Assembly (NCBI RefSeq): GCF_023701485.1
Contig: NZ_JAMQBK010000046.1
Span: forward strand, 95,908 to 159,907
DNA from: Aporhodopirellula aestuarii
GTDB lineage: Bacteria; Planctomycetota; Planctomycetia; Pirellulales; Pirellulaceae
Reading direction: 5' to 3'
Length of the DNA: 64,000 bases
Part shown: positions 1 to 64,000 of the stretch, piece by piece
Numbering within the stretch: the stretch's first letter is position 1
Layout: each line of letters starts with the position of its first letter
The notes under the pieces: model-generated
Told to the model about the DNA's origin: nothing
Seen by the model: only the letters and a program-made list of their open reading frames with translations
The model's database searches: none
Program-made: the position numbers and the translations under genes

Positions 1-757
1 AGAGGGTGACGAAGAGCTGCTGTTGCATGTCATCGGCGAGCAAACGATTGACTTGCGTGATGACCTCGCTGAGTGACATTTCCGTCGAAGCGAGTGCCCG
101 CACGAAAGCACGCGTTTCCACCATCATCATGGCGGGCCCGATCCCATGACCGCTGACATCGCCGATGACGACCATCAGCGAACCGTCCGAGCGAGTAACG
201 TAGTCGTAAAAGTCACCACCGTTTTGCGTCGCGGAAGAACACCGACCCGCGATGCTCACGTTGGGGAACGTTGATTCGTTGTGGGGATAAAGACGTTGTT
301 GGATCGCGTCGGCAAGTTCGAGATCATGACGAACGCTGGCGAGCTCCTTTTCGAGCAGATGCCGGGCGTTTCGTTCGACGGCAAAGTGAACAGTACGACC
401 GAGCAACTCGGGCGTGAAGTCGTTGCCTTTGACGATGTAATCTTGGGCCCCGAGCCTTACCGCACTGACGGCGGTTCGCTCATCGGTATCACCACTGATG
501 ATGACGATCGCCGCATCACCGCTGGCCCGCGCGAGTTTGCGGAACGTATCGAGTCCATGACTGTCGGGGAGATTCAGATCGAGTAGAACGACATCCACGG
601 GTGTTGCAGCGAGCACATCCAAGGCGGACATCAACGAGTCAGCCACGTGTAACGTGTACTCTCCGCTGAGCCCTTTCTTCAAACACACCTGCGCGTGAAA
701 GCGAGCCGTCGGGCTATCTTCGACGAGCAAGATCGCGATGGGAAGAACGGTGTTCAA
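1..757 (-). CDS. Response regulator with PP2C/RsbU-type phosphatase domain (3' end cut by window edge)
   Basis: The reverse-strand reading frame is open through the left edge. It begins with a receiver domain: an ILLVEDSP segment, a phospho-acceptor Asp in VVLLDLNLPD (about residue 60) and a Lys in DYIVKG (about 110). A linker follows, with QQRLYPHNESTFPNV, typical of RsbU/SpoIIE phosphatases, then GGDFYDY and GDVSGHGIGPAMMM, metal-binding motifs of PP2C-type Ser/Thr phosphatases. Such proteins couple a two-component phosphorelay to dephosphorylation of a STAS anti-anti-sigma factor in the cytoplasm. The C-terminus is missing. No ATG lies in frame before the receiver domain; the TTG at 757 is the best visible start and is uncertain. 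The STAS protein at 24.4 kb is a conceivable, unproven partner type. Confidence 0.85.
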   Translation of the reverse strand, partial: MNTVLPIAILLVEDSPTARFHAQVCLKKGLSGEYTLHVADSLMSALDVLAATPVDVVLLDLNLPDSHGLDTFRKLARASGDAAIVIISGDTDERTAVSAVRLGAQDYIVKGNDFTPELLGRTVHFAVERNARHLLEKELASVRHDLELADAIQQRLYPHNESTFPNVSIAGRCSSATQNGGDFYDYVTRSDGSLMVVIGDVSGHGIGPAMMMVETRAFVRALASTEMSLSEVITQVNRLLADDMQQQLFVTL

Positions 758-934
758 TGGGGACTCAAGGTAGCAACTCTCGCCGATCCGACTTTCGACA
801 CGCGGGGGCGAAAGAGTAACGAACCGGACCAGGGACGCCGCATCAGCGGGGCGCCCTATCGGGGGGGTGTCTTCAATCCGCTATTATATTATCGCGAGGA
901 ATGCGTTCACAACCCTTCAATTTGAGACTCTTTG

Positions 935-3241
935 TCACCTGCGCCGCTTTTTCTTTTTCTCGCGACGTTCCGTTTTTCGCTTCGTTTTGTAGGTCGACTT
1001 CGCTTTTGCGGCCGGTTTGGGACCACGTGCGGCTCCCTTTCCGCCTGAGAGGTTTTTCACGACCTTCAGGTAGAGTTGCCGATCCTGCAAATCGACTTTA
1101 TCGATCCGTACCAGTAACAAGTCACCAAGCCGAAACTGGTTTCCTTCTTTAAAACCGACGAGCAGGTGTCCTCGCCGCTCGAACCGATATTGATCGCCTG
1201 GCAAGGTGGTGACAGGGATGAATCCGTCGACGGGTAATTTCACGCAGCGTGCGTGCAAACCGTCGGCAAACACCCGGCTGATAACGGCTTCGAGCGTTTC
1301 GCCGACCTTTTTCTTGAGAAAGTGCAACAGCTTGAGTTGGATCAATTCTCGCTCCGCTGACGCGGCGTTGCGTTCGGCGTCACTGCATTCGTGGCCGAGT
1401 TTGACGAGTTCGGCGAAGGATTCATCAGGAGTCGATTTCTTATCGATCAGCTTCTGAACCAGCCGATGCACGCTGAGGTCGGGGTAGCGCCGGATCGGAC
1501 TGGTGAAGTGGCAATAGTGCTCCATGTCGAGCGCGTAGTGACCTTCACGATGCGGTCCGTAAACCGCTTTGTTCATGCTCTTGAGCACGGCAAAGTTGAC
1601 CGCGTTCTCCATCGGCGTGCCGGCAACTTTGTCTAACACCGCCTGGATCTCGAAACGGCTTTCGACATTGTCGATTCCGATTCCGAGGTCTTTGACAAAC
1701 GACGTCAGACTCCGCAACTTTCGCCGTTCGGGTGGTTCGTGGATGCGATGCAAAAAGTTCAGTTCGAGGTTGTCGAGCCAGTAGGCGACGGCTTGATTGC
1801 CGGCCAACATGAACTCCTCGATGATCTGATGGCTCTCGGTATGTTCGACAAGGTAGGCGCCTTTGACTTTGCCCAGCCGGTCGAGCTCGAGCTTGATGTC
1901 GGGCATGTCCATCGACAGCGAGCCTTCGCGGAAACGCTTTTTGCGCATCTTCATGGCGAGCGTGTGCATTTGATCGAGCAATTCGCAGATCGCGGCACCC
2001 CATTCTTCTTTGAACGATTGCGGCGAGGCGAGATACTGATCGATCTGTTCGTAATTGAATCGCTTGTCGCTGTGGATGACTGCGTTATGGACCTCGGTGT
2101 GCGTGATCGTGAGATCATCGGTAAATTCGATCTCGACCGATTTGACGAGGCGGCGGCGTTCGGGCTGTAGCGACGCGAGGTGATTGCTGATGATTTCGGG
2201 AATCATCGGAATCACGCGATCGGGCAAATAAACACTGGTGCCCCTTTTTCTGGCTTCGACGTCGATCGCGCCGCCGACGTGCACAAAGTGACTGACATCG
2301 GCGATGTGAACCCACAATCTCCAACGCCCGTCTTCGCGAGCCAGCGAGATCGCGTCGTCGAAATCGCGGGCATCGAACGGATCAATCGTGATCGTCAATA
2401 GATCGCTGAGGTCGGTTCGATCCGCGGGCAGATCGTCTTCATCAAACTCGTCGGCACGCTTGCGTGCTTCGTCTAACACGGCCGCCGGAAACTCATCGGG
2501 CAGTCCGTACTGACGCATCACCGTCAGTGTGTCGATCGCAGGATTCTTGCTGCTGCCGAGCCGTTCCAAAATGACGGCTTCGCCTCCGCCACCATCGTCG
2601 TCGGGAAACTCAACGATCTCAACGAAGACTTTATCGTCATCGACGAGCGGCAAGCCGCGGACATCCCCAACACCCACGGGCGCGTTGAAGTGCACACCAT
2701 CGAGATAAACGACGGGGCCATCAATGGCGGGCGCGCGTTCACGATCTTCGTCTTCGGGCGGTATCGGTTTGGTTCGGAACGTGCCGGTGAATTGACGCCG
2801 CTCGCGTTGCACCACGGCGACAACAATACCCTCCACGCCACCACGGCGTCCGGGGCTGATTTCGACTTCGACGAGGTCGCCCTCCATCGCACCGCCCGTG
2901 GCACCGGGGGGCACGAAAATGTCTTCGGGGACGTCGCCGTCAGCGTCGGTCCCGCCGCTGGACGGACGAACAAATCCGAAGCCGCCGCCCATGGCGCGTC
3001 TGAATTTACCGCGAACATGGTCGGCGCTGCCGCCAACGGCAGCAGCCGCCATCACCAAATGATTCCCACCGTAAACCAGCCGTCCTTCCAAGACGAGCTG
3101 CTTGATCACCCGACGAAGTTCGCGATATCCATCGCCGTCGAGCTTCAAATGAGTGGCAATTTGTTTCGGTTTGCTGGGACGGTATTCCGCCGCGTGGACC
3201 CATCGAAGCAGGCGATCGGTCAATTGTTGAGAGACTTCCAT
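935..3241 (-). CDS. rnr: Ribonuclease R (RNB-family 3'-5' exoribonuclease)
   Basis: RNase R degrades structured RNA processively from the 3' end in the cytoplasm and takes part in mRNA, rRNA and tmRNA turnover. The protein has the family order: an N-terminal winged-helix segment, cold-shock domains, the RNB catalytic domain with the acidic cluster DPFDARDFDDAI (about residues 285-297), an HFTSPIRRYPDL motif, an S1 domain near the C-terminus, and a very basic Lys/Arg-rich tail. About 768 residues is normal for the family. I chose the ATG at 3241 because it starts right at the winged helix; the frame runs on upstream to 3322, but those 27 residues do not look native. The next gene upstream on this strand ends 136 bases away at 3378. 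Confidence 0.95.
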   Translation of the reverse strand: MEVSQQLTDRLLRWVHAAEYRPSKPKQIATHLKLDGDGYRELRRVIKQLVLEGRLVYGGNHLVMAAAAVGGSADHVRGKFRRAMGGGFGFVRPSSGGTDADGDVPEDIFVPPGATGGAMEGDLVEVEISPGRRGGVEGIVVAVVQRERRQFTGTFRTKPIPPEDEDRERAPAIDGPVVYLDGVHFNAPVGVGDVRGLPLVDDDKVFVEIVEFPDDDGGGGEAVILERLGSSKNPAIDTLTVMRQYGLPDEFPAAVLDEARKRADEFDEDDLPADRTDLSDLLTITIDPFDARDFDDAISLAREDGRWRLWVHIADVSHFVHVGGAIDVEARKRGTSVYLPDRVIPMIPEIISNHLASLQPERRRLVKSVEIEFTDDLTITHTEVHNAVIHSDKRFNYEQIDQYLASPQSFKEEWGAAICELLDQMHTLAMKMRKKRFREGSLSMDMPDIKLELDRLGKVKGAYLVEHTESHQIIEEFMLAGNQAVAYWLDNLELNFLHRIHEPPERRKLRSLTSFVKDLGIGIDNVESRFEIQAVLDKVAGTPMENAVNFAVLKSMNKAVYGPHREGHYALDMEHYCHFTSPIRRYPDLSVHRLVQKLIDKKSTPDESFAELVKLGHECSDAERNAASAERELIQLKLLHFLKKKVGETLEAVISRVFADGLHARCVKLPVDGFIPVTTLPGDQYRFERRGHLLVGFKEGNQFRLGDLLLVRIDKVDLQDRQLYLKVVKNLSGGKGAARGPKPAAKAKSTYKTKRKTERREKKKKRRR

Positions 3242-3377
3242 GCCGCCAGGATAGCTGCGCGGCCAATCGGAAGCGAGACGCGGGAAAGCCGGTTTTCGCA
3301 AACCGGCCAACGACCAAGTCAACCACTCTCATGAGAGGACATCGGTCGAATATGGATTCCGTCGAAAATTTTCTCGA

Positions 3378-4841
3378 TTAACAGAAATTCTCGATCACGC
3401 CGACTCCGTGCATCCCTTTGCGACGAAGCGACAAAGCAAGCGTTTCCACCTCGGGTGCTTTGGTCCGCTGCATGTCACGCACGATCAAAGCGGTATCACA
3501 CAAGACGACGTCGGAGATCGAAGCGGCACCGCAATCAACGACCACGAGGTCAAATGATTTTTGCAGTCGAGCGAGGGTTTGACGCAGTTCTTCGGACTGA
3601 AACGGTGCTTCCCCGTTTCGCTCGAGTAGCGGTAGCAACGTTAGCGCGTCGGCTTCGGACGCAACCGCAATCTCTTCAAGCGGCGTGTTCCCACGAACAG
3701 CATCCGGCCAACTGTGATCGAGATCGAGGTGCAGGTCGGTCGCGATCTTGACTCCCGTCCGATCAGCATCGACAAGTGCCACCCGCAATCCCGAAAACGC
3801 GACGCTCAGAGCCAAGCCGACCGCAACGGTCGAACGGCCTTCGCCTGATTTCGCGCTCGTGATGGCAATGGTGCGGAGCCCCTGCGATCGAGCGTTGGCT
3901 AAACGCGATGCGAGTTGTTCGGCGATCGATCCAGACAGGAACAGTTCATCGATCGTGGCGGGAACGACAAACTCGTCAACCTGCCACGCGGCAGTGAACG
4001 CATCCAGTTGCGGCGCGGGTTCTGGAGCGGGCTCGGCTTGAGGCTGTGTTTCGACCGATTCCTCAACCTTGGCCGTCACAACGGTCTTTTCAGCGACCGG
4101 GCTGTCTGCTTCCTTCGGAGCGGCCGTTTGTGCGGGTACCCGCGTGCTCGCAGGAGCAGCGGCTTGCTCCGGCGCAGTTTCTGGATGCGTCCCCTCCTCG
4201 TCGACGATGCGCGCCGTTGTCGACAAAATCATCACGTCAATGGACTGCGTGAACATCGCTTCGAGATCGCTTGCGGAGATACGAGCGTGCTCCACCGCGG
4301 CCCTGGCTGACTCGGGTGTGCTATGTGGTGTTTCGATCGGCTCTGGATCTCCGCCGGGAGCTTCGGAGATCGGCTCGGGTCTGAGCCGTGGCTTCCAAGA
4401 CGGTGCCGACGTGGCATCGGCGTGCCCAGCATCGATACGTATCTGTTGGGAGGTTTCTTCGTTTTCCAACCACATCGAACTGTTCTGCGTCACAGACTGA
4501 TCGAGCTCGAGCCCTGAACGCTGCGCCCGGTATCGCGGCGGAAGGTCTTCCTCGTAGAGATCACGTTCGCTCGACAATGCGATGCGGTTGGCAACCGCGA
4601 CCGCTTCGGTGGGTGATGTGTTAGTGGGAGCCGCTGGTTCGGATCCGCGACTGCGCCCCGCTGCGCGATCGAGCCTCAGCAATGCTTCGTCCAACCGCCG
4701 CGAGGCCAGCACACTGGACTGGGTCATATTTTCCTGACCGATCCGGTCACGCAACGATTGTGGGTGAACGGCCGTCGCAATCGTCGGTTGGGACACGGAC
4801 GCGGCGCCCGTGGCACGGGTGGGTTCATTGGCGTGGGGCAT
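3378..4841 (-). CDS. P-loop ATPase of the BY-kinase/ParA (exopolysaccharide) type with long disordered N-terminus
   Basis: The last ~190 residues form a SIMIBI-class ATPase domain: a P-loop SAKSGEGRST (about residues 330-338), a Walker A'-like VALVDADR and a Walker B VVVDCG. This matches cytoplasmic ATPase/tyrosine-kinase domains of CpsD/CapB/Wzc type and chromosome-partitioning ATPases. The first ~300 residues are Ala/Pro/Glu-rich low complexity. The usual P-loop Lys before Ser/Thr is Arg here, so catalysis may be altered. The C-terminus (RKGMHGVGVIENFC) lacks a tyrosine cluster, which argues against an autophosphorylating BY-kinase. The ATG at 4841 is preferred over the in-frame TTG at 4853. 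It follows the single-pass membrane protein by 79 bases and is probably its operon partner, as in split ATPase/membrane-adaptor pairs. Confidence 0.75.
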   Translation of the reverse strand: MPHANEPTRATGAASVSQPTIATAVHPQSLRDRIGQENMTQSSVLASRRLDEALLRLDRAAGRSRGSEPAAPTNTSPTEAVAVANRIALSSERDLYEEDLPPRYRAQRSGLELDQSVTQNSSMWLENEETSQQIRIDAGHADATSAPSWKPRLRPEPISEAPGGDPEPIETPHSTPESARAAVEHARISASDLEAMFTQSIDVMILSTTARIVDEEGTHPETAPEQAAAPASTRVPAQTAAPKEADSPVAEKTVVTAKVEESVETQPQAEPAPEPAPQLDAFTAAWQVDEFVVPATIDELFLSGSIAEQLASRLANARSQGLRTIAITSAKSGEGRSTVAVGLALSVAFSGLRVALVDADRTGVKIATDLHLDLDHSWPDAVRGNTPLEEIAVASEADALTLLPLLERNGEAPFQSEELRQTLARLQKSFDLVVVDCGAASISDVVLCDTALIVRDMQRTKAPEVETLALSLRRKGMHGVGVIENFC

Positions 4842-4920
4842 GATGGGTCTCAAACGAAATTAACTTGAATGAGTCAGCGGAGAGGCGTCCGTGCTCGGAT
4901 TCGGAATGATTCGATAGGTC

Positions 4921-6426
4921 TTAACGCAGGCCGTCCACGCGGGGATATCCATAAGTCGGCATGGCGACGCGAGCTTCAGGACTGACGGTGGAATCCTCGG
5001 GACGAGCCGGGGTGGCACGTGCTTCCTGCCCTACCGGATTCCCCGACGCGGTATCGCCGGGCAACGCGAAACCGAAATCCGGTTCATCGGGCAAGTTTGT
5101 CATTCGCGTCCCCGTGGAGACTCCCGCCTCAGTCGGCTGAGCCGGTGAAACTGGCGCGGCGAATGATTCCGCATCGAGCGGCGGTAGGTACTGAGTCCAG
5201 TTCGTGATCGCGTCCGGCGTGCGGCTTTTCAAAATTTCAGGTTTCGCCGCAGCAACCGGTTCGTTCGGGTACCCCAACGACGTCTCAGGTTGCGATACAA
5301 CCGGTGCTCCTTGAGCGAGACCGGCACGTGCGGCATCCATGCGGCGAATCTCTTCGTTGGCTGCCGCCGCGAGACTCGCACTCACGGCATCCAAACGAGA
5401 GGGATCGAAATCCGGTGTGTTCGTCGAACGGTGGCTGCTGAACTGCGGCGTTTGATCAACCGGCGCGTTCATGTCCGCCCCGTAGGGATTGCTCACGTCG
5501 TCACCAGGAAAATCCGGCATTCCGGGCTGAGAAACGTTCGCCATCGACGCCAACCGATGGTCAATCGGCGGTTGCGAAATCGCCGGGCTGTTATCGGATG
5601 CAGGCTGCTGAATCATCTGGCTATTCGCCAACGGGTCACCAATGCGACCGGTCGCGATGGCTGAGGAACCGGGGCCGCGGTGGTGTTCGGCAGCACGTGG
5701 ACGGTCCGCCAAACTCATGAACGGTTCGGACACGACGTCCGATTCGGCAATCCCCGAGAGCACTTCATCGTCACTCCAAGTCACATCCGCATCAGCGATC
5801 AAGTCGGCACCAGGATCGCTGGCTGTCTCTTCATTGCGAGGCATGAACACCGCAAATCCCGCAATCAGAACGAGGACCACCAAGAGGGCCTTTCGCGATG
5901 CGACATGTTCCAGCAGCGAGGAGTCCGATGACTCGTCTCCCCGTTCGAGCTTGTTCGTCGTTGGTTCGATTTTCGGCTCAACGGTCACCATGGGCTCAAC
6001 GGTCATCATGGGCTCGTCGGCGACGGCGGGCTCATCCGGTACGTTGGGGAGCGATTCCGCGAACGACTTCGGTGTCGCGGCGGTTTTCGGTGAACCCGTA
6101 ACGGCGGGAAACGATCCTGATACAGGCAGCGTTTCGTTGGCCGCAGTGTTGATCGACGCCAGCGTGATCGATTCGCGAGACTCTCCCGATGACTTCGAAT
6201 CAAAATCATCGTCCGACGTGACTGCTGATGATGGTGTCGTCGCGACCTCGCCCGCGGCCTCATCTTCTGCGTCGCACGGATCGCGTTCGACGTCCGTCGG
6301 ATCCAAATCCGGCAGGCGCAGCAAGGTCGGCGGCAACGCATCCGAAAAGGAGCTTCGGTTTGATTTGTTTTTGGTAGCACCGGGTCGATCCGGTGTCTTG
6401 CGTTTGGTTTCAGACGCGAGCGTCAT
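4921..6426 (-). CDS. Single-pass membrane protein, low complexity, unknown function
   Basis: This 501-residue protein has a basic N-terminus, a long acidic Ser/Thr/Glu-rich stretch with repeated EPMVTVEP-like units (about 140-155), one hydrophobic segment (KALLVVLVLIAGFAVFMP, about 178-195), and a Pro/Ser/Asn-rich C-terminal region of ~300 residues that is probably extracytoplasmic. I recognise no enzymatic domain. It lies directly upstream of the P-loop ATPase gene on the same strand, so the pair may work together at the membrane, for example in envelope or polysaccharide processes. That role is inference from the neighbourhood only. The ATG at 6426 is the first in frame. Confidence 0.7.
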   Translation of the reverse strand: MTLASETKRKTPDRPGATKNKSNRSSFSDALPPTLLRLPDLDPTDVERDPCDAEDEAAGEVATTPSSAVTSDDDFDSKSSGESRESITLASINTAANETLPVSGSFPAVTGSPKTAATPKSFAESLPNVPDEPAVADEPMMTVEPMVTVEPKIEPTTNKLERGDESSDSSLLEHVASRKALLVVLVLIAGFAVFMPRNEETASDPGADLIADADVTWSDDEVLSGIAESDVVSEPFMSLADRPRAAEHHRGPGSSAIATGRIGDPLANSQMIQQPASDNSPAISQPPIDHRLASMANVSQPGMPDFPGDDVSNPYGADMNAPVDQTPQFSSHRSTNTPDFDPSRLDAVSASLAAAANEEIRRMDAARAGLAQGAPVVSQPETSLGYPNEPVAAAKPEILKSRTPDAITNWTQYLPPLDAESFAAPVSPAQPTEAGVSTGTRMTNLPDEPDFGFALPGDTASGNPVGQEARATPARPEDSTVSPEARVAMPTYGYPRVDGLR

Positions 6427-6713
6427 CGTTGCATCCCTGCATTTTGAAATGGATCGATTACGATCTTCCCCCCCATCGTCAGCATCGACCTATCGGCGGC
6501 ACGAGCTTGAGGATTATTCGGGATAGTGAAACTTTGACGCCGCTTGCAAGATGAAAACGGGCGCCGCGATGACGATGACACGTTTTTTTGGCGTGCTTTG
6601 CCCGTGGTGGTCGATTCGGATCGACTTTGCAAGAATGCTGCCGCAGCGTTCGCTTCGACTGTATTTCGTCATGGCCTCAATCCCCCCATTTTGCACAGAG
6701 TTCGTCACCGCCC

Positions 6714-8759
6714 ATGCCGCGTCGCCTACTCGTCACCGCCGCGTTGCCCTACGCCAACGGTCCCATCCACATCGGGCACCTCGTCGAATACTTGCAAACG
6801 GACATCTGGGTCCGCTTTCAAAAGCTCCGCGGGAACCGCTGCCTCTATATTTGTGCTGACGACACTCACGGCACGGCGATCATGATCCGGGCTCGCAAAG
6901 AGTGCCGCAGCGAACTGGAACTAATCGCCGAAATGAGCGAATCGCACCAGCGAGATTTCGCCGGTTTCGGAATCGAGTTCGATAACTACGGCAGCACGCA
7001 CAGCGACGAGAACCGCAAGATCTGCGGTCAGTTCTGGCAATCACTGCGTTCGGCCGATCTTGTCGTCGAACGGACCGTCGAGCAGCTTTACGACCCTGAA
7101 GCCGAAACGTTTCTCGCCGACCGTTTCGTCCGTGGTACTTGCCCGAAATGCGGCCGTACCGATCAGGCGGGCGACAACTGCACGTGCGGTCACACCTACA
7201 ACCCGACCGATCTGATCAATCCCGTCAGCACACTCAGCGGAGCGACTCCGGTCCTGCGTGAGTCGGCTCACCTGTTCGTGGAACTCGAAAAACTGCACGG
7301 GTTCCTCAACGAGTGGGTCGCCAACTCAGGTGCTCTCCAGAGCGAAACGGCAAACTACCTCAAAGGTCACTTCCTCGCCGACGACTTGCGTGATTGGGAC
7401 ATCAGCCGACCGGCACCGTACTTCGGCTTCGAGATCCCAGATTCACCGGGCAACTATTGGTACGTCTGGTTCGATGCGCCGATCGGATACATCGCCAGCA
7501 CACAGCAATGGTGCGACAAGCACGGCGAAAAACTCGAAGATTGGTGGAAGAGCGATGATTGCGAAGTCCACCACTTCATCGGCAAAGACATCACTTACTT
7601 TCACACGCTGTTTTGGCCGGGAATGCTCAAGACGGCCGGCTACTCGCTGCCAACGAAGGTGCACATTCACGGATTCCTGAACGTCAACGGCATGAAGATG
7701 TCCAAGCGTGACGGAACGCTGGTCAAAGCGGAAACGTTCCTCAAACACATCGACCCGGCGGCGCTGCGTTACTTCTACGCATCCAAGCTCTCCTCGCGCG
7801 TCGAGGATCTCGACCTGTCACTGACGGAGTTCGTTGACAAAGTCAACTCGGACCTAGTGGGCAAAGTCGTCAACCTCGCCAGCCGTGTGGGTAAGTTCGC
7901 CGGGCAAACCGGACTTTCGGAAACCTACCCTGACGACGGTGGCTTGTTTGAGAAGGCCGCCGCGACGGGCGATGCGATCGCGGAAGCGTATGAGCAATGC
8001 GAATACGCCAAAGCGATGCGATTGATCATGGAACTCGCCGACGCGGCCAACCCGTTTGTCGAACACGCCCGTCCTTGGGAGATGAAGAAGGACGCCGAGC
8101 GAACCGACGAACTGCGTGACGTCTGCACGGTGGCGCTAAACCTGTTCCGTCAGCTCGCTGTTTACCTCGCGCCGGTACTGCCCTCCTTGGCGGCCGCCTG
8201 CGGTGAACTTTTAGATGATCCCATTGTGTCATGGGAACAAAGTCAGACGCCGTTGGTCGGTCGCGGCGTTAACAAATTCAAACGAATGATGGACCGAGTC
8301 CAACTAGAGAACCTCGAAAAGATGATTGAAGAAAGCAAAGCCGAAGCCGCCGCCGATGCGGACGTCGTCGACTCGCCCGCGACGACCTACAACGACAGCG
8401 ACCAGCCTCTCAAAGATGAGCCGATCGCTGACGAAATTACGATCGATGATTTCATGAAAGTCGACTTGCGGGTCGCGCGTGTGATCACCGCCGAACACGT
8501 GCCCGAAGCCAACAAACTGCTCAAGCTAACGCTTAGCCTTGGTGGCGATGAAACCCGCCAAGTCTTCGCGGGAATCAAAGCCGCCTACGAGCCCGAAAAA
8601 CTGGTCGGACGTTTGGTCGTGATGGTCGCCAACCTGCAACCACGCAAAATGCGTTTCGGCCTTAGCGAAGGCATGGTCACCGCCGCCGGACCTGGCGGCG
8701 CAGAAGTCTTCGTGCTGGGCATCGATGAAGGTGCAGTCCCCGGACAACGGGTCCACTAG
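6714..8759 (+). CDS. metG: Methionyl-tRNA synthetase with C-terminal tRNA-binding domain
   Basis: The enzyme charges tRNA-Met with methionine using ATP, in the cytoplasm. The 681-residue protein shows the class I signature PIHIGHL near residue 16, a zinc-binding insert [18 protein letters not shown] (about 143-160), the KMSKRDGT catalytic loop (about 325-332), an anticodon-binding helical region, and a C-terminal EMAPII/Trbp111-like OB fold from about residue 570 ([26 protein letters not shown]) that increases tRNA affinity. The frame extends upstream to 6588, but the ATG at 6714 gives [16 protein letters not shown], the usual family N-terminus. It is transcribed away from the minus-strand genes before it. 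Confidence 0.97.
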
Positions 8760-8923
8760 TCCCGCGCCGGCAGTCTCCATGCGATCGGGACGCCACGGTG
8801 CAACCCGCGTGGACAAGCGATTTCTCGGCAGTCCAAGGAGTGACGCCGCCTGCATCTCAAGAATCCGACTCGTTTCCGTCTGCGAGTTCGGAATGAAGCG
8901 AGCCGAAGGCAGACACGTGCGGC

Positions 8924-10681
8924 GTGCACGGCCTGCCGTCGGCTGTTCGGCATCTTTCAACCTTGGGTTTGAAGCACGTGAGCGAAACTCCCACCAACAT
9001 TGCAATCGTCCACTGTCATTTTGAAACCGGTGGCGTGACCGGCGTGGTCCAGAATCATGTCGAGTGCTTACGTTCGGGCAAAGAACGCGAATCGATCGGC
9101 AAGATCGTGCTGCTGTCGGGCAAACGGGTCTCCGGAATCCGCAAATCCACTCTCGCTCACGCCGACGCGATCCAAATCCCTGAACTCGACTACGACGCAG
9201 TCGGGACGGACGCCTTGCGAGAACCCTCACAATCGCAAAATGGGGACACACAATTAAACGCGTCCTCTTTTGAGCGAATCAAGGGGTTTCAAAGAACGCA
9301 GGCAACCCACGGTTCGGTCGCTGGACAGCGTCTCTTTGAACTAGTCGACGCGACGCTGCGCAGCGCGGGACTGAAACCAGAAGACTCGGTCATCCATTGG
9401 CACAATCACAGCCTCGGTAAGAATGCCGCCGCGCCGTTTGCGATCACGCATCTGGCGAACGCGGGCTGGCGGCTGCTTTTGCAAATTCACGACTTTGCCG
9501 AAGACCAACGCCCCGAGAACGTCCATCACTTGATTCAGCAAACCGGAGCCACCCGTTCGTCAACACTGGATGCGATCTTGTACCCGACGCATCCGAACAT
9601 CGCCTACGCTTGCTTGACCAAGGGTGACGCAGAAGTGCTGCAGGCGCGGGGCATCGACGCTTCGCGAGTCACGACGATCCCCAACAGCGTACGGTTGCCG
9701 CCCGGTGAGATGTCCGACCGTGAAACGGCGATGGCTAAAGTTGCAGAGGTGTTCTCCGTCGATGCGTCAAGCCGCTGGGTCTTGTACCCCGTCCGTGGCA
9801 TCCGCAGAAAGAATGTCGGCGAGTTCGTGCTGCTCTGCCAGCTATTGCCGAAAGGATACGTCGGCGCGCTGACGCTCAAACCGGACACGGAGCTGGAATC
9901 CGAATCTTACGAAAGATGGCACACGCTCGCGAAGACTTACGTTCCCGACATCATCTTTGATGCCGCTCACGACGAACGGATCACTTACGCGGACAATCTT
10001 TCGGCCTGCCACTGCGTTTTATCGACTAGCGTCGCCGAAGGATTCGGCATGGCGTTTTTGGAACCTTGGCTGGCATCGCGGAAAGTGGTCGCGAGAAACC
10101 TGCCGTCGGTGACCTCCGATTTTTCGGCCGAAGGAGTGCACCAACCGGACTTGTACGACGGCGTGTGGATTCCCGGTGACGCCGACTGGATCGCTAAAGT
10201 AGACCGCCAATGGAAACAAGCGTACGGGGAAGCCTGGGCGTTACTGCCCGAACCATTTCGGCCTCAGGAACGCCTCGTCAAACAGACCGGGGGATGCGTC
10301 GACGCGGTGGATTTCGCACGTCTGCTACCGTCCGAGCAAATCAACACCATCCGCCGCATCGCAGAGGACGCCGCTTTTGGCGAGCAGGTTAAAAAGCTGA
10401 ACGCCCGATTGATCGAATCGATTGTCGCGGAAGCTCCTGCGGACTTGATAGAATCCAACCGCGAAACGATTGCGTCCCGGTATCGACCTGACGTCCAGTG
10501 CTCGATACTCACCAACGCGTATCAATCGTTGACTTCTCAGCAGGCCAATCAAACGAGTGATTCCCCAGACAATCTAAATCCGACCACCGACGCCAGGATG
10601 ATCGATTTAGTAGCTAGCTCGCACCCGTTTTATCCCTGCCGCGTTGAAGGGCATCCCGTCGCAACGCTGGTATCCGAATAA
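8924..10681 (+). CDS. GT-B glycosyltransferase-like protein
   Basis: The 585-residue protein begins with NIAIVHCHFETGGVTGVV, a nucleotide-sugar glycosyltransferase-like N-terminus with a Gly-rich acceptor loop. It continues with VIHWHNHSLGKN, TTIPNSVRLPPGE, WVLYPVRGIRRKNVGEF and a C-terminal VAEGFGMAFLEPWLASRKVVA, which corresponds to the E-x7-E donor-binding region of GT4-type GT-B enzymes. Donor and acceptor are not identifiable. The C-terminal ~150 residues do not match a domain I know. The start is uncertain: ATG at 8924 or GTG at 8978, the latter just before SETPTNIAIVH. The alcohol dehydrogenase gene follows after 26 bases, suggesting an operon. Confidence 0.75.
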   Translation: MHGLPSAVRHLSTLGLKHVSETPTNIAIVHCHFETGGVTGVVQNHVECLRSGKERESIGKIVLLSGKRVSGIRKSTLAHADAIQIPELDYDAVGTDALREPSQSQNGDTQLNASSFERIKGFQRTQATHGSVAGQRLFELVDATLRSAGLKPEDSVIHWHNHSLGKNAAAPFAITHLANAGWRLLLQIHDFAEDQRPENVHHLIQQTGATRSSTLDAILYPTHPNIAYACLTKGDAEVLQARGIDASRVTTIPNSVRLPPGEMSDRETAMAKVAEVFSVDASSRWVLYPVRGIRRKNVGEFVLLCQLLPKGYVGALTLKPDTELESESYERWHTLAKTYVPDIIFDAAHDERITYADNLSACHCVLSTSVAEGFGMAFLEPWLASRKVVARNLPSVTSDFSAEGVHQPDLYDGVWIPGDADWIAKVDRQWKQAYGEAWALLPEPFRPQERLVKQTGGCVDAVDFARLLPSEQINTIRRIAEDAAFGEQVKKLNARLIESIVAEAPADLIESNRETIASRYRPDVQCSILTNAYQSLTSQQANQTSDSPDNLNPTTDARMIDLVASSHPFYPCRVEGHPVATLVSE

Positions 10682-10707
10682 ATCGCCTCCCCCCATCGAG
10701 ACCCACC

Positions 10708-11745
10708 ATGAAAGCTTTGTTGCTGACCGAATACAAAAAGATGCAATGCACGGACGTCGATGAGCCCGCCGTCGGCCCTGACGACGTCTTGGTACAGGTT
10801 GAAGCGTGTGGCATTTGCGGCAGCGACATTCATGGATACGACGGCAGTACCGGCCGCCGGATTCCACCGCTCGTGATGGGACATGAAGCCGCCGGGATCG
10901 TGGTCGCCACCGGCGAGAACGTCACCGACTTGCCCAACGGCAGCCGCGTCACGTTTGATTCGATGGTGTCGTGCGGCCATTGCCACTTCTGCAACGATGG
11001 CCACCAAAACCTGTGCGACAATCGACTCGTCTTGGGCGTTTCGTGCGGCGACTATCGTCGCCACGGCGCGTTTGCAGAACGGATCTCGGTGCCACGCCGG
11101 ATCGTGTATCAATTGCCTGATTCGCTGCCATTCGAACACGCCGCGTTGGTGGAAGCGGTCAGTGTCGCCGTTCATGCCGCCGCAGTCACACCGATCCGAT
11201 TGGGCGATACGGCGGTCGTTGTGGGCGCCGGCATGATCGGACTGCTGACCTTGCAGGCGGCCAAGGCCGCGGGTGCTACTCGCGTGATCGCGGTTGACTT
11301 AAACGACAAACGCCTCGAAACCGCGAAGAAACTCGGAGCCACCGACACGCTCCGCGGTGATCAAGTCGATGTTCCCAAAACGATCCGCGAATTGACTGGC
11401 GGTCGCGGTGCGGATGTCGCTTTCGAAGTCGTGGGCGCCACCCCGACGGTGACCACGGCGATCGAATCGGTTCGCAAAGGCGGTGCCGTCACTCTTGTTG
11501 GAAACATCTCGCCAAAGATCGAACTGCCGCTGCAGTCGGTCGTGACCCGCGAGATTCGGCTACAGGGAACCTGCGGTTGCAACGGCGAATACCCACAATG
11601 CATCGATCTGATGAACCGTGGCATCATCAACGTCGAGCCGTTGATCACGGCAAAGATCGCCCTCGCTGACGGCCCCCAATGGTTCGAACGCCTGTACGCC
11701 GGCGATGCCGAGCAAATGAAAGTGGTGATCTGCCCTAACGCGTGA
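10708..11745 (+). CDS. Zinc-dependent MDR-family alcohol/polyol dehydrogenase
   Basis: The protein (345 residues) is a medium-chain dehydrogenase that oxidises a secondary alcohol or sugar alcohol with NAD(P). Visible are the catalytic zinc motif CGICGSDIHGYDG (Cys near residue 34), GHEAAG with the second ligand region, the four-Cys structural zinc lobe CGHCHFCNDGHQNLC, and the Rossmann motif VVVGAGMIGL. It resembles galactitol-1-phosphate, sorbitol and threonine dehydrogenases; the exact substrate cannot be read from sequence. It starts 26 bases after the glycosyltransferase, and its 3' end overlaps the convergent lipid kinase gene by 11 bases. Confidence 0.9.
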   Translation: MKALLLTEYKKMQCTDVDEPAVGPDDVLVQVEACGICGSDIHGYDGSTGRRIPPLVMGHEAAGIVVATGENVTDLPNGSRVTFDSMVSCGHCHFCNDGHQNLCDNRLVLGVSCGDYRRHGAFAERISVPRRIVYQLPDSLPFEHAALVEAVSVAVHAAAVTPIRLGDTAVVVGAGMIGLLTLQAAKAAGATRVIAVDLNDKRLETAKKLGATDTLRGDQVDVPKTIRELTGGRGADVAFEVVGATPTVTTAIESVRKGGAVTLVGNISPKIELPLQSVVTREIRLQGTCGCNGEYPQCIDLMNRGIINVEPLITAKIALADGPQWFERLYAGDAEQMKVVICPNA

Positions 11746-12640
11746 AGTCGGGGCCGACAAACATCTTGATCGCTGCCGGGACGACCTCGAATTCGATCGG
11801 TTCCTTGTCAATCACTTCCCCGTCGAGCGTGAATCGCATCGGCGGATCGGACTGCAACCGGATCCGTTTTGCTTTGCGAAAGATGACCTGATCGCACTCG
11901 AGGAACTTGCCGAGCAGGTTCCCGGAGACAATTTCGACCATGTCCATCAATCCACCGTCGCGAATGATTACGACATCAAACATGCCGTCCGAGGGAGAGG
12001 CTAGCGGGGCGACCTCGATGCGTCCCGCGTTGGTTTTGCCGTTGGCGATCAACACCGCCCAAGAATCGAGCTGCTCGAACGACTCGCCGTCGATTTCGGC
12101 ATCCAAGCGATAACTCTCCATATCGGCGAGCACACCGACGGCACCGCGCACGTAACAAAACGCACCCCACCTCGCCTTAACCTCATCGGTTAATTCTTCC
12201 GACACGCGAACACAATTCCCGCCGGCGGCCACGTTGGAATAGAATCGCTCGATACCTTCACCGCGAATCTGGACCACGTCCACCGGAACCGCTTCGCCAT
12301 CGAGAAACAAGCGAGCGGCTTCTTCAATTTCCTCGGGAATCGTGAGCGTTCCCGCGAAATCGTTGGCTGTCCCCAAAGGCACGATCGACATCTGCGGGCG
12401 TTCGCCCGGATCAAATTGCATCAGTTCATTGACGACGGTGTGCACGGTCCCGTCGCCCCCTGCCGCGATCACGTGGTCGCCACCGCGATCAACAAAATCA
12501 CGCAGCGCCGCGGTCACATCCACATCGCGAGTCAGTTCCAAATAGGTCGCGTGATGCCCTCGCAGTTGCGAACGCAATGCGTCCATTTGCGCAGCCTTCC
12601 CCGAACCCCCGTTCCAAATCACGAACATTGCCATGATCAC
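11735..12640 (-). CDS. YegS/DagK-family lipid kinase
   Basis: The protein (about 301 residues) belongs to the diacylglycerol/sphingosine kinase-like family that phosphorylates lipid hydroxyl groups at the inner membrane face. It has an N-terminal NGGSGK nucleotide loop and the diagnostic AAGGDGTVHTVVNEL (about residues 59-73), PLGTANDFAGTL, and a C-terminal beta-sandwich with FTLDGEVID. A GTG start at 12640 overlaps the TGA of the PAP2 gene as GTGA, so the two are likely translationally coupled; ATG codons at 12634 and 12628 are alternatives. With the PAP2 phosphatase it may form a lipid phosphorylation/dephosphorylation pair. Confidence 0.9.
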   Translation of the reverse strand: MIMAMFVIWNGGSGKAAQMDALRSQLRGHHATYLELTRDVDVTAALRDFVDRGGDHVIAAGGDGTVHTVVNELMQFDPGERPQMSIVPLGTANDFAGTLTIPEEIEEAARLFLDGEAVPVDVVQIRGEGIERFYSNVAAGGNCVRVSEELTDEVKARWGAFCYVRGAVGVLADMESYRLDAEIDGESFEQLDSWAVLIANGKTNAGRIEVAPLASPSDGMFDVVIIRDGGLMDMVEIVSGNLLGKFLECDQVIFRKAKRIRLQSDPPMRFTLDGEVIDKEPIEFEVVPAAIKMFVGPDFTR

Positions 12641-13368
12641 TTCTGCGTTTCAATTTTCCGAACCGGGATCGCACGCGCGATCAACCAACACAGCAACGCC
12701 CAAACCAAACCGGCGGCCCACCCCGCGAACACATCCGTTGGGTAATGCACGCCCATGTAGACGCGACTGACTCCGACTAAGAACGTCAACAAGACGGCGA
12801 CGGAGATCACATAGACACGAATCCAAAAATGCCTGAGCACCGGCGCGATCAACGCCGCCAACGTCAAATAAACGACCGCGGACATCATCGAGTGTCCGCT
12901 CGGAAAACTGCTCGTGTAAACATGCGAAAGATGGGGAACGATGTCGGGACGTGGACGCGAGAACCATCCCTTGAGCACCAAACTCACCCCGATACCACCG
13001 AGAGTAGAAACCAACAACACGCCGAGCAATCTGTACGAATGATTGATCGCCAAGAAACCAGCCGACGCCACGATAGCGATCAATAACACCGGGATTCCAC
13101 CGAGTCCTGTCAGATCACGCCCAGCCTCGGCGAGCCAAGCCGGACCGATCGGACTTCCAAGATTTTCGCTCTGACGCAGGTTTTTGACCGCCCAACGATC
13201 AAACGTGTCCGTATCCCCTTCGAGTACTTCTCCTGCTAGCTCGACAAAACCCCAACTCACCAGCACGACCGTTAGCAAACCCAACAGCACGATCGGCTCG
13301 CGTCCACGGACAAACCAAATGGCGCGAACGAGCATCGACGGCGAATGATCTTGATTGATTGATTCCAT
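12637..13368 (-). CDS. PAP2-superfamily membrane phosphatase
   Basis: This integral membrane phosphatase (about 243 residues) has several hydrophobic segments and the three PAP2 signature motifs: KGWFSRPRP, SSFPSGHSM and SRVYMGVHYPTDV. The conserved His residues in motifs 2 and 3 are present. The family dephosphorylates phosphatidic acid, phosphatidylglycerophosphate or undecaprenyl pyrophosphate; which applies here is open. I prefer the ATG at 13368 (MESINQDHS) over a TTG further upstream at 13446. The 3' end overlaps the lipid kinase start, consistent with a role in lipid phosphate turnover. Confidence 0.92.
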   Translation of the reverse strand: MESINQDHSPSMLVRAIWFVRGREPIVLLGLLTVVLVSWGFVELAGEVLEGDTDTFDRWAVKNLRQSENLGSPIGPAWLAEAGRDLTGLGGIPVLLIAIVASAGFLAINHSYRLLGVLLVSTLGGIGVSLVLKGWFSRPRPDIVPHLSHVYTSSFPSGHSMMSAVVYLTLAALIAPVLRHFWIRVYVISVAVLLTFLVGVSRVYMGVHYPTDVFAGWAAGLVWALLCWLIARAIPVRKIETQK

Positions 13369-13586
13369 GTCGCGGTAGAATCTGCAATCCGTGTGCCGGT
13401 CGCCGACACACTCATTGCGGATCGTCAACCGCCCGCGATCTGTCAAGCTGCGTAGGAGGTCCCGCGAGGATGCAATCGCCCCCTCCGATCAACATCCCGC
13501 CCACCCGACCGCATCGCCTTGCCGATCGGACGCGGCATGATATCGTGTACGATTCACTGAGCGTTTCGCCTCCGCCCGAGTTTTTC

Positions 13587-14711
13587 ATGCCGAAGTCCGA
13601 TCTCGACCCCACCCAGCAACCCGATCTTGACGACGGATCGCTGGATTGGCAGCGTGAGGGTTTGCATCTCAACGCTTTCGGACGAGCGTTGCGACGAAAA
13701 TTCGGCGGCCGCGTCCAGCGGGTCAGTATCGACGCGGGATTCACGTGCCCCAACGTCGACGGCGCCGTGACCACCGGCGGATGCAACTTCTGCGACAACC
13801 GCTCGTTCAGCCCCTCGCGTCGCGTGCGGCTGGAACGGGTCAGCGAACAATTGCGGACCGGGATCGAGAGCGTCATTCGTCGCTACGACCGCGTCCATGG
13901 TTTCATCGCCTATTTTCAACCGGCGACGAACACGTACGCCCCCATCGACCAACTCGAAGAGATCTATGATCTCGCGATGAACGCCGATCCCCGTGTCCTG
14001 GGGCTGGCGATCGGGACTCGTCCCGACTGTGCGCCCGAACCCGTCTTGGAATTGCTCGAAAGGATCTCGAAACAGCGATCGGTGTCGCTCGAGTTTGGAA
14101 TGCAAACGATCCACGACGAGTCGTTGCGGTGGATGAATCGTGCCCACACTCACGCCGACATGGTCAACGCGATGGACCGGGCTCGCGGACGTGGTTTCGA
14201 ATGCAGCGGCCACGTGATTCTCGGTATTCCCGGCGAAGATCGCGAAATGATGATGCAAACCGCCCGCGAAGTCGGTGTTCTCGGTCTGGACTCGATCAAA
14301 TTGCACAACCTCTACTGCGTCCACGGCACCCCTTTGGGCGATGAGGTCCTGGCGGGCAAGTTGAAGATGATGGAGCGTCAAGAGTACATTCAAACCGTCG
14401 TGGATTTCCTCGAACGAATCCCCCCGACGACGGTCGTCGAACGCGTCAGCGGCGACGCACCCCCCAAATACCTGATCGAGCCGAAATGGTGCCTCCAGAA
14501 ATCCGCGATCCGAGACGAAATCAACAGCGAGTTCGAACGGCGAGGCACCCGTCAAGGAGTACACTATGTTGCACCGGAGATCGCACCGGAGCGGCGTGAA
14601 CGTCCCACCGACCAGACGCCGACTTCGATCCGAGATCGAATCGAGGTTCGCGGACGTCTGCCGGTTTTGAAATTGCAGAGAGGGGTGGCAGGTGGACTTC
14701 ACCGCGATTGA
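13587..14711 (+). CDS. Radical SAM protein of the YhcC/TIGR01212 type
   Basis: The 374-residue protein carries a spaced iron-sulfur motif FTCPNVDGAVTTGGCNFC, characteristic of the YhcC-type radical SAM family, rather than the standard CxxxCxxC. It continues with GYFQP-like FIAYFQPATNTYAP, IGTRPDC, LEFGMQTIHD and GHVILGIPGEDREMM, all typical of that family. The substrate is unknown to me. The frame is open upstream to 13359, but the ATG at 13587 fits the family. Its last 20 bases overlap the exonuclease gene, and its C-terminal ~50 residues are low-complexity and probably family-divergent. Confidence 0.9.
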   Translation: MPKSDLDPTQQPDLDDGSLDWQREGLHLNAFGRALRRKFGGRVQRVSIDAGFTCPNVDGAVTTGGCNFCDNRSFSPSRRVRLERVSEQLRTGIESVIRRYDRVHGFIAYFQPATNTYAPIDQLEEIYDLAMNADPRVLGLAIGTRPDCAPEPVLELLERISKQRSVSLEFGMQTIHDESLRWMNRAHTHADMVNAMDRARGRGFECSGHVILGIPGEDREMMMQTAREVGVLGLDSIKLHNLYCVHGTPLGDEVLAGKLKMMERQEYIQTVVDFLERIPPTTVVERVSGDAPPKYLIEPKWCLQKSAIRDEINSEFERRGTRQGVHYVAPEIAPERRERPTDQTPTSIRDRIEVRGRLPVLKLQRGVAGGLHRD

Positions 14712-15738
14712 TTTTGAAACCGCAACGCGGCGAAGCGACAGTGCGTGTCAGCTGGCTGCCGTTCGCGTACGGGGCGGGGAAATTGTCAACCAAGCCTGCT
14801 GGCTGATCCGCCCCCGACCTTTTTACATCAGCCCCCAGAACATCCAGATTCATGGCATCACACCGGAGATGGTGCATGATGAACCCGAGTTCGGCGAATT
14901 GTGGCCAGTGATTTCGGACACACTCGCCGACGATTGCTTGATCGCCCACAACGCGAGTTTCGATCTCGGCGTGCTGATGGCGTGCTTGCATACGCACGGC
15001 CACCCGATCCCTGAGATGCAGTACAGCTGCACGCGGGCCATCGCGCGGCGAACGTGGCCACGACAACCGCGTTTCGGACTCAAACCGTTATCCGATTGGT
15101 TGGGCGTTCGATTCAAGCACCATGACGCGCTCGAAGATTCGATCGCCTGCGCCAAGATCGCCCTCGCGGCCGCCGAAGAGGTGGGAGCGACGTCACTCGA
15201 GCAACTCGAAGAAAAACTCAAACTGACCAGAGGGATCGCCGGCGAGTGGGGGAAATCGGGCCCCACCACCTCTCGACGACCGTCCCGGAGGAGGTCGACC
15301 GCAGCGTCCTCTGCCGCAATGTCTTCCGCGGCCGTGTCCTCCTCCGCCATGTCGTCTGGTGCAATGCGTGCTGATCAAGGGACTTCTGGGGTGGAAGTCT
15401 TGGTGTCCGCAGGAGGCGTTGACCTCCAACGCCTTTTTGTCCGCGCCGAGTTCATCCGACCGCTTGCCGGGCAAAGCGTCGTGTTCACGGGAACGCTGAC
15501 ACGCATCGCTCGCGAAGACGCTGAAAAGCTGACAATATGCAGCGGAGGCAGGTGTGTCAGCAGCGTTTCTCGCCGAACAAATCTGCTAGTGGTGGGCGAG
15601 GTCGACCCGAGAACGTTGCGTTCGGGCCGCTCGCAGAGCACCAAAGAGGAGAAAGCCCGCGGTCTCATTGCGGACGGGGTCGATGTACGAATCGTGTCTG
15701 AAGAAGAGTTTTTGCGCATGATCACGGACATGACTTAG
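14692..15738 (+). CDS. DnaQ-like 3'-5' exonuclease fused to a BRCT domain
   Basis: Residues 1-170 form a DEDDh exonuclease domain like DNA polymerase III epsilon: AIDFETA (ExoI, Asp and Glu), LIAHNASFDLGVL (ExoII), and HHDALEDSIAC (ExoIII, with His and Asp). A Ser/Ala/Met-rich linker (about 200-225) follows, with repeated SSAAMSSAAV-like units. A C-terminal BRCT domain runs from about 260 (GQSVVFTGTL, NLLVVGE, DGVDVRIVSEEEFL). The protein probably trims 3' ends during DNA replication or repair, with the BRCT domain binding DNA ends or partners. The start is a GTG at 14692 inside the 3' end of the radical SAM gene, so the two are co-transcribed. Confidence 0.88.
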   Translation: MDFTAIDFETATRRSDSACQLAAVRVRGGEIVNQACWLIRPRPFYISPQNIQIHGITPEMVHDEPEFGELWPVISDTLADDCLIAHNASFDLGVLMACLHTHGHPIPEMQYSCTRAIARRTWPRQPRFGLKPLSDWLGVRFKHHDALEDSIACAKIALAAAEEVGATSLEQLEEKLKLTRGIAGEWGKSGPTTSRRPSRRRSTAASSAAMSSAAVSSSAMSSGAMRADQGTSGVEVLVSAGGVDLQRLFVRAEFIRPLAGQSVVFTGTLTRIAREDAEKLTICSGGRCVSSVSRRTNLLVVGEVDPRTLRSGRSQSTKEEKARGLIADGVDVRIVSEEEFLRMITDMT

Positions 15739-16123
15739 CGAACCTCAATGGTACGAAACCTGCCTTCAGCACCTTTTGAGGGCAAAACGGGGACGGGGCG
15801 TCTATTTTTTGCTCGCAATTGCTTGATCCGAAGCAAACATTCGGCCACAACCATCAGGCCGGGTGGATGCACCAATCCTTGCGAAACGTGCGGTTTTCTC
15901 AATTTACATCGAGCAAAACACGGCAAATTCGTCTGGCAGTACTTCAGTATCGTTTGCGACAAGCCACGTTAGTGATGCCCAATCAAGATTGGCCTAACAA
16001 AGCTGAACCTTTATACTTCGCCATCGAAACCGCTAAGTCTTGGTATGGACTTTCGGTATCGAGCAAGAGGTCCAAACTCGTCAACGATGGCCCCGCCACT
16101 TTCTCATTGAAAGAACCAAGTTC
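15739..16123. other. Non-coding leader region upstream of glgP
   Basis: This 385-base stretch between the exonuclease and glycogen phosphorylase genes holds short open frames with no protein-like composition. A promoter-like pair lies at 15989-16017. Nothing else was recognised. Confidence 0.5.
15989..16017 (+). promoter_or_regulatory. Sigma70-like promoter for glgP
   Basis: A -35 TTGGCC (15989-15994) and a -10 TATACT (16012-16017) are separated by exactly 17 bases, predicting a start near 16024 and a leader of about 100 bases before the glycogen phosphorylase ATG. Planctomycete promoter rules are poorly known, so this is a consensus match only. Confidence 0.4.
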
Positions 16124-18643
16124 ATGTCCAACACCCTTACTGACTCCCCTTCCTCGAAGCAGCAATCGTCGAAAAATGCAATGCGGTCACTCGGATTGCT
16201 CGACCTTCCTGCGGACCTCCAGCGTCACCTGAACATCACCCTCGGGCTCGCCGATGTTGAGACGCCAGCGGAGAGCGAGTCTGACCAGCAATACCTGTAT
16301 CGTGCCTTGGCGATCACGGTGCGAGATCGCTTGGTACCGACATGGCAGAAAACCTGGAAGCGGATGAATGCGAGTGACGATCGCAAGGTTTACTACCTGT
16401 CCCTGGAGTTTCTGATCGGCCGATCATTGACCAACGCGATCCAAAACCTCAATTTGGACGACGAAGTTCGTGAAGCGTTGCACAACTACGGAATGCAACT
16501 CGAAACGATCGCGGATCGTGAACTCGACGCCGGGTTGGGCAACGGCGGCTTGGGACGACTCGCGGCATGTTTCCTCGACAGTTGCGCCAACCTGCAACTC
16601 CCGGTCATCGGATATGGGATTCGGTACGAATACGGGATGTTCCACCAACACATCGAGGACGGCCGTCAAGTCGAAGATCCCGATCACTGGCTCGCCGACG
16701 GCAACCCTTGGGAAATCAAACGCGACGAACACACTCGACGAATTCGCTTCTACGGCCGCCCGGAAACGTATCACGATGCGGACGGTACACTCAAGAAACG
16801 ATTGGTCGAAACACGCGACGTGCTCGCGGTTCCGTTTGACATGCCAATCCCGGGATACCAAAACGACACCGTCAACACCCTGCGTCTTTGGAAAGCATCG
16901 ACGACTGACGTGTTCGATCTCGCTGAGTTCAACGCGGGTAGTTATCCCGAAGCCGTCGCAGCCAAGACCGACGCCGAACAAATTTCGATGGTGTTGTACC
17001 CGAACGACGCCAGCGAAAACGGAAAAGAACTCCGCCTCAAACAACAGTACTTCCTGGTCTCGGCATCACTGCAGGATGTGATCCATCGATGGGTCGAAAA
17101 GTACGGAGAAGACTTCTCCGACTTTGGGCAAAAGAACTGCTTCCAACTCAACGATACGCACCCCGCGTGTGCGGTCCCCGAGTTGATGCGGCTGCTGATG
17201 GACGAACACGGCATGGACTGGGACGCTGCCTGGAAAGTGACAACGCGATGCATGGCGTATACCAACCACACGCTCCTGCCCGAAGCTCTCGAGCGATGGT
17301 CCGTGGGACTGTTCAGCCGGTTATTGCCACGCTTGCTCGAAATCATCTACGAAATCAACGCGAGATTCCTGAAACTCGTCGACCAACAATGGCCTGGCAA
17401 CATCGAAATGCGTCGCGAGATGTCGCTCATCGAAGAAGGGGACAACCCACACATCCGCATGGCCTATCTCGCCATCGTCGGCAGTTTTTCTGTCAACGGC
17501 GTGGCCGGATTGCACACGCAGTTGCTCGAAAGCGGTTTGTTCAAGAACTTCAGCGAAATGTGGCCGCGCAAGTTCAACAACAAAACCAATGGTGTGACTC
17601 AGCGTCGTTGGCTCTCGCACTGCAACCCAGGCCTGCGTGGCTTGCTCAACGAAACCATCGGCGAAGGATGGCAAACCGACCTCAGCAAGATCAGCGAACT
17701 GGCCCCATACGCCACGGACGCCTCGTTCCAAGAACGCTGGATCGATATCAAACTCGAAAACAAGAAACGCTTGACCGATCTGGTCGCCAAAAACACCGAC
17801 GTTCAGTTCGACACGTCGTTCATGTTTGACGTGCAAGTCAAACGGATCCACGAATACAAACGCCAACTGCTCAACGTCCTGAACGTGATCCATCTCTACG
17901 ATCGCATCCAACGAGGCGAAACCGCAGGCATGGTACCACGCTGTGTCCTGATCGGCGGGAAGGCGGCACCGGGATATCACGTCGCCAAATTGATCGTCAA
18001 ATTGATCAACGACGTCGCGTCGGTGGTCAACGCCGATCCGAAATGCAAGGACCTTCTGCGTCTGGTGTTCTTCCCCAACTATCGCGTTTCGTCGATGGAA
18101 GTGATCTGCCCGGCAACCGAGTTGTCCGAGCAAATTTCGACGGCGGGTAAAGAAGCATCGGGAACCGGGAACATGAAGTTCATGATGAACGGTGCCCTCA
18201 CCATCGGAACACTCGACGGAGCCAACATTGAGATCCGCGACAACGCCGGAGAAGAAAACTTCTTCCTGTTCGGGTTGGACGCAGCTGAAGTGGTTGAAAC
18301 CAAGAAGGACTACCGGCCCAACGAGATCATCTCAGCGGACGCCGAGATTGCCAGCCTGATGAACTTGCTCGAAAGCGGTCGATTTAACCCGACCAATCCT
18401 GGCCTGTTCGACTTGCTGACCGGTGGCCTGCGAAGCTCTCATGATCCATGGGTCACGATCGCCGACTTGCGAAGCTACATCGACGCCCAAAACGAAGTGG
18501 CGAAGGCGTACCAAGACCCGGCGCATTGGAACAAAATGAGCATCCTCAACACCGCCGGCAGCGGTTGGTTTAGCAGCGATCGCACGATCCAGCAGTACGC
18601 CCAAGACATCTGGGACGTACGGGCATTACCGCCGACCAACTGA
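16124..18643 (+). CDS. glgP: Glycogen/alpha-glucan phosphorylase
   Basis: The enzyme releases glucose-1-phosphate from the non-reducing ends of glycogen-like glucans using inorganic phosphate and pyridoxal phosphate. The 839-residue length is standard. Conserved elements include YYLSLEFLIGRSL, GLGNGGLGRLAACF, GYGIRYEYGMF, KRIHEYKRQLLN and the PLP-binding segment GTGNMKFMMNG (Lys near residue 685). The ATG at 16124 gives MSNTLTDSPSSK; the frame extends upstream to 16040, but that extension looks non-native. It could act on the glucan made by the amylosucrase 26 kb away, supplying glucose-1-phosphate to central metabolism. Confidence 0.97.
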   Translation: MSNTLTDSPSSKQQSSKNAMRSLGLLDLPADLQRHLNITLGLADVETPAESESDQQYLYRALAITVRDRLVPTWQKTWKRMNASDDRKVYYLSLEFLIGRSLTNAIQNLNLDDEVREALHNYGMQLETIADRELDAGLGNGGLGRLAACFLDSCANLQLPVIGYGIRYEYGMFHQHIEDGRQVEDPDHWLADGNPWEIKRDEHTRRIRFYGRPETYHDADGTLKKRLVETRDVLAVPFDMPIPGYQNDTVNTLRLWKASTTDVFDLAEFNAGSYPEAVAAKTDAEQISMVLYPNDASENGKELRLKQQYFLVSASLQDVIHRWVEKYGEDFSDFGQKNCFQLNDTHPACAVPELMRLLMDEHGMDWDAAWKVTTRCMAYTNHTLLPEALERWSVGLFSRLLPRLLEIIYEINARFLKLVDQQWPGNIEMRREMSLIEEGDNPHIRMAYLAIVGSFSVNGVAGLHTQLLESGLFKNFSEMWPRKFNNKTNGVTQRRWLSHCNPGLRGLLNETIGEGWQTDLSKISELAPYATDASFQERWIDIKLENKKRLTDLVAKNTDVQFDTSFMFDVQVKRIHEYKRQLLNVLNVIHLYDRIQRGETAGMVPRCVLIGGKAAPGYHVAKLIVKLINDVASVVNADPKCKDLLRLVFFPNYRVSSMEVICPATELSEQISTAGKEASGTGNMKFMMNGALTIGTLDGANIEIRDNAGEENFFLFGLDAAEVVETKKDYRPNEIISADAEIASLMNLLESGRFNPTNPGLFDLLTGGLRSSHDPWVTIADLRSYIDAQNEVAKAYQDPAHWNKMSILNTAGSGWFSSDRTIQQYAQDIWDVRALPPTN

Positions 18644-18741
18644 GCAAGGGCATCGTCAGAGTTTGACGGGCCTGAAGACACTGTCAGCAGGCCCCATATC
18701 CTCGGGCTCGATATCTCTCAGGCCGAATATCAGGCGGCCAC

Positions 18742-18837
18742 GGGACGTTGATTGTTTTAGCGGAACGGCGCAAGCCGTCCGGTCCCAAGTCACCGGACGG
18801 TTCGCGCCGTTCCGCTACATTTGAAATCCTTCAGTAA
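18742..18837 (+). repeat. Palindromic repeat family, copy A
   Basis: A ~96-base element begins GGGACGTTGATTGTTTTAG and contains an imperfect palindrome, AGCGGAACGGCGCAAGCCG and its near-complement CGGTTCGCGCCGTTCCGCT, around the centre GGTCCCAAGTCACC. It ends TTTGAAATCCTTCAGTAA. The same layout recurs at 21566, 44770 and 58087, with core arms at 46.1-46.4 kb. It lies between the convergent glgP and small membrane protein genes. Confidence 0.85.
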
Positions 18838-18877
18838 TACAATCGACGCCGCACGGGACACTGGTGACAGGACAATC

Positions 18878-19144
18878 TCACCTGTTGCCTGTTACTTCCT
18901 GATCTCTCACCACGGGCGCCGCGTATGCGGGTCGCAAGCCCGTCATGATCGCCGCGGCGCAGGAGCCGGATACGATCGCGATCATGATCCACACCACCCT
19001 CGCAGCAGGTTTGCCAAACCGATTTTCAATATTGGCAAACGAACGGATTTTGTAGGGAGCGTCCCAGGGCCCGAGAGCGATGGCAGTGGCCACGACAGAA
19101 AGGGTGAGAGCTAAACAGCTAACGAAGAACTCATCCGTAGTCAA
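18878..19144 (-). CDS. Small two-TM membrane protein, hypothetical
   Basis: An 88-residue frame has two hydrophobic segments (FFVSCLALTLSVVATAIALG and VVWIMIAIVSGSCAAAIMTG) separated by a basic loop with GPWDAPYKIRSF. The segment spacing and charge distribution look like a genuine small inner-membrane protein. The only usable start is the TTG at 19144. No function is recognised. Its 3' end faces glgP across palindromic repeat copy A. Confidence 0.55.
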   Translation of the reverse strand: MTTDEFFVSCLALTLSVVATAIALGPWDAPYKIRSFANIENRFGKPAARVVWIMIAIVSGSCAAAIMTGLRPAYAAPVVRDQEVTGNR

Positions 19145-19182
19145 AACGCAATCTCGGTGTTCTGGGGCAGACGCATTCGAAT

Positions 19183-19863
19183 TCAGACGTCGCTTTGACG
19201 CATCCGACGACGTATCTGCCGACGTTGCATCCTAGCCGTCTCAAGATCCGGATTGATGTCCAAGCAATAATCGAGCGCCTGAAGTGCCTTTTCCAAGTTC
19301 CCATTGAGATACCGGATCTTGGCCAAACTTTGCCAAGCGAGGTAATGGAAACGACAATGCCAAAGGCAGTTTTGATATGCCCGCTCAGCACGAACGAAAT
19401 CTTCTAATCCGTGCCAGCAGATCGCCAGTTGGTGATGGGCTTCGGCATAAGTCGGCGCTTGATCGATCAAAATCAACGCCGGTGAGAGGGCGGCAGCGTA
19501 CTCGCCCCCATCGTTGAGGTGCATCACCCGCAGCAGTTGCTGATGATGCAGCGGGGCAGCATCGCGAACCAAAACCGCTCGAAACGAGTCGTCCGCCACC
19601 AACCGCACGCCCCGATCGTCGTCCGAAATCGCCCGGCCCAATGCATCCACACTGCGGCGGTCGCCCAGCATTCCAAGGGCAAGTGCCGCGGCCCGACGCT
19701 GCTCCACCACACCGCGGCCGAGCAGAGCGAGCAACGTCGCCGAGGTGTATGACTCGTCCACCTCATGGGCAAACCGGCATGAGTTCGCCGATTGCAGATA
19801 TCGTCGATAGGCGGCTGTCAGCCGGGTAGTATGAACAAGAGGTGTCGTCACGATGTAATCCAA
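19183..19863 (-). CDS. HEAT-repeat/TPR protein
   Basis: The 226-residue protein has an N-terminal HEAT/PBS-lyase-like part (LLALLGRGVVEQRRAAALALGM, RRSVDALGRAISDDDRGVRLVA) and a C-terminal TPR part (YAEAHHQLAICWHGLEDFVR, AWQSLAKIRYLNGNLEKAL, ALDYCLDINPDLETA). Both are protein-interaction scaffolds; no catalytic motif is seen. The first in-frame codon is TTG at 19863, and GTG at 19851 is an alternative. It sits 38 bases upstream of the small membrane protein on the same strand. Confidence 0.75.
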   Translation of the reverse strand: MDYIVTTPLVHTTRLTAAYRRYLQSANSCRFAHEVDESYTSATLLALLGRGVVEQRRAAALALGMLGDRRSVDALGRAISDDDRGVRLVADDSFRAVLVRDAAPLHHQQLLRVMHLNDGGEYAAALSPALILIDQAPTYAEAHHQLAICWHGLEDFVRAERAYQNCLWHCRFHYLAWQSLAKIRYLNGNLEKALQALDYCLDINPDLETARMQRRQIRRRMRQSDV

Positions 19864-20093
19864 TTGGGGCGGTATATTCGTTTCAATTATCCCACTGCTA
19901 CGTCATCGAGGTCAAAGATCCGCTTTCTTTCTCTCCCCCATTTGACTTTCCGATGTTAGACCGATCAAGCTGACAGGCAAGGCGACAAATCAAAAAGAAT
20001 TTGGGATGTGGAACGAGACGAAGCAGTGGCATCGAGCGTCGAGCCCGAAATAGCTGCCCTCGCCCCCTCTCCCTCACCCCGGCCACCCCCACG

Positions 20094-21443
20094 ATGCTTT
20101 TTCACGGATCAAAATCGCCGCCGACGCGTCACTTTTGGTCGCTCGCGATCGGCGATCGGCGTCTCAAATTGCGTGCCGATCGAGCCGCCCGTTTGACAGC
20201 ATTGCTGTTGTTCGCCCTGGTTGCCCGGCCGGCGATGGCACAGCCTCCTTTGCCTAGTCCGTTGGCAGCCGAATCGCTGGCGCGAACGCGAATCACCATG
20301 AGTGTCGAGGAACAGACCCTCGGCACCCTGCTCGACCAAGTCCTTCGGTCTGTCGTCGCCGGCGAACCACCGACCAGCGAGACGTCGCGTGAGCCCCCGC
20401 CCAGTCCGGTCCGCTCGATCTGGATGGATCGCCGCGTCGATCCCACCACGAAAGTGAGCCTCACGGTCGCTTCCACGCCGGCCGCTCAGGTCATGCTGGA
20501 ATTACTCCGCAAGGACAACCTCGCGATGTTCCCTCTCCCCGGCGTGATGCTGGTTGGCAGGAGCGAATGGGTGGACACGGCGGCCAGCCAACTGGCAGTC
20601 GGCCCAACCACGAGCCGCGATCTCATCTCCGTCCGCTGGCCCACCGGCAGTACGGCGGCGGAAGTGCTCGCCTTGATCCTCGCTTCACCCGACTCAGCCC
20701 CCGGCGACACGGACATTACCGACCTGGCGACTTTCCGTCTGCCAAACCCGCACGATCACACACGTGCCCTCGAAGTCACTTGGCTCCCGCATGACATCTG
20801 GCCGTCAGGGAAACTCATCCATGTCGACCGCAGCACGGCGGTTTCGCTGGTGCTTGCCCAATTCGATCTCAGCCTCAAACGGGGAACACGATTAGAAACC
20901 CTGATGTCGAAGACAGCTCCCGCGGACGGCGCACCGCCCATCAGCCGAGCAACGGAAATGCCGAGCGGTGTCCAAGCCTGGACCGAAACGTTGCCTGCCA
21001 AACCTTTTCCGCTCACGTACCCTGCCGGCGATTCGGCAAACGAAATCCGCAAACGCCTAGCCGGCGAAAAACCGCGACCGTCCATTCGGGCAAGCGGCAA
21101 ACAGCTCACGATCCTGGCCACGGCGGCAACCCACCGTCTCGCGCTGGCAACCCACTGGATCGCCGCGCCCGCGGAGACTGGCGGAAAGCCAGGGGCGACA
21201 CCAAAATCCGCCGTCTTCGATCTCAAGCTGGTCAACAAAGCGGCAGGGGATGTGTTGCGTCAACTGGCAGCCGCCGATGGGAAAAAAATCCGAATCGAAG
21301 CAAACGCGGAGCTGGGCAGTCAAAAACGGATCAATCTCGACGGATCCAAAAAAACCCTCAAAGAGCTCGCCGAAATTGTCGCCGCATCCGCTGGACTGGC
21401 CATCCAATGGAACGGGGACGAAGTCATTGTCAGCAAGCCGTAA
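20094..21443 (+). CDS. Secreted protein with C-terminal STN/secretin-like fold, unknown function
   Basis: The protein (about 449 residues) has a basic N-terminus, a hydrophobic core (LTALLLFALVARPAMA) and a likely signal-peptidase site after AMA. The mature part contains repeated alpha/beta units, including VEEQTLGTLLDQVL, VSLTVASTPAAQVMLELL and a C-terminal VFDLKLVNKAAGDVLRQLAA...LKELAEIVAASAGLAIQW...VIVSKP. These resemble the short STN/secretin N-domain that binds partners in the periplasm of secretin and TonB systems. No secretin barrel is present. The ATG at 20094 is preferred to an upstream start at 20001. Confidence 0.65.
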   Translation: MLFHGSKSPPTRHFWSLAIGDRRLKLRADRAARLTALLLFALVARPAMAQPPLPSPLAAESLARTRITMSVEEQTLGTLLDQVLRSVVAGEPPTSETSREPPPSPVRSIWMDRRVDPTTKVSLTVASTPAAQVMLELLRKDNLAMFPLPGVMLVGRSEWVDTAASQLAVGPTTSRDLISVRWPTGSTAAEVLALILASPDSAPGDTDITDLATFRLPNPHDHTRALEVTWLPHDIWPSGKLIHVDRSTAVSLVLAQFDLSLKRGTRLETLMSKTAPADGAPPISRATEMPSGVQAWTETLPAKPFPLTYPAGDSANEIRKRLAGEKPRPSIRASGKQLTILATAATHRLALATHWIAAPAETGGKPGATPKSAVFDLKLVNKAAGDVLRQLAAADGKKIRIEANAELGSQKRINLDGSKKTLKELAEIVAASAGLAIQWNGDEVIVSKP

Positions 21444-21565
21444 GCGCCAAGCAATCAATGCGACTCGACGTCTTGGTGCGTGTTTCCGGAAGCCGCGGAA
21501 GCCATCACGATGCTCGTCACCCTTGATACGTAGCGACGCTCGCCAGCATGTGGTGCACGGTCGGG

Positions 21566-21801
21566 GGGACAACGATTGTTTTTGTGATTTTTCTAGCGGA
21601 ACGGCGTGAGCCGTTCGGTCCCGAGTTACCGGACGGCTTGCGGGCTGCTGTTTTTGTGAGCCGACAGCGCTAGCCGCGGGCCTAACGGCTAGAACGCCAT
21701 TGGAGGCCCGCAGCTAGCGCTGTCGGCTCACTCATTTTTGCGAAACGCCTAAAACAACAGCCCGCTTGCGTCGTTCCGATACTTTTGAAATCTCGCAGTA
21801 A
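21566..21801 (+). repeat. Palindromic repeat family, copy B (split by a nested element)
   Basis: This copy matches copies A and C in order: GGGACAACGATTGTTTTTGTG, AGCGGAACGGCGTGAGCCG, CCGAGTTACCGGACGGCTTGCG, then an insertion, then TCGTTCCGATACTTTTGAAATC and CAGTAA. Removing 21642-21763 and one target copy restores a normal family member. It lies between the convergent STN-like and coiled-coil genes. Confidence 0.85.
21642..21763. mobile_element. 122-bp MITE-like hairpin element nested in repeat copy B
   Basis: The element starts GGGCTGCTGTTTT and ends AAAACAACAGCCC, giving 13-base terminal inverted repeats with one mismatch. It is flanked by GCTTGC direct repeats (21636-21641 and 21764-21769; a seventh G is ambiguous). 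Inside, 21656-21682 and 21705-21731 are inverted copies of GTGAGCCGACAGCGCTAGC plus eight more bases, with one mismatch over 27. It has no coding capacity, so a transposase would have to act in trans. Confidence 0.8.
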
Positions 21802-21881
21802 GCGAGCGACGCGCAAAGTGCCGCTGTCCAGCGAGACGATTTCGCGCGACGTTGTCTCCCTACCAAACCATTCAAGACTCG

Positions 21882-24086
21882 CTACGCGGCTTTACGTTGC
21901 TCGCTTTGTGATGCCGCCCCGAGCGCCGGGACGTTGGCTCGCTTGCGACGGAGATCTCGCATCGCGACTGCGTTTTCGTGCAGCTGTGCTTCGATTTGCC
22001 GGATCCGTTCCTGCATCGACGCGTTGGCATCGAGGCTCGCATCCAGCTCCGCCGAAACGCTCTGCAATTGTTTCCGCAGATCGCTCTCTAGAATCTGCAA
22101 CATCTGTGCTTTCTTCTGCATCGCAACCGCTTGCGGCTGGAACTGCTTGGCCGATTCAAGCTCAGTGGTGGCTTCTTGTAACTCACGCCGGAGCGTCCCT
22201 ATGACCTCGGTTTGTTCGTCGATTTGCTGTTGGACCAGTTGTTGCTCGCGGCTGTAGACCGAGATCCGTTCGTCGCGTTGCTCGAGTTCCGTTTGCAGTT
22301 TCGCTTCCATGCTTCGACGCGTTCGCAATTCGGCCTCGGCGGTTGCCAACGCGGCCGATTTTTGAGCAACGTTTTCCTTGAGTTTTTCGAACTCGGGGCG
22401 GAACGAGTGCAGTCGCTGAATTTCAGCCCGATGACGATTGATCGCGTCTTCTTGTTCGGCGATTCGTGACTGTAACTCTTCGATTCGCTGGTCCTTACCC
22501 GTCAAACGCTCACTGAGTTCTTGAGCCTGGACTTTCAGTTCGTTGGTGGAGGAATAAATCTCTTTGAGCTTCGTTTCGTGCTCACAGCGAACGCGACCGG
22601 CCTGTTCGAGCTCCGCTTCCAATGATTCGATCTGGGCTTCCATTTGACTCACTGCCGTTTCGGCGGTCACGCGACCATCGATCGCAGCTTGAATCCGCGA
22701 GGTGCGTTCGTCGAGCTGTTCCAACAAATCGTCGTGCTCGCTTTGCAACGTTTGGACTTGCAGCGTCGTCGCTTGCAATTCTTTCTCGAGACGTTCGACA
22801 TCGGCCTGATGGGTGTCGGACTGTTCTCGGTGTTGTTGGCTGGCTTGGATAGCGACTTCGTACTGATCCCGTAGGGACGCGTATTCCTTTTGCAACTCGG
22901 AATACTTCTCATCCGTCTCGCTCGCGAGCGTTGACGCTTCCGCTTTTTGGTTTTCGATTTCGATGCGTTCCGTGGCGAATTGATCGCGTTGTTGGAGCGC
23001 GTGATCGCGCTGCTCGACCGCTTCATCACGCTGCATCGTCAGGTCGTCACATCGTTCACGGAGCTCTTCAATTTCGGCTGCAAGTTTCTCGCAACGACCC
23101 GAAATCAAACCGTATTCCCGTGCGTTATCATCGCGTTGCTGGATCAACAGATCGCGTTCGGTTTCTAGCGAATCACGCTGCGTTTGTGCGGTTTCGAGTC
23201 CTTCACGGAGCGAAACGATCTCTTGTTCCAACTCTTCGCCACGTGCCGAATACTGTCCAATTTCCTGTTGACCTTCGTCACGCTGCTTGATCAGAGCGTC
23301 GCGTTCTTCTTCGATCGTTTCGCGTTGCGTCAGAGCGGTTTCGAGACGCTCACGGAGCGAAACAATCTCCTGTTCCAGTTCGTCGGCGCGTGAGGAAAGC
23401 TGCCCAATCTCGCGTTGATTCTCTTCGCGTTGCGTTTGCAGTGCATCGCGTTCTGCTTCGAGTTCGGCACGTTGTGTTTGCACATTCTCGAGTTGCTCGC
23501 GAACGGTAGCGACTTCTTGATCGAGCCGTTCGTTTTGAGCAACAAGTTGCTCGCTGCGTGACTGCAGGTCTTCAATTTGCGTTCCGGCAGCTTCGGCCGC
23601 GGCGGCCAACTCGTCCATTTTCGACGCCGCTTCGCTGAACTTAGCTTCGGCGTCTTGAAGTTGACCGCGAACTTTATCGAGCTCGACAGCGGTATCTTCA
23701 GCTCGATCCAACGCGGAATCACGCTGTTGCTGCGCATCGCGGCACGCTAGCTCGAATCTGCTGTGCTCCGCCTGCAGTTTGCCCATCTCGTTTTCGAGCG
23801 ATTCAGTGTGCTGTTTCTGACTATCGAGGGCGTGCCGGAGGGAATCGATTTCATTTCGATAATCTTCGCACTGTTGCTCAAACGTCTGCGCGCTACGTGA
23901 CAGCTCGATGTATTGGTGTTTGCGGTCTCGGGCGGCTGCCTTCGCCTTATTGTACTTTGATTCAGCCTCTTTGATGGCTTGCATGTCGCGGCTGCGGTCC
24001 CGATACCAGAGCAGATGTCCGACCAGTATTCCCCCCATCACGAACAGGAAAGCAGACAAAAAAGGGATTCCAATCCAAGTGCTCAT
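21882..24086 (-). CDS. Membrane-anchored coiled-coil protein (SMC-like rod)
   Basis: The protein (about 734 residues) has one N-terminal membrane segment (STWIGIPFLSAFLFVMGGIL, continuing to HLLWY) and then an almost unbroken coiled coil rich in Glu, Gln, Leu and Arg with heptad spacing. Near-repeated blocks of LEQEIVSLRE(R/G)LETAQTQR type occur about residues 270-350. There is no ATPase head, so it is not an SMC protein itself. A structural or cell-organisation role is likely for such rods but not shown. The ATG at 24086 gives the membrane segment immediately; the frame extends to 24176. Confidence 0.75.
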   Translation of the reverse strand: MSTWIGIPFLSAFLFVMGGILVGHLLWYRDRSRDMQAIKEAESKYNKAKAAARDRKHQYIELSRSAQTFEQQCEDYRNEIDSLRHALDSQKQHTESLENEMGKLQAEHSRFELACRDAQQQRDSALDRAEDTAVELDKVRGQLQDAEAKFSEAASKMDELAAAAEAAGTQIEDLQSRSEQLVAQNERLDQEVATVREQLENVQTQRAELEAERDALQTQREENQREIGQLSSRADELEQEIVSLRERLETALTQRETIEEERDALIKQRDEGQQEIGQYSARGEELEQEIVSLREGLETAQTQRDSLETERDLLIQQRDDNAREYGLISGRCEKLAAEIEELRERCDDLTMQRDEAVEQRDHALQQRDQFATERIEIENQKAEASTLASETDEKYSELQKEYASLRDQYEVAIQASQQHREQSDTHQADVERLEKELQATTLQVQTLQSEHDDLLEQLDERTSRIQAAIDGRVTAETAVSQMEAQIESLEAELEQAGRVRCEHETKLKEIYSSTNELKVQAQELSERLTGKDQRIEELQSRIAEQEDAINRHRAEIQRLHSFRPEFEKLKENVAQKSAALATAEAELRTRRSMEAKLQTELEQRDERISVYSREQQLVQQQIDEQTEVIGTLRRELQEATTELESAKQFQPQAVAMQKKAQMLQILESDLRKQLQSVSAELDASLDANASMQERIRQIEAQLHENAVAMRDLRRKRANVPALGAASQSEQRKAA

Positions 24087-24399
24087 CTGAGACTCCGCTG
24101 TTGACCTCCATCCTGAGGCCACTGGGCTCACCCCCCCATTCGCGATGCGAAAAAGTGTGAACCGATTCTCGGGCATTCATGCGGATCGTCCGCAACCAGT
24201 CCGGGCTGTAGCAATTTCACCGCACGGGTGTCCAGGGCATTCCCACCAATGGGCTGCAAAAAATTTCGGGCGTGTTGCTGCAGTGGACGTACTAGGTAGA
24301 CTCTTGTTATGGGGGTAAACTAAAACGGCGGGCGAGTTTGTCGACTGCACGAATTCACCCCCCCCACGGCCCCCATTCGGATTCCACTGGAACGCTCGC

Positions 24400-24765
24400 A
24401 TGCCGTCAATTACTAATCAAATGCAAGGAGAAATCTTGGTGCTCGGCTTTACCGACACAAAGATTCTCGATAGCCAGAAAATCGAAGCCGTAGGCCGAGA
24501 ACTGCAAGACGCCGTCGACGAAGCGATTCACAAGCGCTTGCTGCTAAATTTTCGCGGCGTCTCGTTCATGTCTTCGGCGATGATCACCAAACTCGTGATG
24601 CTCAACAAACGGTGCAAAGCACAGGGTGTTGCTCTGAAGTTTTGCGAAGTTTCGCCAAACGTGATGGAAGTCTTTAAAATCACGAAACTCAATAAGCTAT
24701 TTGACATTCAAGATAGCGAAGAACGAGCATTAGCTAGTTTCGACAAGAAGGGCTGGTTCAGCTGA
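24400..24765 (+). CDS. STAS-domain anti-anti-sigma factor
   Basis: This 121-residue single-domain protein resembles SpoIIAA/RsbV. The conserved helix start SFMSSAMITKLVMLNKRCK contains the Ser expected to be phosphorylated by a partner kinase and dephosphorylated by a PP2C enzyme. Such proteins release sigma factors by binding anti-sigma kinases in the cytoplasm. Its TGA overlaps the likely CTG start of the downstream kinase-like gene. A possible promoter lies at 24275-24302 (TTGCTG, 16 bases, TAGACT), but it is weak. Confidence 0.92.
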   Translation: MPSITNQMQGEILVLGFTDTKILDSQKIEAVGRELQDAVDEAIHKRLLLNFRGVSFMSSAMITKLVMLNKRCKAQGVALKFCEVSPNVMEVFKITKLNKLFDIQDSEERALASFDKKGWFS

Positions 24766-25442
24766 CCCCGCAGGAGATTCAGGCCCTCGTTGAGGCCGAG
24801 CGATCAGAAATCGCAGCGGAAATCCATGACGGGTTGTTGCCCTATCTCTTCGCTTCCGCCGCCAAAATTGCAGCGATTCGTCAATCGCCCGACGTCATCG
24901 GTGGGCCCCTCGAACTGCCGCTGGACGACATTGCTCAGTGGATTGATCAGTCCCGTGAAGTCGCCCGAAAGCTGATGTCCGGGATCAGTTACCCTCCTGC
25001 CGCGATTGTCGATCCGATTCGCGCGGCCAAAGAATTTCTGGACGAAGTTCTTGATTTCTCCACGGGTGACCAGCCCCCTATCATTTCATGGCCGAGCGAA
25101 CAGGGTGCCGGTGGCTCCCCAATCTCGGGCAAACTTCCATCGCAGACGGCGATCGCGGTCTACCGACTGACGACCGAGTTCGTCCGAAACGCTGTCCGAC
25201 ACGCGGATGCCAAATTGATTGAAGTTTCCGTGAAAGATTCGGATCAGGGCGTTCTCATCTGCGTCACCGATGATGGAACCGGGTACGATCCGGATAAGGT
25301 GTCCCGAGAACAGATCCACGGGCTGACTTTGGCCAAACAGCGTGCCGCAGCAGGAGGAGTCGAATTGCAAATCGAATCGTGCCAACAGCGGAACTCGCCG
25401 ATTGCCACCGGAACCCGCGTGACAATGAAGGTAAAGATGTGA
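24762..25442 (+). CDS. Sensorless histidine kinase (NarL-type HisKA_3 plus HATPase_c), likely CTG start
   Basis: The frame begins right after the STAS gene. It contains an H-box AERSEIAAEIHDGLLPYL, an N-box LTTEFVRNAVRHADAKLIEV, a G1 box VTDDGTGYDPDKV and a G2-like region IHGLTLAKQRAAAGGVELQI, so it is a complete HPK7-type kinase core of ~226 residues without membrane or sensor domains. The first ATG/GTG/TTG in frame (24834) would remove the phosphorylated His. Between the upstream in-frame stop (24735) and that codon only CTG, ATT and ATC codons occur. CTG at 24762 overlaps the STAS stop as CTGA and has AAGAAGG about 9 bases upstream. It ends in a GTGA overlap with the MoxR gene. Confidence 0.85.
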   Translation: MTPQEIQALVEAERSEIAAEIHDGLLPYLFASAAKIAAIRQSPDVIGGPLELPLDDIAQWIDQSREVARKLMSGISYPPAAIVDPIRAAKEFLDEVLDFSTGDQPPIISWPSEQGAGGSPISGKLPSQTAIAVYRLTTEFVRNAVRHADAKLIEVSVKDSDQGVLICVTDDGTGYDPDKVSREQIHGLTLAKQRAAAGGVELQIESCQQRNSPIATGTRVTMKVKM

Positions 25443-26461
25443 ATAAACTCGTCGATTTGAATTCTGGCCCGGCGACGTCAGGAACGAGCGGGCTTGATGC
25501 GGTCGCAGACGTGTCCGCGGAAATCGCCGACGCTTGGACGAAATTCCACATCGCTGCTGACCAACTACGAACGGTCATTCGTGGTAAAGACGATGTGGTC
25601 GAACTCGTTTTGACGTCGCTACTGGCGGAGGGTTCGATCCTGCTTGAGGACGTTCCCGGCGTCGGCAAAACGACGTTAGCCAAGTCCGTCGCGCGATTGA
25701 TCGACCTGGAGTATCAGCGGATTCAGTGCACTCCCGACCTGTTGCCTGGCGATATCCTCGGTGGTTCGATTTATCGACCCGCCATCGGTGAGTTTGAGTT
25801 TCGCCCCGGTCCGGTCTTCTGCAATCTGTTGGTCGCCGACGAAATCAATCGCGCCTCGCCCCGAACACAGAGCGCTTTATTGGAAGCGATGGCGGAAACG
25901 CAGGTCACGATCGAGGGACAACGCTACGATCTCAAACACCCGTTTATCGTTATCGCGACGCAAAATCCGGCGGGATTCGAGGGCACCTTCCCGCTGCCCG
26001 AATCGCAACTCGACCGGTTCCTATTTCGGCTGAAGATGGACTATCCGGATCCGATCAGCGAGGTCGATTTATTGGTCCAGCAATCGGACCACGAACCGGT
26101 ACGAGACCTCAAACCGGTGATGCACGTCGACGACTTGGAATGCCTGCAGCGTTGGGTGCGCAGCATCCGCGTCGATCGCAAGATCGCTACCTACATCGTT
26201 GCCTTGGCGACAGCCACTCGTATCGACGGTCGGTTGAGGGTCGGGTGCAGCCCGCGAGGTTGCAAGATGTTGCTCCGCGCCGCCCAAGCACGAGCAGGCC
26301 TAGAAGGGCGAGACTTCGTCCTCCCCGATGACGTCCAATATCTGGCCGTCGCCACACTGGGCCACCGCGTCAGTTCACGGCACGCCTCTCACGCGATGGA
26401 CGAAACGGGGCAAATCATCGAATCGATCGTTGCGAAAACGGAAATCCCGCTGGTTGGTTGA
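25439..26461 (+). CDS. MoxR-family AAA+ ATPase
   Basis: The 340-residue protein has the MoxR signature: Walker A GVGKTTLAKS (about residues 74-83), CTPDLLPGDILG, VADEINRASPRTQSALLEAM (Walker B region), IATQNPAGFEGTFPLPESQLDRF and the C-terminal lid with GCSPRGCKML. MoxR ATPases act as chaperones that mature or insert metal and cofactor centres, usually with a DUF58/VWA partner. The GTG start at 25439 overlaps the kinase stop (GTGA). No DUF58 gene follows; the next 359 bases are non-coding, so its partner must be elsewhere. Confidence 0.95.
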   Translation: MNKLVDLNSGPATSGTSGLDAVADVSAEIADAWTKFHIAADQLRTVIRGKDDVVELVLTSLLAEGSILLEDVPGVGKTTLAKSVARLIDLEYQRIQCTPDLLPGDILGGSIYRPAIGEFEFRPGPVFCNLLVADEINRASPRTQSALLEAMAETQVTIEGQRYDLKHPFIVIATQNPAGFEGTFPLPESQLDRFLFRLKMDYPDPISEVDLLVQQSDHEPVRDLKPVMHVDDLECLQRWVRSIRVDRKIATYIVALATATRIDGRLRVGCSPRGCKMLLRAAQARAGLEGRDFVLPDDVQYLAVATLGHRVSSRHASHAMDETGQIIESIVAKTEIPLVG

Positions 26462-26820
26462 GACGAGTGCGTTTCCGCCATCTGCTGGGCGGCCTCGGGC
26501 AGCACGGCAAAAATCAGTCCCGCCCGGCGGTGCCAACTGAGGCTCGTCCCCGCTGCTCACCGCGTAACTGCACCCGCTGCCATTCCCAGTGTCGCGGATT
26601 CCCACCTTAACGCCTCTGAGGGATGTTCGGGTGGTAACGATTAGGGGATTTTGGGACCAACACTCAAAATCCTCTACCTATCCGTCCTTGTCCAGCTAAA
26701 CTGACTCTGTGTGACGGCAATTTGCGGTTCGTCACTGGGAAAAATGAGGTCTGCACCCAATTTGGAGTGCAGAATTGTAGCGTCAGAGGCTCATCCCCCC
26801 ATTTAGCAGGTACGTTTTTC
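26462..26820. other. Intergenic region, nothing recognised
   Basis: This 359-base stretch follows the MoxR operon and precedes the MaoC-like gene. Short open frames lack protein-like composition, and I see no repeat or RNA. Confidence 0.4.
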
Positions 26821-27399
26821 ATGTCGACTGTGACAATCTCGTCGGACTCCAACGAACACGCAAAACGTTCGGGTGCAACGCCAGTCGGCACGACGCTGTA
26901 CTACGAGGACCTGGCGCCCGGTCAGATTTGGCAGAGTCCCTCACGAGAGATCACGCTCGACGATGTCCGTGAGTTCTCCTCTTTGACCGGCGATTTTGAT
27001 CCGCTGCATGCTGCCGGCGACTCACAAACCGCGTCCGAGTCAGCGGCGAACTCGCCTTTTGGCAAGCCGGTGGCTCACGGGATACTCGGGCTCAGCGTTT
27101 TGGCTGGGCTATCGACGGAATATCCTCGTGCAGCGACGCTGGCCCTAGTCGGAATTACCGATTGGCAGTTTGAGAACCCGATCTTCTTCGGTGAAGTCGT
27201 TCACGTCGTCACCGAGATCGAAACGGTGGCTCCTCACGGACGACGCGCCGGACGGATCGTTTGGTTGCGGAAGCTGATTTCAAGCGATGGCCGGTTGCTG
27301 CAACAGGGTCGGTTCATCACGTTGGTCGCATCGAACCGCCGGAGCGGTTATGCGAATCCGGCGACGAAGTCGACCGCGACGCCGCGTCACCCACGCTAA
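26821..27399 (+). CDS. MaoC-like hotdog-fold dehydratase
   Basis: The 192-residue protein contains YYEDLAPGQIW, FSSLTGDFDPLH and GKPVAHGILGLSVLAGL, which match the hydratase-2 motif of MaoC-like dehydratases acting on acyl-CoA or related thioesters. The Asp and His of the catalytic dyad are in place. The physiological substrate is unknown. The ATG at 26821 is chosen; the frame continues upstream to 26722. A second hotdog gene follows after 30 bases, so both may belong to one acyl-CoA pathway. Confidence 0.88.
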   Translation: MSTVTISSDSNEHAKRSGATPVGTTLYYEDLAPGQIWQSPSREITLDDVREFSSLTGDFDPLHAAGDSQTASESAANSPFGKPVAHGILGLSVLAGLSTEYPRAATLALVGITDWQFENPIFFGEVVHVVTEIETVAPHGRRAGRIVWLRKLISSDGRLLQQGRFITLVASNRRSGYANPATKSTATPRHPR

Positions 27400-27429
27400 A
27401 TCCTCTCTGCCTCCCCAAGCCACAACGAC

Positions 27430-27834
27430 GTGAGTGAACGCTTCGCCAATGCCCCGATTTCTCGTTTAGTCGGATTTCGCGTACACCCACCTGACGAATC
27501 GGCCCAAGAATCCTTGGGCGAAGCGATCGTCGAAATCGATTGCGGGCCTCAACATCACAACCCGATGGGCCGCGTCCATGGCGGACTGATATCGGCGCTA
27601 GCTGACGCCGCGATGGGGATCGCGTTCGGCCGCACGTTGCTCGAAAGCGAAGACTTTTCGACTGTCGAAATGAAGGTCAGCTTCATTCGGCCGATTCGCG
27701 TGGGCATGCTCAAGGCGTCCGCGGTCGTGATTCAGCGAGGCCTGCGGATCGGTTTTGTGGACTGCCGTATCACAGACCGTCGCGGCAAACTGATCGCAAC
27801 CGCGTCATCGACCTGCACCGTACTGTCGCAGTAG
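27430..27834 (+). CDS. PaaI-type acyl-CoA thioesterase
   Basis: The 134-residue hotdog protein shows HHNPMGRVHGGLISALADAAMGIAF, the conserved region of PaaI/YbgC-like thioesterases in which the Gly-Gly turn and the Asp act at the active site. A GTG start at 27430 follows the MaoC-like gene by 30 bases. It probably hydrolyses an aromatic or fatty acyl-CoA in the cytoplasm; the exact acyl group cannot be told. Confidence 0.88.
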   Translation: MSERFANAPISRLVGFRVHPPDESAQESLGEAIVEIDCGPQHHNPMGRVHGGLISALADAAMGIAFGRTLLESEDFSTVEMKVSFIRPIRVGMLKASAVVIQRGLRIGFVDCRITDRRGKLIATASSTCTVLSQ

Positions 27835-27967
27835 ATACCGATGTTGCCATCTTCGTTGGCGACTCGTTGGCACCGAGAACTTCTCCCCACAAAACCACTG
27901 GCGATGCGATTGCGCTTACAATCGACGTTCTCCCGCTTTCCCCACCTCCCCATGCCAACACACAACG

Positions 27968-29524
27968 ATGATGACTTCACGACGCCTTTGTCTGTTCGCA
28001 ATCTCGGTATGTGCGATCCCGACGCTTCCCACCGCTGCTTTCGCCGATGACTTGCCCGCAACCGGGAAACGCGACGGAATCCCCCCTCGCAACGTTGTTT
28101 TTATCCTGACCGATGACCATCGCTACGACGCGATGGGATGTGCGGGACATCCAATTCTCGAAACGCCCCATCTCGATGCGATCGCCGCCAAGGGCGTGCA
28201 CGTGAAAAACGCCTTCGTGACCACGAGTCTTTGCTCGCCGAGCCGGGCGTCGATTTTGACGGGACTCTACACGCACAAACACGGCGTCATTGATAACAAT
28301 CGTCCCGTCCCCCAAGGCACGCGTTTCTTCCCCGAATACCTGCAACGCGCAGGCTACGAAACCGCATTCATTGGAAAGTGGCACATGGGCGGCGAGCACG
28401 ATGACCCACGCCCGGGATTCGATCACTGGATCAGCTTTCGCGGCCAAGGCAACTATCTGCCACCGCGCCCCAATTACACACTCAACGTCAACGGCGAACG
28501 GGTGAAACAGAAGGGATACATCACCGACGAACTCACCGATTACGCGATCGACTGGCTGGACCGACAAACCACCAAAAAGCCGTTCTTTTTGTACCTGTCG
28601 CACAAAGCCGTCCACTCCAATTTCACTCCCGCCGAACGTCACCAAGGCCGATACGCGGACGCGGATCTGAGTTTCCTACCCACCGGCGACGATATCACGG
28701 CTGAGAACAACACGCCGCGTTGGGTCCGCGATCAACGAAACAGCTGGCACGGTATCGACTTTTCGTACCACAGTGCCCGGGGCCTCGATTATCTCTACCG
28801 CCGCTACTGCGAATCGGTGCTGGCGGTTGACGACAGCGTCGGACGCGTGATGGACAAACTCACCGAAATGGGCGTCCACGACGAAACACTGGTGATCTAC
28901 ATGGGCGACAACGGATTCATGTGGGGAGAACACGGCTTGATCGACAAACGCGTTTCCTACGAAGAGTCGATCCGAGTCCCCATGCTGATGCAGTGCCCCG
29001 AGCTGTTCGAGGGCAGCAAACCGCTCGAGAAGGTCATCGGAAATATTGACATCGCCCCCACGATCCTGCACGCCGCTGGACTCGCGAAGCCCGACTACAT
29101 GGATGGCGAGAGTTTTTTGGAGATGCCGAACGATCGCGACATGCCATGGCGAGAATACTTTCTCTACGTCTACTACTGGGAAAAGAACTTCCCGCAAACG
29201 CCGACGCAGTTTGCCCTACGCGGCGACCGATTCAAATACATCACTTACTACGGGTTGTGGGACACCGACGAATTGTATGACCTAACCGTTGATCCGACTG
29301 AGACCAAAAATCTGATCTACGATCCTGCGTACAAGAGCGTCGCGAAGGAGATGGAAGACCAGCTGTACTCGATGTTGGCCGAAAAGGGCGGAATGGACAT
29401 CCCGATGAACCAGCCCGCCGGTGGCATCAACAATAAACGCTGGGAAAAACGAGATGGCCATTCGGCCGCGGATTTCCCGGCCGCGATGGTCGTCGAAGAA
29501 CCGATCAATCAGCAAGCGAATTGA
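27968..29524 (+). CDS. Secreted formylglycine-dependent sulfatase
   Basis: The 518-residue protein has a signal peptide (LCLFAISVCAIPTLPTAAFA), the metal-binding start VVFILTDDHRYDAMG, and the sulfatase signature LCSPSRASILTG, with Cys near residue 89 as the formylglycine precursor. It continues with GKWHMGG, the GDNGFMWGEHG metal site and YFLYVYYWEKNFP. It most resembles sulfatases acting on sulfated polysaccharides, a large family in marine planctomycetes; the substrate is not readable. Export by Sec or Tat and modification by a formylglycine-generating enzyme elsewhere are assumed. Confidence 0.93.
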   Translation: MMTSRRLCLFAISVCAIPTLPTAAFADDLPATGKRDGIPPRNVVFILTDDHRYDAMGCAGHPILETPHLDAIAAKGVHVKNAFVTTSLCSPSRASILTGLYTHKHGVIDNNRPVPQGTRFFPEYLQRAGYETAFIGKWHMGGEHDDPRPGFDHWISFRGQGNYLPPRPNYTLNVNGERVKQKGYITDELTDYAIDWLDRQTTKKPFFLYLSHKAVHSNFTPAERHQGRYADADLSFLPTGDDITAENNTPRWVRDQRNSWHGIDFSYHSARGLDYLYRRYCESVLAVDDSVGRVMDKLTEMGVHDETLVIYMGDNGFMWGEHGLIDKRVSYEESIRVPMLMQCPELFEGSKPLEKVIGNIDIAPTILHAAGLAKPDYMDGESFLEMPNDRDMPWREYFLYVYYWEKNFPQTPTQFALRGDRFKYITYYGLWDTDELYDLTVDPTETKNLIYDPAYKSVAKEMEDQLYSMLAEKGGMDIPMNQPAGGINNKRWEKRDGHSAADFPAAMVVEEPINQQAN

Positions 29525-29605
29525 ATGGGAGTTCGGCTTGCGGTCGGTTCGGGAGAAACGTTAACAACAGATTAGACGCGTCCTCCTTTTTCCGAAAAAA
29601 AGCCG

Positions 29606-30541
29606 ATGCCCATTCCAGCATTACGCCAACCGGCACCCGCCACCGGCTCGCCGGCAACGCAAACACCATCGCCCGCTTCACAGTCCGGTAGCCCGCGGCT
29701 GCGTTTGGTCCGTCCTGACTCGCACCTGGATTCCGACGATTCGAGCGTCGCAATCGCTCCTTTTGCTGATCGTGACGCGATCGGAATTCGGCGTCCTTGG
29801 ATGACGTGGACGTATTTGATCACATCGGTTGTTCTCGGAATCGCGATCGTGACCCTCACCGGTTGCCAGTGGGCGGCGTCGAGCCAGAACAGCCAAGGTG
29901 CAGCGATGTACAACCAAGGCCAGTACACCGGCGCGATGGAACAGTTCCAGAAAGCGATCGCTTCGAACCCCAAAGATCCCGACGGCTATTACAACCTCGC
30001 GGCGACCACCCACCGACTGGGCAACCAACGACAGGACCCGAACCTGATTCGTCAAAGCGAAGCGTTGTACAACCAATGCCTTGATCACGATCCGAACCAT
30101 GTCGATTGCCACCGCGGACTGGCGGTGCTCCTGGTTGATTCCGGGCGTCCTGACCGCGCCTTCACGCTGCTCAAGAACTGGGCCTCCCAGAACCCGAATC
30201 TTGCCGAACCACGGATCGAACTGGCCCGATTGTACGAAGAGCACGGTGAGCCCCAGACGGCACTCAAATATCTTGAGGACGCAGTTCAAACCGATGCCAA
30301 CAACCCGCGTGCCTGGTTGGCTCTCGCTCGCCTGCGTGAAAACGGCGGCGATCCGGTGCAAGCCCTGCAGAATTACCAACGTGTTCTCGCCCTGAGCGGT
30401 GGAAGCATGGGAGGCAACTCGCAGCTCGCGACCGAACGCGTCGCGGCTCTGAGCCGGCAAATCAACTCCGCCTACGACGCCCAACTCAACGCCGGTGGTA
30501 CTCAAATCGCTTCCCCCGCGTTCGGTTCGACTCGATACTGA
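29606..30541 (+). CDS. TPR-repeat membrane protein or lipoprotein
   Basis: The 311-residue protein has a Pro/Ser-rich N-terminus and one hydrophobic segment ending in a lipobox-like TLTGC (TYLITSVVLGIAIVTLTGC, about 70-88). At least four TPR-like units follow (AAMYNQGQYTGAMEQFQKAI, DGYYNLAATTHRLGN, VDCHRGLAVLLVDSGRP, PRAWLALARLRENGGDPV). The repeats suggest a periplasmic or envelope scaffold. The Cys is far from the N-terminus, so lipidation is uncertain. The function is not known. Confidence 0.8.
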   Translation: MPIPALRQPAPATGSPATQTPSPASQSGSPRLRLVRPDSHLDSDDSSVAIAPFADRDAIGIRRPWMTWTYLITSVVLGIAIVTLTGCQWAASSQNSQGAAMYNQGQYTGAMEQFQKAIASNPKDPDGYYNLAATTHRLGNQRQDPNLIRQSEALYNQCLDHDPNHVDCHRGLAVLLVDSGRPDRAFTLLKNWASQNPNLAEPRIELARLYEEHGEPQTALKYLEDAVQTDANNPRAWLALARLRENGGDPVQALQNYQRVLALSGGSMGGNSQLATERVAALSRQINSAYDAQLNAGGTQIASPAFGSTRY

Positions 30542-31056
30542 ATCCGGCGGGATCATCCCAACGGGGCATCCTACGGATATCAATCGCCTGGAAATTCAGA
30601 CTCGACACTTCCGCTGGATCGATGCTTGGTGCCCGCGGTGTGATTGCTTAGGCACCCACAATTTCCTTTGGAAAACGGCCGGCGGACATCTTCCCCGGAG
30701 TTGCCCTTTGACGATCGATCCTGCTCGGTCTATAATCGAATCATGACAGGCAACGTCGCACCACCTTCGAGGCGACCGCTTGTACTTCTTCGGTCCCGGA
30801 GATGTTTGCGATTCTGGTGAACTTCGTTTCATCGAGGATGCACTCGATCTACCCGCTCTCGCCGAGGTTGTCCGCTGAATCACGACGGCTGGGTCACCAG
30901 CCACCGCATACTCGCGATTGACCGTATCGGTCGTCTGCGGCTGCGTATTCATTCAATGCGGACTGCGTCAGGAACCTCCTTGTTGGGACATTCCGACACA
31001 ACACCCACATCCCATTACACTTCCACAAACCAAACGACTTTAGCGGGACTCTTGCC
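30542..31056. other. Intergenic region upstream of tatA
   Basis: This 515-base stretch contains a strong promoter match at 30708-30736 and a leader of about 310 bases before tatA. A 25-codon frame starts at 30743, next to the predicted transcription start, but I cannot support it as a gene. No terminator or riboswitch is recognised. Confidence 0.45.
30708..30736 (+). promoter_or_regulatory. Sigma70-like promoter upstream of tatA
   Basis: TTGACG (30708-30713) and a perfect TATAAT (30731-30736) are separated by 17 bases. Transcription would begin near 30743 and read through to the two Tat genes. Confidence 0.55.
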
Positions 31057-31281
31057 ATGTTTGCGATGACTACTTCTTTCGGTGCCATGCTCGGTTTCAT
31101 CGGGATGCCAGGAGCGCCCGAACTGTTGATCGTACTTTTCCTCGCCCTGTTACTCTTCGGCGGTGCCAAATTGCCAACGCTGATGCGAAACCTGGGCAAG
31201 AGCGCCAACGAGTTCAAACGCGGTATGGCTGAAACGGCTGATGACACCGACGAAACGGAAAAACTCAAGGAAAAGATCTGA
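31057..31281 (+). CDS. tatA: Twin-arginine translocase subunit TatA/E
   Basis: TatA subunits multimerise in the inner membrane to form the passage for folded twin-arginine substrates. This 74-residue protein has an N-terminal membrane helix (ELLIVLFLALLLFGG) followed by the hinge and amphipathic helix FGGAKLPTLMRNLGKSANEFKRG and an acidic Lys/Glu tail, the standard TatA layout. A second TatA/B-like gene begins one base after its stop. No tatC is in the window. Confidence 0.92.
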   Translation: MFAMTTSFGAMLGFIGMPGAPELLIVLFLALLLFGGAKLPTLMRNLGKSANEFKRGMAETADDTDETEKLKEKI

Positions 31282-31282
31282 G

Positions 31283-31567
31283 ATGTTCGGTCTGAGTTTC
31301 TTTGAAATGTCGGTGATCGGGATCATCGCAGTGGTGCTGTTTGGCGGCAACCTGCCCGAGGTCGCGCGGAAATTCGGTAGCACGTACAGCCAATTGCGAC
31401 GAAGCCTGCAGGAGGTGCAGCAGCAATTTCGCGAAGCTCAGCGGGAAGTCGATCGGGCGATGACGATCAACGACAAGGCACCCGTTAATTCTTCTAGCAC
31501 GATGTACGAAGACGACGAGGACGACACCCCCGAACCCTCGGCGCCCAAGTTCAAACCACCAAGCTGA
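31283..31567 (+). CDS. TatA/TatB-like translocase subunit
   Basis: The 94-residue protein starts MFGLSFFEMSVIGIIAVVLF, followed by GGNLPEVARKFGSTYSQLRR and a longer charged amphipathic helix (LQEVQQQFREAQREVDRAM), then an acidic Pro-rich tail. The Glu in the membrane helix and the longer helix are more TatB-like than TatA-like, but assignment between them is not secure. It follows tatA by one base, so the two should be made together. Confidence 0.85.
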   Translation: MFGLSFFEMSVIGIIAVVLFGGNLPEVARKFGSTYSQLRRSLQEVQQQFREAQREVDRAMTINDKAPVNSSSTMYEDDEDDTPEPSAPKFKPPS

Positions 31568-31807
31568 TCCACCACGGACCGCTCGGCAACCGAACGACGC
31601 AGTGGATTTCGCCAAAATTCCATGACGACGGAAGTCCTAGGGGTCAGGAATCATCCTCCTGCGAAATCGCACACCAACGTGGCGAAACGGCCCGACATCT
31701 TTGGCGATGCCGGGTCTTTTGCTTTGCCACAACCATCAACTCGCGCGATTCGTCGCGTCTTTGCTCCATTCTCGACGTCCTGTTACCGAAACGCTGAATT
31801 GCCCCTG

Positions 31808-32311
31808 ATGTCTTCCCCCTCACCTCCCTTTCGGATCGGACTCGGTTACGACTCACACCGACTCGGCCCCGGCGGACCATTGAGGATCGGCGGGATCGAC
31901 ATTGAACAAGCTTCCGACGGCGTGCACGCGATCGGCCATAGCGATGCCGACGTGCTGCTGCATGCATTGACCGACGCGCTGCTCGGTGCGATCGCCGCCG
32001 CGGACATCGGCCGACTGTTTCCTGACGACGCGGAGGTCAATCGCGGACGCGATAGCCGCGACTTTGTCGCCGCTGCGATCGAAAAGGTCCACGAGACGGG
32101 ATACGCCATCGGCAACGTCGATGCAGTGATTCTGGCCCAGCGGCCGAAGATGGCTCCCCACATCGACGACATGCGAAACGCGGTGGCGTCCATGCTCGGA
32201 TGCCCCATCGACTCGATCGGCCTCAAAGCCAAAACGGGCGAAGGCGTCGACGCGGTCGGTCGCAGCGAAGCGATCGCAGCACGTGTCATCGTAATGCTGA
32301 TCCGAAACTAA
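31808..32311 (+). CDS. ispF: 2-C-methyl-D-erythritol 2,4-cyclodiphosphate synthase
   Basis: IspF catalyses the fifth step of the non-mevalonate (MEP) isoprenoid pathway, releasing CMP and forming the cyclic diphosphate. The 167-residue protein has the zinc-binding GLGYDSHRLG, GHSDADVLLHALTDALLG, DIGRLFPDD, and the C-terminal LKAKTGEGVDAVGRSEAIAA. Length and motifs are standard for the trimeric enzyme. The ATG at 31808 is chosen; the frame is open up to 31622. It converges on the metallophosphoesterase gene across a 59-base gap. Confidence 0.97.
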   Translation: MSSPSPPFRIGLGYDSHRLGPGGPLRIGGIDIEQASDGVHAIGHSDADVLLHALTDALLGAIAAADIGRLFPDDAEVNRGRDSRDFVAAAIEKVHETGYAIGNVDAVILAQRPKMAPHIDDMRNAVASMLGCPIDSIGLKAKTGEGVDAVGRSEAIAARVIVMLIRN

Positions 32312-32370
32312 AAGTGACGCAACGCCTCGCGGCGTGAACCAACCACCTCTCGAAAGACGTGGTCCGCCGC

Positions 32371-33258
32371 CTATTCCATCGCTTCAACAACACGTGGCAC
32401 AAAGAACCCATCGCCGCTGAGTTCAATGAGCGACTCAATGTCCAATGTTCCGTATCGTGAATACCCTGTGTGCACGATCAAGTTGGGCAAGATTTCCGCG
32501 TCACCATCATGATGAGTGTGCCCGCACAAGACGGTGTGAATGCGATCGGGATTCGCCTCCGCTGCCACGCGAAGCGCCTCGGCGACTCCACCGCAAACAA
32601 AAAACGGAGCCCAGTTCTCGTCGGTGGTCTTACCTTCGTACCAACACGATTCACGAAACGGCGGGACGTGTGTCGCGATCAACACGTGACGGACCGACTT
32701 AGGCAACGACGCGAGCTTAGAACTCAATCGCTCACCACTTTGACGGCCTTCCCGCTGCAAGATTTCACGCCATGTGTCTCGCGAACTCGTTCGAAAATCA
32801 TCGATCAATTCGAAGTCGTTTGAACGAACCGTTGTATTTTCGTAGTCACCTTGAGTCGCGTCCCCCCATCCGTCGTCACCGATGAGGGCCGCATCCTTCG
32901 CGAGCATGACCGGCCCACAATCGGTGAGGTAATGCAATTGGGGAACATCGCGGGCGAGATCGATAATCTGCCGTCGTGTACCGCCAATTGACTTGCCGTA
33001 AAAATCGTGATTACCCAGCACGAAATAGATCGGCCGATCGAATGTTTCGGCCATGCACCGGAGTTGATAGGAGACGTCGTCACCTTCGGAGATGTCCCCC
33101 GTGAGGACCAACGCGGTCGGATGGTGACCGATGACCTCATCTGCCCACTCTCGCCACGTCTCCAATTTCGCGTGATCAAAATGCGGATCGGTGATCCACG
33201 CCATGGTCGCAACGGGCATGCGGTGAGCCCCGACACCATCGGAATGAGCAGGATCCAT
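32371..33258 (-). CDS. Calcineurin-like metallophosphoesterase
   Basis: The protein (about 295 residues) shows the five-part metallophosphoesterase motif set: WITDPHFDH, LVLTGDISEGDD, YFVLGNHDFY, IATHVPPF and VLCGHTHHDG. All expected metal-binding Asp, Asn and His residues are present, so it should be an active phosphodiesterase or phosphatase. The substrate is unknown. The start could be ATG 33258 or ATG 33219 (MPVATMAWITDPHFDH), the latter directly before the catalytic domain. It lies downstream of metK on the same strand, separated by about 290 bases. Confidence 0.88.
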   Translation of the reverse strand: MDPAHSDGVGAHRMPVATMAWITDPHFDHAKLETWREWADEVIGHHPTALVLTGDISEGDDVSYQLRCMAETFDRPIYFVLGNHDFYGKSIGGTRRQIIDLARDVPQLHYLTDCGPVMLAKDAALIGDDGWGDATQGDYENTTVRSNDFELIDDFRTSSRDTWREILQREGRQSGERLSSKLASLPKSVRHVLIATHVPPFRESCWYEGKTTDENWAPFFVCGGVAEALRVAAEANPDRIHTVLCGHTHHDGDAEILPNLIVHTGYSRYGTLDIESLIELSGDGFFVPRVVEAME

Positions 33259-33544
33259 TCGGCGTATCAAAGCGATCGACCCTTCAGGGTAACTGGAGTT
33301 GATTCCGGAATCGATTTCCGCAACGACGCGTGCGTCTCGGAACAGGTCTCAACGGCGTGATGTTGAGAAAGAGTGCCGCGTGGGAATGAGCCGACGAAAA
33401 CCGCCAGGGTCCGGAACGTTCGCGGGATTCCCCCGCGTGACTTTGTCCACAAAATTTAATGGGCAAAACTCACAATCGGCACGCCGCTGAACCGCCATCC
33501 CCAACCGGAATGACGGTTCGTCATCACACAGAGGCTCAAACGCT

Positions 33545-34732
33545 TTAAGCGGTTGCGACCAAACCGGCGGCTTCGGCGAGTTCTTCGGCCTTGTCGGTCT
33601 TTTCCCACGTGAAGGCATCGCCTTCACGACCGAAGTGACCACCTGCGGTGGTTTCGGTGAAGATGGGACGACGCAGTTGCAAGTGCTCGATGATTTGGCC
33701 TGGCTTCAGATCGAAGTGCTTACGAACGAGTTCGCACAACTTCGAATCAGCAATCTTGCCGGTACCTTCGGTATCAACGTGCACGCTGACAGGTTCGGTC
33801 ACGCCGATCGCGTAGGCGAGTTGCACTTCGCAACGCTCGGCCAATCCTGAAGCGACGATGTTCTTGGCAACGTAGCGTGCCATGTAAGCCGCACTGCGGT
33901 CCACCTTGGTTGAGTCTTTCCCACTGAAAGCTCCACCACCATGGCGTCCCCAGCCGCCGTACGTGTCGACGATAATCTTGCGTCCCGTCAAACCACAGTC
34001 ACCGTGAGGGCCACCGATTTCAAACTTGCCGGTCGGGTTGATGTGATAGGTGATGTCACCCTTGTCGAGTTCGGCTGGGATCGAAGGCTTGATCACGTGC
34101 TCGATGATGAATGCACGAATTTCATCGTTGGTCACGCCCGGAGCGTGCTGGGCACTGACGACGACGGTATCGATACGAACCGGCTTGTTGCCTTCGTATT
34201 CCACCGTGACTTGGCTCTTGTTATCGGGCCGGAGCCAGCTGACTTCTTTGTTGAAGCGGGCTTCGGTGATGCGGTTGATGATCCGGTGTGACAGAGCGAT
34301 CGGCAACGGCATCAATTCGGGGGTATCGCCACAGGCGTAACCGAACATCAAACCTTGGTCGCCTGCACCGATTTCCTTGTTCGACGCTTCGTCCGAGTTC
34401 ACACCCTGAGCGATGTCGGGGCTTTGCGAATCGAGGCGCACTTGGACTTCGCAATTGGCTCCGTCGATGCCGGTATCGGCGTTGTTGTATCCGACCGAAA
34501 GGATGGCTTCGCGAACAATTTTCTCGTAGTCGACGTCGGCCTTGGTGGTGATTTCGCCAGCGATGACGGCTAGGTTGGTGTTTACGAGGGTTTCACAAGC
34601 GACGCGGCTCATCGGGTCCTGCGCGAGTAACGCGTCCAGGATGCTGTCGGAAATTCGGTCGGCCAACTTATCGGGGTGCCCCATGCTGACCGATTCGCTG
34701 GTGAAAAGGTAACGACCTGACTGATTACTCAC
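33545..34732 (-). CDS. metK: S-adenosylmethionine synthetase
   Basis: MetK makes S-adenosylmethionine from methionine and ATP. The 395-residue protein has [53 protein letters not shown] and [19 protein letters not shown], covering the ATP, metal and methionine sites. The GTG at 34732 is preceded by GGAG at a suitable distance and gives the family N-terminus; an upstream extension to 34813 is not native-like. I looked for a SAM riboswitch in the ~180 bases upstream and saw none. Confidence 0.97.
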
Positions 34733-34972
34733 TACTGAAAACTCCGCGGTTTCGGCCCCCCGCGTGTTTAGAGCACGCACGAAGCCACATTGGTCAAAAA
34801 GAAGTCTCCGCAAATCGCGTGAACCCGGACATTCGGGAAAAATCGTCGCGCCGCCGGAAACCTTGGCAACGTGTACAATAATCTCACGAGGGGTTTCTGA
34901 AAACCGACGACTTTGGCGGTTTTTCCCGATTACTCAGATTGCCATTGGCGTGAATATCCGCCTGACGAATTG

Positions 34973-36103
34973 ATGCCCAAGCACCTGCCCCCGGATACCC
35001 GCCCCCGTTGGCCCGCGATGATCACATCGCTGGGGATGCACGTGCTGGTCTTGCTGGGCATGATTTGGCTGCTCGCATCTCGGCCCAGCCAGGGGACGGT
35101 GGAGGATGCCAACGTCCGAAGCGTCGGCATGGCCATCGCCCACCGCATGCCCGATCGGACGCGGTACGTCACCGAGCCCGAAGAGACGGCCAAGCTTCCA
35201 TTGGCGCCCCAATCGTCCACGGCAGCGGCCGCAACGGCTCCCGCTCCGCCCAAATCGACCTCAAAAACGTCAGCTGACGCCTCCTCCGATTCATCTGCCG
35301 CGGGCGGAACCTCCTCGTCAGAGCAAACCGCCACGGGGATCAAGCCGCCGATCGACCTGTCCAAAATCCTCGCCGAAATGACCGGTACCGGCAGCGCAAC
35401 CGGCACCGATCGCGGTAGCCAAAGTGGCAGCGGTGCGGGCGGTCCGGCATCGCTCGTCCACGGCCGCATCCGATTCGCCGACGGACGAACGGTCGATCAG
35501 CTCGGCGACCGAGAACTCGTCCCCGGAGTCGCCCGTTCCGGCCAAGGTGCCGGGACAACGACCACCCAAGTCTTCGGTGTTTCAGGAACCGGCAGCACGT
35601 TTGTCTACGTTTTTGACCGCAGCGAGAGCATGAAAGCTGCGGGATCGGCCCCCCTGCGGGCCTCCAAAACGGAGCTCATCCGCAGTCTCGAAACGTTAAC
35701 CGAACGTCAACAGTTTCAAATCATCTTCTACAACGATTCCGCCGACGTCTTTCGCAGTGAAGGGGATCGCATCGGACTGGTCACCGGCGAGGAGGCGACG
35801 ATCGAGCGGGCGAAAGAATTCGTCCGGCGAACCACCGCCATCGGCGGAACCGAACACGAAACAGCCCTTCGTATGGCACTGCGGTTGGCTCCAGACGTGA
35901 TCTTCTTCCTCACCGACGCCAAAATTCAGACGATGTCGCAACAGCAACTCGATGACATCACCCGCCGCGCCGAAAATGCGGGGACCACCATCCACGCGAT
36001 CCAATTCGGCACCGGCCCGCCACCGGCGAACACGTTTCTCGAACGTCTCGTTCGCCGCAACGGCGGCGGCTACCGCTACGTCGACGTAACCACGCTGCCT
36101 TAG
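34973..36103 (+). CDS. Membrane-anchored von Willebrand factor A-domain protein
   Basis: The 376-residue protein has an N-terminal membrane segment (MITSLGMHVLVLLGMIWLLA), a long Ala/Ser/Thr/Gly-rich linker (about 70-200), and a C-terminal VWA domain with the MIDAS start VFDRSESM (about 213-220), IIFYNDSADVF, and FFLTDAKIQTMS. The domain binds a divalent metal and a protein partner. The N-terminal anchor resembles the TonB/energiser type, but no TonB motif is present. The ATG at 34973 is preferred; the frame begins earlier at 34913. Confidence 0.85.
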   Translation: MPKHLPPDTRPRWPAMITSLGMHVLVLLGMIWLLASRPSQGTVEDANVRSVGMAIAHRMPDRTRYVTEPEETAKLPLAPQSSTAAAATAPAPPKSTSKTSADASSDSSAAGGTSSSEQTATGIKPPIDLSKILAEMTGTGSATGTDRGSQSGSGAGGPASLVHGRIRFADGRTVDQLGDRELVPGVARSGQGAGTTTTQVFGVSGTGSTFVYVFDRSESMKAAGSAPLRASKTELIRSLETLTERQQFQIIFYNDSADVFRSEGDRIGLVTGEEATIERAKEFVRRTTAIGGTEHETALRMALRLAPDVIFFLTDAKIQTMSQQQLDDITRRAENAGTTIHAIQFGTGPPPANTFLERLVRRNGGGYRYVDVTTLP

Positions 36104-36136
36104 ACGCCTGCCTGAACGAGCTGCCCCTCGACCTTC

Positions 36137-38920
36137 TTAAGCACCAGACGACGCAAAAACGGCCGCATGATTGGGCAACAACTCAAACGGTTGCTCCGTC
36201 GTCACCCCCGCGCGACGTCGACTATCGAGAATGCAAGGCGGCAGACCATCCGCCATACCGAGCAACGCGGCGACTTCTTGCTCCGACATACCATCGGCTT
36301 GGGGCCTCACCTGCTCGCTCGATTCGGCCAATCGGCATACGACCAGCAGCGTTTCACCCTCGCGAGTGAATTTCAACGAATAGACACCTCGGTCGATGTC
36401 GGTAATGGCCAAACAATTCGCCGCTGCCAGAATCCCCGCTCGCGTGTACTGCTTGCGAACCCGAATGACTTCGCGATACCAATCTCGCATCGCCAGATCT
36501 CCGTCTTCGATCGCTCCGATGCGGGCAGAATGAAACGCAATTTCTTCGGTGGGCAACACACCGTCGGACCAGTCGTGCTGCGGATACTCACGTCGTCTCC
36601 CTTCGATAACGGCTTGCCGCAGCGACTCATCCCCATAGTCGACGAAGAATGCGAACGGTTTCTCGCACGCAAACTCTTCCCCCATGAACAACATCGGAAT
36701 CGACGGTGACAAGATCAACAACACCGCAGCGGATGCTTGTGTCTCCGGCGCAGTGATTTGGTGAAATCGTTTTCCGAGCGGATGATTGCCGATGAAGTCG
36801 TGATTTTGAATGCAGTACACGAGCCCCGATGTGTCCACCCGCTCGGCCGTTGCGACCGAAACCTCTTCCCGCCCCCGATCACCCCGGACATCACCTTGAA
36901 ACACGAACCCACGTTGGAGGGCACGAGCAAGATCCACGTAGGGATGGTACCGCCTAACGGTCAATTGATCGTGTGCTCGCACACACGCCAACAGCGCGTG
37001 GGCAAAATCATCTCCCCACTGGGCGTCGAATCCACAACCGCCGTCCTCCAAAGGCACCGTCATCGACGAGTCATACACGTTCGTTTCGGCGATCAACCAA
37101 ACGCGCCGCCCTTGCGATTGCGACCACTGTCGGACCTCACGACCAAACTGACGGGTGATATGCTCTTCGCTGTCGTCTTTCATGCAATGAATCGCATCCA
37201 CCCGCAGCCCGTCGAGATGAAACTCATCGAGCCAATAGATCGCGTTGTCGATCACAAACCGTCGAATCGCTTGGGCCTCCGGCCCTTCATCAAAATTCGG
37301 CGCCGCTCCCCACGGAGTGCCATGCCGGTCCGACAGATAATTCCCCAGGTTTGACCAATAGTTACCTTCAGGACCGAAATGGTTGTAAACCACGTCGGCA
37401 AAAACGTGTAAGCCTCTCGCGTGTGCGGCATCAACCAATCGACGCAAATCATCCGGCGTGCCCAGCGAACTCATCGGGGCAAACCAATACGTCGCGTCGT
37501 ACCCCCAGTTCCAACGCCCCGGACATTGGGCAATCGGCATCAACTCAATCGCCGTCACGCCGAGGTCGACAAGCTCGTCCAACCGTTCGATCGCGCTTCG
37601 AAACGTTCCGTCATCGGTGAACGTTCCGATGTGCAACTCATACACGATCAATTCTTCAACACGCTGGGCACGAGGTTGGTCGTCATGCTGCCAAGGGAAC
37701 TGATTCGAGACCACTTGCGAGGCGGCATTTACCCCGTCGGGCTGATAACGCGAGGCGGGATCGGGGATCACTGGCGGGCCAGGCACCACATCGGTCGCTG
37801 AAGAACCAAGCCGGAGGCGATAACGTGTTCCGATCGGACAGGCGTCATCACTCGCCCGAAAAAAGCCTTCGGCGTCGCGTTTCATCTCAATCTGCCGCGG
37901 CGTCGCGTCGTCCGCCTCGTCGCACTCGTACAGTTCGATCGCGAGCGATTCGTGAGCGGGTGCAAACACCAAAAAGTCGACCTTTTGAAAGCCTTTCGGA
38001 ACGGCTCCCCAATGCATAGGTGCGACGCAATTCTCGACCATGGCTTCGTCCTGGCCGGCAACCAAACCAAACCACCGCAGCCCCTCGAGGACTCCCGCGG
38101 TGCTCGGTTTCAAGGCGAGGAACAATCGGTCATGCCAGCCGCGATCCGCGTGAGCATCGAATACCTGCACTGCCAGACGACGGCTCGCGTTGCCAACCAC
38201 AACGGCGCAGTAACCGGCAACCAGTGCGGCATAGTCGTTGCCTGAATCCCCGCAGAACACGATCTCGCCGTGTTGATATCCCTGCGACTCACACCACCAA
38301 TCCAGGGCGAACGCCTTCGATGCGTCACGTGGGAGAACGTCGATGAGCCCGTCGCCGTTAAACGGATCAACACTACTGATGATCCCGTACGGCAACGAAC
38401 GCTCATCGAGATACGCTTGCGCGGCGACCTGACACTCTTCGAGAGATTCCGCGGGCACATAGTAGCTGAGCTTATGCTTGCCTTGCTTGAACGCTTCTTG
38501 CAAACGAAACTTCGGCAGGTCACCGATCTCGCGGCGAACACGCTCGATGTCGGCATCCCCAACGATCTCATCCAACCTCGCATCGAAATCCTCGCTCCGG
38601 CGAAAGCGCGCGGCGAGCGATTGCTGCGTCGGCGAGTGTTCCTTATCACTGCTTTCTTCCGATTGCCCTAAAAAGTTTTGGTAAACGCTCGTACCGACAT
38701 CACACAGGATCCAGTCCGGCACGGGGAGGCCGTCCTCGATGATTCCGTCAAACACATATTCGAGATGACGGCCTGAAACGTAGACGAGCGGCAACCGTCT
38801 TTCACGCAATTGGCCTCGTATTTGCTCCAGGGCCTCAAAAGATTCGCGGTCACCATCAAGCGGGATAAAAGTGCCATCAAGATCAGTTGCAACAACTCGC
38901 GGACGCTGTTTCAGTTTCAT
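36137..38920 (-). CDS. HAD phosphatase fused to TreZ-like GH13 enzyme
   Basis: Residues 1-~260 form a HAD-IIB/sucrose-phosphatase-like domain: VVATDLDGTFIPLDG near residue 10, VYVSGRHLEYV, and VFCGDSGNDYAALVAG near 223. After a linker and a carbohydrate-binding-like region, a GH13 catalytic barrel of malto-oligosyltrehalose trehalohydrolase (TreZ) type occupies about 400-850: ELHIGTFTDDGTF, DVVYNHFGPEGNYW (region I), LDGLRVDAIHC (region II nucleophile), LIAETNVYD (region III acid/base) and QNHDFIGNH (region IV). All catalytic residues are intact. TreZ hydrolyses maltooligosyl-trehalose, but its usual partner TreY is absent here, so the substrate is uncertain. It diverges from fructokinase and the sucrose-phosphate synthase operon. 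Confidence 0.88.
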   Translation of the reverse strand: MKLKQRPRVVATDLDGTFIPLDGDRESFEALEQIRGQLRERRLPLVYVSGRHLEYVFDGIIEDGLPVPDWILCDVGTSVYQNFLGQSEESSDKEHSPTQQSLAARFRRSEDFDARLDEIVGDADIERVRREIGDLPKFRLQEAFKQGKHKLSYYVPAESLEECQVAAQAYLDERSLPYGIISSVDPFNGDGLIDVLPRDASKAFALDWWCESQGYQHGEIVFCGDSGNDYAALVAGYCAVVVGNASRRLAVQVFDAHADRGWHDRLFLALKPSTAGVLEGLRWFGLVAGQDEAMVENCVAPMHWGAVPKGFQKVDFLVFAPAHESLAIELYECDEADDATPRQIEMKRDAEGFFRASDDACPIGTRYRLRLGSSATDVVPGPPVIPDPASRYQPDGVNAASQVVSNQFPWQHDDQPRAQRVEELIVYELHIGTFTDDGTFRSAIERLDELVDLGVTAIELMPIAQCPGRWNWGYDATYWFAPMSSLGTPDDLRRLVDAAHARGLHVFADVVYNHFGPEGNYWSNLGNYLSDRHGTPWGAAPNFDEGPEAQAIRRFVIDNAIYWLDEFHLDGLRVDAIHCMKDDSEEHITRQFGREVRQWSQSQGRRVWLIAETNVYDSSMTVPLEDGGCGFDAQWGDDFAHALLACVRAHDQLTVRRYHPYVDLARALQRGFVFQGDVRGDRGREEVSVATAERVDTSGLVYCIQNHDFIGNHPLGKRFHQITAPETQASAAVLLILSPSIPMLFMGEEFACEKPFAFFVDYGDESLRQAVIEGRRREYPQHDWSDGVLPTEEIAFHSARIGAIEDGDLAMRDWYREVIRVRKQYTRAGILAAANCLAITDIDRGVYSLKFTREGETLLVVCRLAESSEQVRPQADGMSEQEVAALLGMADGLPPCILDSRRRAGVTTEQPFELLPNHAAVFASSGA

Positions 38921-39104
38921 TTATTTTTTTGTTTTTTTTGGATTGCTTAGTTTTTTTGGCGTGCTTCGTCCAGCACTTTCGGGCCGCTATGATAGATGCA
39001 TACCAGAGCCAACCGATCTCTGCGGATCGGATGTTCGCAAACGCGTTTGGTTTGATCTGGCTTCATCAATTCCGGCTACCTCTACGAAGGATACCCATAC
39101 GACT

Positions 39105-40070
39105 ATGTCCGACTCACCTGCCGCCATCATCGTAGGGGAAGTATTGTGGGATTGCTTTTCAGAACAAGATGGTGGCCGCCAAATACTCGGCGGTGCCCCG
39201 CTCAACGTCGCTTGGAATCTCGCCGGTTTCGGACTCGATCCATTGTTCATCAGCGCTGTCGGCGACGATGACCTCGGCCACGAGATCTTATCCCGCATGA
39301 AGAGCTTTGGCATGGCAACCCAAGGGGTCGCGGTATTGCCGGGCGTGGCCACCGGAACGGTGCAAGTCACGCTTGAAAACGGCGAACCTAAATACGATAT
39401 CGTTCGCGGTGTGGCTTGGGACCAAATCCCAATGCCGACACACGAACTATCCGAAATGATCAGTGATCGCATGGCTGCGGCACATCGGGCTCACCTGCCC
39501 GCGCTGTTTTATCACGGCAGTCTTGCATTCCGTGATCCACGATCCCGCACCACGCTCATGAAACTGCGTGACTTGATCTTGCATGATCCGATTCGCGCCA
39601 ATGCCTTTTTTGACGTCAACCTGCGTGCCCCGCACTATGAACAGGACATCCTGAAGGAGCTTCGCAAATCCGCTTCGTTCATCAAACTAAATCTCGATGA
39701 GTTGAACGAACTCAATGGCGGTGGAAGCGATGATCCGGTCGAACGCACGATGGTGGCTGGTCGCGAGTTTGAAAAAGATCCTTCGCAAGTACCGCTTTCC
39801 GGCCTACTCGTGACGCTCGGTGCGGAAGGTGCGTTGTGCTACACCCCCGGCTGCAGCGAACCGCTGCGGGTGAAATCTCCCGAACCCGAAAAGATGGAAG
39901 ACCCCGTCGGCGCAGGCGACGCGTTCGCCGCGGTGGTTCTTCACGGTATCCTGACGGATAGACCATTCACCAATTCGCTTCATGACGCGGTCGCTTTCGC
40001 ATCGAAGGTATGTTCTCTCAAAGGGGCAACATGCGACGACCCGCATTTCTATCGTTTTTCTTCTTCATAA
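39105..40070 (+). CDS. PfkB-family carbohydrate kinase, probable fructokinase
   Basis: The 321-residue protein is a ribokinase-fold sugar kinase. It has the N-terminal IIVGEVLWDCF and GGAPLNVAWNLAGFGLDP of fructokinases, NAFFDVNLRAPHY, and the C-terminal PfkB signature DPVGAGDAFAAVVLHG with the catalytic Asp. It should phosphorylate fructose to fructose-6-phosphate with ATP. The context supports this, because amylosucrase in the same operon releases fructose. The ATG at 39105 is chosen over an upstream extension to 38871. It precedes sucrose-phosphate synthase by 30 bases. Confidence 0.9.
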   Translation: MSDSPAAIIVGEVLWDCFSEQDGGRQILGGAPLNVAWNLAGFGLDPLFISAVGDDDLGHEILSRMKSFGMATQGVAVLPGVATGTVQVTLENGEPKYDIVRGVAWDQIPMPTHELSEMISDRMAAAHRAHLPALFYHGSLAFRDPRSRTTLMKLRDLILHDPIRANAFFDVNLRAPHYEQDILKELRKSASFIKLNLDELNELNGGGSDDPVERTMVAGREFEKDPSQVPLSGLLVTLGAEGALCYTPGCSEPLRVKSPEPEKMEDPVGAGDAFAAVVLHGILTDRPFTNSLHDAVAFASKVCSLKGATCDDPHFYRFSSS

Positions 40071-40100
40071 TACCTGACCCGCAACCACACGAAACTAGCT

Positions 40101-42368
40101 ATGCATTCGCCTGACCACGACGGGCTCCGAATTACGTTACTCAGTCTTCATGGACTCGTTCGCGGCCATGATCCTGAATTAGGACGTGACGCCGACACCG
40201 GCGGCCAAATCAAATACGTGCTCGAACTCGCCCGCGAACTCGCCACCCGCGATGAAGTCGCGTCGGTTGAACTCGTCACGCGGCAGTTGATCGATGATCG
40301 CGTCGGCCCCGACTACGCCCAAGTCGAAGAACCGTTGTGCGACAAGGCAAAAATTATCCGTGTCCCCTTTGGGCCGCGTCGATACCTGCGTAAGGAGGCG
40401 TTGTGGCCTTACCTGGAAACCTTCATCGATCAAATGCTCGGCCATTATCGACGGACGGGGCTGCCCGATTTAATTCATGGGCACTACGCCGATGCCGGTT
40501 ACGCAGGCGCCCAACTCTCGCGTCTGCTGCACATTCCATACGTGTTCACCGGACACTCTCTCGGCCGCGTCAAACGAGAACGGATGCTTGCGTCGACGGC
40601 GAAATCAAAGAATCCAAAATCCCCCGAGGACTTGGACAAGAAGTTCAAATTTAAAGTTCGAGAAGAGGCAGAAGAAACTGCTCTCGAAACCGCCTCGATG
40701 GTGATTACGAGCACCGGACAAGAGGTCGAGCAACAGTACTCGATTTACCACCACTACCAACCAGACCGAATGGAAGTGATCCCGCCTGGCGTGGACCTGA
40801 CCCACTTCTATCCCGACGATGCTGCCGAACCACTGCCGCCAATTTATGACAAACTATTGCCGTTTCTCCGCGAACCGGAAAAACCGATGGTGTTGGCGAT
40901 GGCGCGGCCGGACGAACGCAAGAATCTCGAAATGCTCGTCCGCGTCTATGGTGAAAACCCCAAGATGCAGGAGGCCGCCAACCTTGTTCTCGTCATGGGC
41001 GGACGCGATGACTTGCGGCAACTCGCGCCATCCCAGCGGAAGGTGATCACCAATGTGCTGCATCTGATCGACGTCTACAATCTCTACGGAAAAGTCGCCT
41101 ATCCGAAGTCCCACCGCCCCGCCGACGTGCCCGATCTGTATCGTCTCGTCGCTCGCCAAAAGGGGGTCTTCGTCAACCCGGCGATGACCGAACCGTTCGG
41201 TCTGACCCTACTCGAAGCTGCCGCTTCGGGGGTACCGATCGTCGCGACCAACGATGGCGGGCCTCGCGACATCATCGCCAACTGCCAAAACGGTCTCCTG
41301 ATCGATCCGTTTGATCCTGAATCGATCGACCATGCGATCATGCGTTGTTTGACCGAACCCGATCAATGGGAGATTTGGTCCAAGGCCGGCATCGTGGGCA
41401 CGCGAGAGCATTACAGTTGGAGGCATCACGTCGATCGCTATCTGCGCGATGTTTCCGAGATTATCGAAGCATCCGCGCCACCGGCACTCGCGAAACCTGA
41501 CCGCCGAACATCGAAGCGACTGCCTGAATTCGACCGGATCATCATGACCGACCTCGACAACACCCTCACCGGTGATGAAGAGGCACTAAACGAATTTGTT
41601 GACCTGTTGAAGCACGCGGGCAAAGACGTCGGATTCGGAATTGACACCGGCCGATCTCTTTCCGAAGCAATGAGCCTCATCAATGAACTCGGCCTGCCAC
41701 GTCCCGACGTGTTGTCGACCGCCGTTGGCACCGAATTGTACTACGGTAGCGACCTGACACCCGATCGTTCTTGGTACCAACAGATTGCCCACTGTTGGAA
41801 CCCCAAGCTCGTGCATGAGGTGCTCGACGAGATGCCAGGCCTCTTCCTGCAAAAAGATAAAGATCAGACGGAATTTAAGATCAGTTATCGGATCGATCCG
41901 GAAGTGGTCCAGTCCATCGATACCGTACGCAAACGCCTGCGGGAGGCGGGCCTGAGAGTCAATCCGATCCTGTCGCTCGGGTCGTTCTTGGACATCATCC
42001 CGATCCGCGGTGGCAGTGAACTTTCGCTGCGGCACCTCGCGTATCGATGGGGATTCGAGCCCGAACACATCCTCGTCGCCGGTGACTGCGGCAACGACGA
42101 AGGCATGCTCAAAGGCGCCACCCTCGGGGTGGTCGTCGGCAACTACAGCCCCGAGCTCGAAAAGTTGAGACGATTGCCCCGGATCTACTTTGCAAAGGGA
42201 CACCACGCTAGAGGTGTGCTTGAGGGAATCGAATACTACGATTTCCTCAACCACATCCGGATCCCCAACGACAAAGTGGAAGCCGACTCTACCAACGAAG
42301 ACACGAACTATACGGACACAACCGAGCCACAAAAGCCGCGTGACGCAGCCTCTCGGTCGGCCGGTTAA
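40101..42368 (+). CDS. Bifunctional sucrose-phosphate synthase/sucrose-phosphatase
   Basis: Residues 1-~475 are a GT4 sucrose-phosphate synthase domain: [78 protein letters not shown]. It joins a nucleotide-activated glucose and fructose-6-phosphate. Residues from about 480 form a HAD sucrose-phosphatase domain with [17 protein letters not shown] (nucleophile Asp near 484), [11 protein letters not shown] and [12 protein letters not shown] (about 659-670), so both HAD catalytic motifs are kept. The protein can plausibly make free sucrose on its own. It lies between fructokinase and amylosucrase. Confidence 0.93.
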
Positions 42369-42556
42369 CGCGAATCCCAACGGCCACGCCTGACAAGTGG
42401 CCGGTTGCGACCTATATCCTTTTGGACGAATCTGCCCAGACTGAATACGATATCGGTCGCGGGATCGAAATGCGGTGGTTACGACGACCGGGGCGGGCGT
42501 TCATCCCGGCAACGGTCGCCGTGCCCTCCCGACCGTTCTTTTCGCCTCCCGAACCG

Positions 42557-42585
42557 TTGTTTTCAAGCTTTTGCCGCCCTATTAG
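42557..42585 (+). promoter_or_regulatory. Possible promoter for the amylosucrase gene
   Basis: TTGTTT (42557-42562) and TATTAG (42580-42585) are separated by 17 bases and lie about 50 bases before the amylosucrase ATG. Both hexamers are weak matches. If used, amylosucrase can be transcribed apart from the SPS gene. Confidence 0.25.
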
Positions 42586-42637
42586 AAAGGGTACAGACAC
42601 CGATACCCACTAACGTACAACTTTCACCTAGCCCGAC

Positions 42638-44632
42638 ATGATTGCCCTGAAACTCAATTCCCCAAAGATCGTCGCAACCGGAAACGCCGCCGCCCGACGG
42701 AGCGATTCCCGTGCCTACGTCGCTCTGGAGAGAATGCTGCCCACATTGGAAGCGTTCTGGGAAGCCGAAGACGTGGACCAGTCAGAAGTCGACGAAATGA
42801 TGGAGCGACTGCAGCGGCACTGGCCGCGATTGTTCCAATTGCTCCTGGGGCTCTACGGGGAAAAATGGGACTTTTTCTATCACCTCGAACAGATTCTGAT
42901 GACGATGGTTCGCGGGTGGCGGATGCGGGACGAGGCACTGCGAGAAACCGATCGGCATCGAATCAATAACCCCGGTTGGTATACCTCCGAAAAACTGGTT
43001 GGGGGTGCCCTCTACGTCGATCTGTTCAGCGAAAATCTTGGTCGCCTGCGCGATCAGATTCCGTACTTCCAAAAACTCGGCCTGACATACCTGCACCTGA
43101 TGCCGCTCTTCGCGGTCCGCCCGGGAAACAATGATGGCGGTTACGCGATTAGCAACTACCGCAGTGTTGACCCACGTGTCGGGACGATCGACGATCTCAA
43201 AGATCTCGCCGCGGCGCTGCGCGAGGCCGGGATCCTGTTGGTTCTCGACTTCGTCTTCAACCACACCGCCGACGATCACTACTGGGCCCAGCAAGCCCAG
43301 TCCGGTGCCGAAGAGTTCTGCGATTACTATTTCATGTTCCCCGATCGGACGATGCCCGATCAGTATGAACGAACGCTGCGTGAAATTTTCCCAACCGTTC
43401 GCCGCGGCAGTTTCACCTGGCATGACGGCATGCATCGTTGGATCTGGACGACGTTTAATAGTTTTCAGTGGGATCTGAACTACCGGAATCCCGAAGTCTT
43501 CCGCGCGATGCTGGCCGAAATGCTGTTCATCGCCAACACCGGAGTCGACATCTTGCGTCTCGACGCGGTTGCATTCATCTGGAAGCAAATGGGAACGATG
43601 TGTGAGAACCTCCCCGAGGCACATCAAATCATCCAAGCCTTTAACGCGTGTTCGCGGATCGCGGCACCGGGGCTTGTGTTCAAAAGCGAGGCGATCGTTC
43701 ACCCCGACGAAGTCGTACGGTATATCAGCGAAGACGAATGCCAAACTTCATACAACCCGACCTTGATGGCGCTGCTATGGGAATCGCTGGCCACCCGCAG
43801 CACCAAACTTTTACAACGGTCCCTCTCCCGACGCCATAAACTGCCGCATCGCACCACGTGGGTAAACTACCTTCGCTGCCATGATGATATCGGATGGACG
43901 TTTGATGACGACGATGCCGCCGCAGTCGGAATCAATGCATACGACCACCGACATTTCTTAAACGCGTTCTACACCGGTCAATTCGAAGGATCTTTCGCTC
44001 GCGGCGTTCCGTTCCAACACAACATGGACACGGGCGATATGCGAATCAGCGGCACGTTGGCGTCACTCGCGGGCCTTGAACAGGCGATCGAACAAGACCG
44101 TGAAGACCTCAAAGAACTCGCCATTCGCAGGATACTCCTGCTCAATGCGTCGATGCTCAGTGTGGGCGGTATCCCGCTGATTTATCTCGGCGAGGAGTGG
44201 GGCGCCCTGAACGATTATGACTTCGTCAAAGATCCTGCCAAAGCGGGCGACACCCGCTGGGTCCACCGCCCGAAAATGCAATGGACGTTCTTAGATGAAC
44301 TCGGTGACGACGGATCGATCCGCGCCCGCATCTTCACGTCATTGCAAAAACTGATCGACATTCGAAAACGCACGCCCGCTTTCTCCGGGCTCGAAATGGA
44401 ACTGATCTCGACGCAATCGGAACAGCTGCTGGCTTACGTACGCACCGAAGCGGCCAATCGTGTGATCGTCGTTTCCAACTTCAGCGAATTCCCGCAGACA
44501 ATCGACTCCAACCGCTTGCGAACGGCGGGGATGGGTCGATTCTTCGAAGATCTGTACACCGGTGAGACGATCACAACAGCCAACGACATCCAATTGGAAC
44601 CGTATCAATTCCTCTGGTTGCATCGAGCCTAA
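42638..44632 (+). CDS. Amylosucrase (GH13 subfamily 4)
   Basis: The 664-residue protein matches amylosucrase, which transfers glucose from sucrose to a growing alpha-1,4-glucan and frees fructose. It has the helical N-terminal domain, [25 protein letters not shown] (region I), [17 protein letters not shown] (region II nucleophile), [12 protein letters not shown] (region III acid/base) and [11 protein letters not shown] (region IV). The long GH13_4-specific loop and the C-terminal beta domain are present. There is no signal peptide, so it acts in the cytoplasm. It lies 269 bases downstream of sucrose-phosphate synthase. Confidence 0.95.
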
Positions 44633-44769
44633 CGGTACCTCACCGAGTTGGATTATCCAAACGGCGCTGGCCGTGGTTTTGGCAATCACACCAGCGGTCA
44701 ACGGGCTATTGATTTCAGCGGGCTCCGCTATTGAGCGATCAAGTCATCACCCGAAGGGCATTGATTTCA

Positions 44770-44877
44770 TTACTGCGGGATTTCAAACGTAGTGGAACGC
44801 CGCGAGCCGTCCGGTAACTCGGGACCGGACGGCTCGCGCCGTTCCGCTAAAGAAAGCACTAAAACAATCGACGTCCC
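44770..44877 (-). repeat. Palindromic repeat family, copy C
   Basis: This 108-base copy is in reverse orientation. It starts TTACTGCGGGATTTCAAACG, has the palindromic arms GGAACGCCGCGAGCCGTCCGG and CCGGACGGCTCGCGCCGTTCC, and ends AAAACAATCGACGTCCC. It lies between the convergent amylosucrase and epimerase genes; the rest of the 381-base gap holds nothing I recognise. Confidence 0.9.
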
Positions 44878-45013
44878 AAGGGTGATTGAAGGATCACGGT
44901 GCGTCCGCCCTCAATCTCGGCGTCTTATTGAAAGAGCTGACGTCTCGAAAAAGCAGCCGTTGTATTTTCAACTCGTTGAGAAACGAACAGCGAAAGCTTC
45001 GTTGGCGGTGGGT

Positions 45014-45997
45014 TTAGAAAAAGCGATTACGAATCCAATCCGCCGCATCATCGAGCGTTTCGTGCATCGGGCGGATTTGGTATCCCAGTTCGGTTTGCGC
45101 GCGTGCCGAGCTATACCAATGGTATTGGCTGCTCATCGCAACCGCGGCACTGTTAATGTCGGGCTCGTGCCTCGTCAGTTTGCTCAATAGGTCGCCACCT
45201 TTCGCCGCAACGAGTCTTTGCAGCGGTCCGGCTGGCATGATCGGGCGGAGCTGCCCAAACCGTTTCGCCATTTCGGTCCAAAGCCGATAATAGGTCTCGT
45301 TATGTCCAGCCAGAACAAACGACCTCCCGTTGGCGACTTGCGTATCGATCGCGGCAATGATGCCGTCCGCCACATCACGCACATCACAAACGCTGCAACC
45401 TCCTCGCGGTGAAATCGGCTTCCATCCGCGTCCGACCTCTAACATCATGCGACCGCTACTCGGCTTCCAATCCCATGGACCGAGCATGAACCCGGGATGC
45501 AACAACACCGCCTGCAGCCCGCTCTCGATTCCCCGTTGCACCTCAGCGACACCGGCGCGTTTACTCACCACATAACTGCATTCGATTTGTCCACCGGCAT
45601 GCTCCAGGGGCGTCGACTCATCAGCAACCGTTTCGCGGCTGGCTACCGCAAGCGTATTGACGGTCCCAACATACAACAAGCGACAATCGTGTTTCAAACA
45701 AGCGTCAACGACATTCCGGGTCCCCTCGGCGTTGACCCGCATCGACTCATCCAACCGTTTCCATCCGAGATGAATCAGCCCGGCGGAATGAATCACCACA
45801 TCGGCCCACTTGGCAGCGTTCTCGATACTTTCACGATCATTCAAATCGCCCTGGAACGCTTTTGCATCGATGCCTTCGAAGACGTGACTGTCGGTCTCAC
45901 TTCGGACCATGTAAGCCGCGGAATGCGACGTCTCATTGAGCCGTCGCAGAATCGTATTCCCCAGCAAACCGGACCCTCCGGTGACGAAAATTCGCAT
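45014..45997 (-). CDS. Extended SDR: NAD-dependent epimerase/dehydratase
   Basis: The 327-residue protein starts MRIFVTGGSGLLGNTILRRL, the Rossmann nucleotide-binding glycine motif of extended short-chain dehydrogenases. It has DVVIHSAGLIHLG, VGTVNTLAVA and the catalytic SYVVSKRAGV (Tyr-x3-Lys). It resembles nucleoside-sugar epimerases and dihydroflavonol-reductase-like proteins; the substrate is unclear. The ATG at 45997 is preferred over an upstream start at 46024. Confidence 0.9.
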   Translation of the reverse strand: MRIFVTGGSGLLGNTILRRLNETSHSAAYMVRSETDSHVFEGIDAKAFQGDLNDRESIENAAKWADVVIHSAGLIHLGWKRLDESMRVNAEGTRNVVDACLKHDCRLLYVGTVNTLAVASRETVADESTPLEHAGGQIECSYVVSKRAGVAEVQRGIESGLQAVLLHPGFMLGPWDWKPSSGRMMLEVGRGWKPISPRGGCSVCDVRDVADGIIAAIDTQVANGRSFVLAGHNETYYRLWTEMAKRFGQLRPIMPAGPLQRLVAAKGGDLLSKLTRHEPDINSAAVAMSSQYHWYSSARAQTELGYQIRPMHETLDDAADWIRNRFF

Positions 45998-46082
45998 CGT
46001 GAAATGTCTCGGTGTCGTAACCACATAAAAAGAAAATCAACTGTCCTCACGCAAGTACTTTGTCAAACCTTGACTTGGGGTT

Positions 46083-46436
46083 GCCGAACCGGAGGGCTCG
46101 CGCCCGGCCGCTAAAAATCCTAGCGGAACGGCGCGAGCCGTCCGGTCCCATCCCAAATTTGAATCCTGACAAAGCACCAAGCACATTGCCTGACCTCAAC
46201 TTTCGGATGCCGTACCGGAGGGCTCGCGCCCTGCCGCTAAAATCCTTAGCGGAACGGCGCGAGCCGTCCGGTCCCATCCCAAACTTGAATTCTGACAAAG
46301 CACCAAGCACATTGCTTGACCTCAACTTTCGGATGCCGTACCGGAGGGCTTGCGCCCTGCCGCTAAAATCCTTAGCGGAACGGCGCGAGCCGTCCGGTCC
46401 CATCCCAAATTTGAACCCTGACAAAGCAACTAGCCA
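46083..46436. repeat. Three tandem copies of a 126-bp unit built from the palindromic repeat core
   Basis: TAGCGGAACGGCGCGAGCCG starts at 46121, 46247 and 46373, an exact 126-base period. Each unit also carries a facing arm CCGGAGGGCTCGCGCCCTGCC and the spacer CCCATCCCAAATTTGAA-CTGACAAAGCA. Units 2 and 3 are almost identical; unit 1 has diverged at its left end. Because 126 is divisible by three, long repeated open frames arise on both strands and should not be taken as genes. Confidence 0.9.
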
Positions 46437-46543
46437 TCGCATTCTAATTGCCTGCACCTGAAGACAAGGGTGAAGCCAAGAAAACACTCTTGCACTTCGC
46501 ATACCGATCAACGCGTTGCACGGCAAATTGTTTGCGACGCAGC

Positions 46544-47482
46544 CTACATCAGTGGCTGCAACAATTGCCGACGCGTGACGACGCCCGCCAAATTTCCGGT
46601 CGCGTCATAGAGCACGGCGACGTCGCTGTTGGCATCATAGAGACGCAGCAAGACTCCCAAATGCCGATCCGACAGCGATCCTCGCACAACCGGCAGCGGT
46701 TCTGGGACCGCTTCTTTCCCGATCAGGTCCGAGAAACGATAGAAACCGATGATTCGGCCGCGTCGACGCACCAGGATAATCGGATGGTTGCATCGCCGGG
46801 CTTGATGCCGTGCCGTCGCCAGATCGACCGGTGAATTCACCACGGCTAATCGATCTGGGCGAACCCCGAACTGCACCGCCGTTTGACTTCCGATTTCGAA
46901 GATATTTTGCGCCAACGTCCGCTGGCTCGTCGTCAAAATCCCGGCTTCGTGACCGTCCTGCAACACCCGGTTGAGATCGCCGCGTGCCATCGTCAGGCTC
47001 AACCGAAACGGGGTTTGCCCCGTCATCGCTTGCAAGGCGTTACCCAGCAAGGCCAACAGGCTCGACACCGGTGAGAAAAGGATCGTCGCGGTTAACAAAA
47101 CCCAACGTGTCGAGGTGAGCAATCGATACGGAGCCTGGAAATACAAATGCTTCGGCAGCAGTTCACCGAACACGAACACGATCGGCGTCATCATCACGGT
47201 CAAACCCAATTCCATGCTCGCCCCTCCGGCGAACGCGTATGGGACAAACATCACGATCGAGAAACTCGTCATGTAGTTTGCGAGGTTATTTCCGACGAGC
47301 GTTGTCGCCACGAAGATTGCGGGATGGTTCAGCAACCACACCAAACCGCGGCCCGCCCACGATCCGCTCAACCCGTCGAGCACCAATCGTGTCCGAGAGA
47401 CGCGATAAAGTCCCGTTTCCGTTCCGCTGAAGAACGCACTCAGAGTCAGCGCGATCGCAAACAGTATCAACGACAAGATCAT
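46544..47482 (-). CDS. CNNM/CorC-like DUF21 membrane protein with CBS-like region (short form)
   Basis: The 312-residue protein has a DUF21 membrane domain: LSLILFAIALTLSAFFSGTETG, a WLLNHPAIFVATTLVGNNLANY segment and FGELLPKHLYFQAPY. A CBS-like cytoplasmic region follows (ILVRRRGRIIGFYRFSDLIG, VAVLYDATGNLAGVVTRRQL). Relatives transport or sense Mg2+ and other divalent ions. It lacks the C-terminal CorC_HlyC domain. The ATG at 47482 overlaps the upstream gene's stop as ATGA, so it is co-translated with its longer paralogue. Confidence 0.88.
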   Translation of the reverse strand: MILSLILFAIALTLSAFFSGTETGLYRVSRTRLVLDGLSGSWAGRGLVWLLNHPAIFVATTLVGNNLANYMTSFSIVMFVPYAFAGGASMELGLTVMMTPIVFVFGELLPKHLYFQAPYRLLTSTRWVLLTATILFSPVSSLLALLGNALQAMTGQTPFRLSLTMARGDLNRVLQDGHEAGILTTSQRTLAQNIFEIGSQTAVQFGVRPDRLAVVNSPVDLATARHQARRCNHPIILVRRRGRIIGFYRFSDLIGKEAVPEPLPVVRGSLSDRHLGVLLRLYDANSDVAVLYDATGNLAGVVTRRQLLQPLM

Positions 47483-48726
47483 GTCGATTCTCCTGCCATG
47501 TCGGGTCCGCGCCACGCCTCGATCCAAATGTCGTCCTCGTCTTCATCCGTAACGACGAGTTCAAACGGGGGCAACTTCGCAATATCACCGACACGGGGAA
47601 CCCGTTCGTTGCAACGTTGAACGTACCCCGAAACCGTCGCCACTCGCTCTTCGGGAACGTCGATCGAGAGCATCCGGGCGAGTGCACGCAAACTGGTCAT
47701 TCCCGTCATTCGGTAGTGATCACGTCCGATCAGTTTGATTTGATCTTCCGCCGCATCACGCTGGCCCCTGCTAGCCAAGACGCCTCGCAAGATATCATCG
47801 ATCGACAACGCACCGATGACTTCGCCGAACTCGTTCACGACGACCGCGACGCTGAGGTCTTGACGATGCAACTCGTCATAAACGTGAGATACACGCGCCG
47901 TCCATGGAAAGAACAACACCGGATCCATCGCCGACGCGAGATCGCTGAATTGTTGCGGACGCAGCAATCGCACCGCGATCGAGCCGACCCAGGTCTCGCC
48001 GGTTTCATCACGCGGATCGGCAACCATCATGTAGCCGCCGGGAGGCGAACCGGCGTGCAACAACGATTGATCCAGCGGAGGAGTGACAACGAGCAACCGG
48101 CTCCGCGGCCGCATCATTTCATCGGCCCGCGTCTCGGTCATCGCAACGAGTGCTTGCAGGGCCGCCCGCTCTCGCCGAATCAGCAATGCATCATCAGTGC
48201 CTAAATCAATGGCGCGTTCGATATCCGCCAAATCAATCGCCGGTTCGCTTTGAAATGACGGCCACAACAATCTCGCTGCCGCCTCGTTTGCCCACCGAAC
48301 CACGGGCAGCACGGGACTGACAACAGTCACGGCAGCTTTGATGGGAACGCCGACGACCAACGCGATTTGCACCGGTGTCATCACCGCGACGCTTTTGGGC
48401 AACATTTCACTGAAAAAGATGATCGTCACCAGTGCCGCGAACGTGAACACACCGGGCCGCGACATATCCGACGAAACCATCGCGACGAGCGCGAAGTAGA
48501 TCATGTTGATCAACAGGTTCCAGAACAAAATCGCCGCAAGCAACTGATCCGGCATGTCGAGCAAATGATTAACAATACGGCCGGCCGCACCGCTGCGTTT
48601 GAGTTTCTTGCGATCGCGATCTCGGATCGAGAACAACGCCGCCTCGCTGCCGCTGAACAAACCGCTCGCGACGATCAACACGAACATCGCCAAGAGAAAA
48701 GGCCACTGTGCCGCCAATTCGCTCAA
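47479..48726 (-). CDS. CNNM/CorC-like DUF21-CBS protein with CorC_HlyC domain
   Basis: The 415-residue protein shares the DUF21 membrane domain with its neighbour (FVLIVASGLFSGSEAALFSI, LFWNLLINMIYFALVAMV, FFSEMLPKSVAVM). It then has a CBS pair (MMRPRSRLLVV, VSHVYDELHRQDLSVAVVVN, GALSIDDILRGVL) and a C-terminal CorC_HlyC-type domain with YRMTGMTSLRALARMLSI. It is probably a divalent cation efflux or homeostasis protein of the inner membrane. The TTG start at 48726 overlaps the ABC permease stop as TTGA. Confidence 0.9.
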   Translation of the reverse strand: MSELAAQWPFLLAMFVLIVASGLFSGSEAALFSIRDRDRKKLKRSGAAGRIVNHLLDMPDQLLAAILFWNLLINMIYFALVAMVSSDMSRPGVFTFAALVTIIFFSEMLPKSVAVMTPVQIALVVGVPIKAAVTVVSPVLPVVRWANEAAARLLWPSFQSEPAIDLADIERAIDLGTDDALLIRRERAALQALVAMTETRADEMMRPRSRLLVVTPPLDQSLLHAGSPPGGYMMVADPRDETGETWVGSIAVRLLRPQQFSDLASAMDPVLFFPWTARVSHVYDELHRQDLSVAVVVNEFGEVIGALSIDDILRGVLASRGQRDAAEDQIKLIGRDHYRMTGMTSLRALARMLSIDVPEERVATVSGYVQRCNERVPRVGDIAKLPPFELVVTDEDEDDIWIEAWRGPDMAGEST

Positions 48727-50561
48727 GCGGACAACTCCGCAGGTGAATCCGACGGTTCCACTTCGAGCGGAACATCAAATTCGCTCAATGCAGGAATCAT
48801 CATGGCTGCCGTTGTGAACCCGTATCCGAAAATCAGTGCGGCGGCGACGTATAGGTGGTCCGTCTGCAGCAAGAACTGCGTGATCGCGTAGAACGTGATC
48901 AACGGCAACGCGAACGCGGCGGTAAAAATCGCCGACGACGGATTCCGCCATCCCAGGGCCGCAAACAACGCCGCACCACCACCGAGAATCATGACCAGGA
49001 ACGGCGCCAGTTGCAATTGAAACGCACCACGGAAACTGACCATGATCGTCATGCAAATTGCGATGCCTACACACAGGAAAAACACCGTCCCGAGACTCGC
49101 CAACGTCGCCGTTCGTCCCGAGACGTAATTCAAACCCGAGTGGATGCCGAGCATCGTGACAAACACATACAACCCGATCGCCGCCAGGATCGCATATTGC
49201 ATGTTTTCAATAGTCATCACCCCGGCGACGCCGAGATAGACGATCAGGCCGAGCGGCAACAGGATTAACTCTTTGGCCGCATACATCACGCCAAACAATT
49301 TGCCAAAGATAAATTCACGCGGTCGCAAATCGGTGACCAACAACAGGTCCAACGCCAATCCATCGCGTTCCCCCGTAATCGACGTCACCGCGAGCGCGTT
49401 GACCAACACCAAACTGATCACGCCGAGCGCGGCCATCGGAATCGTCACCGCCGGAAAAGCGCGACCGATACGCCCTGAAGGCTCCATCGCCACCCCGCTT
49501 TGGACTTGATACCAGATCGCTCCCGCAATGATGGCGAACATCAAAACGAATACCGCGCGGATCAGCAGGATTTTACGTCCATAGGCCCATGTTCGAACCT
49601 CACGCCACAAGATGGGGTTGTCCCAAACGTGTCGCGGTTGCCGGACTTTCCACGACGCTGGCCCTTCGACGTGTGGTTTTTCGCGAATCGCTTCGGTACC
49701 ACCCTCGGTCGCGACCCCGGCGGCGGAAAGATCTCGCAGATACTCTTCGCTGGTCTCCGGCTCGGGAGCCTTCAAACGAACTTCACGTGACGGATTCCAC
49801 ACGCGAACTTTCGCGATACCGATCGCCAGCACACAGGCGGACACAATGCTGCCCATGATCACAAACCATCCTGCACCGGATTGCAAAACGGTTGCCAAAT
49901 TGGACTTCGAGTTTGTCGCCGCGATCAGGGCTCGCGGCGGACTAATCGCCGTCGCCCAAACCGTCGACGCTAGCGTACTGCTTGCCAAAATTTCGCCAGC
50001 GGCGACCAACAGCAGCAAAACCAAGAACGTCAACGCGATCGATTGAAAGGTCTTCTCACGCCAGAACGCGACGACGGTTCCGACCGCCGCCGAGACGATC
50101 ACGCTGACCGTGATCACCAGAAACACCGCGAAAACCTGACTCGGTGCGACACCGCCGAGCAACGGCAGCGTCAAAAACAGCGGCAGAGAAACAACCAGCA
50201 AACTGAGCGGGGTCAATAGCGCAGACGCCGTTTTCCCCACGACAATCTCAAACCCAGACAACCGTGTCATCAGAAGCAGCAACAGCGTCCGCCGATCCTT
50301 CTCCTGCGCCACGTTACTGGCCGCACTCACGGCAGCCAACGCCGACAAAATCACAAGTTCCAGCGGCGCCAGAAGCCTGAACATCCAACCGCCAAATTTC
50401 GCCGCATCGGAGTTGGCAAACAGCGATCGCGAGCCGTCGAGCACCAAATAACCGGTACACAACAGCAGAAACAGCGTCAGCAGATAGATTCCGCGCGCCA
50501 GATACGTTGACGAACGCTTGGGAGCGACAGTGGCTTCACGATTAAATACGGGTCCTAGCAT
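48723..50561 (-). CDS. ABC-2 type transporter permease (two fused membrane halves)
   Basis: The 612-residue protein has about 12 hydrophobic segments in two groups. Both halves carry an ABC-2 permease pattern: GPVFNREATVAPKRSSTYLA then SNVAQEKDRRTLLLLLMTRL, and NPILWREVRTWAYGRKILLI then TSITGERDGLALDLLLVTDL. These resemble NosY/ABC-2 permeases, in which a conserved E-(K/R)-(D/E)-x-x-x-L segment touches the ATPase. No ATP-binding subunit is adjacent. It is the first gene of a three-gene overlapping run with two CNNM-like proteins. Confidence 0.88.
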   Translation of the reverse strand: MLGPVFNREATVAPKRSSTYLARGIYLLTLFLLLCTGYLVLDGSRSLFANSDAAKFGGWMFRLLAPLELVILSALAAVSAASNVAQEKDRRTLLLLLMTRLSGFEIVVGKTASALLTPLSLLVVSLPLFLTLPLLGGVAPSQVFAVFLVITVSVIVSAAVGTVVAFWREKTFQSIALTFLVLLLLVAAGEILASSTLASTVWATAISPPRALIAATNSKSNLATVLQSGAGWFVIMGSIVSACVLAIGIAKVRVWNPSREVRLKAPEPETSEEYLRDLSAAGVATEGGTEAIREKPHVEGPASWKVRQPRHVWDNPILWREVRTWAYGRKILLIRAVFVLMFAIIAGAIWYQVQSGVAMEPSGRIGRAFPAVTIPMAALGVISLVLVNALAVTSITGERDGLALDLLLVTDLRPREFIFGKLFGVMYAAKELILLPLGLIVYLGVAGVMTIENMQYAILAAIGLYVFVTMLGIHSGLNYVSGRTATLASLGTVFFLCVGIAICMTIMVSFRGAFQLQLAPFLVMILGGGAALFAALGWRNPSSAIFTAAFALPLITFYAITQFLLQTDHLYVAAALIFGYGFTTAAMMIPALSEFDVPLEVEPSDSPAELSA

Positions 50562-51038
50562 GGCAACATGTTACTCGCCCAGCGATCGGGTTCGCAACGG
50601 GCGGTCTGGTAGCGGTCGGTAACTCTCCCGACCTCTCCGGCGTGGTGTTTCCGAAGTTTTTCGCGTTTGATCGGCCGCTGGCAACGCCCCCCCGCGACTG
50701 GTCTCACGCGCTCGCCACTCGCTATCGGGCGGCATCCGCCCCGCCAACCGATCTGCGTTCGGTCCCGAGCCGCCTTGCCGCCGGATCCCCACGAGTGGGC
50801 GGAAACCTCCTCGCTTTGCCAAGCCGACCATTTTCACTCACCCTCCCGACCCAATGCGTTCGCCCCATAAATCGGGTGGGATGGTTCAGATAGCAATGGT
50901 TTTACGGGCGTGTTCTCGTTAGCCTGTGTGGTTTGTCAAACCAACCGTTTCGATCCGAAATCGGGAGGTTTGCGTGGTTGAGTCTTACTTTTCACTGCAA
51001 TCCGCATCCCCACGCCTTCCACCCATCGCATCCCGCGT
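50562..51038. other. Divergent intergenic region, nothing recognised
   Basis: This 477-base stretch separates the minus-strand ABC/CNNM operon from the plus-strand RND gene. It should contain both promoters, but I see no strong consensus pair, repeat or RNA. Short frames inside it lack protein character. Confidence 0.4.
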
Positions 51039-54000
51039 ATGAGCTCGTCACCTTCCTCGCGTTCTTTTCTCGAACGTCCCGGCCCGCTGGGAACCAGCAT
51101 GGCATTGCTGGTCCTGATGGGGTTCTTCTTTATTCTGCCATCGGCGTTTCGTGGCGCCCGCTCGGGGCTGCAGAACAAAGAGAACGACATCAAAGATTGG
51201 CTGCCGAGCGATTTCCCTGAAACCGCCGAACTGGATTGGTTCGCCGAGCATTTCGCCGGGGAGAGTTTTGTGTTGGCGACATGGCCCGGCTGCACCGTCG
51301 GTGATCAGCGGTTGCACCTACTCGAAAACAAGCTGCTCCACGAATCAGCGGACTTCCGCAAACAACTGCTCGCGGAAGAAGCCGATGCGGCGAGTGGCCT
51401 CTCGCTTGCCGAACGGCGCACCCGCGTGCGGGCCCGTGCTCTCGGTGAGGAGCTCAAGCTCCTCCCGCCCGGCCAAGACCTCGACAATTGGGGCGGCAGG
51501 GACGAAAAGTGGGTCGCCTCCGCCAATGGAACGTGGTACTTCATCACCCCTGACGGTCGATTCTATCGTTGGGAAGAAGCCAACAACGGTCCCGCCGGTC
51601 TGCTGCGGGCGATCAAGAAAGCGATCGGCCAGTATCACCTCGACGGGAAACTCGTCACCGCCCTGGGCGAACCATCGACCCCGGAAAAGATCAACGAGTT
51701 CTACAACGACCCTACATTGCTGTGCGCCCCCTTGTTTGAAACCGTTCAAACCGGAGCCACAATCGTCAGCGAACTATCGGCCGAAGGCGGGGCGCTTTGG
51801 CCCGTGGATACGACGGATCCCGAAAAGCGACCGCTCGTGGCCAGACGCCGCGCCATGGAACGCTTGACGGGCAGCCTGTTTGCACCGGCGGTCCCGCCCG
51901 GTTTCGAATGGACAGTCGCGGATTTTGTTGAAGTTTTGCCTCCAGAAAAACGCGAGAAACTGCCTACCGACTACGAGTTCATCGTTAACTCAACGCTGCA
52001 GGACTTTGCTGACGATCGGTTGGATGGAAATCCCGATGCCATCTCCAGTGCAATCACTCCGGTGCAGACCGACGCGTGGTACGCCGTCTTTGACGCATTG
52101 GAAATAGAAGCACCGCCACGCCTGACTTGCATCCTGGTCACGTTGACCGATTTGGCCAAAGACAATTTGGCATACGCGATCGGACGTGGCACGCTGGGCA
52201 GTCCCCAAGGTCGCTTACTGGCTCTTGCCGAACAAAGCGGCGTGCATCCGCCATCACCACCGTCGACGGCCCCACCACCGTTCAATCGTGAACCGCCGGA
52301 AACCGTCGGCTCGCTGCCTCCGCTTCGTATGGGTGGACCCCCGATCGATAACATCGCGATCGACGAAGAAGGTACCGTGACGTTGGTGCGATTGATCGGA
52401 TACTGCATCTTGATCGGTGTTGGTCTGTCGTATTTTTGCTTCCGCAGCATCAAGACGACACTCATGCTGTTTATCGTCGGTGGTTCTGCCGCCATGCTTT
52501 CGATGGCCATGGTCGGATGGACGGGAGGACGGGTCGACGCGATTCTCTTGAGCATGCCGTCGCTGGTTTATGTGCTTGGTCTCTCCGGCGCGATTCACGT
52601 GATCAATTACTATCGCGATGAAGTCCGCGTGCGTGGCCAACGCGGAGCCGCGGGCCGGGCGTTACGACATGCGTTACTGCCCTGCACACTCGCCGCCGTC
52701 ACCACCGCGATCGGGCTTGGTTCTCTCTACACGAGCAACCTCAAACCGATCAGCAACTTCGGGCTCTATTCCGCGATCGGTGTGATCGCGACGCTCGCGA
52801 TTCTGTTCTCGTACTTGCCCGCCGCACTTGAGGTGTTCGCACCCAAGTTTGTCGACCGCAAAAAAACGAAGAAACCAAAGGCGGACAATACCGCCAAAAC
52901 TTCCGAGCACCCGGACCCTACCGCCGCGTTCCCGATCAAAACCGACATGGGATTGGCAGCTTGGTGGGTCGCGTTCGGACGGTTCATTACTGGGCACCAC
53001 CGAGCCGTCGCGATCACTTGTATGCTCTTATTGGCAATCGCTTCGCTGGGACTGTTTCGCATCACCACGTCGGTGCAGTTGCTCAAACTGTTCGACTCCA
53101 ACGCCCGGATCCTCCGCGACTACGCATGGCTAGAAGAGAACTTCGGCAAACTCGTCCCGATGGAAATCGTGGTCCGGATGCCGCCTGAGTTGCAGCACGA
53201 TTTTGCCAGCCCTTCGACCGTTGCGGCCAAGGCGGAACGGGGTGAACCGGGTGCTGCCGAAGAAGCGATTTCACTTGATTTACTCGAACGCATCGAAGCG
53301 GTGTCAAGGATTCGAATCGCCGTCACGCGGACCCTCGGCGAAGAGGGGACCGGCGAGGTTGGTCAAGCGTCGAGCATGGACACGTTCTTGCCGCCGTTGC
53401 CAGGTGTGAGTCGAGGATGGAGTACCGTTCGCAGCACGATGCGACAACGCATTGGCGAATCAAAAGACAAAATGCTCGACAGCGACTACGTCAAAATCGA
53501 GGAACACGGTCCGCTCGCCGGCAGCGAAATGTGGCGTCTGAGTTTGCGAGTCAGTGCCTTGTCGGATAACGATTACGGTCTGTTCATCAACGATCTACGT
53601 GATGTCGTCTCCCCGGTGATCGAGGCCTACCGTACGCGTGCCGCGTTGCTAACCGCGTTGAGTGAATCGAAATCCGGCATCACGGGCAAACAACGCATCC
53701 TGATCGTGGGTAGTGATCGGGTCAAAGGTCTCGCCGAAGCAACACTCGTCAACGCAGACGGTTCGGTCAACGCAGCGGCAGTCTTCCTGAGTACCCTGCA
53801 CGAGTTGGTTGAAAATGAACAGGTTCAACGACCACACTGGATCGACCCCAAAAACCCCAAACTGCAACCCCAACCGGGAAGCGAGGCGTGGGACCGAACG
53901 ATCGCAAATTACGATGCCGTGATTTGGGTCGATGGGATCGAAACCTCGTTAGTCAGCCAACGCGGCAACGGCGAACCGCTGCATCTTGGCGCTGCGTCGA

Positions 54001-55001
54001 AAGCGTCTGAGTTTTTGGCAGCGGCAAAAATCGTCATCCGTGCTGACGAGATTGCGGCCACCCCGATCGGTAAAGAGATTGTGAGGGTCGCACCCACGCC
54101 TCACGACCACAACAACCCGCATGCGGTTCGAATTACCAAGGGCGATCGTCAGGTTCCCGTGTTCGACGTCAAGAATGCGATAGCGCCGCAAGTCGTGTTC
54201 ACCGGCGTCGTGCCGGTCGTCTACAAAGCTCAACGGACGCTGCTGGGCAGCTTGCTCGAATCGATCATGATGGCCTTTGTGCTGATCGGCCTCGTGATGA
54301 TCGTCTTGCTCAACCCCGGTAGTTTCCCATCACAATGGCTCGCACCGCGGAACCTCCTCGACGGCATCGCCGCCGGTGCGGTTTCGATGATCCCCAACCT
54401 CTTTCCGGTATTGCTGATATTCGGATTGATGGGAATCGCCGGAATTGCGGTCGACATTGGAACGATGATGACCGCGTCGGTGGCGATGGGTGTCGCCGTC
54501 GACGACACGATTCACTTCTTATCGTGGTATCGCCAATTCCTCGAAGAGAACAAATCGCGATACGAAGCGGTGATTGAAACGTATCGCAAAGTCGGCCCCG
54601 CGATGACGCAAACGACGATCGTCGGCGGTCTTGGCTTATTCGTGTTCGCGTTGTCCACGTTCACGCCGACGCAACGCTTCGGTACGTTGATGCTGGTCAT
54701 GCTCGCCGCAGCTTTGGTGGGCGATTTAATCTTGTTGCCCGCGTTGCTGGTTAGCCCACTCGGCAAGTGCTTTAAGCCGCGACTGGGTTTTTCAGCCGGA
54801 CCGAAGGACGACTCCGATGGCCTCAAGAGCAGCGACAACGACGATCTCGTTACCGCTTGGCAAACCGACGTGGCTGAATCGGGCACATCAGAAATCACCG
54901 CGACCGGCACGGGTTCCATGATCGCGTCCGAAGACATTCCCGTTCTCAAGGTTCACTCGCCGCCCTCGCGGACGAATTCGAATCAACCGAAACGGAAATA
55001 G
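51039..55001 (+). CDS. RND-superfamily (MMPL-like) transporter
   Basis: The 1320-residue protein has the RND plan: a first membrane helix (GTSMALLVLMGFFFILPSAF), a large extracytoplasmic domain of ~400 residues, a membrane bundle (LVRLIGYCILIGVGLSYFCF, LLSMPSLVYVLGLSGAIHVIN, FGLYSAIGVIATLAILFSYL), and then a second half with ITCMLLLAIASLGLFRITTS, another large domain, and a final bundle with VAMGVAVDDTIHFLSWYRQF and TIVGGLGLFVFALSTF. Members export lipids, hopanoids or similar hydrophobic cargo by proton motive force; the cargo here is unknown. The acidic C-terminal tail is low complexity. Confidence 0.9.
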   Translation: MSSSPSSRSFLERPGPLGTSMALLVLMGFFFILPSAFRGARSGLQNKENDIKDWLPSDFPETAELDWFAEHFAGESFVLATWPGCTVGDQRLHLLENKLLHESADFRKQLLAEEADAASGLSLAERRTRVRARALGEELKLLPPGQDLDNWGGRDEKWVASANGTWYFITPDGRFYRWEEANNGPAGLLRAIKKAIGQYHLDGKLVTALGEPSTPEKINEFYNDPTLLCAPLFETVQTGATIVSELSAEGGALWPVDTTDPEKRPLVARRRAMERLTGSLFAPAVPPGFEWTVADFVEVLPPEKREKLPTDYEFIVNSTLQDFADDRLDGNPDAISSAITPVQTDAWYAVFDALEIEAPPRLTCILVTLTDLAKDNLAYAIGRGTLGSPQGRLLALAEQSGVHPPSPPSTAPPPFNREPPETVGSLPPLRMGGPPIDNIAIDEEGTVTLVRLIGYCILIGVGLSYFCFRSIKTTLMLFIVGGSAAMLSMAMVGWTGGRVDAILLSMPSLVYVLGLSGAIHVINYYRDEVRVRGQRGAAGRALRHALLPCTLAAVTTAIGLGSLYTSNLKPISNFGLYSAIGVIATLAILFSYLPAALEVFAPKFVDRKKTKKPKADNTAKTSEHPDPTAAFPIKTDMGLAAWWVAFGRFITGHHRAVAITCMLLLAIASLGLFRITTSVQLLKLFDSNARILRDYAWLEENFGKLVPMEIVVRMPPELQHDFASPSTVAAKAERGEPGAAEEAISLDLLERIEAVSRIRIAVTRTLGEEGTGEVGQASSMDTFLPPLPGVSRGWSTVRSTMRQRIGESKDKMLDSDYVKIEEHGPLAGSEMWRLSLRVSALSDNDYGLFINDLRDVVSPVIEAYRTRAALLTALSESKSGITGKQRILIVGSDRVKGLAEATLVNADGSVNAAAVFLSTLHELVENEQVQRPHWIDPKNPKLQPQPGSEAWDRTIANYDAVIWVDGIETSLVSQRGNGEPLHLGAASKASEFLAAAKIVIRADEIAATPIGKEIVRVAPTPHDHNNPHAVRITKGDRQVPVFDVKNAIAPQVVFTGVVPVVYKAQRTLLGSLLESIMMAFVLIGLVMIVLLNPGSFPSQWLAPRNLLDGIAAGAVSMIPNLFPVLLIFGLMGIAGIAVDIGTMMTASVAMGVAVDDTIHFLSWYRQFLEENKSRYEAVIETYRKVGPAMTQTTIVGGLGLFVFALSTFTPTQRFGTLMLVMLAAALVGDLILLPALLVSPLGKCFKPRLGFSAGPKDDSDGLKSSDNDDLVTAWQTDVAESGTSEITATGTGSMIASEDIPVLKVHSPPSRTNSNQPKRK

Positions 55002-55033
55002 CGGCGGCAATGCCGACCGCGTTTCCACCGCTC

Positions 55034-55102
55034 GTTGGTTCGGCAACCTTGTCGAACCAACGGCTGATTGAGGGGCATCGGACAGCCGGTTGATTCCGGC
55101 TG
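55034..55102. terminator. Possible bidirectional terminator hairpins between RND and outer-membrane protein genes
   Basis: Two hairpins lie in the 146-base convergent gap: GTTGGTTCG (55034-55042) pairs with CGAACCAAC (55053-55061), and CAGCCGG (55083-55089) pairs with CCGGCTG (55096-55102). Neither has a clear T-tract. Confidence 0.35.
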
Positions 55103-55147
55103 GTCTACTTCACCTCAAGACGACTCGCGTCAGCACGACGCAGGTAG

Positions 55148-56377
55148 TTAGAACTGGAACGTCACACGTGAAGTCAATCCGCTAAACGTGATCGTTTCGC
55201 CGATGTCGATCAAGTCGCTGTTGCGAACCGCGTCGATATAACCGCGAGTTGTGACCGCTGAATACCATCCCGCCATCGTGTATCCACTCTGCATCGTCAC
55301 GCGTCCGGCAGGGCTCTGCCAACCCAATCCGATCTCACCTTCGAGAATCGGCGTTGCGTGGAAATCTTCGTACGAGTTTCTCGCTTCGCCACCGTCAAAC
55401 TGGTTCGCTTGACGATAGTCGGCTTTCCAATCCCCAGCGAGCAAGCTAGCCATCCCTTGGCCGTAGATATAAAGCCCAGTTTCGCAGCTGTAACGCTTCA
55501 GATCCAAACCACCGGTCAGACCAAAACCATTGAAGTCGATATCGGTCGTGACATCGGTAAGCCCGTTGGCAACTTGGAACGTCTGCTGACTCCGCAACGT
55601 TTGCTCCAGGTTGCTGTAGCGTAGACCGGCGGTCCAGTTCACCGCGAGAGCTCCCGCTTGTTTCCACAGATGGCGGTAATTCAGATCGACGGTCTGAAAC
55701 GAGATTTCGTGATCGGCGTTCGACTGCAGACTGCTCACGCCCGTGTTATCGAGCGACGGGTGCAATAACTGCGAATTCAAAACATAGCCGCTTGCGTTGT
55801 CAGCATTGATCACATCAAACGTGCTGCCTTGCCAATAGGAGTAGGCCACATTCAAACTGCTGCAAGGACTTGCGGCGATTGAGAAGCCGGTGCGGAACCC
55901 CGCGTCACCTTCCATTTGAGCGATGCCGATTGGTCCGGTAGGCGTTCCAACGGCTGGGTCAGGATCGGTTCCTTCGACAGCGTAGATCAGGTCACTACTG
56001 CCTGCGGTCAGATAAAGGAATTCGCCGAACGCGCCGCTGCGGTGCGCCCACCAAGGTTGTGGACATTTCGCTGAACCGCTGCCGAGCCCCCCCAACAACG
56101 AACCTTCAAGGATCCCAGCGGGTCCGGCACCGCCGAGACAACCGCCTTCGGCAGCACACAACTGCAATGGTTGCTCGGTGAGTGCGTCGCTGGTCGAGGA
56201 AATCGTCTCCACGCCGCTGTTGGTTTCGCTTTCCTCGTAAAGTCCTGCGACCAGTTCGAGAGGAATACCGTCGGTATCCGCAGCGATGGAAATGGTGCCG
56301 GAGGTGAAACCGCCGCAGAGCACAAAGCCACCGACGATTAAACGCCGGAGAAAACGATGAGTCCTTTTCGTGGACAT
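55148..56377 (-). CDS. Outer-membrane beta-barrel protein (BBP7/Lpg1974-like)
   Basis: The protein (about 409 residues) has a signal peptide (RRLIVGGFVLCGGFTSGTIS then IAA), a Gly-rich segment and a C-terminal barrel. The strands alternate hydrophobic and polar residues (LNVAYSYWQGSTFDVI, VNWTAGLRYSNLEQTL, ILEGEIGLGWQSPAGRV), and the protein ends in Phe (SRVTFQF), typical of outer-membrane insertion. It resembles planctomycete BBP7 and Legionella Lpg1974-type barrels; pore function is possible but not shown. The ATG at 56377 has AAGGGCGG upstream; the in-frame TTG at 56398 is less likely. Confidence 0.82.
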   Translation of the reverse strand: MSTKRTHRFLRRLIVGGFVLCGGFTSGTISIAADTDGIPLELVAGLYEESETNSGVETISSTSDALTEQPLQLCAAEGGCLGGAGPAGILEGSLLGGLGSGSAKCPQPWWAHRSGAFGEFLYLTAGSSDLIYAVEGTDPDPAVGTPTGPIGIAQMEGDAGFRTGFSIAASPCSSLNVAYSYWQGSTFDVINADNASGYVLNSQLLHPSLDNTGVSSLQSNADHEISFQTVDLNYRHLWKQAGALAVNWTAGLRYSNLEQTLRSQQTFQVANGLTDVTTDIDFNGFGLTGGLDLKRYSCETGLYIYGQGMASLLAGDWKADYRQANQFDGGEARNSYEDFHATPILEGEIGLGWQSPAGRVTMQSGYTMAGWYSAVTTRGYIDAVRNSDLIDIGETITFSGLTSRVTFQF

Positions 56378-56662
56378 GATGACCGCCCTTGAGTTCAATC
56401 AGTATTCGGAGTGTGATGAATTCGAACTGGGACGTAAATGATCGTTTTAATCCACACGACCCGATCGACATCCCCTCTACCGGAGATGATCGGCAGACGC
56501 ACTTTCAGAATATGAAGAACAATGATTACAGACGGCTAGTTTCCCTAATCGTCAAAGTCGAGGGAGGCCGGATTAGGGTCCGATGTCGTCGCCCAAAAGG
56601 CAATTGACGGCAAATACGCCGCGCACGGCAAACGCACTCGGGGGCATGTCCACGCGTTCCCG

Positions 56663-56878
56663 CTAGCCGAGCGGCTTCTCCGTTTCTACCTGAACAATGA
56701 TCAACACATCACCGGCGGCGAAGCTGCTCATCGGGCCCGCTCCGGCGTTCGGTTGGCTCGAGAGATTGCCCGAAATCGACAACACTTTCACTCCGGTCTT
56801 ACGAATCCAACGGTTGATTTGACGCTCGAGTTCCGGCAGATCGTTGTCGACGCCCTTAAAAAGTTTGACTTGTTGCAC
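56663..56878 (-). CDS. Small conserved-looking protein, unknown
   Basis: A 71-residue frame from the GTG at 56878 reads VQQVKLFKGVDNDLPELERQ at its start, then GVKVLSISGNLS and FAAGDVLIIVQVETEKPLG. AAGGCGG lies about 10 bases upstream, matching the spacing seen before the neighbouring outer-membrane gene. The alternation of predicted helix and strands (helix at LPELERQINRWIRK, strands at KVLSISG and DVLIIVQVE) looks like a compact alpha/beta fold. No function is recognised. The frame is open further upstream to 57001, but that part looks non-native. Confidence 0.6.
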   Translation of the reverse strand: MQQVKLFKGVDNDLPELERQINRWIRKTGVKVLSISGNLSSQPNAGAGPMSSFAAGDVLIIVQVETEKPLG

Positions 56879-57034
56879 GCGTGAGGACCGCCTTGAAACG
56901 GGAAAACAGGTTGGAAAGTTGCTCTTTTGAATCACGAGACTAGCCTGAAGTGGTCCACCCTCGTGCCCCCTAAGATAGTCGAAAAGATGTGCCCATCGCA
57001 CTCCCCCGGCACCGCTGCGACCGCAATCGGCCCC

Positions 57035-57991
57035 ATGACCCTACGCCGATCTCGCGCGATCGCCTGCCTCCTCGCAGGTATCGTCGCAAGCGCCATTTCG
57101 GTTCGCTCGACCCACGCCGACGAACCCATCCAGATCGACCAAGCCCAAGTGCTGTTGATCCAGAACACCTCCCTTTCCACCCCGATCGCAGGCCGCGTTG
57201 ACTCGGTTGAAATTGTCGAAGGAGAGCAGATCGTCCCCGGCCGAGTACTCGCACGCCTCGACGAACGTCGTGCCCGTGGCGAATGGTCGGCAGCCCAAGC
57301 GGCGTTGCACGCGGCGATGATTCAAGCCGAAAACGATGTCAACACACGGTACGCGAAACGCAGTCTCGAAGTCCGCGAGCGTGAACTGCAACAAAGCGAC
57401 GAGGCGAACAAACGGTATCCGGGCTCGGTGACAGCAACCGAAATCGATCGTCTGCAATTGGTGATTGACCAAGCCGAACTAGCCGTCGAGCAATCCGAAC
57501 AGGAACGCGAAATCGCCCAAGCAACGGCGGCGGAAAAGCAAGCCGCCTGCGAACTCGCCAAACAGAGACTCGACGAACACACCATCGAATCCACAATCAA
57601 CGGCCAAGTCGCCGAGGTCTTCGTGCAGAACGGGCAATGGGTAGAAGCCGGGGCACCGATCGTTAGATTAATCTCACTCGACCCGATTCGAGTCAGCGGG
57701 TTCGTCGACGGCCGACTCCACGACTCCGGTCTCGTCGGACGTAAAGTGCGATTCGAAATCGCCCCACCTCAACCGTCTTCCGACGTGACCTCATTCGCTG
57801 CCAATAGCAACGGTGACTCGAAAGTCGCAGTGGAAAACAATGTTGACGAAGCCACCGTGCTGTATGGCGTGGTCACATTCGTTTCCGCTGAACTCCACCC
57901 GGTGACTTCGCAAGTCCGATTGTGGGCAACGGTCGACAACCCGAACCGGAAAGCCCGTCCGGGAATGCGTGGCAAACTGACGATCGATTGA
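57035..57991 (+). CDS. HlyD/RND-type periplasmic adaptor protein
   Basis: The 318-residue protein has a signal peptide (RAIACLLAGIVASAISVRSTHA), a first barrel-sandwich half (PIAGRVDSVEIVEGEQIVPG), a coiled-coil hairpin (about 75-190, rich in Glu, Gln and Arg), the second lipoyl half (STINGQVAEVFVQNGQWVEA) and a beta-barrel region ending RPGMRGKLTID. This is the membrane-fusion-protein architecture that links an inner-membrane pump to an outer-membrane channel. No pump or TolC gene is adjacent; the next downstream gene converges on it. An ATG at 56987 is an alternative start. Confidence 0.85.
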   Translation: MTLRRSRAIACLLAGIVASAISVRSTHADEPIQIDQAQVLLIQNTSLSTPIAGRVDSVEIVEGEQIVPGRVLARLDERRARGEWSAAQAALHAAMIQAENDVNTRYAKRSLEVRERELQQSDEANKRYPGSVTATEIDRLQLVIDQAELAVEQSEQEREIAQATAAEKQAACELAKQRLDEHTIESTINGQVAEVFVQNGQWVEAGAPIVRLISLDPIRVSGFVDGRLHDSGLVGRKVRFEIAPPQPSSDVTSFAANSNGDSKVAVENNVDEATVLYGVVTFVSAELHPVTSQVRLWATVDNPNRKARPGMRGKLTID

Positions 57992-58086
57992 TCGCCAATT
58001 CCAACGGCGACCACCACGCGGATCAACGATCCGATCGCGGCGGTGATCGCGGGGCGACTGGGAATTCAAGGGATGCCGATTGAATG

Positions 58087-58173
58087 ACTGCGGGATTTCA
58101 AAAGTAGCGGATCGCCGCCAACCGTCCGGTAATGCGGGAGTGGACCGCCTGCGCCGTTCCGCTAAGAAGTCCC
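58087..58173 (-). repeat. Palindromic repeat family, copy E (diverged)
   Basis: This 87-base copy starts ACTGCGGGATTTCAAAAGTAG, keeps GCGGATCGCCGCCAACCGTCC and the GCGCCGTTCCGCTAAG arm, and ends AGTCCC. It is more diverged than A and C. It lies between the convergent HlyD-like and acidic protein genes. Confidence 0.75.
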
Positions 58174-58219
58174 ACGAATCCCGCCCTCCGCGCCAAACAC
58201 CGGCACGCTTTACCGGCGA

Positions 58220-58639
58220 TCAGTCGATGTTTTCGAAATCGTCAAAATCGTCTAAATCGTCGTCATCTTCATCGAGATCATCACCCGCCGTGTTGAGACC
58301 GAACTCGGCACTGATCTCATCATCAATTTCGATCTCGTAATCGTCATCGAGTTCCTCTTCGAAATCGTCGTCGAAGTCATCATCGAAGTCGTCTTCGTCG
58401 ATGTCATCGAACTCGTCGATGTCATCTTCGGCGTCGTCCAAATCGTCCCCGAATCCGGGCGAAGAATCGTCATCGTCCGTTGATGGCGAATCGTCTTCCA
58501 CGTCGTCATCATCATCGTCATCGTCGATAAGCAACGGGGAGACGCCCCTGGACGGCTCCAGCGATTTGGTCGGCTCCATCGTCGCGACATCAGAACTGGA
58601 TTCGATTTCAGTGGTATTCGGTTGGAACGTGACAGTCAT
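58220..58639 (-). CDS. Highly acidic Asp/Glu-rich protein, unknown
   Basis: The 139-residue frame has an ordinary N-terminus (MTVTFQPNTTEIESSSDVAT) and then becomes dominated by Asp and Glu, with runs such as IDDDDDDDDVEDD and repeating DDFDDDFDDDFEEELDDD blocks. Coding on this strand is favoured because the ATG and N-terminus look normal; the opposite strand would give poly-Ser. Such proteins can bind metal ions or basic proteins, but no function can be assigned. The protein is likely disordered. Confidence 0.6.
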   Translation of the reverse strand: MTVTFQPNTTEIESSSDVATMEPTKSLEPSRGVSPLLIDDDDDDDDVEDDSPSTDDDDSSPGFGDDLDDAEDDIDEFDDIDEDDFDDDFDDDFEEELDDDYEIEIDDEISAEFGLNTAGDDLDEDDDDLDDFDDFENID

Positions 58640-58961
58640 GTACGGTCAATCAGCACAGGGACGAAAAGGGGAGCGAGACGAGAAAACGCAATCAACACAC
58701 TCCCTCAGACGGCGAGAGGTTAATCACTAGCGAAACGGATCGCTAATGGAACAGATCACGGGAATTTCGAACAGATCCCGCCAGATGTCAAAATGGGCCA
58801 GTCTGAGAAGCACAGTAGTTTGCTAAGTCTATTTCGCCTGGCCCGTCTTTTCAGTGCCTCATCTCGACGTTGTGCCGATCATTTTGCTAACTGATGCAAT
58901 CATCACAAGTCACCCCACGCCGGAATTCTGGCATTTTCGTCATTTGAGAGTTCGCATTGCC
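58640..58961. other. Divergent intergenic region, nothing recognised
   Basis: This 322-base stretch lies between the starts of the acidic protein gene and the LpoB-like gene. I see no convincing promoter pair, repeat or structured RNA. Confidence 0.4.
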
Positions 58962-59834
58962 ATGGATGGTGAGTATTCGACCAGCAACCCCGCCAATCTC
59001 TCGGCGTCCGGCATACCCCGTCGAACGGGTTTCACCGCCGTCGCGACACTCTTTTTGGCAACATTGGGTTTTTCCGCGGCAATTTTTAGTGGATGCGCTC
59101 ACCGCTACGGCCACATCGTCGCAAATGACGACAAAGACCTCGTCGGTAGCCACGAGGCTGGCGCGGCGACTTGGAACCCGCTGGTTGACTCCTCCGTGGC
59201 CCAGCTATTGAGCCGTTGTCCTCCGCCGCCCGAACCGGTGCCATTCGGATCGCCTTTCGCCAACGGATCGACGCCCCCCGCGATGATGGCCAGCCATCAC
59301 GCCAACGGCGAAATCCAACTCAACGATCCCAACATGTTGGGTGTCCCCGGTGCCCTGGACCCGAATTGCCCACCCCAGCTAGCCACCGGGCCCGCCCGTG
59401 TTTGTTTCATCGGCATCGAAAACAAGAGTGCTGAGGAACTCGTCGACTTCAAAGACCAGCTTTACGAGAGGATCGATTCGCAAATCAACGCCGGAGAAGC
59501 CTTCCGCAGCATCAGCCGCCGGATGGTCGACGCCGCATTGATCGAAACCCGGCTGCGTCCCGACTCGCTGTTCCTGCCCGCCAACCGCGCCGCTTTTGCA
59601 GCCGCTCTCGGCCGCCAAGGAACGCCTGTTGACTACCTGCTCTACGCGACGATCACCACCGGAACGACCGAACGCAACAAATCGACACAGCGTGATTACG
59701 TGCTGACACTCGAAATGGTCAACCTGCACAGCGGCGACTACATCAAAGAATCCGCCAAGATCCGCAAGGGCTACCACAAGACGCGGGCGGGCAAATGGTG
59801 GAACTTTGGAATCTTCGACCAAGCGGACGGCTGA
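58962..59834 (+). CDS. LpoB-like lipoprotein (penicillin-binding protein activator family)
   Basis: The 290-residue protein has a lipoprotein signal (ATLFLATLGFSAAIFSGC), a Pro-rich spacer, and from about residue 145 a domain with CFIGIENKSAEELVDFKDQL, SISRRMVDAALIETRLRPDS, GTPVDYLLYATITT and YVLTLEMVNLHSGDYIKESA. This arrangement matches the LpoB fold, an outer-membrane lipoprotein that activates PBP1B for peptidoglycan synthesis in enterobacteria. Whether it does so here is inference. A second lipoprotein of the COG3014 type follows after 118 bases; I recall the two families as neighbours in other bacteria. Confidence 0.75.
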   Translation: MDGEYSTSNPANLSASGIPRRTGFTAVATLFLATLGFSAAIFSGCAHRYGHIVANDDKDLVGSHEAGAATWNPLVDSSVAQLLSRCPPPPEPVPFGSPFANGSTPPAMMASHHANGEIQLNDPNMLGVPGALDPNCPPQLATGPARVCFIGIENKSAEELVDFKDQLYERIDSQINAGEAFRSISRRMVDAALIETRLRPDSLFLPANRAAFAAALGRQGTPVDYLLYATITTGTTERNKSTQRDYVLTLEMVNLHSGDYIKESAKIRKGYHKTRAGKWWNFGIFDQADG

Positions 59835-59848
59835 GCCCAACCGTTGTT

Positions 59849-59902
59849 GGCCTGCCAAACGGTGCTGGCATGCCAATCGGTGCTGGCATGTCAATCGGCG
59901 TT
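59849..59902. repeat. Three imperfect 18-bp direct repeats
   Basis: Units 59849-59866, 59867-59884 and 59885-59902 follow GGC(C/A)TG(C/T)CAA(A/T)CGG(T/C)G(C/T)T. They lie between the two lipoprotein genes, ending 50 bases before the second ATG. Confidence 0.7.
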
Positions 59903-59952
59903 GATAGGGTTCGCCGAACCGTTTCGCCACCACGGACAATGGTGTCGAAAAG

Positions 59953-61488
59953 ATGGGAATTTCGACAGCGACAGATTCCTCCCGCACCGTTGCATTCCCG
60001 ATATGTTCACTCGCGGGAAATCGACTCCTGAAAGCGACCTTTTTCCTTCCGGCAGCCGCCGCAACGCTAACCACGTTGCTAATGTGTGGCTGCGCGGCCA
60101 AGCTCGCTTCGATCGACATGGCCCGAGACGCATTTGTCTCCGGAGACCTCGCCGCCGCCGAAACAATGCTCAGCGAAGTGGCCGAGAAGCGAGGTCGTTT
60201 TTCCGACCCTGCCAAACTCGATTTGGCCGTCGTCCAACTCGCCGCGGGCAACGTCGATGCCGCATCGGCACGCCTGCGGGCCCTACGCGACCGGTTCGAT
60301 GAAACGAGCGAAGCCAATGCGATCGGCGGTGGCGGCAACCTACTGGCCGGTGCCAAAGCGGCCGGAGGCAGTGCCCTATCGATGGTCACCGATGACACCT
60401 CGCGTGTCTTCAAACCGGCCGGGTATGAAGAGGTGATGATCCGCACGATGCTCGCGATCTGTTCACTCGCCGGTGACGGTGTCGACGCGGAAAGTTACAT
60501 CAACCAAGCCGCGATGCATCAAGCCAAGCTGCGGACCGTCGCCGAGGAACGACAAAAGACATTCTTTCCTGAACTTCTCGACACCACGCCACACCAGGAA
60601 CTCGCATTCGCGCCGTACCTGCGGGGCGTCCTCCGCGAAGCCACCCATCACGACTTCGACGACGCCCAGCGAAACTACCGACTCGTCAGCTCGATCAAAC
60701 CCGACTTCCGCCCGGCGTTTGACGATCTTGAGCGGGCGACCGTTGGTAACCACAGCCGCCCTGGGCACGGCGTCCTGTATGTATTCGCCATGGTCGGCAG
60801 GGGCCCGGTGCTCGTCCCCACCGAAGCCCCCGTCACCTCCGCCGCCGTCGCGATCGCCTCCACCTTGTTACTGCACGATGACGAGAAGGACGACGACATC
60901 ACACGGCTGCCGAAGATCACCAGCGTCAAGATTCCCACCGTCGTGATACCGCCGTCTCCGATCGCGGCCGTCACCGTCGCGGGAGCTCCAATCGTCCCTT
61001 CGTCACCAACACGCGCATTCGGGCTCCTCGGCGCCACCCAATCGCTGACCGACGTCGGTGCACTCGTACAAACCCAAGCCGACGCCGAACGTCCTTGGAC
61101 GATTGCGAGAAGTTTTGTTCGGCAGGCCGGTAAGGAGATGGCGGTCGGCAAAGTCCGCGAAACCCTTGGCATCACCGGCGGAGTCGGATCCCTTTTCCAA
61201 TTCGCCGCCTCATCCGCATGGACGGCAACTGAAACCGCGGATACCCGGTGCTGGGGGCTGCTCCCGCGTGAGATCCAGGTATTGCGAGCGGAATTACCCG
61301 TCGGTGATCATGCCATCCGGCTCGCCCCCGTCGGCCCCGACGGATTTTCGGTCGGGCACGATTCCGAGGCATCTGTGCGAATCGACAATGGCCGCAATAC
61401 GTATCTAGTGGTCGTGGCTCCGGCGCAACACGTTCACGTCGTCCAGCCTCGGCGTGAGATCAACAAAAGTTTGCAAAACTCGCAATAA
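59953..61488 (+). CDS. COG3014-like lipoprotein with TPR-like helices
   Basis: The 511-residue protein has a hydrophobic signal ending in a lipobox (LTTLLMCGC, Cys near residue 38), TPR-like helical repeats (DAFVSGDLAAAETMLSEVAEKRG, FSDPAKLDLAVVQLAAGNVD) and the segment YEEVMIRTMLAICSLAGDG. It continues with FAPYLRGVLREATHHDFDDA, FDDLERATVGNHSRPGHGVL and a C-terminal domain with WGLLPREIQVLRAELPVGDH. The arrangement fits the COG3014 family of envelope lipoproteins of unknown role. It lies downstream of the LpoB-like gene on the same strand. Confidence 0.72.
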   Translation: MGISTATDSSRTVAFPICSLAGNRLLKATFFLPAAAATLTTLLMCGCAAKLASIDMARDAFVSGDLAAAETMLSEVAEKRGRFSDPAKLDLAVVQLAAGNVDAASARLRALRDRFDETSEANAIGGGGNLLAGAKAAGGSALSMVTDDTSRVFKPAGYEEVMIRTMLAICSLAGDGVDAESYINQAAMHQAKLRTVAEERQKTFFPELLDTTPHQELAFAPYLRGVLREATHHDFDDAQRNYRLVSSIKPDFRPAFDDLERATVGNHSRPGHGVLYVFAMVGRGPVLVPTEAPVTSAAVAIASTLLLHDDEKDDDITRLPKITSVKIPTVVIPPSPIAAVTVAGAPIVPSSPTRAFGLLGATQSLTDVGALVQTQADAERPWTIARSFVRQAGKEMAVGKVRETLGITGGVGSLFQFAASSAWTATETADTRCWGLLPREIQVLRAELPVGDHAIRLAPVGPDGFSVGHDSEASVRIDNGRNTYLVVVAPAQHVHVVQPRREINKSLQNSQ

Positions 61489-61792
61489 GGCGCCCCCGCC
61501 CCCCATCACGATCGGTACGACACGACGTTTCACATGAAGTCATCGCGACCGGTCGGCTGACGCGGTTAAGTCTCTTCTGAGTCGGGTCCAGGCTTAATGC
61601 CGATCGCCGATCGCGCCGATACCCAACGCTGTCGGGCATTCGACTTCGACCGGCGGGGTGTCTTTTCGCAATGATAGGCTCTCCTCCGCCGGCCGTGACG
61701 GATGACCGCCCCCGCACCGGCATGAGGCCCGTGGGGCAGCATCTTCAAGACGACAATCTCCCTTGTCGTTCGTTCTTTCTTGAAAGTTGTCG
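61489..61792. other. Intergenic region, nothing recognised
   Basis: This 304-base stretch lies between the COG3014-like gene and a small protein gene. Reverse-strand frames here are Arg/Ser-rich and overlap the small gene out of frame; I do not call them. Confidence 0.4.
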
Positions 61793-62068
61793 ATGATCGG
61801 ATTTTCCCTCCAATCGCTTGATTTGCCCAAGATGAGGCTGCAAGTCGAATCCAAACTCTGCGAACTCGGATCGCTCGAGCCACGCGAGTTCCCGCTGACG
61901 CAACGCGAAGTCGTTCGCCGCGGAAAAACCTGTGCCATCTATTTCTGCCTCCACGGCCCTCGGAGCGTCAAGCTCACCGCGATCGCAGATTTCAAGACCC
62001 GTTCGATGGTGTTCTACGGCAGCGATGGGGTTCGCCGAGAAACGGTTAGCTGGGACCAACTCCGCTAA
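61793..62068 (+). CDS. Small protein, unknown
   Basis: A 91-residue frame from the ATG at 61793 reads MIGFSLQSLDLPKMRLQVES, then REFPLTQREVVRRGKTCAIY, then VKLTAIADFKTRSMVFYGSDG. Predicted strands and moderate hydrophobicity suggest a compact soluble domain. I recognise no family. It lies upstream of rpsU on the same strand. Confidence 0.6.
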   Translation: MIGFSLQSLDLPKMRLQVESKLCELGSLEPREFPLTQREVVRRGKTCAIYFCLHGPRSVKLTAIADFKTRSMVFYGSDGVRRETVSWDQLR

Positions 62069-62366
62069 CCACCGCCCCGCCGGTCAAGGGCGGGGAAAGA
62101 TCGCGGTGCCCGCGGCAAGATGCCGATGGGGCACACCAAGACGTTGAAATGGCCTTGATAGAATCGAAAAATCCGGGTTTTCGTCGCTTCCTCGGTTGTC
62201 GACGATCCACTTCGGACGCTATGATTCCGCTTCCCACGAGAGGGATTCCGGCCCGCGGTGCGTTGACGACGTGCCAATATGTGCCACGATTCCCGTTAAA
62301 ACAGACCTCAAACGGAGGCGATTTTCAAATGCAACGAATTCAAAACGAAGGGTTTACGAAGCGGAC

Positions 62367-62561
62367 ATGGTAAAGTTATTGGTGCGAGATCGGGAAACGA
62401 TTCAAGAGGCAGTACGACGATTCCGGAAGTTAGTGGAACGTAGCGGTATCAAGAAAGAAATGCGTCGCCGCGAATTCTACGAAAAGCCGAGCGAAACCAA
62501 CCGCCGAGCCCGCCTGCGAGCCGAACGCCGCAACAAACGCACCCAATTGCTGGCCCGCTAA
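62367..62561 (+). CDS. rpsU: Ribosomal protein bS21
   Basis: The 64-residue, very basic protein reads [20 protein letters not shown] at its start and then has [21 protein letters not shown], the standard bS21 sequence, followed by an Arg-rich helix. bS21 binds the 30S subunit near the anti-Shine-Dalgarno site. The in-frame upstream extension to 62196 is not native. tRNA-Val follows 108 bases downstream. Confidence 0.95.
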
Positions 62562-62669
62562 GAAGGCCCACCGCCTTCCACAATCAGCCGCTCGCTCCCA
62601 GCCAAGAGCGACGACGGCAATGTAGAAACAAAATCCGAAGCTCGCGGTCCACCACTCACAGCTTCCCTA

Positions 62670-62743
62670 GGGCGTTTAGCTCAGTTGGCTAGAGCATCTC
62701 GTTTACACCGAGAGGGTCGGGGGTTCGAGTCCCTCAACGCCCA
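62670..62743 (+). tRNA. tRNA-Val (anticodon UAC)
   Basis: The 74-base cloverleaf has acceptor GGGCGTT pairing with AACGCCC, a D-arm with TTGGC, an anticodon stem TCTCG/CGAGA around the loop TTTACAC (anticodon TAC), a GGTTCGAGTCC T-arm, and discriminator A. The following bases are TTAG, so CCA is not encoded. Confidence 0.95.
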
Positions 62744-62777
62744 TTAGATAGTTTTCCCCACACTATCTTGATCTACC

Positions 62778-62812
62778 GAAAGCCCCGTTTTCTTATCGAA
62801 AGCGGGGCTTTC
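62778..62812 (+). terminator. Rho-independent-like terminator after tRNA-Val
   Basis: GAAAGCCCCG (62778-62787) pairs with CGGGGCTTTC (62803-62812) around a 15-base loop, followed by CTCGTTTT. It lies 35 bases after the tRNA. Confidence 0.65.
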
Positions 62813-63457
62813 CTCGTTTTGGCCGCCAGCGTGCAACCACGCCAGATTAACCCGAAACGGAATCTCCAATCGGTTCCAATTCTCCTGCGGCCTAACGTTA
62901 ACGCTCGAACCGGCGCCCATTACATCGCGCAGCATCGACACGTGAACGCTATCTCAGCCACGCTGACCGTACGTGCAACGCCGGCTCAGAAGAGGAATGA
63001 GCCACAGAGGACACCGAGAACACAGAGGTTAGGTGCGTCTGAAGTGTCTGTGACCTCAGTGCCCTCTGTGGCAAAATCCACCACGTACACATGCAGCCCA
63101 AGCCTCCCAATCCCCGGCCAGCTCACTCCGCGTTCTTCACGCCCTACGTGATTGCCGGATTGAAAGTACGCCTATGCGGCCAGGATCCAGATTTTAAATC
63201 AAGTCCGCCAACCCACTCGATACCGTTGTAGACAATCACACTCCGCCTCAATCCGATCCGAGACGCCGTTTGTTTAAAGCAGCAGCGAGCGTAGACTGCC
63301 AGGCAACGAACAATCTAATTCGGACTCGATCGCTTCGATTCCAGCAACTGTCACGGGGTCGCGAAAATGCGGACGCGCGGCACGTTTCGGTTGGACTTCA
63401 GTCGCGTAGAGTTCAGATAGGGTTGCGATCCAGTTCAATGTTGACCAGCCCATTGTC
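62813..63457. other. Non-coding region upstream of the attC-like site
   Basis: This 645-base stretch has no protein-like frame; the plus-strand frames here are Arg/Ser-rich and weak. It contains an inverted repeat at 63001-63072. The rest is unexplained. Confidence 0.45.
63001..63072. repeat. CACAGAGG-type inverted repeat
   Basis: GCCACAGAGGACACCGAG (63001-63018), itself followed by ACACAGAGG, is mirrored by CCTCAGTGCCCTCTGTGGC (63054-63072). It is a short palindromic repeat unrelated to the other family in this window. I have seen similar CACAGAGG repeats described for other genomes, but I cannot check this here. Confidence 0.7.
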
Positions 63458-63547
63458 GGGGAACGCCAGCGTCACCGAGGATGCACGGTGGACGCGTGAC
63501 GGTCATCTTACTTCAATCGCGTGCTTCGGTGCACGTCGTGGTTCTCC
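63458..63547. other. attC-like imperfect inverted repeat (possible integron recombination site)
   Basis: The 90-base site begins GGGGAACGCCAGCGTCACCG and ends CGGTGCACGTCGTGGTTCTCC. The two ends are inverted copies with an extra G in the right arm (CGTGCACC against CGTCACC), as in attC sites with an extrahelical base. It lies 25 bases past the stop of the small membrane protein, the usual place for a cassette site. The cores depart from the classic GTTRRRY, so this is a candidate only. Confidence 0.5.
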
Positions 63548-63571
63548 GCCGTCTGGCTTCAGGAATGTGTG

Positions 63572-63856
63572 TCACGAGGAATCACCGGATCGCGACCGCG
63601 CATTTGCGAATACACTTGCCACGGCTAGCACAGTTCCCGCGATGAAGCCACCGAACCCGCCTTGCGTCACTCCCAAGCCTATACCGACAGAAAGCTCATC
63701 TAAACGCTGCGGCTGAACATTAGGAAACATGGCACGGTAGTACGCTGGATGATACGTCCCCATCAGGTAACCAATCGCAGCACCGCCCAAGCAGCCAAGA
63801 ATCGTAAGTATCACGACGAACGCGATTGGTGTTTTGAGTTGGGCGAAGTCTGGCAT
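63572..63856 (-). CDS. Small membrane protein, unknown
   Basis: The 94-residue protein has two hydrophobic segments (IAFVVILTILGCLGGAAIGY and the Gly-rich VGIGLGVTQGGFGGFIAGTV, continuing into LAVAS) and a short polar loop with HPAYYRAMFPNVQPQRLDEL. Gly-rich packing motifs suggest helix-helix contact. No family is recognised. It faces the attC-like site, as an integron cassette gene would. The 144 bases from its start to the window end hold no further gene I can support. Confidence 0.7.
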   Translation of the reverse strand: MPDFAQLKTPIAFVVILTILGCLGGAAIGYLMGTYHPAYYRAMFPNVQPQRLDELSVGIGLGVTQGGFGGFIAGTVLAVASVFANARSRSGDSS

Positions 63857-64000
63857 GGCAATCAGTTCACGTCACGCAGTGAATCGGTCAGCAATTGTCG
63901 GAGATTGGCTCGCGTCACCGACGCCTCGGACATTGAGCATCCCTTCCTGAAAACGCACCACCGGTCTTCCGTGTGCAAGCGATGGTTCAAGTAAGCCGCT

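What the first reader, a model, noticed from the sequence alone, without database searches (positions are those of the whole stretch)
36137..38920. Fusion of a HAD sugar-phosphatase with a TreZ-like GH13 enzyme
One 927-residue frame joins an apparently intact HAD-IIB phosphatase (DLDGTF and GDSGND present) to a TreZ-type barrel with all GH13 catalytic regions. TreZ normally works with TreY, which is absent from this window. Placement opposite the sucrose operon suggests the fusion couples sugar-phosphate dephosphorylation with alpha-glucan trimming, perhaps making a compatible solute. The motifs are seen directly; the coupling is inference.
Basis: partly seen in the sequence, partly recalled or inferred. 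Interest (0 to 1): 0.7.

Follow-up and report, generated by a model that had tools for sequence, protein, structure and literature searches.

The report
Two-headed sucrose enzyme of planctomycetes
One protein of these bacteria joins an intact phosphatase domain, which likely finishes the making of sucrose, to a starch-cutting type of domain that descends from a trehalose-releasing enzyme but has lost key residues that grip trehalose, so it is predicted to release some other sugar.

Summary
The fusion is real. One uninterrupted 927-residue frame at 36137-38920(-) carries an S6PP-type HAD domain (residues 1-289) and a TreZ-type GH13 domain (300-927), with the catalytic residues of both present. 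It occurs in 13 of 13 genomes of its genus and in other planctomycetes. The HAD fills the spp slot of an SPS/amylosucrase/fructokinase cluster. In 34 of 34 such SPS proteins read, the built-in phosphatase domain has lost its phosphate-binding lysine, so the separate or fused HAD is likely the working sucrose-6-phosphate phosphatase. The GH13 half is probably not an ordinary TreZ. No TreY, TreS or OtsA over threshold was found in the genome, nor in any of 24 class genomes where I identified this GH13 clade. Glucan-side residues are kept, but Y325, Q378, R382 and mostly F352/R353 of Sulfolobus TreZ are replaced by a new conserved pattern (HD-x-x-GNHP). It most likely trims alpha-1,4-glucan from the reducing end; releasing sucrose from sucrose-ended glucan is the bold, untested alternative. 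Nothing was assayed.

The parts
36137..38920 (-). HAD (S6PP-type)::GH13 (TreZ-derived) fusion, 927 aa
38054..38920 (-). [not shown]
38024..38053 (-). linker, residues 290-299, pLDDT under 50
36140..38023 (-). TreZ-derived GH13 domain, residues 300-927; D575, E612, D708 kept
36779..36790 (-). GNHP motif (residues 711-714), the new-clade signature in place of GNR of canonical TreZ
38921..39104 (.). intergenic stretch between the divergent fusion and kinase genes; no sigma-70-like promoter found by the scan
39105..40070 (+). PfkB-family sugar kinase, probable fructokinase (start taken as the in-frame ATG at 39105 of ORF 38871-40070)
   Evidence: conserved divergent neighbour in the genus
40101..42368 (+). 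sucrose-phosphate synthase with C-terminal SPP-like domain (TIGR02472 712 bits, TIGR02471 352.8 bits, both over cut-off)
42015..42017 (+). Ser639 of SPS at the position of the HAD motif-III lysine (K163 of Synechocystis SPP): lysine lost
42638..44632 (+). amylosucrase (best PDB match Neisseria polysaccharea amylosucrase 1g5a, 718.5 bits)

Best explanation
This 927-residue protein is a conserved planctomycete fusion of a sucrose-phosphatase-type HAD domain with a TreZ-derived GH13 domain: the HAD half likely finishes sucrose synthesis for the neighbouring sucrose-phosphate synthase, whose own phosphatase domain has lost its phosphate-binding lysine, and the GH13 half is predicted to cut alpha-1,4-glucan with a leaving group other than trehalose. 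Shown by sequence: both catalytic sets are present, the SPS lysine is lost, the glucan-side residues are kept and most trehalose-side residues are replaced. Inferred: SPS makes sucrose-6-phosphate and the HAD domain removes the phosphate. Inferred: amylosucrase moves glucose from sucrose onto alpha-glucan, the kinase recycles the fructose, and the GH13 half trims glucan from the reducing end, most likely giving maltose or glucose that can feed back to sucrose. The fusion would thus put the sucrose-releasing step and a glucan-mobilising step on one chain in a sucrose/glycogen cycle. My split: HAD is the sucrose-6-phosphate phosphatase, 0.8; GH13 half does not work as a TreZ, 0.75; its product is maltose or glucose 0.35, sucrose 0.25, trehalose 0.12, other 0.28.
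Against: The window protein misses the NCBIfam SPP equivalog cut-off (TIGR01485 72.4 of 183.65 bits). G208 has the fusion although its SPS keeps the lysine and lies elsewhere. Of the 4 lysine-keeping SPS genomes read, G279 and G121 also have a TreZ-like gene without any HAD. Fusions in G208, G344, G401 and G348 have no SPS or amylosucrase in the stretch fetched. Of the 26 HAD/SPS genomes, 7 have the HAD but no match at this clade's level to the GH13 half. The GH13 clade also occurs without SPS, HAD or close amylosucrase in G267, G255 and G283, so it has some role without sucrose synthesis. Arg at the R353 column is kept in 12 of 30 clade members, the window among them. Four lone clade members score over the TreZ cut-off (539.1 to 600.8 against 538.8), so database naming does not separate them. 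G303 has only a divergent HAD (38% identity). Active-site loops are weak in the model (465-474, 748-752 under pLDDT 50), so no substrate was docked. Loss of the lysine predicts, but does not prove, a dead SPP domain. Nothing was assayed.
Confidence: 0.6

Rival explanations
1. Ordinary TreZ with an SPP fused on: the GH13 half still releases trehalose from maltooligosyltrehalose made by an unrecognised TreY substitute, so one chain serves both sucrose and trehalose, matching the salinity switch between the two solutes in R. baltica.
For: R. baltica accumulates trehalose in a medium with glucose, salts and vitamins (PMC3694870 abstract, sections 3, 5 and 18). The genus has no TreS over cut-off (0 of 13), and the window genome has no TreY, OtsA or TreS over threshold, so its trehalose route is open. 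Some clade members pass the TIGR02402 cut-off.
Against: Y325 is lost throughout the clade and F352/R353 mostly, while the glucan side is kept. TreY is absent in 24 of 24 clade genomes, whereas 51 of 74 canonical TreZ loci have TreY in the fetched flank.
Confidence: 0.12
2. Sucrose-releasing GH13: the GH13 half cuts the alpha-1,4 bond next to a sucrose unit at the end of malto-oligosyl-sucrose, as TreZ does next to trehalose, so both heads of the protein release sucrose.
For: Glucan-side residues unchanged, leaving-group side replaced by a new conserved pattern. 21 of 24 clade genomes have an SPS of either type; fused to an SPP-type HAD; directly downstream of sucrose synthase and SPS in G279.
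Against: G208 and G279 lack amylosucrase at the threshold used, so the supposed source of sucrose-ended glucan is missing there. G267, G255 and G283 have the GH13 enzyme but no SPS. No structural evidence that sucrose fits.
Confidence: 0.25
3. The HAD half acts on a different sugar phosphate (mannosylfructose-phosphate, or a glucosylglycerate-type phosphate) and the SPS-SPP protein makes sucrose unaided.
For: Several database sources name stand-alone relatives 'Mannosylfructose-phosphate phosphatase'. The SPS keeps its own SPP-like domain with its GDxGND motif, and DxDNT in all but one of those checked. R. baltica also makes mannosylglucosylglycerate.
Against: The motif-III lysine of that SPP domain is gone in 34 of 34 read. 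The HAD occurs in the 26 genomes with this SPS and amylosucrase, plus G208. I saw no test behind those names.
Confidence: 0.15
4. Accidental joining: a sequencing error or a recent fusion without function.
For: In relatives of the same family the halves are separate genes.
Against: 117 of 120 best hits are full-length fusions; 13 of 13 genomes of the genus; purifying selection on both halves; no internal stop.
Confidence: 0.02

Closest known systems
Maltooligosyltrehalose trehalohydrolase TreZ (GH13, EC 3.2.1.141; 1eh9, 2bhu, TIGR02402)
   Different: +2 residue Y325 lost and F352/R353 mostly, GNHP for GNR, no TreY in the genome, fused to a phosphatase
Sucrose-6-phosphate phosphatase SPP (HAD-IIB; Synechocystis 1s2o, PF05116)
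   Different: A five-residue cap insertion (usually SVDPFNGDGL or close) absent from the SPP and SPS domains aligned; fused to GH13; below the SPP equivalog cut-off
spsA-sppA-frkA-amsA operon of Synechococcus PCC 7002 (PMC11046441 section 3.3) and the Sps/Spp/FruK/Ams enzyme set of a methanotroph (PMC8062543 one passage)
   Same: The same four activities; amylosucrase links sucrose to alpha-glucan
   Different: Here SPS carries a lysine-less SPP domain and the spp slot is filled by the HAD or HAD-GH13 protein
Bidomainal SPS with non-functional phosphohydrolase domain (Synechocystis; PMC4390843 passages)
   Same: SPS with a probably dead SPP-like domain plus a separate phosphatase
   Different: The separate phosphatase is fused to a GH13 enzyme in several lineages

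Membership tests
SPP / S6PP (HAD-IIB) | PF05116 over gathering score | tested here: met
   175.9 bits against 20.3
SPP / S6PP (HAD-IIB) | HAD catalytic set: Asp nucleophile and acid, Ser/Thr, Lys, GDxxxD | tested here: met
   window; in 117 fusions Lys 117, D225 117, D229 117, nucleophile 116 (one gap), second Asp 115 (one gap, one Ala), Ser/Thr 116 (one gap)
SPP / S6PP (HAD-IIB) | NCBIfam SPP equivalog TIGR01485 over cut-off | tested here: not met
   72.4 against 183.65 bits; I therefore claim 'likely works as an SPP', not membership in that equivalog
SPP / S6PP (HAD-IIB) | Hydrolysis of sucrose-6-phosphate | not testable with these tools
   needs assay
TreZ (EC 3.2.1.141) | GH13 triad D252/E283/D377 | tested here: met
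   117 of 117; 30 of 30
TreZ (EC 3.2.1.141) | Trehalose (+2) subsite residues Y325, F352, R353 | tested here: not met
   Y325 kept in 0 of 117 fusions and 0 of 30 clade members, against 72 of 74 canonical. F at the F352 column in 3 of 117. Arg at the R353 column is kept in 37 of 117 and 12 of 30, the window included, in a gappy stretch
TreZ (EC 3.2.1.141) | Partner TreY in the genome | tested here: not met
   window genome 0 over cut-off; 0 of 24 clade genomes
TreZ (EC 3.2.1.141) | TIGR02402 equivalog cut-off 538.8 | tested here: inconclusive
   window 530.9 and G151 531.1 below; four lone clade members 539.1, 544.6, 563.3, 600.8 above; six canonical partial translations 684.6 to 739.5
TreZ (EC 3.2.1.141) | Trehalose release from maltooligosyltrehalose | not testable with these tools
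   needs assay
Amylosucrase-linked sucrose cluster (sps-spp-frk-ams) | SPS, SPP-type phosphatase, fructokinase and amylosucrase together | tested here: met
   window and 12 of 12 further genus genomes fetched

The most novel reading that the evidence does not exclude
A new GH13 specificity: a TreZ-derived 'malto-oligosyl-sucrose sucrohydrolase' that frees sucrose from the end of sucrose-capped alpha-glucan chains, fused to a sucrose-6-phosphate phosphatase, so that both heads of one protein release the same osmolyte, one from new synthesis and one from glucan.
Probability: 0.25. Interest if true: 0.8.

Novelty: new variant of a known kind. Interest (0 to 1): 0.55.

Why it matters
It identifies the likely missing phosphatase of sucrose synthesis in salt-adapting planctomycetes whose SPS seems to have lost its own. 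It also defines a clade of TreZ-like GH13 enzymes, often named as trehalose enzymes, in genomes with none of the three trehalose routes tested. One protein expressed and assayed would settle both, and would test where the trehalose of Rhodopirellula comes from.

Tried and rejected
Frameshift or assembly artefact: rejected. TreY elsewhere in the genome: none over cut-off. TreS: the window genome has no match over cut-off, nor has any of 13 genus genomes (best 605.6 of 678.35 bits in G501). Hidden HAD remnants in the long N-termini of the GH13 frames of G255 and G283: none found with an HMM built here; those extensions look like spurious frame. Gene neighbours of the lone GH13 genes gave no clear partner except in G279; I read these by eye and did not scan them against family libraries. 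One fusion or two: the GH13 tree puts the window with lone enzymes of its own family (weak support), the HAD tree puts it with other fusions (87%, not starred, long branches); left open between an old fusion later split and two fusions. Fold search with the whole model is filled by the GH13 half; 1s2o is the only HAD row among the 50 shown. Promoter scan of the intergenic stretch: nothing. Rows left out: one duplicate row (L104) from the tree; one search aligned the HADs of 20 of the 27 genomes; one search used those 20 HADs and 17 of the 24 GH13 rows. Match lists (best 120 of 6907), 13 and 68 are cut off at the low end; one search scored at most 4 candidates a genome. I read the signature only in loci that were fetched, so lower-scoring TreZ genes of the class were not classed. 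TreT and TreP were not searched. Papers: searches were read as listings; (Rhodopirellula with trehalohydrolase) returned none; within this open library and these terms I saw no description of the fusion.

Full report

It is conserved. Among the 120 best of 6907 database hits, 117 are full fusions by my criterion. Among listed matches the fusion is in 2 of 149 genomes of an even phylum sample, 12 of 198 of the class and 24 of 199 of the family, including 13 of 13 of the window's genus. By equal contig length the hosts include Rhodopirellula sp. P2, R. halodulae, Allorhodopirellula solitaria, Neorhodopirellula pilleata, Crateriforma spongiae, Gimesia alba and G. aquarii, and Posidoniimonas polymericola. 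G447, with one contig of 7,145,576 bases, is R. baltica SH1 if my recall of that genome's length is right. In the genus both halves evolve under constraint: dN/dS was 0.045-0.145 for HAD and 0.048-0.074 for GH13 in 8 of 9 pairs tested; in the ninth dS was saturated, and dS is above 1 throughout, so the values are rough.

Sucrose context. Opposite the gene lie a PfkB kinase, an SPS with a C-terminal SPP-like domain and an amylosucrase. The arrangement is the same in 12 of 12 further genus genomes fetched. In other lineages the fusion lies just downstream of SPS and amylosucrase on the same strand (G151, G249, G235, G069, G245), and in G214 a lone HAD sits in that slot. Of the larger loci with a HAD, SPS and/or amylosucrase is in the fetched stretch in 16 of 19 (not G208, G170, G303) and 16 of 20 (not G401, G348, the G344 fusion, or G458, whose HAD is near a contig end). 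In 198 genomes of the class the HAD domain occurs in 27, an SPS over the TIGR02472 cut-off in 27, and a close amylosucrase (65% identity or more) in 26. Comparing the lists, 26 genomes hold all three. The exceptions are G208 (HAD fusion, SPS below cut-off, no amylosucrase at the threshold) and G206 (SPS over cut-off with its lysine kept, no HAD). Fisher p for HAD against SPS is 3e-30, without correction for relatedness.

Why a second phosphatase. SPS here already has an SPP-like domain. Its motif-III lysine, which contacts the phosphate in Synechocystis SPP (Lys-163; PMC5113954 passages), is replaced in all 34 SPS proteins of this type that I read: 19 by alignment (of the class's 26) and 15 by motif. 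Serine or proline stands there; it is Ser639 in the window. Four proteins of the other SPS type, of 12 in the class, were read and keep it (G206, G208, G121, G279). All 20 HADs aligned keep the lysine, and so do 117 of 117 fusions. SPS with a non-functional phosphohydrolase domain beside a separate SPP is known from Synechocystis, and bifunctional SPS with intact residues from S. elongatus (PMC4390843 passages). The spp slot is part of the spsA-sppA-frkA-amsA operon of Synechococcus 7002 (PMC11046441 section 3.3). The simplest reading is that the HAD is the working sucrose-6-phosphate phosphatase. G208, with an intact lysine and the fusion, does not fit this complementation and is unexplained.

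The GH13 half. I compared 30 members of the new clade (24 from the class, 6) with 74 canonical enzymes, in 1eh9 numbering. The triad and the glucan-side residues Y152, D153, H192, W215 and R444 are identical in 30 of 30 and, but for one R444K, in 74 of 74; E447 is kept in 24 of 30. On the other side of the cut the picture reverses. Y325 is kept in 0 of 30 against 72 of 74. Q378 is kept in 0 of 30 against 74 of 74. R382 is His in 29 of 30 and Gln in 1, against Arg in 67 of 74. A256 is Cys, Phe or Tyr against mostly Ala or Gly. The F352/R353 stretch is gapped in 17 of 30, yet Arg stands at the R353 column in 12, the window among them. Y325, F352 and R353 are assigned to the +2 subsite of TreZ, and changes there and at A256 raise glucose release relative to trehalose release (PMC3716775 passages; the glucan-side residues are named there too, three numbers higher). 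Q378 and R382 follow the third catalytic Asp; I found no subsite assigned to them. The new pattern (HD-x-x-GNHP) is itself conserved: H713 in 113 of 117 and P714 in 116 of 117 fusions. That argues for a new specificity rather than decay. The 24 class rows form one starred branch of length 0.75.

Trehalose routes. None of those 24 genomes has TreY (62 of 198 do), TreS (62 of 198) or OtsA (41 of 198) at the thresholds used. Of the 80 loci kept from the species-level collection, 6 have the GNHP pattern: five in planctomycete records and one labelled only 'bacterium'. None of the 6 has TreY in the fetched flank; of the other 74, 51 do (flanks vary in length). R. baltica nevertheless accumulates trehalose in a medium of glucose, salts and vitamins and shifts to sucrose as salinity rises (PMC3694870 abstract, sections 3, 5 and 18). 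A 2009 array study names a treS, RB519 (PMC2754498 passages), yet 0 of 13 genus genomes have TreS over cut-off. TreT and TreP were not searched. So trehalose from the GH13 half cannot be excluded and stays as a rival.

Limits of the sucrose link for the GH13 half. Of the 24 genomes, 21 have an SPS of either type. Three (G267, G255, G283) have no SPS, HAD or close amylosucrase. In the genus of G267 and G255, G513 still has SPS-AMS-HAD. Seven HAD/SPS genomes list no match at this clade's level for the GH13 half (G137, G024, G194, G178, G170, G214, G165). In eight class genomes the halves are separate genes (six of one genus, G332, and G303 with a diverged HAD). G344 has both a lone HAD in its SPS operon and, elsewhere, a fusion whose HAD part is diverged (32% identity). 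The GH13 half therefore has a job that can stand apart from sucrose synthesis. General glucan trimming fits this better than a strictly sucrose-specific role, which is why the latter is put forward only as the novel case.

How it most likely works. SPS forms sucrose-6-phosphate; the HAD head releases sucrose (inferred, well supported). Amylosucrase can drain sucrose into alpha-glucan and the kinase recycles fructose (established for the enzyme families). The GH13 head grips a glucan chain as TreZ does and cuts from the reducing end, releasing a small sugar that is not trehalose (predicted from residues). Placing both heads on one chain would keep their amounts equal when the cell moves carbon between glucan and sucrose. 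That last step is conjecture.

Noticed in passing
L268:7029-9665 and L269:9454-10413 (G344): One genome has a lone HAD in its SPS-amylosucrase operon and, far away, a second HAD-GH13 fusion with a diverged HAD part; G398 and G424 of the same genus also list both a fusion and a lone HAD.
   Followed up: partly
Genus of the window (G000, G447 and others): No TreS over cut-off in 13 of 13 genomes, although R. baltica accumulates trehalose and a treS gene (RB519) is named in print; the route is unclear and the label may sit on a GH13 alpha-glucosidase.
   Followed up: partly
L019/L104 (G121), L020, L113, L118: A second TreZ-like clade (starred, branch 1.13) with its own altered +2 region, although its G121 member scores 593.6 bits on the TreZ model; no TreY in G121, but two of its four members are in TreY genomes.
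   Followed up: no
L139:5506-12256 (G279): Sucrose synthase, SPS with intact lysine, then the lone GNHP-type GH13 gene in a row on one strand.
   Followed up: partly
window 16040-18643 (+): Glycogen/starch phosphorylase (PF00343, 1066.6 bits) about 20 kb from the sucrose cluster.
   Followed up: no
window 34913-36103 (+): Von Willebrand type A domain protein, convergent with the 3' end of the fusion gene.
   Followed up: no
window 51039-55001 (+): 1320-residue MMPL-family transporter-like protein.
   Followed up: no
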